This document shows, piece by piece, positions 1 through 37,267 of a stretch of 37,267 nt of DNA; within the stretch, counting starts at the first letter, position 1; the number at the start of each line of letters is the position of its first letter. Position numbers and translations under genes: made by a program. Source of the DNA: Microcaldota archaeon (lineage in GTDB: Archaea > Micrarchaeota > Micrarchaeia > Micrarchaeales > CABMGC01); assembly GCA_021809925.1 (NCBI GenBank), contig JAJZJV010000004.1:1-37267 (forward strand). Reading direction: 5' to 3'. Under the pieces are notes generated by a model. The model was not told the DNA's origin, searched no databases, and was given only the letters and a program-made list of their open reading frames with translations.

Positions 1-2
1 TC

Positions 3-347
3 ACAACGATGGGAGGAGCCCTCCCCAATGCTTTGTCATCTACACTACACTCTTCTGGAGCGCCAAGCAGCATTATACCATATATATCCTCAATCAGCCC
101 CACAGAAGCCCTATTCTCAGCTCTTCTCGGATATAATCCAGTATCATCAATACTTTCAGGTCTTCCAGAAGTAACAGCAAAACTTTCAGGAAGCATAATA
201 AACAAGATAACGAGCCTGACATTCTTCCCTGAGGCAATAGGCAGTGCATACATGCGGGGATTTAGGGAAGTCGTCATGATATCTGCAATACTTTTAATAA
301 TATCAGCAGTTGTATCTTACTTTAAGAAAAGTGGAAGGAGATCCTGA
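3..347 (+). CDS. C-terminal part of a membrane protein, possibly an MFS drug transporter (5' end outside window)
   Basis: Frame is open to the left edge; hydrophobic C-terminal helix ending FKKSGRRS; family guess is weak. Confidence 0.4.
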   Translation, partial: TTMGGALPNALSSTLHSSGAPSSIIPYISSISPTEALFSALLGYNPVSSILSGLPEVTAKLSGSIINKITSLTFFPEAIGSAYMRGFREVVMISAILLIISAVVSYFKKSGRRS

Positions 348-392
348 GGGCATCGCAATGCAACTTTGTGGGACTATTAGGTTGGTATAAGT

Positions 393-758
393 ATGGCAAA
401 ACGTACGAAAGATTCTGAGATAGCTACAAGGTATGTTTTCCTCTTTTTGGGATTGCTATTGATCCTTGCAACATTTCTAAGCAATTGGTGGGGAGAAGCG
501 GGAATAAGTTCATATCTTATCTATGATGTTGGAGCACTTTTGATATCGATAATAGCTGTGATACTGATAATAATGAATTGGAAGGACCAGAGACTGGATA
601 GCCTTGTCAGGCAGAACGATATCCTGCTGGTTATAGTTGTCATCGGATTGGTAATAGAAGCGATAGGTTTTTACGTCAAGAAGGATACTGCTTATGTCGG
701 CAACAACATCCAGGTAATGTTCGGGCTGATAATGGCAATGGTAAACAGGTACTTATGA
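393..758 (+). CDS. Small multi-TM membrane protein, type A of an A/B paralog array (copy A1)
   Basis: Motifs RYVFxxLxxLxxLATFLxxxWG ... NWxxxxLxxLxRQND ... NRYL shared with ORFs at 1111 and 1816. Confidence 0.85.
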   Translation: MAKRTKDSEIATRYVFLFLGLLLILATFLSNWWGEAGISSYLIYDVGALLISIIAVILIIMNWKDQRLDSLVRQNDILLVIVVIGLVIEAIGFYVKKDTAYVGNNIQVMFGLIMAMVNRYL

Positions 759-767
759 GGGGATTCT

Positions 768-1118
768 TTGAAGAGCATGATTCCAGAGGCGGCACGCCTC
801 AAGATGTGGATGTTTTTCTCTGTTATATTGTTTGTTATAGAGCTTCAGAACATAAATAACAATGTCTTAAATGCGAGTGGGATAATAGACTCGATTGGAG
901 TCGCGATCTTCGTCGCTCTGATAATAATCGCAGTAATGTTTACAAGAAAGAGCAGGAAGAAAGGTACTGTCAGCCTTAGGAACAACCTTATACTCCTCTT
1001 CTCGTTATTGGCATTTCTCTTCGAGATTATAGGAGTGGTGATGAGGACGCAGAACGTCAATTATACGATGGCAGGGATGGCCGCAGTAGTTCTCATGATA
1101 ATAAACAGGTTTGTTTGA
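768..1118 (+). CDS. Small multi-TM membrane protein, type B (copy B1)
   Basis: IPEAARLKMWMFFSVILFVIELQNINNNVLN motif shared with ORFs at 1485 and 2205; TTG start or ATG at 777. Confidence 0.8.
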   Translation: MKSMIPEAARLKMWMFFSVILFVIELQNINNNVLNASGIIDSIGVAIFVALIIIAVMFTRKSRKKGTVSLRNNLILLFSLLAFLFEIIGVVMRTQNVNYTMAGMAAVVLMIINRFV

Positions 1119-1488
1119 TGGTCATATGAAAGGTGTTGGGCTTGAGATTGAGAGAAGGTATGTCTTCTTTTCACTCTCAGTGCTTTTCGTAATAGCTACA
1201 ATCCTCACTGATTTCTGGGGGATAGGTACATCTGATTTTGGCATGCTTGCCGGAGATATCGGGACCCTGCTTATAACCATATTGATAAGTTATTTCATAC
1301 TCATCAACTGGAATGAGAAGAACACAAGGAAACTTTCGCGCCAGAATGATGCAATTGTACTCATGATGGCTATGGCTGTAGCGTTCCAGCTGTACGGCTA
1401 TTACAAGGATCTGAATACGCAATACGCAGTCGGCAATGTCCAGGTGATACTTGGACTTGTCTTAGCAATACTAAACAGGTATGTTTGA
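1111..1488 (+). CDS. Small multi-TM membrane protein, type A (copy A2)
   Basis: RRYVFFSLSVLFVIATILTDFWG ... NWNEKNTRKLSRQNDA ... ILNRYV; overlaps neighbours by a few nt. Confidence 0.85.
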   Translation: MFDGHMKGVGLEIERRYVFFSLSVLFVIATILTDFWGIGTSDFGMLAGDIGTLLITILISYFILINWNEKNTRKLSRQNDAIVLMMAMAVAFQLYGYYKDLNTQYAVGNVQVILGLVLAILNRYV

Positions 1489-1835
1489 TGGGAAGGGGGA
1501 TTTTATCATATAGAGCTGCCAGGAGAGCCATACTCTTCTTCTCGTTCATACTCTTACTGGCACAGGCAGAGGACATTAACGCAGACATACAGAGCCTTGG
1601 GCTTCTTATTGTAGATCTCCTTGTAGCATTATCCCTGCTCTTTGTGGTGGGACTTCTCGCCAAGGCAAAGAAGAAGCCAGAAAGGATCATTATTGATGCG
1701 GTAATAGTATTGCTTGCATTCGGTCTCTCTCTCGAGATTTTTGTGATCTTTGTCATGGATGCGAATATTAATTATCCTGCTGTCGCACTGCTGATGTTCG
1801 CGATGATGATAATAAATGCATTCTTGGGGAGATGA
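1485..1835 (+). CDS. Small multi-TM membrane protein, type B (copy B2)
   Basis: SYRAARRAILFFSFILLLAQAEDINADI aligned with B1/B3. Confidence 0.8.
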   Translation: MMGRGILSYRAARRAILFFSFILLLAQAEDINADIQSLGLLIVDLLVALSLLFVVGLLAKAKKKPERIIIDAVIVLLAFGLSLEIFVIFVMDANINYPAVALLMFAMMIINAFLGR

Positions 1836-2208
1836 ATTGAGTTCTGAAAGGCTTCGGAGGAAAGAGCTTGGCAGGAGATTCATACCTTTCGCCCTCTCGA
1901 TATTTTTCATATGCGCAACTCTTGCGACTGATTTCTGGGGAGAAGGAATTGCAGACCCAATTTCTATCATTGATTATATTGGAACCATGGTTGTGTGTAT
2001 CAGTATAATATATGTGGTTGTAGCCCGATGGAATGATGTCTCGCTGAATAGACTTAAGAGACAAAACAATGTTATCGTTGTACTCCTTCTCGCAAGCTTC
2101 ATGCTACAGCTATACGGATATGTGACAAAGCTCGGCACCACCTACGCAACCAATAACGTGCACATAATTTTCGGCACGGTACTCGCGATATTAAACAGGT
2201 TCGCATGA
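1816..2208 (+). CDS. Small multi-TM membrane protein, type A (copy A3)
   Basis: RRFIPFALSIFFICATLATDFWGEG ... RWNDVSLNRLKRQNN ... ILNRFA. Confidence 0.85.
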   Translation: MHSWGDELSSERLRRKELGRRFIPFALSIFFICATLATDFWGEGIADPISIIDYIGTMVVCISIIYVVVARWNDVSLNRLKRQNNVIVVLLLASFMLQLYGYVTKLGTTYATNNVHIIFGTVLAILNRFA

Positions 2209-2582
2209 TCATGAAGAAGCTTATCCCAGAATATGTCAAGAAACGCGCAATATTATTCTTCTCTGCGATTTTTTTTGTTGTATCGCTGAGCAACATAAAC
2301 TACGACATACTCAACCCATTATATCTTGTGAATGGAATTGGAGGAGCGATCATGTTCTTCTACATAATGCTGATTGTGGCTTTATCAAAGGAAAATGAAG
2401 CTAAGAAAAAGGCAAGGAAGAGAGAGCTCATCATAACGCTTGTGCTGCTTATTGCCCTGGTGTATTATGTCTCTGAGATAGTAGTAAGAACGCTTGTGCT
2501 GCGCATACCTTACGATGCTTCCCAGTCTTATGCGGCTGCAGTCATAATGCTTATGATAATGATAGTTATTGCCAATATATGA
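2205..2582 (+). CDS. Small multi-TM membrane protein, type B (copy B3)
   Basis: LIPEYVKKRAILFFSAIFFVVSLSNINYDILNP aligned with B1/B2. Confidence 0.8.
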   Translation: MIMKKLIPEYVKKRAILFFSAIFFVVSLSNINYDILNPLYLVNGIGGAIMFFYIMLIVALSKENEAKKKARKRELIITLVLLIALVYYVSEIVVRTLVLRIPYDASQSYAAAVIMLMIMIVIANI

Positions 2583-2583
2583 A

Positions 2584-3177
2584 TTATCTGCTTTTCCTTA
2601 TTGTTCCATTCTTTGCAAGCATTGCTGAACCGATCACTCCTGCCCAGAGAAGAAGAGGATATATTGCCATACGCTCCATGCCGCCATTGCCTATTCCGAG
2701 GTATGTTCCTGTTATGAAAAACAGGAGGCCGGTGAGGCTTGTGATGCCTGTGGCTATGCTGTAATATGCAAGCGGCTTGCCCAAGTTCCTGGAAAGGATT
2801 ATTGCAGCCATTGCGCCGAAAGTCAGGGCTATGCCAGAGAAGAGTACATGTAGCGATCCAAAGTACTCTGTGACTATCCCTATCGCACATGTTCCTATCC
2901 CTGCTATAGAAAGGATGAGGGGAAAAAGAATGCTTCTCATCTTTTTGTATATGAAGTATGAAGCGATGATCCCTGCAATGCCATACGTGATTATTGAGAG
3001 ATTGAACAGGCCTGAGAAGTTGCCCACGCCGAGATCGCTCACTGGCATTTGCAAGACACTGTATCCCGGATTAAGCAGTTCTGTTATTGCAATTGCAAGA
3101 AGGAATTGCACAGAGCCTATGAAAAATGCTGCGCCTCCGAGCTTCTCATAAAATCTTTCAGCGATCATTTTATCCAC
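2584..3177 (-). CDS. DUF998-like polytopic membrane protein
   Basis: Multi-TM with N-terminal GYSVLQMPVSDLGVG-type motif typical of DUF998. Confidence 0.65.
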   Translation of the reverse strand: MDKMIAERFYEKLGGAAFFIGSVQFLLAIAITELLNPGYSVLQMPVSDLGVGNFSGLFNLSIITYGIAGIIASYFIYKKMRSILFPLILSIAGIGTCAIGIVTEYFGSLHVLFSGIALTFGAMAAIILSRNLGKPLAYYSIATGITSLTGLLFFITGTYLGIGNGGMERMAIYPLLLWAGVIGSAMLAKNGTIRKSR

Positions 3178-3248
3178 GCATTATTACATATCGGCTGCCA
3201 ATTTTTAGAACTATGCTGCACCCGAATCATTTTATTCTTTGAGAGGCA

Positions 3249-4421
3249 TTGATTATTATGCGAGATGAGAGTTCTGACAAGATGATCTCTTCCCTGATAA
3301 GGGATTATTACAGGAGAGCAGTCATTGATGTTGACCATGTTGATAAGAGAGAATTTGCTTACGGAACGTTTGAGTCAAAGATAAAGGTGAGGCATCTTTC
3401 ATTCGGGAGCATTCGGGAACTATCAAGATATCTTGTAGATAATGCTCCACCATATCTCTCTTATTCCTCTGCATACTATGAATTTCCTGCAGGAAGGCCG
3501 ATGGAAAAAAAGAACTGGCGGGGATCCGAACTTGTATTTGATCTTGATGCTACAGATATGGATATTCCTTGTAAGAAAGAGCACAGTAAGGGATGGATAT
3601 GCAAGATTTGCCTTGAGGCAGTGAAAGGCGAAGCGATAAAATTAATAGAAGACTTCCTGATCCCAGATTTTGGATTCTCAGAGAGCGAGATGATAATAAA
3701 TTTTAGCGGGAACAGGGGATACCACATACATATAAATAAAGAGGACGTACTAGGCCTTGATAAGAATGAACGAAAACAGATAAGCGATTACATATCTGGA
3801 AATGGAATTGATTCAGAAGAGATCTTTCCAGATTCAGGAAAGAGGGGGAAGAGGCTTATAGGGCCGAGGCCAGAGGAGAAAGGGTGGCCTGGAAAGATAG
3901 CCAAGAACTTCGTATCGAAGCTCAATAAAGGACCGGAGGCGATGCAGGCTCTCGGGATGAGCAAGCAGATGGCCGAGAAGCTTTACAAAAACAGATCGCT
4001 CGTTGAGATGGGCATACGCTCCGGGAACTGGGATATGATAAGCATAAAGAACAAGTCGGAATTTTGGAAGGATGTGCTTAAGAAAGAGGCAGTCATACAA
4101 AGTGATAGGATAGACGGAAATGTGACAAATGACACCTCGCACCTCATAAGACTTCCAAATACAATACATGGAGAGACGGGGCTCATAGCTAAAAAGGTAG
4201 GCTCTTTGTCTGAGCTGCATAAATTTGACCCAATGAAGGATGCGATAGCATTCGAGAAAGGAGAGCTCAGAGTCTGTGCGAATGCAGAACATGAACTCGA
4301 GATAAAAGGAGAGGTATTCGGACCGTACAGAGGCGAGGAAGTTGTACTGCCCGTATATGCCGCAACATATCTATATTTAAAAGGTTTGGCACATATAATT
4401 AATTCAACAGATATTTCATAA
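3249..4421 (+). CDS. priS: DNA primase small (catalytic) subunit PriS
   Basis: YYEFPAGRPM...WRGSELVFDLDATDMD, FSGNRGYHIHI, cysteine motif, DTSHLIRLPNTIHGETG. Confidence 0.95.
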   Translation: MIIMRDESSDKMISSLIRDYYRRAVIDVDHVDKREFAYGTFESKIKVRHLSFGSIRELSRYLVDNAPPYLSYSSAYYEFPAGRPMEKKNWRGSELVFDLDATDMDIPCKKEHSKGWICKICLEAVKGEAIKLIEDFLIPDFGFSESEMIINFSGNRGYHIHINKEDVLGLDKNERKQISDYISGNGIDSEEIFPDSGKRGKRLIGPRPEEKGWPGKIAKNFVSKLNKGPEAMQALGMSKQMAEKLYKNRSLVEMGIRSGNWDMISIKNKSEFWKDVLKKEAVIQSDRIDGNVTNDTSHLIRLPNTIHGETGLIAKKVGSLSELHKFDPMKDAIAFEKGELRVCANAEHELEIKGEVFGPYRGEEVVLPVYAATYLYLKGLAHIINSTDIS

Positions 4422-4452
4422 AGGTTAGAATTAGGGTCAAGTCCTTTAACCA

Positions 4453-5046
4453 ATGAACTGGTGCTTACAGATGGGCGCATATAAATATATAACGAAGACA
4501 TTCCAAGACGAATACAAGGAGAGAAGCAATCTGCTTAGAGAGAGGATAGCTTCCTGGAGAAGAGAGTCTCCAGTTACTAGAATTGAGAGGCCAACAAATG
4601 TGGCAAGGGCAAGAGAACTGGGATACAAGGCAAAACAGGGAGTTGTAATTGTAAGAGTCAGAGTCAGAAGAGGACTGAGGAAAAGAGAGAAGCCGGCAGG
4701 AGGAAGAAAGCCTTCGAATAATGGAAGATTCTTCGCGTATACAAAATCATTGCAGTCGATGGCAGAGGAAAGAGCCGCGGCAAGATTCACAAATTGCGAG
4801 GTGCTGAACTCATATTTTGTAGGAGAAGACGGAAAATACAAGTTCTTCGAGGCAATAATGCTGGATAGAGACCATGGATCAATCAAAAACGATCCAATTT
4901 ATTCAGGAATAGCCGGAAGCAGGAGAAGAGTATTCAGAGGATTGACAAGCTCCGGAAAGAAGCACAGAGGATTGCTTCATGACGGATTCGGAACAAATAA
5001 GAACAGGCCTAGCATAAGGTCGAAACGCAGAGGAATAAGAGCATAA
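4453..5046 (+). CDS. rpl15e: Ribosomal protein L15e
   Basis: MGAYKYI...RERIASWRRE...RPTNVARARELGYKAKQG...GRFFAYTKSLQ. Confidence 0.95.
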   Translation: MNWCLQMGAYKYITKTFQDEYKERSNLLRERIASWRRESPVTRIERPTNVARARELGYKAKQGVVIVRVRVRRGLRKREKPAGGRKPSNNGRFFAYTKSLQSMAEERAAARFTNCEVLNSYFVGEDGKYKFFEAIMLDRDHGSIKNDPIYSGIAGSRRRVFRGLTSSGKKHRGLLHDGFGTNKNRPSIRSKRRGIRA

Positions 5047-5114
5047 TAAAAAATGTCATCTATAATCCTCTCAATACAGCGATAGAAATATAAATATATA
5101 TTAACAAAGATTAT

Positions 5115-5210
5115 CTTAACTTTTCATTGAGGTTTATGCGTGCTTTCATGCTTTCGGGCATGATGCAACGTGTTTTATGTTAAGTTTTGCCCATGTTTAT
5201 GGGCATTCAT
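5115..5210 (+). promoter_or_regulatory. Candidate structured 5' leader upstream of rpl3
   Basis: Hairpin CATGC-TTTCGG-GCATG (5147-5162), hairpin GCCCAT-GTTT-ATGGGC (5189-5204), possible enclosing pair CTTAAC (5115-5120)/GTTAAG (5179-5184). Confidence 0.4.
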
Positions 5211-5226
5211 TTAGTAGTGTACGAAT

Positions 5227-6177
5227 ATGAGACATGGCTCGCTTGGATTTTGGCAGCATAGAAGGGCTAAGAGGCAGTTGCCCAGGGTTAGAAGTTATTC
5301 ACTAGTGGACGGACCGTCATTTCTCGGCTTCGTTGCTTTTAAGGCAGGCATGACACACATAACAATGACAGATGATAGTGAATCACCATCAAAGGGAAGC
5401 GAGATTGCCAGGGCAGCAACTGTACTAGAGATACCTAAGGTCCTTATTTATGGGATACGGGCTTACAAGAAATCTTATGTTTACAATGAGCCGTTTTTAG
5501 AGGTTTATGATGGCAATGCGGCAAAGGCTGTCGGAATAAAAGCTGTGAAGAACACAGACATTGCGGCATTCAAGAAAAAGGCTAATGAATTTGAAGACAT
5601 TAGGGCCTTGGCATTCTTCGATGCGAAGAGTGTGGGAAGCTCCAACAAGAGAGTAATGAGATTTGAGATACCAATAGGAGGAAGCGAGACGCAGGCAAAG
5701 ATGGCTTTTGTTGAGAATTGGTTGGGAAAAGAACTAAAGATAAGCGATATCTTAAAAAGCGGAGAGTATATTGACGTTATCGGCATTACAAAGGGGAAAG
5801 GGTGGGCAGGAGCCATAAAAAGATTTGGTGTAGCAAAACAGCCTAGAAAAGCAACAGGAAGGATAAGGCACGTTGGAGCTCTTGGTCCATTCACCCCACA
5901 TAAGGTAATATTCAGCGTACCACAGGCAGGTCACCTTGGATACAATTATAGAACAGAGCTTAACAAGATGGTACTTAAGCTGGGCCACTCAAATGCTGCT
6001 TCAGAGATTAATCCGAAAGGAGGCTACCCAAATTATGGTGTAGTGAAAAGCGATTATATAATAGTGGATGGTTCTGTTCCGGGACCAGCAAAGAGGCTTC
6101 TCAGGATAAGGAAGGCTATGAGAAAGAAGGCATCTGGAGAGCCTCAGATAATCTATACATCTCTTGAATCAAAGTGA
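5227..6177 (+). CDS. rpl3: Ribosomal protein L3
   Basis: MRHGSLGFWQHRRAKRQLPRVRS..., GVTKGKGW-like ITKGKGWAGAIKRFGV. Confidence 0.96.
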   Translation: MRHGSLGFWQHRRAKRQLPRVRSYSLVDGPSFLGFVAFKAGMTHITMTDDSESPSKGSEIARAATVLEIPKVLIYGIRAYKKSYVYNEPFLEVYDGNAAKAVGIKAVKNTDIAAFKKKANEFEDIRALAFFDAKSVGSSNKRVMRFEIPIGGSETQAKMAFVENWLGKELKISDILKSGEYIDVIGITKGKGWAGAIKRFGVAKQPRKATGRIRHVGALGPFTPHKVIFSVPQAGHLGYNYRTELNKMVLKLGHSNAASEINPKGGYPNYGVVKSDYIIVDGSVPGPAKRLLRIRKAMRKKASGEPQIIYTSLESK

Positions 6178-7001
6178 GTTTTATGGAAGCAAATGTTTAT
6201 TCATTAAACGGAGAGAAGGCAGGAAAGAGAGCACTGCCTGGCGTATTCTCAGGCAAGTTCAGAAAGGATATCGTGAGAAGAGCGCTGCTCTCTGAACAGA
6301 GCTCTAAGCGCCAGCCGCAAGCTCATTATGTCATGGCAGGGCTCCAGACAACAGCAACATACGTTGGAACGTATGGAGGATACAGGCACTTGAGGCATAT
6401 GGGAGTCTCTGCAAACCCAAGGCAGAAACTTGCAGGAGGAGGAATGGGAGATGTAAGAAGGATACCTTCAAGCGTTAAGGGAAGAAGGGCACACCCGCAC
6501 AAGCTTGAGAAAAGGATTGAAGAGAGAATCAATAAGAAAGAATACATTAAGGCTCTCGAATCTGCAATAGCGGCAAGTACTGATGAAAAGGTGATAAGTG
6601 CAAGGCACGTCTTTGAGAAGAGAGAGATGCCAATAATAATTGAAAATAAGCTTGAAGAGGTCTCTAAGACAAGCGAGTTATTGAAGATCTTAAACAAGAT
6701 GGGACTTTCAGAAGACCTTAATAGATCACACAAGCCAAGGCTTAGTAGGGGCTTGAAAAGGGCCGCGAAGGCAAGGCATTTCAGAAACAGCGTATTGATA
6801 CTTGTAAAGAATGACGAGAAGATAGGGAAGGCTGGAAGGAATATTCCAGGAGTGGATGTCTGCAGCATCAGCAAGCTTTGCATAGAAAAGCTCTCACCTG
6901 GCGCTGAGCCGAGGATGATACTCTGGAGCGATGGTGCAGTATCTGAAATAGAGAAGGGAATAGAAGAAAGCAGCAATGCTGCTGGAAACCTCTTTAAGTG
7001 A
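6174..7001 (+). CDS. rpl4: Ribosomal protein L4 (L4e/L1e)
   Basis: Position after L3; LPGVFSGKFRKDIVRRAL, AYVGTYGG-type region, GVRRIPSSVKGRRAHPHK. Confidence 0.95.
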   Translation: MSFMEANVYSLNGEKAGKRALPGVFSGKFRKDIVRRALLSEQSSKRQPQAHYVMAGLQTTATYVGTYGGYRHLRHMGVSANPRQKLAGGGMGDVRRIPSSVKGRRAHPHKLEKRIEERINKKEYIKALESAIAASTDEKVISARHVFEKREMPIIIENKLEEVSKTSELLKILNKMGLSEDLNRSHKPRLSRGLKRAAKARHFRNSVLILVKNDEKIGKAGRNIPGVDVCSISKLCIEKLSPGAEPRMILWSDGAVSEIEKGIEESSNAAGNLFK

Positions 7002-7258
7002 TATTCATGAATACATTGATGTATCCTATAGCGACTGAAAAAGCCCTTGGAATGGTTGACAGAGACAATGTAATAATATATGTTGTCGACTTCAGGGCCC
7101 AGAAAGTAGATATTTTGAAAGAATTTGAAGCTGTATTCAAGGTGAAGGTTGAGAAGATCAATACAGCCATAACATCAAAGAACACGAAGCGCGCTTACAT
7201 TAAATTAAAGAAGGATTTCAAGGCTTCAGATATAGCCAGAAAGCTAAAGCTGGTATGA
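6998..7258 (+). CDS. rpl23: Ribosomal protein L23
   Basis: MYPIATEKAL...FKVKVEKINTAITSKNTKRAYIKLK. Confidence 0.95.
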   Translation: MIFMNTLMYPIATEKALGMVDRDNVIIYVVDFRAQKVDILKEFEAVFKVKVEKINTAITSKNTKRAYIKLKKDFKASDIARKLKLV

Positions 7259-7270
7259 GCGGTGTGAATA

Positions 7271-7987
7271 ATGGGAAAGAAATTAAGGCAACAGAGAAGA
7301 GGAAAAGGCTCCAATACATATAGGAGGCCGCCAAGCAAATTAAAGCTTGATGTCAGGTTTAACAAAGATACTGGAAGCAAGATTTATGGAGAAGTGATAG
7401 AGTTCGTTGACGATCCTGTAAGGACAGCGCCTCTCATGAGGGTTAGATACGACGACAATTCCGAGAATATGCTCATAGCTCCTGAAGGGATGAAGGTAGG
7501 TGACAGGATACAGGAAGGGGAGAATGCTGAGCTCGCGCTTGGCAGCGTCATGTACTTAAAGAATATACCTGAAGGAAGCATAATATACAACATAGAAGTG
7601 ACTCCTGGAGACGGAGGGAAGCTTGCAAGGACAGCAGGAAGCTATGCAACAGTCAAATCTCACATAGGAGATAAGGTAAGTATAACGCTTCCGTCAAAGC
7701 AGTCTGTTGACATTGACGGAGATTGCAGGGCTGAGATAGGAGCTGTTGCCGGAGGCGGATACACAACTCAGCCAATAATGAAAGCTGGAAAGAACCATCA
7801 TATTAAACATGCAAGAAACATGATGTGGCCTAGAATAAGAGGAGTTAAATCAAACCCTGTAGACCACCCATTCGGAGGCAAGCAGCACCATAAAGGAACT
7901 TCAAGCATGGTATCGAGAAATGCTCCTCCAGGTGCAAAGGTTGGGCATCTTGCTGCTAGAAGAGTAGGTAGGAAGAAGAGAGGTTAA
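7271..7987 (+). CDS. rpl2: Ribosomal protein L2
   Basis: KNIPEGSIIYNIEVTPGDGGKLARTAGSYA; VDHPFGGKQHHKGTSSMVSRNAPPGAKVGHLAARRVGRKKR. Confidence 0.97.
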   Translation: MGKKLRQQRRGKGSNTYRRPPSKLKLDVRFNKDTGSKIYGEVIEFVDDPVRTAPLMRVRYDDNSENMLIAPEGMKVGDRIQEGENAELALGSVMYLKNIPEGSIIYNIEVTPGDGGKLARTAGSYATVKSHIGDKVSITLPSKQSVDIDGDCRAEIGAVAGGGYTTQPIMKAGKNHHIKHARNMMWPRIRGVKSNPVDHPFGGKQHHKGTSSMVSRNAPPGAKVGHLAARRVGRKKRG

Positions 7988-7991
7988 TTGT

Positions 7992-8384
7992 ATGCCACGA
8001 ATATTTTCATTTAGAGGAAAGACAATAGAGGATCTTCAGAGCATGAAGATCGATGATTTTGTGATGCTCCTAAACTCAAGAGAGAGAAGGTCTTTCAAGA
8101 GGCAGGGAATGGATTACAAGAGATTAGTCGCAAAGGCAGATAAGATAAAGAAGTCAGGAAGCGAAAAGATTGTCAGAACAAGAACAAGAGAGGCTGTCAT
8201 TCTGCCATCGTGGGTTGGAATGAAATTCGGAGTGCATAATGGAAAGGAGTTCAAGGAGCTTCTAATTGCTCCAGAGATGCTAGGACACAGGCTAGGCGAG
8301 TTCGTCTTCCCGATAAAGCACGTAGTACATTCTGCTCCAGGAATAAGGGCAACGAGAGGAAGCAAGTTCCTTGCGGTGAAGTAG
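7992..8384 (+). CDS. rps19: Ribosomal protein S19
   Basis: FSFRGKTIEDLQ..., VRTRTREAVILPSWVGMKFGVHNGKEF. Confidence 0.95.
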   Translation: MPRIFSFRGKTIEDLQSMKIDDFVMLLNSRERRSFKRQGMDYKRLVAKADKIKKSGSEKIVRTRTREAVILPSWVGMKFGVHNGKEFKELLIAPEMLGHRLGEFVFPIKHVVHSAPGIRATRGSKFLAVK

Positions 8385-9026
8385 ATGAGATATTCAAACG
8401 AATTGGTTTTGCAGCTTCCGCGCGCTATGCGCTACGACATCAATGCCAGCTACAAGGATCTTGGGGCTGTCTGTGATGCTATAAGATATAAGAGAGCTGA
8501 CGAAGCTCTTAGGATAATAGACAATATCATCTCAATGTCCATGCCAATAGAATTCAAGAAGCACAATAAACATATGGGCTCAAGGCATGAGCTTGGCGGA
8601 AAAAAGGGAGCTTACCCTAAAAAGGCAGCTAAGGAAATAAAGGTCGTGCTTGTTAACGCCATTGCTAACGCGAGGAATGCCGGGCTTGGTGGAGATGATA
8701 TGTTCATAGTGCACGCTACTGCAAACAAGACAAGGATAGAGAGAAGAAGGCCTTCGAAAGGAACGCTTGCGTGGGGCCGAGGAACGTATGGATTCCCATC
8801 GCCGATGCACAGCGACCTTGAGTATGCGAAGGTTGAGATCGCTCTCGCTAACGGCGATGAGAAAGAGCTCTCGAAGAATATGAGGTACTTCATCAAGAAG
8901 GGCGCTGAAAAGAGGAAGGGAGAGAAGAAAGAGGGCCAGAAGAAGCCAATTAAGAAGGAATCTGCAAAGAAGGGAGAGAAGAAAGAGGCAAAGGCTGAGA
9001 AGAAAGGAGAAAATGTCGGTGAATAA
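8385..9026 (+). CDS. rpl22: Ribosomal protein L22 with Lys/Glu-rich C-terminal tail
   Basis: Gene order, HELGGKKGAYPKKAAKEIKVVLVNAIANARNAGL; tail KKEGQKKPIKKESAKKGEKKEAKAEKKG. Confidence 0.94.
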   Translation: MRYSNELVLQLPRAMRYDINASYKDLGAVCDAIRYKRADEALRIIDNIISMSMPIEFKKHNKHMGSRHELGGKKGAYPKKAAKEIKVVLVNAIANARNAGLGGDDMFIVHATANKTRIERRRPSKGTLAWGRGTYGFPSPMHSDLEYAKVEIALANGDEKELSKNMRYFIKKGAEKRKGEKKEGQKKPIKKESAKKGEKKEAKAEKKGENVGE

Positions 9027-9653
9027 ATGGTAGTGGAGAGAAGATTCATAGAAGACTTGATGATAAAGAATAACATTTCAAAATATCTTGAGAAGGAGCT
9101 TAGCAGGGCAGGCTTCTCAAGAGTTGAGATTCAGAAAACTCCAGTCATAACGAGGATAACAACATATGTCACAAATCCAGGAAGAGTCATTGGCAGGGGA
9201 GGAGAGACAATCAATGCCCTGACAGAGACCATGAAAAAGAAGTTTGGTGTTGAGAATCCTCAGATCAGCGTTGCTGAAGTAAAGAATCCAAAGCTTGAGC
9301 CTATGCTTGTAGGCAAGTATATAGCTAACTCTTTAGAGAGAGGCATGAATGCAAGAAGGCTTCTTCACTCAGCAATAAAGGATATTATGAACAATGGAGC
9401 TCTTGGGGCAGAGATAATTGCTCAGGGAAAGCTTGCTGCGAAGGGAGCAAGGGCAAAGTCGATAAAAGTTAGGCTTGGATATCTGCCAAAAGCAGGAGAT
9501 GTAACAAAGCTTGTTGATGAAGCCAAGATTGCTGCATATCCAAAGTACGGGGCAATAGGGGTAGTAGTAAGGATCGTGCAACCTGGAACAAAGTTCCCTG
9601 ACAGAGAACTTAAGAAGATAGAATTGCCAAAGAACATAGCAGCCTCCAAGTAA
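9027..9653 (+). CDS. rps3: Ribosomal protein S3
   Basis: VVERRFIEDLMIKNNISKYLEKELSRAGFS; PGRVIGRGGETI KH motif. Confidence 0.96.
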   Translation: MVVERRFIEDLMIKNNISKYLEKELSRAGFSRVEIQKTPVITRITTYVTNPGRVIGRGGETINALTETMKKKFGVENPQISVAEVKNPKLEPMLVGKYIANSLERGMNARRLLHSAIKDIMNNGALGAEIIAQGKLAAKGARAKSIKVRLGYLPKAGDVTKLVDEAKIAAYPKYGAIGVVVRIVQPGTKFPDRELKKIELPKNIAASK

Positions 9654-9695
9654 CCAAGAAGGTATTTATATCAAATTGTGTAAAAGGTTTTATAA

Positions 9696-9893
9696 ATGAA
9701 GATTAAGGAATTAAGATCCCTTTCAAAGGAAGCTCTCGAAGCTAAGCTTGGGGAGCTGAGGCTTGATGTGAGCATTGAGAGAAGGAAGATAGCATCAACA
9801 GGAGTCGCAAGCAAGAAAGTCAAGCTTAGGGAGATGAAGAGAACCATGGCTCAAATATTGACTCTGCTTAAGGAGAGAGGTGCCAAAGCGTAA
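9696..9893 (+). CDS. rpl29: Ribosomal protein L29
   Basis: MKIKELRSLSKEALEAKLGELRLDVSIERRK. Confidence 0.93.
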   Translation: MKIKELRSLSKEALEAKLGELRLDVSIERRKIASTGVASKKVKLREMKRTMAQILTLLKERGAKA

Positions 9894-10198
9894 TGCCTGA
9901 TATATGTCCAAAGTGCGGTCTGCCAAAGGAAATCTGCGTATGCGATATTCTTGATAGGGAGACAAACAGAAGGATCAAGATCTATACGGAAAAGAAGAAG
10001 TTCAGGAAGTTCATGACTGTTGTCAATGGCCTCAGTGGAGATGAGTTGGAGAAGACTGCAAAGGAACTTAAGAGAATGCTAGCATGCGGAGGAACATACA
10101 AGAACGGGACCATAGAACTCCAGGGAGGAGACAAGGAAGGAGTAAAGAAAGCATTGATCAGCTTAGGCTATCCTGAAGAAAGCATAGACGTATCCTGA
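9893..10198 (+). CDS. Translation initiation factor SUI1/aIF1 family
   Basis: CPKCGLPKEICVCDIL, KKKFRKFMTVVNGLSG, LKRMLACGGTYKNGTIELQGG. Confidence 0.94.
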   Translation: MPDICPKCGLPKEICVCDILDRETNRRIKIYTEKKKFRKFMTVVNGLSGDELEKTAKELKRMLACGGTYKNGTIELQGGDKEGVKKALISLGYPEESIDVS

Positions 10199-10269
10199 TA
10201 AAGGGAAATTCAGTAAAACCTTTTATCTTTTTCAGTTATAAGTCAATTATAATTGTTAGAGATGATAAT

Positions 10270-10866
10270 ATGCAAGGAGAATTAAGAATAGGCGAGTCTG
10301 CTCCAGAGATAAAGTCAAAGGCATGGTACCCAAAGAGCAACAAGATAGAGGAATTCGTGCTGTCTGAGCACAGGGGGAAATGGGTCATACTCACATTCTA
10401 CCCGGGAGACTTCACATTTGTATGCGCAACAGATATAGAGGCTTTCATGTCATCGCACCAGGATTTCGAGAAGAATGGAGCAATTATAGTCGCGATAAGC
10501 ACTGACAGCGTATTCTCGCATAAGGCATGGAGCGAGACCTCTCCGAGGGTGAAGGAGAGCACAATACCACTCATAGATGATTTCAACAAGAAGATCTCTA
10601 CAAAGTACGGTTTCCTAAACGAGGAGAGCGGCGCTGCGAGAAGAGGAACAGTAATAATAGATCCGGATATGAAGGTACAGTACATAGCGATACACAATGA
10701 TGCACTGGGTAAAGATGTGGAGCATATCTTTACCTCCTTTATGGGATTGAAATACATAAGAGAGACAAAGATGTCTGAGGGGCATGTCTGCGCAATCCCG
10801 GCCAACTGGCGCCTTGGGAAGAAGGCTCTCGATATAGACATTGTGAACGACATAGGAAAGCTCTGA
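10270..10866 (+). CDS. Peroxiredoxin (AhpC/TSA-like)
   Basis: ILTFYPGDFTFVCATDIEAF active-site motif; GTVIIDPDMKVQY. Confidence 0.93.
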   Translation: MQGELRIGESAPEIKSKAWYPKSNKIEEFVLSEHRGKWVILTFYPGDFTFVCATDIEAFMSSHQDFEKNGAIIVAISTDSVFSHKAWSETSPRVKESTIPLIDDFNKKISTKYGFLNEESGAARRGTVIIDPDMKVQYIAIHNDALGKDVEHIFTSFMGLKYIRETKMSEGHVCAIPANWRLGKKALDIDIVNDIGKL

Positions 10867-10966
10867 TAAGAAGGCGCCGGGGGCGCTCTTTCTTAATTTT
10901 TTTATCTGATATCAGAGAATTCTTTAACTATACTGCACCATAGAGTAGTATTTGGGGCATGCGAAC

Positions 10967-11533
10967 TTAGCTCTTCTTGTGCTTCTTTTCCAACGCTTCC
11001 AATTCTTCCTGTGTCATTTTCTGGGACTGAGCGACAAAATCAGTAACCTTCTTGTAAGTGCCAGAGCTGAAGATTATTGGAACTGCCTCTTTCCTGACTT
11101 CTGAGTGCAAAACTTCCCCTATTATCATCATCTTGCTGCCTATGTTTTCATGACGTATTACCTTGCATTCCAGATTCAGTGCTGCTCCCTTTAGCATTGT
11201 AACATTTATCTCCTTTGCACCATAGAATTCTACGCCAAGCTCCTTAAGCATTGATATCTTGTTAATGTCCTTGCCACTCCTGCTTCCGGATATGCTTGAT
11301 ATGCCATTGTGCTCTTCTGCAGCTATGTTTACTCCAAAGACATTTGTCTCGAGTATATTCTCTGCTGTTGCAGAGCTCATGCCAATGTTTATCATTACAA
11401 GCCATGGGAAATATGAAACGACATGAGTCCATTCAGCTGCCATTATGTTCTCTCCATGCTTTCCGTTGCTTGTTATGAGTCCGACATTTGTTACAAATTT
11501 CTTAGCTTCGTCGCTTCCATATTTAAGGTCCAT
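10967..11533 (-). CDS. Flavin reductase-like domain protein
   Basis: LITSNGKHGENIMAAEWTHVVSYFPWLVMINI, FGVNI, VIRHENIGSKMMIIGEVLH. Confidence 0.8.
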   Translation of the reverse strand: MDLKYGSDEAKKFVTNVGLITSNGKHGENIMAAEWTHVVSYFPWLVMINIGMSSATAENILETNVFGVNIAAEEHNGISSISGSRSGKDINKISMLKELGVEFYGAKEINVTMLKGAALNLECKVIRHENIGSKMMIIGEVLHSEVRKEAVPIIFSSGTYKKVTDFVAQSQKMTQEELEALEKKHKKS

Positions 11534-11842
11534 TCTCTCACCATCGATAATTTAGGATAATCAATTGATTATGCAGTAATATATTGCAGTAAAGGTTTTT
11601 ATTTATATAGGGCATCCTATATTTATCATGCCTAAGTGTGTCGTCAAATATTCTGGCCGGGTATTGCGATAAAGCAGGTTGACGCAAAGGAGATCGCAAA
11701 AGTTATTTCTTTCTGAACCTAGCATTAAGATTCAGAAAGTTCTTTATCATTTTTGCAACGCTTTCGGCAGCATATGGCAAATTCACTAACGCCTAAAAAT
11801 TAGTAAATTCTGAAATTTATTTATAGTAAGATTTTTATGGAA

Positions 11843-12583
11843 TTAGTGGGATACAATACAGGTAACACTAGAATAGGTATGTGCAAGACTTCCTATTGCT
11901 GCCGCGATGTTAGCTGCTACAATTCCATCAGAAGGAAGTGAGTCGGATCCTATAACTATCTGAACTACAGGCTGTCCTGCATTATTTATGATGGGTATAT
12001 TCTGGAATGAGATGCCCGCAAGTGAACTGTTATTATTTGAAGCTATAGTGAATAAATCCTGCACAAATTGATCTCCAGCCTGAACGGTTCCATTAGCAGA
12101 GTAACCTGCTATCAATATCCGAGTACTACCATAAGCTTGGACTATGTTGCTGTTTGAGGTGGGGCTTATTCCATTCTGTTTTTCTATCTGTTGACTTATT
12201 AGATTACCATGACCCCCCGATTCGGTGCCATTACCGACAGATATTAAAGTAGTGCTTGGATTTGCCTGAGAATCGAACACAACAAGAGGAGTTACTGCTG
12301 TGTTGAGATTATTTGGCACTGCTGCAAGAGTAGTTGAAGGCGTGCACTGAGTATTGTTCAGACTGCTGCTCAGACTGGCAATTGTATTGTTATCTGAAGT
12401 TAGTTGTGTCTTTAGATTATTGTTTTCACTTTGTAGATTGCCTACATTGGTTTGTAAAGCATTGCTATGGTTGGTCGCTACAATATAAAGTAAAGACAAT
12501 ACAATCAATATTAATGCTAAGCACCCGATTATTGCTTTAGTTAATGTGCTTGATTTAGTAGGGATTTCGCCATCTCCTTCCAT
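11843..12583 (-). CDS. Membrane-anchored extracytoplasmic protein with short coiled coil, unknown function
   Basis: Single N-terminal TM, LQTNVGNLQSENNNLKTQLTSDN heptads, Asn/Ser-rich ectodomain. Confidence 0.65.
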   Translation of the reverse strand: MEGDGEIPTKSSTLTKAIIGCLALILIVLSLLYIVATNHSNALQTNVGNLQSENNNLKTQLTSDNNTIASLSSSLNNTQCTPSTTLAAVPNNLNTAVTPLVVFDSQANPSTTLISVGNGTESGGHGNLISQQIEKQNGISPTSNSNIVQAYGSTRILIAGYSANGTVQAGDQFVQDLFTIASNNNSSLAGISFQNIPIINNAGQPVVQIVIGSDSLPSDGIVAANIAAAIGSLAHTYSSVTCIVSH

Positions 12584-12686
12584 AATACCACTAGTAATTA
12601 ATAGCTAAATGCTAAGTACATTTTTAGAATTACAGTAAAAGTTTAATAAATGTATGCTCCGCCCTCTCAAAAACGATGATTTTGAT

Positions 12687-12707
12687 GAAACTTTTTCCAA
12701 AAGTTTC
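12687..12707. repeat. 9-bp-stem hairpin (GAAACTTTT-TCC-AAAAGTTTC) next to tRNA-Asp; related imperfect copy near 26038
   Basis: Perfect inverted repeat read in sequence. Confidence 0.6.
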
Positions 12708-12742
12708 TTTTTCGAACCCTGAGCTGCGTCTTCAGAAATGGA

Positions 12743-12815
12743 CGCCTTGGCCGGGATTCGAACCCGGGTCGCAGCCGTGACAGGGCCGCATGCTGGTCCA
12801 CTACACTACCAAGGC
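12743..12815 (-). tRNA. tRNA-Asp(GTC)
   Basis: Reverse complement GCCTTGG...CCTGTCACGG...GGGTTCGAATCCC...CCAAGGC folds as cloverleaf. Confidence 0.93.
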
Positions 12816-12883
12816 ACTCTATAAATAGCACTAATTATTTGTTAGCAATAATATTAAACCTTTATATGGGTTCAGGAATCAAA

Positions 12884-13705
12884 CTATCTTGAAAATACGT
12901 ATCTTTCTCCTCCTGTAAGCAGATGCATAGATATTCTTGAGATGGATTCTGCATCTACCTCCATAGCAGAAGGAAGTGGAGCAACAAGCACCCTGCCTTC
13001 TTCCAGTTCTACATCATAACCATTGTTTTGTATCACAACACGCTCCCCAGAGGATCTTATTCTAAGAACAGCCGGATCAGTAAGCTTGATCTCTCCATAA
13101 GAATTAATCCAGAGAGTAGATGGAGAGATGTTGCCATGTACATTTCCTGCCTTTTTAAGGTCTTGGCCCAGCTCGGTTAGCTGCTCAGCCAAAGCAAGAC
13201 CCTCTTTTCCATTGATCTCTCTTGACATTAATACCTCGCCGAGAGTCCTTCCCTCTATCGGTTCTATATAATATCCAACAGTCCTTGACATCGCATCTCT
13301 CGCAACACCTGTTGGGGGTGGAATATGTTTTGGGCTTGACATCCCTAAAGAGGTCTGTGCGCAAAATGCACTCTCGTTTGAAAAGTCAGTATCGCTATCA
13401 CTCCTAAATAACCCCACATATGTACTTTCTCTTGTGCTGATTGAGGATGCTACACCATGAACCTCTCTCCAGAGAATGCTGAAGAAAGAAGAAGAAGTAT
13501 TGCCTTGTTCGGTAAGGGAGAATTCATCTCCAGATTGGTATGCGAAACCAATTACATAAAGTTTCCTTAACGAGGCTTTTATAGCATCGATGCCTATGCT
13601 GTTCTTCATCTTGGAGTCAAGATCTTCTGCAGAAGACTTTTTTGAATCATGCATGAATGCAAGCACTTTGGCTTCTGTAGAGGAGATCATTACAGAATAT
13701 ACCAT
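12884..13705 (-). CDS. Winged-helix + protein-kinase-like (RIO/STK-type C-lobe, HGN motif) protein
   Basis: N-term SSTEAKVLAFMHDSKKSSAEDL...LTEQG; C-term AGNVHGNISPSTLWINSYGEIKLTDPAVLRI. ATG at 13705 preferred, because upstream in-frame codons belong to a TnpB remnant. Confidence 0.55.
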   Translation of the reverse strand: MVYSVMISSTEAKVLAFMHDSKKSSAEDLDSKMKNSIGIDAIKASLRKLYVIGFAYQSGDEFSLTEQGNTSSSFFSILWREVHGVASSISTRESTYVGLFRSDSDTDFSNESAFCAQTSLGMSSPKHIPPPTGVARDAMSRTVGYYIEPIEGRTLGEVLMSREINGKEGLALAEQLTELGQDLKKAGNVHGNISPSTLWINSYGEIKLTDPAVLRIRSSGERVVIQNNGYDVELEEGRVLVAPLPSAMEVDAESISRISMHLLTGGERYVFSR

Positions 13706-13747
13706 AAAATCACAATCAATCAGATAATGATTAAAATATATACTTTC

Positions 13748-14110
13748 CGTGTAAACTACCCACCAGTAAGGGTGTGAGCTTTCCATAAGTTGATGAAAAT
13801 GTCGCACTGTAACAATCAGTTCAGCAATCGCATCTGGATGGATTATGTCGTTTACGGGAACTCTCCTATTGGAAATCTGAAGAGCAATATGGTTAGTATC
13901 GTCTCTCCGATCCGATAAGGACTTTGTGGCAATATTAAGGCCTGCATTTCTATTGGAGTTCATGACAACTCTGCATTCCTTGCATCTGAACAAGGCATAT
14001 TTTCTATCGACATGTTCTTTTCTGATAGTAGCACGGCAGAAAGAGAACTTAGAGGCATGCCGCGCATCAATGATACTCGGAGTAATGTTTTGTCAAAGAT
14101 AAACAACAAT
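13748..14110 (-). pseudogene. Remnant of an IS605/IS1341-type TnpB C-terminus plus degenerate right end
   Basis: In-frame IDARHASKFSFCR...KEHVDRKYALFRCKECRVVMNSNRNAGLNIATKSL zinc-ribbon region; 3' flank GAAAGCTCACACCCTTACTGGTGGGTAGTTTACAC resembles an IS605 right end; interrupted upstream. Confidence 0.65.
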
Positions 14111-14418
14111 TCTATTTCGCGGATAGATTCACAATCCAATAAAAGCATATTCATATCAAAAATTTTACAGTTGCGTGGAACATTGAATTTGGAGGTAATT
14201 CCCCTGGATTTATCTTTGCTTCTCCAAACAGACATAAACTTGAACATTGAATCCTGTTCTTGCTTTGAATTCAGCAGGAGTCTTTCTATGGAAATCCGTA
14301 AAGACATTGCAGAAATGCTTATCTTCTCAAAGTACCTTGTAGCCAAATCTAAAGAAATAGGAAAAGAAGAAGTAAAAGAAAGACACCGTACGGTGTTCGA
14401 TCCGATAATTATATGGTC

Positions 14419-15171
14419 TTAGTTATAGTATACGTCCCCTATATAGTTGCCTCCTTTGTATATGTACGCACTCTCATAAGAACCATTTGAGAGATAGTAA
14501 ACTTCAGCACCATTCGAGAGCGAAATTGATATGTACTGATAACCACTTCCGGATTCATTCTTTGCTGTGCCCAAAGAGACATCTCCATTCAGGACAGATG
14601 CAGCCTGATTCAGTATTATCGATGTATCTACAGTATATCCGTTCGCCACATAGACGCTTACGCTTGCATTAGGAGTAAGCCCTACAGCATAATTCTCTAC
14701 CTGCTGTTTCATGCTATCGAGCACTCCTGCTATTTGGCTATTCTGGTAGGAGGGTTGTACTTCTGTGAAGTATACTTCTCCAACATAATTCCAGTTAGGA
14801 GTATATACTAATGCCGAATAATAAGAGCCATCATAACCCCCTGAAAAAGATATCGAGTATCCACTTGAAGACTGTACATAGTAATTCTGGTAGCCATTAT
14901 AAGAGTCATTATACACTCCAGCGGCATTATTATTTATCATGCTTGCTGCCTGTTGCAGAACCACTGCCATTTTACTGGAGTACGAACTGTTAGACAGTGA
15001 GATGCTGACATTATATCCAGAATAAGTCGGTATTAAACCTACGTTAGATTGTAATACACTATTAGACATTCCGTTTAATACCGTGCCTGCTGGTTGGTTT
15101 GCTGCATTGAGCAAAGGAATAGATCCTAAAGCAAAAACGGCCATCATGTACACTAGAGTCTGTATTTTCAT
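14419..15171 (-). CDS. Secreted protein with two internal repeats, unknown function
   Basis: Signal peptide MKIQTLVYMMAVFALGSIPLLNA; repeat units GLIPTYSGYNVSISL...NWNYVGEVYF and GLTPNASVSVYV...GGNYIGDVYY. Confidence 0.7.
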   Translation of the reverse strand: MKIQTLVYMMAVFALGSIPLLNAANQPAGTVLNGMSNSVLQSNVGLIPTYSGYNVSISLSNSSYSSKMAVVLQQAASMINNNAAGVYNDSYNGYQNYYVQSSSGYSISFSGGYDGSYYSALVYTPNWNYVGEVYFTEVQPSYQNSQIAGVLDSMKQQVENYAVGLTPNASVSVYVANGYTVDTSIILNQAASVLNGDVSLGTAKNESGSGYQYISISLSNGAEVYYLSNGSYESAYIYKGGNYIGDVYYN

Positions 15172-15307
15172 ATAATCGGAATATCTCTTGTTTTTGGTGA
15201 TATATGAGCTTTGTGCTGCATGAATAGATAAATATATAAACATTTCCTAGATGGAGTGCTGTGGGAGTTGACATTTACATTCAATCGCCTCGCCGATCCC
15301 AATATCC

Positions 15308-15658
15308 TTAGATAACATACCTAATCGCATATGCAGGGAGACAACAAAAGATATGCGTCGATACCTTTTCCAAGAACCCTATGGATTGATAATCTCTAAA
15401 ATTCCTCTCTTGTTTTATCACAAGTGCAACGACATATTTTGCGAATTTCTTCGTATGGCCATATCTCTGCACTATGACACGGGCCTCCGCCCAAACCTTT
15501 ACTGTTTTATCATATATATTTCTATTGACGGTTTCATGGCTGTCAACTCCTGGCGATGCAACCAAACCTCTAAGAGACTCTATGCTAACCTGTTTCCGAA
15601 GATAAAAAGAAAAAGAAAATTCATATTCATTTGGATGAAAAGAGTATTGATATGCCAA
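15308..15658 (-). CDS. Hypothetical protein (uncertain; opposing ORF overlaps)
   Basis: Open frame only; no recognised motif. Confidence 0.2.
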   Translation of the reverse strand: MAYQYSFHPNEYEFSFSFYLRKQVSIESLRGLVASPGVDSHETVNRNIYDKTVKVWAEARVIVQRYGHTKKFAKYVVALVIKQERNFRDYQSIGFLEKVSTHIFCCLPAYAIRYVI

Positions 15659-15728
15659 GCCCCTACGTTCACTTTCATTCTGCGATTGAAAGCTGTAGAT
15701 TTTTCCGCTATGATATTATAAATGGAAA

Positions 15729-15834
15729 TCCCGTTGGAGAGATTTGAACTCCCAGCCTGCCGGTATCTTTCTTGAAGCTCATCAAGAAACTTTTCAGACT
15801 ACAGCCGGCCGCTCTGCCATTGAGCTACAACGGG
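15729..15834 (-). tRNA. tRNA-Tyr(GTA) with 34-nt intron at canonical 37/38 position
   Basis: CCCGTTG/CAACGGG acceptor with C1-G72, anticodon stem GCCGG/CCGGC, GTA anticodon, intron 15765-15798 containing TTTCTTGA/TCAAGAAA stem. Confidence 0.92.
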
Positions 15835-15863
15835 GTGACATTACATATTTTACAATTAGAAAT

Positions 15864-15880
15864 ACTATTTATATAAATAT
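15864..15880 (+). promoter_or_regulatory. Likely archaeal TATA box for downstream AAA+ gene
   Basis: ATACTATTTATATAAATATGG about 25-30 nt upstream of start codon. Confidence 0.45.
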
Positions 15881-15898
15881 GGTTAAATATTAAAGACT

Positions 15899-18697
15899 AT
15901 GTCTAAAAACAGGGAGAATATAAAAGTAAAGGAATCCTCGAGGATGAGGAGCAACCCTGCCCCTGATAAACCAGATGTTCAGAAGAAAGAATCCGCAAAG
16001 AAGAAGGAGCGGAGAGAATCCAAATTGGTTCCTATATCCTTCTATTGGATCAAGGATTATATTAGGCAATTCCTGAGGAACAAAAATTTTCCGGATGCGA
16101 TGGCTGCGACTTTTGCCGTTGCAAGCGTGGCAATCGCTTTCCCATTATTTCCGCTGCCGGTATTGATAGCATTGCTGGCTATAACGTTTGTAATAACGAT
16201 ATTCAGCCCGCTCTTGGGGCTTATGGCGTTGCTTTTTGAGACATTTCCGATGTTTATATACCAATCCCCGCTCCTGGCATGGATACTTACAATATTCATA
16301 ACAATCTCACTCTTCCTTGGATACAAGCATTATAGGACAATAACGCTGATTTACCTTCTTGCAGTGCTTCCACTTTCCTATCTTGGATACCTCCTTGAAT
16401 TCCCTGCGCTTATTGTTGGAATACTTTTCATAGGGCTTAAGAGGGGAAGCATTGCAGCAATAGCAACAGTGCTTATAGTTGCGATGCTTTCAGGGCTTAC
16501 TGGAATACAGAACACAGGTCCAATAGTGTACAATGCAAGCTCTGCGCACGCTATCCTTGCAAAATCAGAAGTTGCCTCGTTATTTGTTCCAAGCAAAGCA
16601 GTAGCCACTCTCGGAGGAGTCCTGCCTGCTCTCTCAAACTCTATCTCAAACTTCTTCAGCTTCAGCGTCTCATCACACATATTTGATGGATTCGCACTTG
16701 CATTCACTGCACTCTCGTATGATTGGATAATGACAGGCATACAGGCATTGATATGGCTTTTTGTTGTCTTCTCGATAAGCAACTACGTAATAAAGAGCAG
16801 GTCACCGTATAAGGGGGCCGAGTCAAGCATATTGGGAGTCATAATACCTATATCGTATATAGCAATCTCATATATTACCACCACCCCTTACACAATGTAT
16901 ATATTATGGAGCTTTGTGATCACTCCCTTCGCAATATTCTCTCTTGAGATAAATAACATTGACGTTGTAAGGGCCCTTGAAGTCATGAAGCAGGACTTCC
17001 TTGGAAAGTTTGGGGAATCTTTTGAGGAATTTTCCACAGGATCCAGGGAGACACTCGACGACATAGCTAATTACAACGAGACAAAAAAGGAGCTCAAGGA
17101 AGCGATACTCGCACCGATAGAGCATAGGGAGATATCTGGAGCATATAATGTCAAACCCACAAAAGGCATTCTTCTCTTCGGCCCTCCGGGAACAGGTAAG
17201 ACATTGCTGATGAGAGTAATATCAAACGAGATACGCGCCCGCTTCTTTTATATCAAGACATCTTCTATACTATCGCCATATTCTGGAGAGGGCGCACAGG
17301 TTCTTGCAAAAATATTTAACACTGCGAAGAAGAACAAGCCTGCTGTCCTGTTCTTTGATGAGATAGATGCGATAGCAGGCAGTAGGGAGATGCAGGAGAG
17401 CGAGAGCACAAGGCAGCTTCTCTCCACTTTACTGAGTGAGATGGACGGATTCCAGAAGAGCGAGGGAATAGTTGTCGTAGGAGCTACTAATATACCACAT
17501 GTGCTCGACCCGGGAATAATGAGGCCCGGAAGGTTTGATAAGATAATATATATGCCTCTGCCAGACAAGAAAGGCAGGGAAGAGATATTCAGGTATTACC
17601 TGAAGAAGCTGCCGGTAAGCGATAACATAGACTACCAGAGGTTATCTGAGCTTACTGAAAGATTCTCCGGCGCAGATGTCAAGAGCATATGCGATGAATC
17701 TGCAAGACAGGTTGCTGATGTTGCAGTAAGCCAGGTCAAAGTACTTAAGATAACAACAGATGATCTAATAACCAATATCAAAAGGACAAAGCCTTCAACA
17801 TCGCTTAGCCAGATCGAGACTTACAACAATTTCAGGCTTGATTACGAGAGAAGGTCGCATCCGGAAAAGGTTATCAGGGACCAGAATGCCATTATAATAA
17901 ATGATGTCGTCGGGCTTGATGAAGCAAAGAATGCGCTGAAGGAAGCTGTGGAGATGCCGCTACTGCACCAGAACATGATTAAAAAGTATGATATATCCGC
18001 TATTAAAGGCATTCTTCTCTTCGGCCCTCCGGGAACAGGTAAGACAATGCTGATGAAAGCGGTTGCAAATGAAATGGGTGATATTAGCATGATAGTCATC
18101 TCGGGCCCTGATGTACAGATGGCTGGAGCTGAGAATGCGACATTGGCCATAAAGCAGATATTCGAAAGGGCGAAGGAGAATGCACCAAGCATACTCTTTA
18201 TTGATGAAATAGATGCGATAGTTCCTTCGCGAGAAGGAGCCAGCGAGACAGGATTGCAGATGACAAGCCAATTTCTGCAGGAGATGGATGGGATAAAGGA
18301 ATCTAGCGGAATAGTGATTGTTGGAGCAACAAATAGGCCCGATGCTCTTGATTCTGCGCTTCTCAGGGCTGGCAGGTTTGATAAGCTCATCTTTGTACCG
18401 CCACCAAATCAGGATGAGCGGGAAAGGCTGTTCGAGAAGTATCTTAAGAAAGCCCCGATTGCAAAAGTGGAGTTTGCAGAGCTTGCAAAGGAGACAGATG
18501 GATTCACAGGAGCTGATATAGCTAATCTCTGCAGGGAGGTAAAGATGAAAGTTATGGAGAATGCGATAAAAGTCTCTGAAGAAAGAGAGATCATGATGGA
18601 AGATATACTTCTTGCAATGAAAGAGATCAGGCCATCAGCGCCTGAGAGCGAGATCCTGAGGTATAAAGAATTTATATCAAGATACGGGAAGAGATGA
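15899..18697 (+). CDS. Membrane-anchored tandem AAA+ ATPase (CDC48-like AAA modules with N-terminal polytopic TM domain)
   Basis: Two Walker A motifs (GILLFGPPGTGKT) and Walker B motifs (LFFDEIDA, LFIDEIDA), two arginine-finger regions, about 330 aa hydrophobic N-terminal part. Confidence 0.93.
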   Translation: MSKNRENIKVKESSRMRSNPAPDKPDVQKKESAKKKERRESKLVPISFYWIKDYIRQFLRNKNFPDAMAATFAVASVAIAFPLFPLPVLIALLAITFVITIFSPLLGLMALLFETFPMFIYQSPLLAWILTIFITISLFLGYKHYRTITLIYLLAVLPLSYLGYLLEFPALIVGILFIGLKRGSIAAIATVLIVAMLSGLTGIQNTGPIVYNASSAHAILAKSEVASLFVPSKAVATLGGVLPALSNSISNFFSFSVSSHIFDGFALAFTALSYDWIMTGIQALIWLFVVFSISNYVIKSRSPYKGAESSILGVIIPISYIAISYITTTPYTMYILWSFVITPFAIFSLEINNIDVVRALEVMKQDFLGKFGESFEEFSTGSRETLDDIANYNETKKELKEAILAPIEHREISGAYNVKPTKGILLFGPPGTGKTLLMRVISNEIRARFFYIKTSSILSPYSGEGAQVLAKIFNTAKKNKPAVLFFDEIDAIAGSREMQESESTRQLLSTLLSEMDGFQKSEGIVVVGATNIPHVLDPGIMRPGRFDKIIYMPLPDKKGREEIFRYYLKKLPVSDNIDYQRLSELTERFSGADVKSICDESARQVADVAVSQVKVLKITTDDLITNIKRTKPSTSLSQIETYNNFRLDYERRSHPEKVIRDQNAIIINDVVGLDEAKNALKEAVEMPLLHQNMIKKYDISAIKGILLFGPPGTGKTMLMKAVANEMGDISMIVISGPDVQMAGAENATLAIKQIFERAKENAPSILFIDEIDAIVPSREGASETGLQMTSQFLQEMDGIKESSGIVIVGATNRPDALDSALLRAGRFDKLIFVPPPNQDERERLFEKYLKKAPIAKVEFAELAKETDGFTGADIANLCREVKMKVMENAIKVSEEREIMMEDILLAMKEIRPSAPESEILRYKEFISRYGKR

Positions 18698-19228
18698 ATT
18701 CCTTGCAAAGACGAGATATGCGGTGTGCCATATTCCTTTTGTGGAAGGCCTAGTCCCCTCTTCCCTTACTAGCATGTCCCTTACGATCGCTTCTATCGCG
18801 TGAATGTCGGTAAATCCAAGAGCGTTAAGCTTTGCAGCGAACCTGCTGGCCTGCTCAGTATGGGGAAGGTATCCAACAACCACACCATCTTTCTTGAGTG
18901 CCTTCTTCGCATGCCTTAGTGCCCTCTCTGATGATGGCAAGTCTAATGTTACAAGATCGACTTCCCTCTCGGATATGCCTTTGGTAATGTCCTTGTTCTT
19001 GAATGTTATATTGTCCAGAGAAAGAATCTGCCTGTTTTTTTCAGCTATCTTCAGGAAATCCTCCCTGACTTCGTAGCTATAGACATGCTTGCATATCCGC
19101 GCGAGGCTGAGTGCCAGCCATCCACTTCCTGTTCCCGCATCAACGCAGACACTATCCTTACTCACGCAGGAATAAGCGATTATCATGCCTATGTCCTTTG
19201 GTAGGATCACCTGCGGTCCTCGCTTCAT
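18677..19228 (-). CDS. tRNA (adenine-N1)-methyltransferase TrmI-like, lacking the usual N-terminal domain
   Basis: MKRGPQVILPKDIGMII, VCVDAGTGSGWLALSLAR, VDLVTLDLPSSERAL. Confidence 0.8.
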   Translation of the reverse strand: MKRGPQVILPKDIGMIIAYSCVSKDSVCVDAGTGSGWLALSLARICKHVYSYEVREDFLKIAEKNRQILSLDNITFKNKDITKGISEREVDLVTLDLPSSERALRHAKKALKKDGVVVGYLPHTEQASRFAAKLNALGFTDIHAIEAIVRDMLVREEGTRPSTKGIWHTAYLVFARNSSLPVS

Positions 19229-19279
19229 CTTCCTGTATATCTCAGGATAGACAAAAAGTGAGATTCAAAACACCATGCT

Positions 19280-20680
19280 TCAGGAACTTATGGTGCCCTG
19301 CTCTTTTGTGTAAAGCCTTATCTCAGTATGCTTCTTTGGCATAGGGTTGGCTCTCACACCATACACTGCGCTTATTCCCTTTTGTATTGAGAGTTCTACA
19401 AGGCGCTGAGTGATGACACCGTCAAGCACTATCGCATATACATCGTTTGAGTCTTGAACTGCAGTCAGTAGCTCGCGAATTGGGATCTCTTTCACGACAT
19501 TTCCAGTACTGTCGTATAGCCTGCTTCTCAATGTTCCAGAAAGCTCATCCAGACCGCTAAGCAGTTGTGTCAGAACCATGCTCTCCAAAGCAGGCTTCGG
19601 CTGCGGCGGGGCGGGCTTCTTGTATCTCTGCGGCTCGATGTTTTGTATCGATGCTTCCGAGTCTTCGCCGGAATTTCCAGCGCTTCCTATTATTTTAAGC
19701 TCAGGTTGAGGCTCTGGAGCAGAATCAGGTAATTCTGGATTGTTTTGAGGTAAAGGCTGCTGTTGCTGCTCCCTACTCTGGTAATTGTGATCGTTGTGCT
19801 GTTGGAAGTTCTGGTGCTTCTCATACTGCTGCTTTTTTCTGCTGCCGGTGTACTGATCGAGAGGCGTCTTTGTTCTTATTGCTTTTATTATCTCTTTTCT
19901 TGTAAGATCCTCAACTTCCTTTCCGTCAGGAGCCTTTGCAACAAAGTCTATCTCTGTGTTGTTCATCAAGGTCCTCAATATAAGTTCTCCTCCCCTGTCT
20001 CCATCAAGGAAGACGGTAACCTCTTTCTGCTCTGCAAGAGTTATTATCGTTTTTGGTATGTTATTTGTCGCTCCGCCTACTGCCACTACGTTGGTTATAT
20101 CATTCCTAAGAAGGTTAAGTACATCAGCCCTTCCCTCAACAATGACCAGCTCGTCGCTCTTGCCAACGTCAGGACCTGCGGGCAGATGCTCGGGACCATA
20201 TGCTATTATCTCGCTTGCCCGTACCTCGGACTGGACCTTCTCTGCTATCTCCTTGCTGTCAGGGATCTCTGTGTTTAAGAGCTGCTTGACGAGATCCTTT
20301 GCTCGTGATAAGATCTTTCTTCTCTTCTCCGACCTTGTATCTTCTACCTTATCTACAGAAAACTGCGCTTCGTATGGGCCGACTCTGTCAACAGATTCTA
20401 CAGCTGCAGCAAGTATACATGTCTCTATCCTGTCAAGTGAGGCAGGAAGGAATAACTTTCCCGAAGTCTTGCTTCCTGAAGGGAGAAGCTCTATCTCTAT
20501 CCTGCCTATCTTTCCATTCTTTTGGAGTTCCCTCAGGTCTAGATCATCTCCAAGAAGACCCTCAGTCTGGCCGAAGACAGCACCGATTATGTCGGGCTTG
20601 TCCACAGAACCATCAATCACAAATTTTGCTTCTACCATGTATTTTACTATGTCTAAATATGTCTTTGCCATATTAATCAA
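19280..20680 (-). CDS. dnaG: Archaeal DnaG-like TOPRIM primase
   Basis: AKTYLDIVKYMVEAKFVIDGSVDKPDIIGAVFGQTEGLLGDDLDLRELQKNGKIGRIEI; VIVEGRADVLNLL; VFLDGDRGGELI. Confidence 0.95.
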   Translation of the reverse strand: MINMAKTYLDIVKYMVEAKFVIDGSVDKPDIIGAVFGQTEGLLGDDLDLRELQKNGKIGRIEIELLPSGSKTSGKLFLPASLDRIETCILAAAVESVDRVGPYEAQFSVDKVEDTRSEKRRKILSRAKDLVKQLLNTEIPDSKEIAEKVQSEVRASEIIAYGPEHLPAGPDVGKSDELVIVEGRADVLNLLRNDITNVVAVGGATNNIPKTIITLAEQKEVTVFLDGDRGGELILRTLMNNTEIDFVAKAPDGKEVEDLTRKEIIKAIRTKTPLDQYTGSRKKQQYEKHQNFQQHNDHNYQSREQQQQPLPQNNPELPDSAPEPQPELKIIGSAGNSGEDSEASIQNIEPQRYKKPAPPQPKPALESMVLTQLLSGLDELSGTLRSRLYDSTGNVVKEIPIRELLTAVQDSNDVYAIVLDGVITQRLVELSIQKGISAVYGVRANPMPKKHTEIRLYTKEQGTISS

Positions 20681-21054
20681 CTATTTAATATTTCTTCTAT
20701 CGGCTTTAGGATCTGCTCAACAGAGGTCAAATTTAGCGCCTTAAGCAATCTCTCCCCGAGATGCTCATCAAACTTGAGATCTTTTTCAAGCAGCTTCCCT
20801 TTAAGCTGTTCTGTCCTGAATTCACCGCTCTTGTCATCATCCATTATTATAAAAATAGTGCATCCTTCTGGCAGCTTCTCAAGCACATTATCAACATCTC
20901 CCATTAAAGTACCATATGTCAGTGCTTCTATGCCAAGCTTGCGGAAAACCTCTATGTCATGTTTCCCCTCAACTACAACGACTCCGCTACGGAGCTCTTC
21001 CAGAAGCTTTGTAAGGCGCTTCTTTCTATCTGACTCTTTTTCTGACTGCAGCAC
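20677..21054 (-). CDS. Stand-alone TOPRIM domain protein
   Basis: GVVVVEGKHDIEVFRKLGI ... IFIIMDDDKSGE. Confidence 0.85.
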   Translation of the reverse strand: MLQSEKESDRKKRLTKLLEELRSGVVVVEGKHDIEVFRKLGIEALTYGTLMGDVDNVLEKLPEGCTIFIIMDDDKSGEFRTEQLKGKLLEKDLKFDEHLGERLLKALNLTSVEQILKPIEEILNS

Positions 21055-21300
21055 GACATCACTAAGAAATAGTTGCCACTAACTTATGTTTAATGTGCCA
21101 GCGATCTTCTTATTAATAGTATAAAATATCATTAACACACCAGTTATGCAACTTTTTGATAATTACTTTACTAACAAAAAGATTAATAAACATATTCTAG
21201 TATATTGCTGGAGGCAGCTTTTCGGATGATATATAGTATATGATTATATGGAGCTCCAAAACATTGCAACATTTTTAATACGTGCTTGCGTATAATAAGC

Positions 21301-21708
21301 ATGCGCAGGTACATGAAGGGTGCTAGAAGCGAGAGAGAACTCCTCAACACATTTTATGGGATGGGCTACTCGGTCATAAGGGCTGCAGGAAGCGGGGTAA
21401 ATGCATTGGGACCCGATATACTTGCCATTAAGAAAGGGATCTGCCTCTCATTTGAATGCAAGGCCTGGGAGAAGAGCAGCCTCAGCCTTGATGATGACCA
21501 ATTCCTTAAGCTCCTTGAGTGGGAAGAAAACTCTGCCTCAGATACATATATAGCGTGGAGAATGAACGGTGAAGGCTGGTTTTTCATAAAGCTCAGCGAG
21601 ATGGAGAAGGGAAATGGGCATTTCAACATAACTAAGAAGAAGGCAATGGGGATAAACAGGAGGCTGGAGCATTTACTGAAAGTAGATAGCTCTTCAAGCC
21701 TCAGCTAA
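21301..21708 (+). CDS. hjc: Holliday junction resolvase Hjc
   Basis: KGARSERELLNTFYGMGYSVIRAAGSG...PDILAIKKGICLSFECKAW nuclease motifs; ATG at 21301 chosen over upstream start. Confidence 0.92.
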   Translation: MRRYMKGARSERELLNTFYGMGYSVIRAAGSGVNALGPDILAIKKGICLSFECKAWEKSSLSLDDDQFLKLLEWEENSASDTYIAWRMNGEGWFFIKLSEMEKGNGHFNITKKKAMGINRRLEHLLKVDSSSSLS

Positions 21709-22735
21709 TTATGAAATCTATTACCACTTCAACCTCCCTTGCAGAATAGGGCCGCGCTATCCTCTCGCCGATGAACTTCACGCTTCTCCTTTTTGAGAAG
21801 AAAAACGCATGTACTTTCTCTTTTAGGTCCTTGAATGGCTCTTCGTTGCCTGAGAAGGAATAAAGATGTACAATGCATACCTTCGCAGCCACTGTACTAA
21901 GCGCGTTGAGAAATTCCATGGAGCTCGTTGGGAGAGGCATTATTACGCGATCCGCGAATCCCGCATATTTTTTGGCCTTTTTCCTGGCGTCCCCGCATTC
22001 TACAACTACATTTCCAACCTTGTTAAGGCGAATATTCTCTTCCATGTACCCGCACGCGCTTTTGTTCAATTCGATTGCTATGATATTAGAAGACCTGTGC
22101 GACTTCGCAAGCTCTATTGCAAATGGGCCTACGCCAGCAAACATAACGATCACCTTCTCCCCATCCTTTGAGATAGAAGTTATGCGCTTTCTCTCGAAGG
22201 CAAGCCTCGAGGAAAAGAAGGTCTTTCTGACATCGAATCTGAAGAGAGAGCCATTCTCCTTATAAGTAGATATGTAATTCCTTCTTCCCATCACATAGAT
22301 GTGCTTTCTCGTCCTATACTTTCCGCTTATTGGTCCTCCCTTCCTCAACACGGTACCTACTCCCTTATTCTCTGCCATTATCCTTGATGCAAGAGCCCTG
22401 GCAGCGCTTCCGGTGGCATCTATCACAGCGATGTTTCCAAGTATATCGTAGCTTTTCGAGAATCGCTCCCCGTCTTTTGGGATAACCAATTCCTTCTTTT
22501 CTCGTACCGCTTCAAACTCCATTTTTGACAGTGATGCTCCAAGTTCCACTAGCTTTTCCTTAAAGTCCTTGCTTCTCAGCGTTTTCTTTGAAGCATTGCC
22601 AGCAATAGGAAAGTATATAAATAAGTTTCTTCTCATTAGGGTATGGTTTTTATCCAGTAGCGAACGCTTTTTTAAAAAATCTTTGAGTTTTTCTGCGTTT
22701 TGGAGCCTTGCTCTGATTGCTAGCATGAAAATCAC
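21701..22735 (-). CDS. trm5: tRNA (guanine37-N1)-methyltransferase Trm5 family
   Basis: RKTFFSSRLAFERKRI, VIVMFAGVGPFAIELAK, VIMPLPTSSMEFLNAL. Confidence 0.88.
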   Translation of the reverse strand: MIFMLAIRARLQNAEKLKDFLKKRSLLDKNHTLMRRNLFIYFPIAGNASKKTLRSKDFKEKLVELGASLSKMEFEAVREKKELVIPKDGERFSKSYDILGNIAVIDATGSAARALASRIMAENKGVGTVLRKGGPISGKYRTRKHIYVMGRRNYISTYKENGSLFRFDVRKTFFSSRLAFERKRITSISKDGEKVIVMFAGVGPFAIELAKSHRSSNIIAIELNKSACGYMEENIRLNKVGNVVVECGDARKKAKKYAGFADRVIMPLPTSSMEFLNALSTVAAKVCIVHLYSFSGNEEPFKDLKEKVHAFFFSKRRSVKFIGERIARPYSAREVEVVIDFIIS

Positions 22736-22776
22736 AATAAGTTTATATAATTAAAACTGTCAGGACTAAATGCATT

Positions 22777-23235
22777 TTGAGTGGTCTGATGTATTTCATA
22801 GTAAGAGTGACTTCAAGCCAAGAGAAGATTACTGCAGATATTCTAGAGAATAAGATAATCAAGCAGGGTCTTCCGATATACGCTATAATACTCCCGCATG
22901 GCATGAGAGGTTACTTGATAATAGAAGCTGAAAATGAGCTTACATGCAGGGAACTAATAATGAACGAGCCGCATGTCAAGGGAATGCTTGTATCGCCTCT
23001 TGGAGAGAGCGAGCTTGACAAGATGCTAGTGGCAAAGCAGACAGTCCAGAAGGTAGATGTCAACGACATAGTAGAGCTTCTCTCGGTTCCTTTCAAAGGA
23101 TATAAGGCAAGAGTAATAAAAGTTGACTCTGCAAAGGATGAAATTACTGTAGAGCTGATGGATGTAGCGGTACCAATACCTGTCACAATAAAAGCTAATA
23201 CTGCAAGAATTATAGAAAAAGCAGAATCGGTGTGA
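22777..23235 (+). CDS. spt5: Transcription elongation factor Spt5 (NusG N-terminal + KOW)
   Basis: FIVRVTSSQEKITADIL, HGMRGYLIIEAE, KGYKARVIKVDSAKDEITVELMD; immediately upstream of L11. Confidence 0.93.
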   Translation: MSGLMYFIVRVTSSQEKITADILENKIIKQGLPIYAIILPHGMRGYLIIEAENELTCRELIMNEPHVKGMLVSPLGESELDKMLVAKQTVQKVDVNDIVELLSVPFKGYKARVIKVDSAKDEITVELMDVAVPIPVTIKANTARIIEKAESV

Positions 23236-23708
23236 ATATGAGCGAAGTAATAATCAATGGTTTGATTGAGGGAGGGAAGGCGACAAACGGGCCCCCTTTT
23301 GGACCTGCTCTGGGGCCTCTCGGGATAAATATCAATAACGTAGTCAGCGAGATCAACTCAAAGACTGCAGCTTTTGCAGGAATACGCGTTCCGGTCAAGG
23401 TGATTGTAGAGACCTCAAACAAGAGCTTTGTTGTTGAGGTTGGATCCCCACAGACAAGCGCCCTAATAATGAGGGAGCTTGGCATACAGAAGGGAGCAAA
23501 AACGAAAGAGGAGGTTCCTGGAGACATAACAATGGAGCAGGTAACAAAGATTGCGAAATCTAAGGAAGCATCCCTCTATGGAGAATCACTTAAGGATAGA
23601 GTAACTCAGGTCCTTGGAACATGCGTCAGCATGAATATAACATGCGAAGGAGGAAGCGCAAAGGAAGCGATAAAGAAAGTTAAGAAGGGAGAGATTGAAG
23701 TTAAGTAG
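23232..23708 (+). CDS. rpl11: Ribosomal protein L11
   Basis: LIEGGKATNGPPFGPALGPLGININNVVSEINSKT. Confidence 0.97.
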   Translation: MNMSEVIINGLIEGGKATNGPPFGPALGPLGININNVVSEINSKTAAFAGIRVPVKVIVETSNKSFVVEVGSPQTSALIMRELGIQKGAKTKEEVPGDITMEQVTKIAKSKEASLYGESLKDRVTQVLGTCVSMNITCEGGSAKEAIKKVKKGEIEVK

Positions 23709-23846
23709 TTCTTGACCAATACCATCCTATCCTTCTTTCTCTCTTCTTTAACTCGTAGAGTTCTTGGAAAAGATCTCAATATATGTTTTCTTGTCTCATT
23801 ACATATGCGATTAGGTGTGTTATCTAAGGATATTGAACTTGACGAG

Positions 23847-23865
23847 GAGATGTAATGTACATCTC
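23847..23865. repeat. Perfect 8-bp-stem hairpin GAGATGTA-ATG-TACATCTC
   Basis: Inverted repeat read in sequence. Confidence 0.55.
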
Positions 23866-23881
23866 AACTCCTTAATGGGAG

Positions 23882-23918
23882 ATAATGGGACTGGAATAAA
23901 TTCGTTTGGAAAGATTGG
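23882..23918 (+). repeat. Imperfect direct repeat R1 flanking A-B fusion gene
   Basis: ATAATGGGACTGGAATAAATTCGTTTGGAAAGATTGG, 32/37 identical to R2. Confidence 0.75.
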
Positions 23919-23962
23919 GAATAATAATCATTAGTTTTGTCTGCCCCAAACCTTGATGCAGA

Positions 23963-24646
23963 TTGGCTTTTTATTACTTGCTTTCCTCAGTTAAGAGGAT
24001 GGACAAAAGAACAGAGCTTTATATTGCGAAAAGATACGTTGCATTTGTTTTTGCGATGTTGGCAGTGTTAGGTTATCCTGCGACAATGTTTTTTGAGGTA
24101 AAACAAAGAAACCTTCTTCTTTTGGAAGTAATAATATTTATCATCGGAATAGGCATAGTGGCGTACATAGCTAGGAGTAGGAAGAAAAACAGTAGTAGGG
24201 AATTAAGGAAGCAGATCCGAACCATTGCCTTTCTGTTAGCAATAGACACTGCGCTTCAGTTCTTTTGCGTTGTTCTTACGATACACCTTGCCGTCTTTGT
24301 AGACATGATCTACATAACTGTAGGATTTATGGCAGTGATATTAAACTTAGTGAGCGGAGAGGCGGTGAATTCATTCATGAGCAGGCATTTGCCCGACTCT
24401 GCCAGAAAAAGAGCATGGACTTACATGATTATACTGCTTTTATTATCGAATGTGGCTGCAGTTAATAGGGATATAAGTAATCCAAATGTGATAATCCCGA
24501 TAGATGAAATTATCATAATACTTGTATCATTTGTTCTACTCTGGCTTGTAAGGTTCGTATCATTATCAACGAAGAAAAGGTTGGTTAAAAGAGACAGATG
24601 GATTGCCACGCTTGTATTGTTTGGGCTGTATTCTTGTTTGATATGA
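23963..24646 (+). CDS. Membrane protein, single-ORF fusion of a type A and a type B module
   Basis: First half AKRYVAFVFAMLAVLGYPATMFFE... aligns to type A; second half HLPDSARKRAWTYMIILLLLSNVAAVNRDISNPNVIIPIDEI aligns to type B. Confidence 0.75.
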   Translation: MAFYYLLSSVKRMDKRTELYIAKRYVAFVFAMLAVLGYPATMFFEVKQRNLLLLEVIIFIIGIGIVAYIARSRKKNSSRELRKQIRTIAFLLAIDTALQFFCVVLTIHLAVFVDMIYITVGFMAVILNLVSGEAVNSFMSRHLPDSARKRAWTYMIILLLLSNVAAVNRDISNPNVIIPIDEIIIILVSFVLLWLVRFVSLSTKKRLVKRDRWIATLVLFGLYSCLI

Positions 24647-24649
24647 TAA

Positions 24650-24686
24650 ATAATGGAGCTGGAATAAATTAGTTTGGAGACATTGG
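24650..24686 (+). repeat. Imperfect direct repeat R2 flanking A-B fusion gene
   Basis: ATAATGGAGCTGGAATAAATTAGTTTGGAGACATTGG. Confidence 0.75.
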
Positions 24687-24810
24687 AGGCCTCATTACCC
24701 TGGGATTGATGCTTCTAACTGTTTTTATGTAAATCGCAATTTTGAGGTACTGCTGTAACAATATATAAATACCTTTACTCAAAAGCTTAAATTGGGTAGA
24801 GAGGGAGTAT

Positions 24811-25155
24811 ATGGCTGCTAATCCAAAACAAAAGAAGGGCATTGCACTTCATCCTGATTTTAAGATAGAGAATATAGTAGCCAGTGCTGACCTTGGAGTT
24901 GATCTTGACCTTTATGGAATAGCTAAGGTTTCAACAGATGTTGATTATGAGCCTGAGCAATTCCCTGGAGCGATATGCAAGATCCATGAGCCTAAGACAG
25001 CTTTGCTGCTCTTTAAGAATGGCAAGATAATTTGCACAGGGGCAAAGACAGAAGAGGATATAAGAAGGGCAATAGATCAGGTAATAAAGATAGTGAAGAA
25101 CTTTATCCTGATGCAAAATCAGCCGAAGCCAAAAAAAGCAAGCAGATCGAAGTAA
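24811..25155 (+). CDS. tbp: TATA-box-binding protein, single-repeat form (114 aa)
   Basis: FKIENIVASADLGVDLDL...YEPEQFPGAICKIHEPKTALLLFKNGKIICTGAKTEEDIRRAIDQV is one complete TBP repeat; no second repeat. Confidence 0.9.
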   Translation: MAANPKQKKGIALHPDFKIENIVASADLGVDLDLYGIAKVSTDVDYEPEQFPGAICKIHEPKTALLLFKNGKIICTGAKTEEDIRRAIDQVIKIVKNFILMQNQPKPKKASRSK

Positions 25156-25181
25156 TATGCACTGTGTCGTGTAAAGCATTA

Positions 25182-25745
25182 TCATAATTCTTTATTCGGT
25201 AGCCACTTCCATAATGGAACAAGTGCTATTTTCTTCCCTTCTGTTACAATACTACCATCATAATCCCACATGACTATGAGGAGATTCTTGCATCTCAGTT
25301 CTTTAGAAGCCATTACTAGCGATGTTATTTCCCTGTCTTCAATTGCTTCGCGGCTTGTTGCGTAAGTAGCTTGGATTAGCTTAGTGATTTCTCTACCTTC
25401 CTTAATAACCTAACCTCGCCAAATGTGATTCCTACCTCTAATCCTAATGCGTGATGCAGTTCGCCAAAACGATTTTACCAGCGCAGATTCAGGTCTTTTG
25501 TACCGTATTTATCCAGAAAATCACCGAATATTCTCAGTATTTGAGGAGAAATGTTGCTGACAGGGGTGAATTTGAAGGCATTATCCGACTTTACAATGGT
25601 CACTGTCAAATTTATCAGGGATTTTTTGAGTAGCTTTACATTCTTGTCGATGGAAATCTTCGCAGAAAACAGTGTCTAGACTATCACAGATGTGTTGTGC
25701 CACAAGACGGTAATTGACAAGGTCTGAATAATCCACAATAAAAGC
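25182..25745 (-). pseudogene. Decayed gene(s): DUF4143-type ATPase C-terminus, preceded by other degraded coding sequence
   Basis: Reverse strand reads KEGREITKLIQATYATSREAIEDREITSLVMASKELRCKNLLIVMWDYDGSIVTEGKKIALVPLWKWLPNKEL*, homologous to the C-terminus of the intact gene at 26079-27377; frameshifts and stop upstream. Confidence 0.75.
25462..25502 (-). repeat. 41-bp perfect inverted repeat, left copy
   Basis: Reverse complement TACAAAAGACCTGAATCTGCGCTGGTAAAATCGTTTTGGCG identical to 30379-30419. Confidence 0.95.
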
Positions 25746-25830
25746 AATACGCCAGATTAATTAAAACTTTTTAAAGTATCCGTGTACCTCAAAACGACAT
25801 CTATTATATCACATCACAAGGGAAATATTA

Positions 25831-25921
25831 GTGGACTCGGCGGGATCGCGCCAGCGACCTCCAGCTTGCAAAGCGGACGCTTCAAGCTTTTGCCGTCGTT
25901 TTCTCTAGCCATTCAAGCCAC
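25831..25921 (-). pseudogene. Degenerate tRNA-Ala(TGC)-like sequence, or tRNA with a noncanonical insertion before the anticodon arm
   Basis: GTGGCTT/AGTCCAC acceptor (1 mismatch), TTTGCAA anticodon loop, GCTGGAGGTCGC segment typical of tRNA-Ala; atypical T-arm (GCTGG CGCGAT CCCGC) and about 20 extra nt. Confidence 0.6.
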
Positions 25922-25950
25922 CGTAGATTTTATTTTTGTTTAATGCGAAC

Positions 25951-25971
25951 ATCTGTGTTCCGCACACAGAT
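25951..25971. repeat. Hairpin ATCTGTGT-TCCGC-ACACAGAT
   Basis: Perfect 8-bp inverted repeat. Confidence 0.5.
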
Positions 25972-26078
25972 TATAGCGCGTTTAGAAATATAAACAGATA
26001 CGGTGCAAATCTAGCCGTAACCGCACCCAGTGTTTTTGATGAAGCTTTTCGTAAAAAGGTTTCACATATTCCCCCTTC

Positions 26079-27377
26079 TTATGTCAGGGCCCATTCCCAG
26101 AACGGCAGATACACTATCTTTATTCCATCTACATTTTCACTGCCATCGTAATCATAAGTAATTATGATTCCTTCCTTAAGTTTAAGCGCCTTTGCAGCTT
26201 CAACTAACGCTGAAGTTTCCCTGCCTTTTACATCAATGCTAGAAAGTTCATAACATACTTGTATTAGTTTAGTAGGTTTCCGACCAACAATGAAATCAAT
26301 CTCCTTACCAGATTTCAGTTTTAGATAATAAATATTGTCTGATACTTTTTTTCTTCTGAGCAACTCGATAAACACCGCATTTTCAAGTGCCCTGCCCTTG
26401 TCTATATCTGTAAATAATTTTGATAATCCAACATCAACAATGTAACTCTTTACTTGCCTGGCAAAACGCTTTCTCGGGCTTTTTAAGTATTGTTCCAAGA
26501 TTTCAGCAAAGAATACGGATTTAGAGTATTCTAAAAAATTAAGAATTGTAACCCTGCTAATCTCAAAACCCATACTGTTGAAATAATTCTGGGTCTTTGT
26601 TGAGCTGAAATACGTTGAATAGTTACTAGCAAGTATCTTAAGGAAAATGTTTAATGCTCCAGTTTCCCTCAAGTTATACCTCTTTATTATGTCCCTAAAG
26701 AATATTGCGTCAAAGTACGATGATAAAAGATCCATTTTTCTTGTAGTATTATTTGAAAGTATAACTTCTGGAAAAGAGCCGTATTCAAGAAATTCGTCTA
26801 GTGCTTTTAGTACAGTACCTTTCTTTGAAGAAAATTTTATACTGCTCATTCCTGCGGTTATACCTCTCGATTTTAGCATCTCGCTAAAAGAGAATGGATA
26901 AACAGTATAGGAAAGATTTCTGCCTGCAAGCGCTGTTGCTATTTCGCTGCTAAGTAGCTCTGATGACGACCCCGTTATTATAATTCTGTACTTCTTAGTG
27001 TCGTATACCTTCCTTATCCATTTATCCCAATTCTCCACGTTTTGAATTTCGTCTAAGAACAGATATACGATTCCCCCTATGGGATTAAATATTTGCGAAT
27101 GTGCGATTAGAAGATTATCCATGTCTGTTGCTTTAGTAGCTATTAGGCGCTCATTCTCAAAATTAACATAAATAATATTGTCTTTTGTTACCTTCCTTTT
27201 CATTAGCTCTTTAATGTGCTGAAACATTAAGCTTGTTTTACCAGAACGCCTTACACCAGCAATGACAATTACTTTATCTGCGTCTAAATCTAGCATAATT
27301 TTCCTTTCTATGACTTCTGGGAGTTTCATCTCTTTCCAGAGAGTAAGCACATACTTAAAGTCATCAATTCTAGCCAT
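26079..27377 (-). CDS. ATP-binding protein, AAA/DUF4143 family
   Basis: VIVIAGVRRSGKTSLMFQHIKEL Walker A, IVYLFLDEIQNVENWDKWIRKVYD, ITGSSSELLSSEIATALAGR, LKSGKEIDFIV. Confidence 0.93.
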   Translation of the reverse strand: MARIDDFKYVLTLWKEMKLPEVIERKIMLDLDADKVIVIAGVRRSGKTSLMFQHIKELMKRKVTKDNIIYVNFENERLIATKATDMDNLLIAHSQIFNPIGGIVYLFLDEIQNVENWDKWIRKVYDTKKYRIIITGSSSELLSSEIATALAGRNLSYTVYPFSFSEMLKSRGITAGMSSIKFSSKKGTVLKALDEFLEYGSFPEVILSNNTTRKMDLLSSYFDAIFFRDIIKRYNLRETGALNIFLKILASNYSTYFSSTKTQNYFNSMGFEISRVTILNFLEYSKSVFFAEILEQYLKSPRKRFARQVKSYIVDVGLSKLFTDIDKGRALENAVFIELLRRKKVSDNIYYLKLKSGKEIDFIVGRKPTKLIQVCYELSSIDVKGRETSALVEAAKALKLKEGIIITYDYDGSENVDGIKIVYLPFWEWALT

Positions 27378-27524
27378 ACTTGTATAGTATGCTATACCTA
27401 TTTATATATTTTACGTTTAGTATACTGTACGTAAATAAAAGAGTTCCGAATGTAACTGCAGCTACTGTGGAGCGCTACGTCGATAAACATGAATATTCAA
27501 AGTACATATCTGGCGGCGGGGACA

Positions 27525-27884
27525 TCAAAGCAAAATGGGGCGATTCATGTAACTGCCATCGAAGCATCGGGCCTTGGTCCGAGGTAGTTCACCATCGACT
27601 TCTTGGAAGGAAAGAGAAATGGGGTTATCAAAGGCATATACCATACTTGCAGATATGCATAACAAACTCGAAATTACAAGACCTATGAAAACGAAGGTGT
27701 CTAAGTTCCATTCAAGGAAATTCTCTGTTATACGTAGTGATGCGTTTGCGAAAGAGATACTGAGTAGTATAAAGAACAGAGAAATAAAACAAGTGAGGCC
27801 GTATTTCTGGCGGATTTTGCTTCGAATTTTTGAAAATTCCGTCCGCACTAAAAATTCGTTATATTTATAAGCAAAACGGCTCAA
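27525..27884 (-). CDS. Hypothetical protein with two predicted TM helices
   Basis: GLTCFISLFFILLSISFA and FVFIGLVISSLLCISASMVYAF hydrophobic stretches; competing + strand ORF. Confidence 0.35.
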   Translation of the reverse strand: MSRFAYKYNEFLVRTEFSKIRSKIRQKYGLTCFISLFFILLSISFANASLRITENFLEWNLDTFVFIGLVISSLLCISASMVYAFDNPISLSFQEVDGELPRTKARCFDGSYMNRPILL

Positions 27885-27958
27885 TTAGAAATACCCTTAG
27901 TGTGTTTCCAACATCTTGGAATGAATATATAGTATATAAATAAGACTTGGATAAGATA

Positions 27959-30378
27959 ATGAAAACTTCAAGACTCTCAGTACTACATGGAATCTGGTTC
28001 GAGGAGGAAACAGGAGGATTATTCTTTCTCTGAGTAGAAACATCATTATCAAAAAAACGGAAGGATCGTATCCATCCGCGTACACTCGCTTCTAAAGCTC
28101 TTGCCACTGCCGTTTCAAGTCTATATCCACTCATTTCAGACAGCATACTGCCCAAGAAGTTGGTGCTCAGACTTCCAAGTTCCAAAACAGAACCTCTTCC
28201 ATCACCGCAGCTTGAAGGCATTGTAGAATATGATGAAGAAGATGCAGAAGAATTTGCAGAATGGAAGGTTGAAGGTATTGTGCTCCCTGCGGACTGTGCA
28301 GCAGAAGTGCTTAAGGACAGTGCAAGGCTTGAAGACATGCTTAATGCAGTGCGCGGACGGGACTTGCTTCTTTTTGTCTACGCGAGAGACTTCGCGCTAA
28401 GACTTCTGGCAAACAAGAGATTTCTTCCTTCAGTTCAGGATAAGAACGGAAAGATTACATCCATATGGCTTCCGTTGATTGATAGAGAAGAGGAGAGGCT
28501 GGAACTGAGCGTAATTGAAGGGGCGATGCCACAAGCGTGCACCTCTGCACAGCCAGATAAGATCGGTTCCGAACTTCTTCGCGGCTTCATTAGGAATTTC
28601 ATTGATCTGATGTGCAGGAAACTTGCTGCAGATAGCAAAAAGGTAGATGCAAATGAAGGATATGAAGACTCAGTAAGATGGGCTCTCGCGCTTGGCGACA
28701 GAAACCCCGCCTTATCCTGCAATTCAGAGAGCCTTGTCTGCAAGGCAATATGGGAATGGAGCTCCAGAATACTCAAGTCGTCGGAAGGCGAGTTCAGACT
28801 CTGCTTCAGAATAGATGATGTTGGAGAAGTACTCCGGCTAAGCACTCTTGCACAGTCGAGAAAAGATCCGAGCCTTGTGGCCGATCTCTCAGACAGCAAG
28901 TTAATATCGGCAGGGAGATTCGGTGGTGAGACGGAGGGAATGATGCTACACATGGGCTTCGCTTCTAGGCTTTCTCCCCTCGTAGAACGAATTCTGCATA
29001 TGCAAAGGCCTGGAGGTTTGGTGCTTTCGCCCTCTGAAGCTTACGACTTCCTCGATCGTCATGCGCCTTTGCTTGCACAGAACGGATTTGGCGTTATGGT
29101 GCCTGACTGGTGGAAGGAGCGGAGGAAATTGTTGGGCATGAAGGTTATTGCAAGACCGGCTAATGTTCCAAAACCTTCAGGAGGAATGTTCGGCATTGAT
29201 GCGCTTCTTGATTATGATTTGGAGATCATGAGTGGAGGGCGAGAGCTCGAGAAAGAGGAGATCGAGAGGCTTCTATCGCTTGATGTGCCTCTTGCAAGGC
29301 TTGATGGCAGATGAATTGAGATAGACAAGGAGAAGATCAAATCCGCCCTAAGACTTATTCATAAAAAAGGTAAGCGCTCCTCATTCAGGGATGTGATGAA
29401 GCTTGGAAGCGATGGAGGCCTCCCCATTGTAGAGTATGAGGGAGAGGGCTGGGTTGGAAAGCTTTTTGGAGACACAGAGCGTTTTACCCCACTTAACCAG
29501 CCCAGGGCATTCGCTGGCACTTTGAGGGAGTATCAGAAGTTTGGTTTCTCATGGCTCTCCTATCTCGGAGAGACTGGCTTCGGATGCTGTCTGGCGGACG
29601 ATATGGGCTTGGGAAAGACTGCACAGACCATTGCAATGCTGCTCAAACGAAAAGAAGGTGGAAATTCTAAGGGTTCGTCGCTCGTCCTCTGCCCTACCTC
29701 GGTAGTAAGCAACTGGGTTCACGAATTTGAGAAGTTCGGTCCAGACCTTAAAATCATGGTCCATCATGGCTCAGAAAGACGGCATGGAAAGAGCTTTAGG
29801 AATGCGGCAGCAGAGTCGGACATTGTAATAAGCACATATGCAGTGCTTAATAGGGATATCTTGCACCTGCAGAAGGTTGCATGGGACGGCATCATACTCG
29901 ACGAAGCACAAAATATAAAGAACGAGTCTACAAAACAGAGCAGAAATTCCAAATCGTTACTCGCAAACTACAAGATTGCGCTTACTGGAACCCCCGTAGA
30001 GAATAGGCTCTCCGAACTTAAGTCAATACTCGACTTTCTGAATCCAGGCTATCTGGGCTCTACAGATAAATTCGTAAAAGAATATTCTATTCCGATAGAG
30101 AAATTTAACGATGCAGAGCGCATGGCAACATTGCATCGCATGGTGAGCCCATTCATACTGCGCAGGGTGAAGACAGATAAACATATAATATCTGACCTTC
30201 CCGAGAAAAATGAAATGAAAGTTTACTGCTCTATAACAAAAGAGCAAGCTGCGCTTTACGAAAATACTGTGGCTGACATGATGCGGAGAATAGAGGGAAC
30301 TTCGGGCATAGAAAGGAGGGGCATTGTTATAAACGCGATTCTGAAGCTGAAACAGATACTCAATCATCCAGCGCAGTT
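27959..30378 (+). pseudogene. SNF2-family helicase, interrupted by two in-frame TGA codons and truncated before the second helicase lobe
   Basis: Single frame from ATG 27959; VLHGIWFEEETGGLFFL-TGA-VETS and LARLDGR-TGA-IEIDKEKIKSAL; ADDMGLGKTAQTIAMLLK, ILDEAQNIKN, LTGTPVENRLSEL. Confidence 0.85.
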
Positions 30379-30419
30379 TACAAAAGACCTGAATCTGCGC
30401 TGGTAAAATCGTTTTGGCG
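30379..30419 (+). repeat. 41-bp perfect inverted repeat, right copy
   Basis: TACAAAAGACCTGAATCTGCGCTGGTAAAATCGTTTTGGCG. Confidence 0.95.
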
Positions 30420-30429
30420 GAGTTAAGTA

Positions 30430-30603
30430 GATAAACTCTATGAGGAAGGAATTGGCGGAGCGCCGATAAAGCTCAACAGCCTTATTGCATGGTGGTAGCT
30501 GAATGGAAACGCTAACGATTATTCAGGAAATAATAATGATGGATCAGCTTCGAACCTTATCTGGTCGGGAAATTGGTGGCAGACTTACGCAAACAAACAA
30601 TGA
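30430..30603 (+). pseudogene. Fragment of a LamG/concanavalin-like surface protein
   Basis: DKLYEEGIGGAPIKLNSLIAWW-TAG-LNGNANDYSGNNNDGSASNLIWSGNWW; recognisable WWPLNGNANDYSGN-type motif with stop at the Pro position. Confidence 0.6.
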
Positions 30604-30609
30604 CAGTCA

Positions 30610-31260
30610 TTATGCTTTTGACTGCCTGCGAATGCCCTTGAGGAGCTTTGTATATAGCAAATACAATATTATTCCAAATACTGCGAGTGATATTGTAAGC
30701 AAATATATGTTCTTTGTTGAGAGTGCATAATATCCGAACCACATCAGTATGGCATCCCAGATTATCGATCCTGCTGTAGAATATATGTAGAATTGTTTCT
30801 TGTCCATCTCTGCAAAGCCTGCAGGGAAGCTGATGAGGCCGCGCACGACAGGTATCAATCTTCCTATGAAGACTGCGAATGCTCCGTTTTTCTCAAACCA
30901 CTTTTCGAACGCTTCCAAGTCTTCCTTCTTGATATGAAACTTTTCAATGTGCTTGTATAGAAGATCCTTGCCTATGAAGAAAGCTATAAAATAATCCACA
31001 GTTATTCCGATTATCCCGCCGACCACAGCTGCTATAAAAGAGAGATAGCCGTTAAGGCAGAATGGCCCGCACACTGCTGCGTTGGAAAAATATCCAATTG
31101 CCGGAAGAATCACCTCGCTTGGAATTGGGAGGGAAGCAGACTCAAGGCCCATCAGGAAGAGTATCCCGAAGTAGCCGTAAGATGTTATTATCGAGTGGAA
31201 TTCATAGTATGTGCTTGAAACCGCACTTTGAGGCAATGTCGAAAGTATAAAAGGCAACAT
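30610..31260 (-). CDS. DedA/SNARE-associated family membrane protein
   Basis: FLMGLESASLPIPSEVILPAIGY, FIGRLIPVVRGLISFPAGFAEM. Confidence 0.92.
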   Translation of the reverse strand: MLPFILSTLPQSAVSSTYYEFHSIITSYGYFGILFLMGLESASLPIPSEVILPAIGYFSNAAVCGPFCLNGYLSFIAAVVGGIIGITVDYFIAFFIGKDLLYKHIEKFHIKKEDLEAFEKWFEKNGAFAVFIGRLIPVVRGLISFPAGFAEMDKKQFYIYSTAGSIIWDAILMWFGYYALSTKNIYLLTISLAVFGIILYLLYTKLLKGIRRQSKA

Positions 31261-31323
31261 GAGAGAATATTATATTGATATTTTAATAATACTATCTAAG
31301 ATAATACAATCAATAGTGTTTGA

Positions 31324-32361
31324 ATGAGGGTTCTTAAATTCAATGATATCAGCAATACGATCAAGCTGGAGCCTGATTCATTTGACGATTTATACCTGCT
31401 TGCAATGATAATTGCAAACGGAGACAAAGTTGATGGAAGAAGCTACAGAAGATTCAAGCCCAGTGAGGGAGATCTCGGAGAGCAGAAAGAGGTCTTTGTC
31501 AGGATCGATGTTGAGAAGGTAGAGATAGACAAGAACTCGGATAGGCTGCGGATAACAGGAAAAATTCTCTCTGGCAGGCCCGAGGAGTTTATCAGGATGG
31601 GAAGTTACCATACATTAAATCTTGCCCCAGGAGACATCATAGAGATAACGAAAAGGGAATGGAAGAATTATATCCTCAAAAGAATCAAGGAAGCTGTTGC
31701 AGAATCAAAAAAGCCGAAACTCGGAGTCATAGCCATGGATGACGAGAAGGCGACTCTTGCATACATTAAAGGATATGGGATAGAGATAGTTTCTGAGATA
31801 TACAGCCATCTGAGCAAGAAGATGGGCGAGAAGGATTTTGCAAAGCAGAAAGAGGCATTCTTCATTGAGATAATAAAATCCATTGAGAATATGAAAGTGG
31901 AGATAGTAGTTATTGCTGGACCGGGATTCACAAAGGATGACCTCAAGAAGCACATAGAGAACATGGGAGTGAAGGTAAGCAAAAGGATAATTTATGCCTC
32001 TGCAAGCGATGCTGAGAGATCGGGAATACGTGAGGTGATGCAGAGCAGGACCGTTGGGAAGTTGCTTGAGAGCGAGCATGTCAAGAAGGAATTTGAATAC
32101 CTGAACGTGTTCCTTGGTGGGCTCAGGTTTGGTGCATCGTTCTTTGGCATTGAGGGAGTAAGAGAGGCGCTTGGATCCCATAGAATAGGTGTTGTAATGA
32201 TTAATGACTCTTCACTTAACGATGAAAAAATGAAGGAGATATTAGACAGGGTGGATGAATCTGGAATAAAAATAGAGATATTTAACTCAGAAGATGATGC
32301 AGGGGCGCAGCTGCATGGGTTTAAGGATATTGCTGCGATAAGCATCTCTCTGCTGGAATGA
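31324..32361 (+). CDS. pelA: Pelota homolog (mRNA surveillance/ribosome rescue)
   Basis: EPDSFDDLYLLAMIIANGDKVDGRSYRRF, VIAMDDEKATLAYIKGYGIEIV, VVIAGPGFTKDD. Confidence 0.94.
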   Translation: MRVLKFNDISNTIKLEPDSFDDLYLLAMIIANGDKVDGRSYRRFKPSEGDLGEQKEVFVRIDVEKVEIDKNSDRLRITGKILSGRPEEFIRMGSYHTLNLAPGDIIEITKREWKNYILKRIKEAVAESKKPKLGVIAMDDEKATLAYIKGYGIEIVSEIYSHLSKKMGEKDFAKQKEAFFIEIIKSIENMKVEIVVIAGPGFTKDDLKKHIENMGVKVSKRIIYASASDAERSGIREVMQSRTVGKLLESEHVKKEFEYLNVFLGGLRFGASFFGIEGVREALGSHRIGVVMINDSSLNDEKMKEILDRVDESGIKIEIFNSEDDAGAQLHGFKDIAAISISLLE

Positions 32362-32362
32362 A

Positions 32363-33400
32363 TCACTTGAGCCCTGTTATCTGGATTGCCTGCACGCCAC
32401 CGCCGCATGCGCTCATCCATTCTACGCTGAACTTATAGAAGCCTTGCTGCAGTGTATTTGCATATGTGTATTTCTGTGGAGAACCGACGATGCTCCAAGC
32501 TGCGCCATTGAATATACTATTCCAGGTATTCGAGCCTTCTGCGCTGTAATACAGCTCTATCGCATCCTTGCTTGTTGCATTAAATACTATATTACCGGGT
32601 ACAGGAAGATAGAGCTCTGTTGATGCAAGAGTAAGCAAGGAGTTGTAAGGGGAGGTACATGCAATATTATTATTGTTCAGATCGGACAACGATGCTGGGA
32701 AGCCTGTTGTTGGATACCCATAATAGCTCTGCCCCTGATAGCTCTGTGTCCCGTATGAGTATGTCAGCTGGCTTACCGCATTAGATACTGCGAACTGGCC
32801 ATTCTGGATAACTGTAAAGTTTGATGGGATAATTGGTGCTGCATTGTAGGGTATGAATTGTACGCTGTCAGGGGCTTGAAGAGCTATCACAGCAAAGGCA
32901 GTCACCCTTGCGTTTTCCGATGAGGTGGCAAATGAACCAGAATAAACGCCAGGCTCGAAGGAGCACTCCTGCATGGAGAGCTCATTAAGCCCAGAGTTAC
33001 AGTATTTGGCGCTAATTGTATAGCTTCCCTGGACATAATAACCTATTGGCTCGGCCCTTGGAAGAAGGAAGAGGCAGACTGTTCCCTGCCCCGGGAAAAC
33101 TAAGGTAGGATTGCAATCACCGTTTGATAAAACCCCATTGACAGTTATTTTTGCGCCTGTGATGTTGATTGGAGTGCTCTCCGAATCCGAGAGCACAAGC
33201 TGTAGCGTTGAATATGCATATGTGCTGCTCGAGTACACAGATGCGAAATGGCAGTACAGGCCGCTGGCTCCTGCACACTGTTCTGGAAAGAAGTTCGTTG
33301 TTGATGTTGATATAATGAGAAATATGCTTATCGCGGCTGCGAGTATGAGGAAAAGAAAGCTGTACGTGGAAAGAAATTCTACGGCAGACTGCAACTTCAT
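32363..33400 (-). CDS. Pilin-like/surface protein with class III-type hydrophobic N-terminus
   Basis: MKLQSAVEFLSTYSFLFLILAAAISIFLIIST followed by a large Ser/Tyr-rich ectodomain. Confidence 0.6.
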   Translation of the reverse strand: MKLQSAVEFLSTYSFLFLILAAAISIFLIISTSTTNFFPEQCAGASGLYCHFASVYSSSTYAYSTLQLVLSDSESTPINITGAKITVNGVLSNGDCNPTLVFPGQGTVCLFLLPRAEPIGYYVQGSYTISAKYCNSGLNELSMQECSFEPGVYSGSFATSSENARVTAFAVIALQAPDSVQFIPYNAAPIIPSNFTVIQNGQFAVSNAVSQLTYSYGTQSYQGQSYYGYPTTGFPASLSDLNNNNIACTSPYNSLLTLASTELYLPVPGNIVFNATSKDAIELYYSAEGSNTWNSIFNGAAWSIVGSPQKYTYANTLQQGFYKFSVEWMSACGGGVQAIQITGLK

Positions 33401-33482
33401 AGTAACAACCGTGCAATTTTGCTAATGATACCTCAATCTCAAAGGTTATATATCGATTGGGTTCTTAACCTTAATCAAAAAT

Positions 33483-34295
33483 ATGATGGGGCTTTGCATG
33501 CAGGACTTGAAGATTTTGTACACGCCTATAAAGGCTCTCGGGCAATCCTTTCTCATAAATGAGAAGATAGTCAAGGCTGAGGCTGCCCACTCGGACGGGA
33601 AGATTGTCCTAGAGATTGGCCCTGGTTATGGAATACTCACAGGGGAGCTTTGCAAGAAGGCAAAGAAGGTCATCGCTGTTGAAAAGGATGAGAATCTATA
33701 CATGCTCCTTAAAGGAATGAAGTGCAAGAACCTCAACCTAATTAACAAGGATTTTTTCAAGTTAAGCCCTGATGAAATTGATATAGAGAGCATAGACATA
33801 ATGATAGCAAACATACCTTACGCACTTTCCAGCAAGATTATTGAGTGGCTTGGAGAGAACGGGCTCGAAGCTGTTCTATGCCTACAAAAGGAGTTTGTGG
33901 ATAGGATGATAGCAGATGCCGGAAGCAAGGAGTATTCAAGACTGAGCGTGATGACATCCCTCCTCTTTTCCGTGACCAAGATAATGGATGTGCCTAGAGG
34001 AAATTTCAGGCCTATGCCAAAAGTCGATTCTGCATTGATATACATGAAACCGAAAAAGGTGCAGATTAAGGAGTTAGAGAGGAAGCTTATAGGATTGATA
34101 ATGCAGCATAAGAAGAAGACGCTACGAAGCGCTGTCCTCGACTGCGGCAGACAGCTCGGTATAGAGAAGAAAGCTCTTGCAGAGGTTGCTGATAGGCTTG
34201 AACTCAAGGAAGCAAGAGTATTCAGGCTAAGCCCTGAAGAGATACTTGGAATTGCAGAAGAGCTCGGCAGATCCTTGAAGATCAAGGCTCATTGA
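33483..34295 (+). CDS. ksgA: rRNA adenine dimethyltransferase KsgA/Dim1
   Basis: GQSFLINEKIVKAE, VLEIGPGYGILTGELCKKAKKVIAVEKD, MIANIPYALSSKIIEWL. Confidence 0.94.
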   Translation: MMGLCMQDLKILYTPIKALGQSFLINEKIVKAEAAHSDGKIVLEIGPGYGILTGELCKKAKKVIAVEKDENLYMLLKGMKCKNLNLINKDFFKLSPDEIDIESIDIMIANIPYALSSKIIEWLGENGLEAVLCLQKEFVDRMIADAGSKEYSRLSVMTSLLFSVTKIMDVPRGNFRPMPKVDSALIYMKPKKVQIKELERKLIGLIMQHKKKTLRSAVLDCGRQLGIEKKALAEVADRLELKEARVFRLSPEEILGIAEELGRSLKIKAH

Positions 34296-34948
34296 AAGGA
34301 ATACTTTTGTTCCTGTATCTCAATGAGTATCCTAGCGTTCTTGACTTCTTTTAGGAATTTCTCTTCTGCTTTCTTTGATCCTTCCTTGCCTAGAAGCGCT
34401 TTGTAATGCATCGGTATTACAACCTTTGCATTTAAGCTATTTGCTGCGGGAATTGCCTCTTCAACGCTCATCACATATGTGCCGCCAATTGGAATAAGTG
34501 CAACATCCGCATTGAGTCCCTTCATTTCTTCTATGAAATCAGTATCGCCTGCATGATAGATGGTCTTACCATCAACCTCTATTATGTATCCGACCCACCT
34601 ATTCTCTTTAGGATGATTCTTCAGCCTGCTCTCAACAACATTGTATGCTGGTATCGTCCTAAACTTTATCCCATCTACAGTATACGCCTTGTTTGGCTCC
34701 ACAGCTATCTTTTTGCCAAAATCAATCTTGTCAATGCTATCTTTTGGAAGAACTATGGTCGTATCTTTTCCGGCTATTTTTCGTATATCTTCCATATTCA
34801 TATGGTCAAAGTGCGGGTGAGTTATGAATATGATATCGGCTTTCTCAGATCCCTCTACCTTGAAAGGATCAATGTATATTGTCTTTCCCTTATCCTTTAT
34901 TATGAAAGCAGAATGGTTCACAAGCCTCAAAAAATTTATTTCCATCAT
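34289..34948 (-). CDS. Metallo-beta-lactamase fold hydrolase (UPF0173-like)
   Basis: FITHPHFDHMNMEDIRK, IYHAGDTDFIEEMKGLNADVALIPIGGTYVM, VVIPMHYKALLG. Confidence 0.9.
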   Translation of the reverse strand: MMEINFLRLVNHSAFIIKDKGKTIYIDPFKVEGSEKADIIFITHPHFDHMNMEDIRKIAGKDTTIVLPKDSIDKIDFGKKIAVEPNKAYTVDGIKFRTIPAYNVVESRLKNHPKENRWVGYIIEVDGKTIYHAGDTDFIEEMKGLNADVALIPIGGTYVMSVEEAIPAANSLNAKVVIPMHYKALLGKEGSKKAEEKFLKEVKNARILIEIQEQKYSFQ

Positions 34949-35000
34949 AAGACCTCAATACAATTCTTTATATAATGTTGCAATTATTTATTAAAGTGGT

Positions 35001-35999
35001 TTGATCTTGGAGTTTAACTCTGGTCTCCTGAAGATACACAGGGAACCAAATGAATGGAAAGGGATTCTTGCCAGTAGAATTACAGGAGCTGCAGAACTGA
35101 TGTCAAAACTAATAGGATCCGAGATCAATAGGGCCATCTCTTCACAGAATATCCTGATAAAGATCGTGGTAAAGATAATGGGCAAGAAGGCAGAGGATGC
35201 AATATCTCCGTATATTGCTGCAGTGGTGCTCCTCGTCTCTTCAGCAAGAAGCGTAAGTCCAGAGAAGGTTGGAGATTTGCTTAAGGCAATAGGCATCGAG
35301 CCGCAGAAGAGGGAACTTGGCTTTGTATCGATGATACGCTTTGACGCTGCAACTGCAGCATACGCTCCAGTATTCTATTTCATGACTCTTGTGAAAGACG
35401 AGCCTGATGCAGAATCACTAATGGTAGTCATAAAGGCGCTTGGGCTTGAGGCAAATAAAGAGACTGCAGATTATGTTATGAAGATATATAGAGAAAATAT
35501 TCTCAGCAAGGAAGTACAGAGGCCAAACAAGCTTCAAGAGATGCTCGATGCATCAATCAAGTCTGCTTCAGATATGCTCTCAAAGCTTGAGCTGATGGAA
35601 CTTGAGAGGATCTTTGAGATCAAGAACATGAAAACTTATATCGAGGAAGGCATAATACCCTACTTAGGAGCAGTTGGGGTGATGGAATATATGGGCAGGG
35701 ACATCGGGCTTGAGGGCATTGAGAGCTTCAGGAGCGGAGTAAAAGAGGTAATAGAGGCTATTGGCGCTGTGCCTGACGATAAGATGCTCGATGTCGTTAC
35801 AAAGTCCCTAAACATAGGCAACTTTCCTTTCATATATGTATCTGTAATCTTCTTCATATTGGGAGCTGGCCAGGAGCCTAACGTGCAGAAGATGATTGAT
35901 GTGGTGAGAACAATGGGGCTCAAGACAGATGAAGCTGCAGCATCTTATCTGCTGACACTTTACCGGCAGATGAATCCCAGATCTGACGGAACTAACTAA
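35001..35999 (+). CDS. Unknown protein with about four P1/L12e-like helical repeats
   Basis: Units ISPYIAAVVLLVSSARSVSPEKVGDLLKAIGIE; YAPVFYFMTLVKDEPDAESLMVVIKALGLEANKE; IIPYLGAVGVMEYMG...VKEVIEAIGAVPDDK; FPFIYVSVIFFILGAGQEPNVQKMIDVVRTMGLKTDE. TTG start. Confidence 0.75.
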   Translation: MILEFNSGLLKIHREPNEWKGILASRITGAAELMSKLIGSEINRAISSQNILIKIVVKIMGKKAEDAISPYIAAVVLLVSSARSVSPEKVGDLLKAIGIEPQKRELGFVSMIRFDAATAAYAPVFYFMTLVKDEPDAESLMVVIKALGLEANKETADYVMKIYRENILSKEVQRPNKLQEMLDASIKSASDMLSKLELMELERIFEIKNMKTYIEEGIIPYLGAVGVMEYMGRDIGLEGIESFRSGVKEVIEAIGAVPDDKMLDVVTKSLNIGNFPFIYVSVIFFILGAGQEPNVQKMIDVVRTMGLKTDEAAASYLLTLYRQMNPRSDGTN

Positions 36000-37140
36000 T
36001 CCTGAAGGCTTTGAAGATGCGGATCTTAATGAAGTTGTTCAGCAGCATGAAGAGAATTGAGATTGCGAATATTGTGCATACGGCAGTTATGCTTATAGGT
36101 GTCATTAGGATTCCGAAGTAGGAGAATGAAGCGCCAACCAAAACGCTGGAGAGAGATGCAATAAGAAGCATGTTGCTAGGCCGGGATTTCAAGAAAGAGT
36201 TCCTCTCTCTTATTGTAAATATGAGGAGTTGGTCAGTTACATTGAATAATAGGAATATAGAGGTTTGGAATTGCTTGATGCTCATTCCAAATATTGCTAG
36301 GTTGATCGGTATAAATATCAGGGACTCTGCAAGTAGCACTATTCCGAGTATGCATGATGAGTATACTATCGATCTGATATTCCAGACATCTGGCTTCCTG
36401 GAGTAGACGCTCGTATCTGTAGACAGAGAGATGCTGGTTATGTCGTTGGTGAACAGGAGAAGTATAAGCAAGAAAGAGGATATAGGTACAATATTCATAA
36501 AGATGAATGCTATCGCTATAAATCCTATTATCTGGAAGACCTTCGCTACCTTTACCATGGAATATGTGACTATCCTCTCGAAGATCCTCCTGCTCTCCTT
36601 AACAGCATCTACTATCACGCCTATGCCATCTGCTGTGAGAACCAGATCGGCTGCGCTCTTTGCAACATCTGTTGCATTTGATACTGCTATACCAACCTCA
36701 GCCTGTTTGAGCGAGGGTGCATCGTTTACACCATCGCCAGTCATCCCGACATGGTATTTTAGCTTTTGCAATGCCTTTACTATGAGATACTTGTCTTCAG
36801 GATAGATATTAGCAAAACCATCCACATTCTCTATCTTCTCTGCCAGATCTGCTTGATTCATATTCTTCAGGTTCGCGGAATCCAGTATATTGGTTCCAAG
36901 GCCGACTTCTGCTGCTATCTCCCTGGCAACGCTTACACTGTCTCCGGTTAACATCTTTGACCTTACTCCAAGGTCCCCGAGATCTTTTATCAGGAGCTTT
37001 GCATCCTGCCTGGGCTCATCGTAAAGTGCCAATATCCCAAATAATTCCTCTCCTCCTCTTGATCTGGCTACAAGTATGCTTCTAAAGCCATCCTTTGAAA
37101 GTTCCTCGACCGTACTCTCTATCCATGACTTTGTAGTTTT
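35992..37140 (-). pseudogene. P-type (cation/H+) ATPase C-terminal portion, 5' part separated by IS605-type insertion
   Basis: MLTGDSVSVAREIA, GMTGDGVNDAPSLKQAEVGIAVSNATDVAKSAADLVLT; frame continues upstream of the ATG (HKTTKSWIESTVEELSKDGFRSILVARSRGGEELFGILALYDEP) up to the IS end. Confidence 0.85.
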
Positions 37141-37267
37141 GTGACATCCTCCAACGACTAAAGGTCGTTGGCTTCCCCTGCATTTGCAGGGTATGTTCTC
37201 AGTTCCTCGAGAGTCGCCTCCTGTTGAGGTCTTACATTCTCTCCCTGAGCGTGACTTCCCCTCTGTC
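37141..37267 (-). mobile_element. Right end of an IS605/IS1341-type element including the TnpB C-terminus (element continues outside window)
   Basis: Reverse strand GAAGCCAACGACCTTTAGTCGTTGGAGGATGTCAC with 8-bp hairpin CCAACGAC/GTCGTTGG (37151-37171); frame RGSHAQGENVRPQQEATLEELRTYPANAGEANDL* ends in the hairpin; second hairpin CCCTGC-ATTT-GCAGGG (37176-37191). Confidence 0.75.

Follow-up and report, generated by a model that had tools for sequence, protein, structure and literature searches.

The A and B proteins encoded by an array of linked gene pairs in a 37,267-nucleotide stretch of archaeal DNA (the window, which is contig 5 of a 0.9-Mb assembly of 48 contigs) are predicted, with moderate confidence, to form a hetero-oligomeric membrane complex, and this is the most likely of the readings that we considered. 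In particular, we favor a hetero-oligomer because A and B share the same predicted topology, are encoded by linked gene pairs, are paired repeatedly in the genome, and occur as natural fusions. The earlier note on this DNA had gone further, describing an obligate A+B complex; that claim does not stand in its original form, although the fusions lend indirect support to joint action. Moreover, most relatives hold a single A-type gene without B, and the A fold thus appears to need no B in general.

The six-gene array and its protein family

The array at positions 393-2582 consists of six intact genes in strict A-B-A-B-A-B order (Table 1), just as the earlier note had described it, and the protein sizes given there (116-130 aa) are correct for the array. 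The motifs that it listed, RYVF...NRY for A and IPE...FFS...NIN for B, are also present, but B2 and the copies elsewhere in the genome show them only weakly. Adjacent genes either overlap or are separated by short gaps, and B2 overlaps A3 if the latter starts at 1816. (Note that a gene for a DUF998 membrane protein lies immediately past the array at 2584-3177, in convergent orientation on the minus strand, and does so in the sister species as well.)

Table 1 Positions of the array genes, the upstream MFS gene, and the fused copy within the window
Feature	Position	Strand	Length	Remarks
MFS exporter gene, 3' end	1..347	+		full 549-aa gene on contig 28
A1	393..758	+	121 aa	four predicted TM helices, N-in
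B1	777..1118	+		from ATG 777; ORF finder start is TTG 768; AlphaFold2 four-helix model
A2	1126..1488	+	120 aa	AlphaFold2 four-helix bundle
B2	1488..1835	+	115 aa	start overlaps A2 stop (TGATG)
A3	1816..2208	+		likely start 1816 ATG or 1837 TTG
B3	2205..2582	+	125 aa	start overlaps A3 stop (ATGA)
A7-B7	24005..24646	+		A and B fused in one frame, 22 kb from array

The earlier note had proposed pairwise alignment as a check on whether the resemblance within each group reflects hydrophobic composition only. In blastp comparisons the E-values were 1e-25/1e-17 for A1-A2, 6e-34 for A2-A3, and 7e-23/3e-18 for A1-A3; those for the B proteins were 4e-15/3e-12 (B1-B3), 1e-6/2e-5 (B1-B2), and 1e-4 (B2-B3). 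Taken together with shuffle z-scores of 29-46 for A-A and 7.6-18 for B-B, which set the resemblance within each group far above that of shuffled controls, these values show that the similarity exceeds what composition would produce, and the outcome that would have refuted the earlier note did not arise.

Similarity also extends between the two groups. Pairwise, A3 and B1 align with a z-score of 8.3 (E 7e-4), and a profile of A-type proteins matches B1 (8e-13), B2 (2e-6), and B3 (3e-8), none of which belongs to the profile; its own members A1-A3 match at 1e-39 to 2e-42. Family membership was taken to require a significant profile match across most of the length, and such a match was found for each of A1-A3 and B1-B3. 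Because the A-type profile finds all three B proteins, B is a diverged branch of the family of A, with the same predicted topology. Thus, the two families of the earlier note remain as two distinguishable groups but, as judged from these matches, they represent two subfamilies within a single unnamed family rather than separate families.

That no known family could be recognized in these proteins was borne out, since searches of Pfam, NCBIfam, PHROGs, PADLOC, and PDB sequences returned nothing significant for A or B. (Weak Pfam matches to MFS_1, Acyl_transf_3, and NMN_transporter fell below the cut-off, were hydrophobic in nature, and were discarded.) When viral contigs were scanned with the B alignment, no relative was recovered, and no description of the family was found in the titles and abstracts that literature searches returned.

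Among 303 genomes of the phylum, a broad A profile found matches in 22, distributed sporadically and mostly as one gene each; genome G027 has two pairs and G032 has one. The B profile gave strong matches only within that genus, and elsewhere it gave weak matches (35 bits at best) to A-type genes or to unclassified members of pairs. Clear B-type genes are thus found only in the genus of the array, and the duplication can be called old, as had been claimed, within the genus but not beyond it.

Further copies and the neighboring MFS gene

Four more A/B-type pairs are present in the genome: two in tandem on contig 27 (A4-B4-A5-B5), one fused on contig 42 (A6-B6), and one fused in the window itself (A7-B7). 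The order of A then B is kept on contigs 27 and 42 and in A7-B7. Within A7-B7, the A profile matches at 24005-24346 and the B profile at 24374-24658, and the B proteins align to the C-terminal half; the B half is truncated by a frame change, and its remainder can be read in another frame, with a stop, so that A7-B7 is probably a relic. In the A6-B6 fusion (L011 11411-12160) it is A6 that carries a frame change, and the counterpart in the sister species (contig 18; L056 1886-2623, minus strand) is a single intact A-B fusion ORF of 245 aa. Joint action of A and B is indirectly supported by these fusions at two loci. Note that a stretch close to the left end of contig 27 (about 105 bases as judged by eye) recurs at the right end of contig 42, and the two arrays may therefore be neighbors. 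One A-type pair without B lies on contig 2 (L010 3525-4321), between a gene that reads as leucyl-tRNA synthetase-like and cydAB, which encode cytochrome bd oxidase. (Two other genes of the window were noted by reading: 15899-18697 encodes a protein of 932 aa with a hydrophobic N-terminal part and two AAA-type ATPase domains, and 28160-30406 holds a helicase-like gene, seemingly split in two ORFs.)

The window begins within a gene for an MFS exporter. The product of positions 1..347 is 98% identical to residues 436-549 of an MFS protein encoded on contig 28, which as a whole matches Pfam MFS_1 at 1e-43. Since the end of contig 28 is a repeat of the start of the window, the array is preceded by the MFS gene and a gene for topoisomerase VI B, as it is in the sister species. 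The MFS gene ends 46 bases before A1; in the sister species the MFS gene and A1 follow one another in the same order on one contig, and in G032, which belongs to another genus, two A-type genes lie within tens of bases downstream of an MFS gene with 52% identity. No pair adjoins the MFS gene of G027, which is the next closest (53%). With an MFS gene directly upstream of the array and another upstream of a related pair in a different genus, a role related to transport suggests itself, and the A+B module is perhaps accessory to transport.

The gene order described above, together with the position of the contig-2 A-type pair beside cydAB, would also fit a role of A and B as accessory subunits, whether of the adjoining MFS exporter or of some other large membrane complex, rather than as a transporter themselves. 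However, no MFS gene adjoins the pairs of contigs 27 and 42 or the single A-type genes of relatives (the single genes have no evident constant neighbor of any kind), and MFS homologs are common where A-type genes are missing: 43 of the 61 genomes with an MFS match have none. We therefore regard such an accessory role as rather unlikely, while it remains the strongest of the alternatives; it is compatible with assembly of A and B as a hetero-oligomer.

Duplication and retention of the gene pairs

A tree of 30 proteins placed the A-type proteins of the genus (the contig-2 pair excluded) in one group (support 98/80) and the B proteins in another (96/88). Pairs 4+5 and 6+7 cluster in both the A and the B halves of this tree, with uneven support. 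The congruence of the A and B trees was assessed over all 945 seven-leaf topologies. The best tree for A was not rejected by the B data (dlnL 1.4, AU 0.76), permutation of pair labels on the joint tree gave p=0.024, and the log likelihoods of the two data sets were rank-correlated across the 945 topologies (0.46, p=0.024). Conversely, the best tree for B, whose trees are weakly supported, was rejected by the A data, and a Mantel test on the raw A and B distance matrices found no correlation (r 0.13, p 0.35). Because of these last two results, support is moderate for a tree structure shared by A and B of the kind that duplication of whole pairs predicts. Nevertheless, this shared structure and the same-order A-B pairs at other loci support duplication of a two-gene unit, for which the earlier note had proposed phylogeny as a test.

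The sister species has each of the six ORFs in intact form, and the pooled dN/dS of 0.26 shows purifying selection; both agree with the claim that the duplication has been retained. The substitutions between the two species fall 25/10/49 by codon position (49 of 84 at the third). Taken singly, A1 has a dN/dS of 0.05, and A2, B2, and B3, with few changes each, have values of 0.6-0.7.

These data also bear on whether the array could have arisen by tandem amplification of a single membrane protein gene, neutral or driven by dosage, such that A and B act separately. Amplification of that kind would allow for the decay of two fused copies in this genome and for the several members of the family that are single genes, but it does not readily account for strict alternation of deeply diverged copies, for six ORFs intact in two species, for the shared tree structure, or for fusions that are invariably A then B. 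We consider it improbable. Instead, we propose that, within the genus, duplication of one ancestral A-type gene gave a second copy from which B arose by divergence, and that the resulting A-B pair would then have been duplicated as a unit to give three pairs in the array, two on contig 27, and the fused ones elsewhere.

Function may have changed after duplication. Related archaea encode, as single genes, uncharacterized A-type proteins (e.g. L058, L059, and L062) that are clear homologs of A, with profile E-values of 1e-43 to 1e-46. Their outer loops mostly contain 5-8 acidic residues, whereas those of the A and B copies of the genus contain 0-4. This difference in outer-loop acidic residues suggests the change.

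Predicted topology and assembly

AlphaFold2 modeled A2 as a four-helix bundle (pLDDT 81, pTM 0.74) and B1 as four helices (pLDDT 74). Across all A and B proteins of at least 100 aa, lysine and arginine residues number 7-13 on the inner side and 0-3 on the outer side, from which both termini are predicted to be inside (N-in/C-in) and A and B to share the same orientation. A fold search of the PDB gave no match below E 0.1, and none among viral folds was significant. (A model of an A-B fusion, used in place of the complex, was dropped, as its alignment set B proteins on the A half.)

Paired SMR genes and paired CrcB/Fluc genes likewise encode small four-helix membrane proteins in tandem: SMR pairs are adjacent homologous genes for proteins of about 110 residues, and CrcB/Fluc paralogs are paired at times. 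A and B resemble them in size, in the four helices of the AlphaFold2 models, and in gene arrangement, but a transporter of the SMR or fluoride-channel type, in which a solute is moved by an antiparallel heterodimer of oppositely oriented subunits, is very improbable here, given that neither an SMR nor a CrcB profile appears among the Pfam matches at E<=1 or the NCBIfam matches at E<=0.5, that no PDB fold matched below E 0.1, that A and B are predicted to lie in the same and not in opposite orientations, and that their direct fusion, with no extra helix, requires the same topology.

We therefore return to the A:B hetero-oligomer, in which A and B would be four-helix proteins of about 120 residues, made from linked and partly overlapping genes. 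Such an arrangement would entail co-translation of A and B and their physical assembly, probably as a small membrane module that is related to transport or accessory to a transporter. A bolder version, which we put forward only tentatively and think rather unlikely, is that A and B make up a new heteromeric complex, in which two four-helix subunits lie in parallel and which is confined to one archaeal lineage with tiny genomes, and that the several A:B pairs are diversified channels, transporters, or partners of transporters.

In either case, a genome of only 0.9 Mb keeps over ten genes from a single unnamed family of membrane proteins, the pairs of which duplicate, fuse, and decay. If our reading is correct, these genes would constitute a compact natural record of a single-gene membrane protein turning into a two-subunit one, and would name a target for functional study in archaea whose membrane proteins are poorly characterized.

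Follow-up and report, generated by a model that had tools for sequence, protein, structure and literature searches.

The window analysed here is the whole 37,267-nt stretch of contig JAJZJV010000004.1, from the genome of a Microcaldota archaeon, and it was compared with the genome of a sister of the same genus (hereafter the sister genome; the two are G000 and G001 in our sample). Between the genes for ribosomal protein L11 and TBP, where the initial annotation had placed it, lies an open reading frame (F) that joins homologues of two small membrane proteins, type A and type B, in one chain. The features of this interval are as follows.

23232..23708, + strand: ribosomal protein L11, left neighbour of F
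23875..23918, + strand: imperfect 44-bp direct repeat, left-hand copy (82% to its right-hand counterpart)
23999..24646, + strand: F, the A-B fusion ORF, 215 aa from ATG 23999; A half at about residues 1-121, B half at about 125-215 and truncated
24365..24379, + strand: junction of F, with GGAG, then GTG 24365 and ATG 24377, in the fused frame
24610..24732, + strand: fourth helix, lost from the end of the B half and readable in another frame only (AVFLFDMINNGAGIN*FGDIGGLITLGLMLLTVFM); stop at 24730-24732
24643..24686, + strand: right copy of the 44-bp repeat, within the former B tail
24811..25155, + strand: single-repeat TBP, right neighbour of F

The right neighbour encodes one TBP repeat only (114 aa), and a second single-repeat TBP is found in the same genome at C4:66980-67225. 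All 40 genomes of the family that were sampled gave TBP matches. These lie in open frames of 94-168 aa, apparently with a single repeat, and many of the genomes carry two genes of this kind. A half-size TBP would have to dimerise; literature searches on half-size TBP found no discussion of it.

The reading frame of F can be followed from TTG 23963, which gives the 227 aa of the initial annotation. That frame is present, but similarity to relatives begins at ATG 23999, and the TTG is therefore probably not the start, 215 aa being the likelier length. Profile HMMs were built from 17 A-type and 9 B-type proteins, with F left out of both. The A half of F scored 45.2 bits to the A-profile versus 4.4 to the B-profile (best of 1000 shuffles, 10.4), and the B half 45.7 bits to the B-profile versus 10.7 to the A-profile (highest of 1000 shuffles, 12.7); no membrane protein of the window unrelated to A and B exceeded 2.9 bits. 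These type-specific scores, far above those of the shuffles, bear out the earlier description of a type A-like first half and a type B-like second half. The profile–profile comparison that had been proposed as a check was run with an alignment of F and the one other fusion described below, and hhalign matched it to the A alignment over residues 1-119 (99.4%) and to the B alignment over residues 129-245 (98.8%). The arrangement of an A half followed by a B half, in the order of every tandem pair, is confirmed. Membrane proteins are known to give inflated similarity, and a resemblance due merely to the hydrophobic composition of membrane helices has to be considered; since 1000 composition-matched shuffles and unrelated membrane proteins scored several-fold lower, and since the halves are each specific for their type, we regard that explanation as exceedingly improbable.

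Separately encoded homologues of both fusion halves exist elsewhere in the genome, the configuration on which the Rosetta-stone criterion relies. Three A-B pairs form an array at the left end of the window.

393..758, + strand: A1, type A four-helix membrane protein
768..1118, + strand: B1, type B
1126..1488, + strand: A2, type A; its ORF opens at TTG 1111
1485..1835, + strand: B2, type B; 4-nt overlap with A2
1816..2208, + strand: A3, type A
2205..2582, + strand: B3, type B; 4-nt overlap with A3

Besides this array (393-2582) and F, the genome holds two A-B pairs on contig C27 and one on C42, and two more A-like genes on contig C2. Every B copy lies directly downstream of an A (7/7), none being found without an adjacent A, and three pairs (A2/B2, A3/B3 and A4/B4) overlap by 4 nt. 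Orthologous array A and B genes of the two genomes gave dN/dS values of 0.05-0.67, with few substitutions each. A match on contig C11 was judged a chance membrane-helix similarity. An MFS-like transporter, recognised by eye, stands upstream of the array genes in the window (9-347) and also in another genus (G028, L052:2804-4453), and the transporter and array genes may possibly form a conserved neighbourhood. Elsewhere in the window, a 932-aa protein (15899-18697) combines an N-terminal membrane region with two AAA-type ATPase modules, again recognised by eye.

Of the 79 genomes of the family that were searched, only those of this genus gave strong B-type matches. In the phylum, 295 genomes were sampled and 21 (~7%, both genomes of this genus counted in) had A-like genes, mostly one copy each outside this genus. 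These single-copy relatives are homologous to A and B by profile, are alike in length and helices, and carry the motif DFGDDIPVLIGL..NRF, whereas the acidic motif is mostly lost in A and B. They are also mostly one unpaired gene per genome, with no fusion seen, in contrast to the paired A and B. Their gene neighbourhoods, compared by eye, looked inconsistent and offered no clue to function.

The A and B profiles align with each other over their full length (hhalign 96.6%, E 6e-10), and the two proteins are paralogues. Hydropathy and charge indicate that each has four helices and that its N-terminus, middle loop and C-terminus face the positive, inner side; a simple hydropathy scan missed helix 4 of A1 and A3, and the A3 model displays it. 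Counts of K+R alternate along A, B and an intact fusion from the sister genome in such a way that N-terminus, middle loop, linker and C-terminus are all inside. Because A and B are paralogous, have four helices and share one orientation, the fusion joins parallel tandem paralogues and not unrelated or inverted partners.

The intact fusion (FG; JAMCSO010000018.1, Candidatus Marsarchaeota archaeon isolate FK_Sedi_A_Bin.208) is a full-length A-B protein of 245 aa, with the complete four-helix B unit and conserved C-terminus that F lacks. The junctions of FG and F align ungapped. The FG linker has no in-frame ATG, GTG or TTG, so that its B half is probably produced solely as part of the fusion, whereas the junction of F resembles the B start of a C27 pair (GTGAATTCA-ATG), and the B half may therefore be initiated at a start of its own there. 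Identity between F and FG at the three codon positions is 0.45/0.59/0.29, a pattern typical of a protein-coding history that shows past selection at the protein level. The FG orthologue in the window's genome (C42, L009:2412-3161) is broken: relative to FG, 13 extra nt interrupt helix 2 of A and 1 nt is missing at the junction. Divergently from FG, a gene at L057:2768-7000 encodes a very large protein that looks secreted and contains a lysozyme-like stretch, noted by eye.

In the trees, the A clade was recovered with support of 89/82 and the B clade with 99/94. The B halves of F and FG cluster (98/82), the A halves cluster weakly (86/56, and 46/0 in the A-only tree), and the topology ((4,5),(F,FG)) repeats on the A and B sides. 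The A half of F sits on a long branch, the longest among the A proteins; with this branch and the weak grouping of the A halves, a single fusion event behind F and FG is not proven.

F stops ~30 residues short of the end of the intact fusion. The missing end can be recognised at 24610-24732, which matched positions 82-122 of the B-profile with a modest 9.1 bits, ending exactly at the profile end, compared with 6.1 for the best of 2690 shuffled frames. Between the F frame and this tail lie a frameshift near 24628 and an in-frame TAG (24670-24672), and F joined over the lesions would comprise ~244 residues, against 245 in the intact fusion. This copy is probably decaying. The window's genome is a fragmented draft assembly (48 contigs), and its lesions could partly be assembly errors. 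The first 210 codons of F are lesion-free and normal in codon-position composition, as would be expected of a functional shortened fusion in which a B half of three helices or fewer works, or in which a programmed frameshift adds helix 4. The tail in the other frame also contains a TAG, though, the A half is the most divergent in branch length among the A proteins, and the gene is dispensable in the sister genome; we think a functional short form quite unlikely.

The corresponding L11-TBP interval of the sister genome is without F, and the flanking DNA is 97-98.5% identical. The break point between the two genomes falls within the 44-bp repeat, which is present in two copies around F and as one left-right chimaera in the sister, where the end of the B tail is retained with its stop. 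Two copies in one genome and a chimaeric single copy in the other fit integration as well as excision, and F could have entered this genome there, through recombination with an excised array unit for instance, without ever having been in the sister genome. A B-tail end with its stop is most easily left by a deletion, however, and we hold an insertion to be unlikely; loss of F by deletion in the sister genome would be the simplest account. The left repeat copy might be a second B remnant, which is a guess, and it gave no significant score to the B-profile.

These observations bear on how much the fusion says about partnership. The initial annotation considered that it strongly implies an A-B interaction, and for F this wording is too strong: the partners are tandem paralogues, helix 4 of the B half is gone, and F is missing from the sister genome. 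The partnership as such is backed by the full-length sister fusion and the constant pairing of B after A, which together are better evidence than F, and we infer an A-B interface from this pairing and fusion. As tandem paralogues with overlaps or tiny gaps, A and B can easily be fused by loss of a stop codon, one small indel being sufficient, and fusion of tandem paralogues is in itself a well-known type of event. The fusion could accordingly be an accident between neighbours that act separately, saying nothing of interaction, and both fusion copies of the window's genome are indeed broken. Against such an accident, the sister genome retains an intact 245-aa fusion whose linker has no start, and B was never found apart from an adjacent A; we judge it rather unlikely. 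A heterodimer of A and B is most likely the best reading of these data. The suggested structural check was performed on the intact sister fusion, whose model has eight helices and is weak (pLDDT 60, pTM 0.53), with a B half at pLDDT ~50, too poor to display the interface and not usable for it.

We consider it likely that F belongs to a genus-specific family of A-B modules, in which A and B are heterodimer partners, that it is degenerating, and that it went through fusion, then lesions, with deletion in the sister. A and B are paralogous four-helix subunits of the same orientation, encoded by adjacent and often overlapping genes, and most likely assemble side by side. Loss of the A stop codon in one sub-lineage would have turned a pair into one eight-helix chain whose linker is short and cytosolic, and the sister genome still has this chain intact. 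Between L11 and TBP, a frameshift and a nonsense mutation later cost F the last B helix, and in the sister genome nearly all of F would have been deleted, probably when the flanking repeats recombined. Of these elements, the data show the homology, the pairing, the fusion, the lesions and the empty site, and the heterodimer, its side-by-side packing and the direction of the indel are inferred. If this reading is true, it offers a direct handle on an unnamed family of small membrane proteins of tiny uncultured archaea, makes A and B testable as a pair, and provides in the intact 245-aa sister fusion a natural construct for structure work. It also brings gene birth and loss, by duplication, fusion, frameshift and repeat-associated indel, into view within one genus with a genome of less than 1 Mb.

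Scans of Pfam, NCBIfam and PHROG and a sequence-profile search of the PDB gave nothing over cut-off for A and B, and literature searches on the family found nothing. The A monomer was modelled with good confidence as a four-helix bundle (pLDDT 84.5, pTM 0.77). No match at E <=0.001 came from PDB fold searches with the fusion or the A monomer, or from a search of viral models with the A monomer. No relatives were found in the viral contigs and phages searched, and a viral origin of A and B is unsupported. As to the role of the family, a cell-membrane complex of a structural or transport-related kind is the likeliest. More speculatively, and to be taken as a tentative proposal, the A-B modules may constitute a new class of four-helix membrane complexes, heterodimeric and parallel, that is unique to one archaeal genus, rapidly duplicated, fused and deleted and perhaps contacting a host archaeon or the cell envelope, with the eight-helix fusion as their single-chain form.

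Two known systems invite comparison. The SMR profile was absent among the Pfam matches listed (E limits 1 and 0.05), and the SemiSWEET/SWEET profile reached 15.2 bits, below its cut-off of 100. Paired small multidrug resistance (SMR) proteins such as EbrAB are encoded by tandem genes for two paralogous four-helix subunits of ~110-120 aa, which are thought to act as a heterodimer and are held to have opposite membrane orientation. A and B are like these pairs in their tandem genes and paralogous four-helix subunits; they differ in orientation, which is the same throughout, with one K+R bias shared by A, by B and by either half of the intact fusion. In the passage from SemiSWEET to SWEET, a small membrane subunit was duplicated and the copies were joined in a single chain whose halves are parallel, built of three-helix units and a linker helix. 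The A-B fusion resembles this case as a duplicated and fused small membrane subunit with parallel halves, and differs from it in that its units have four helices.
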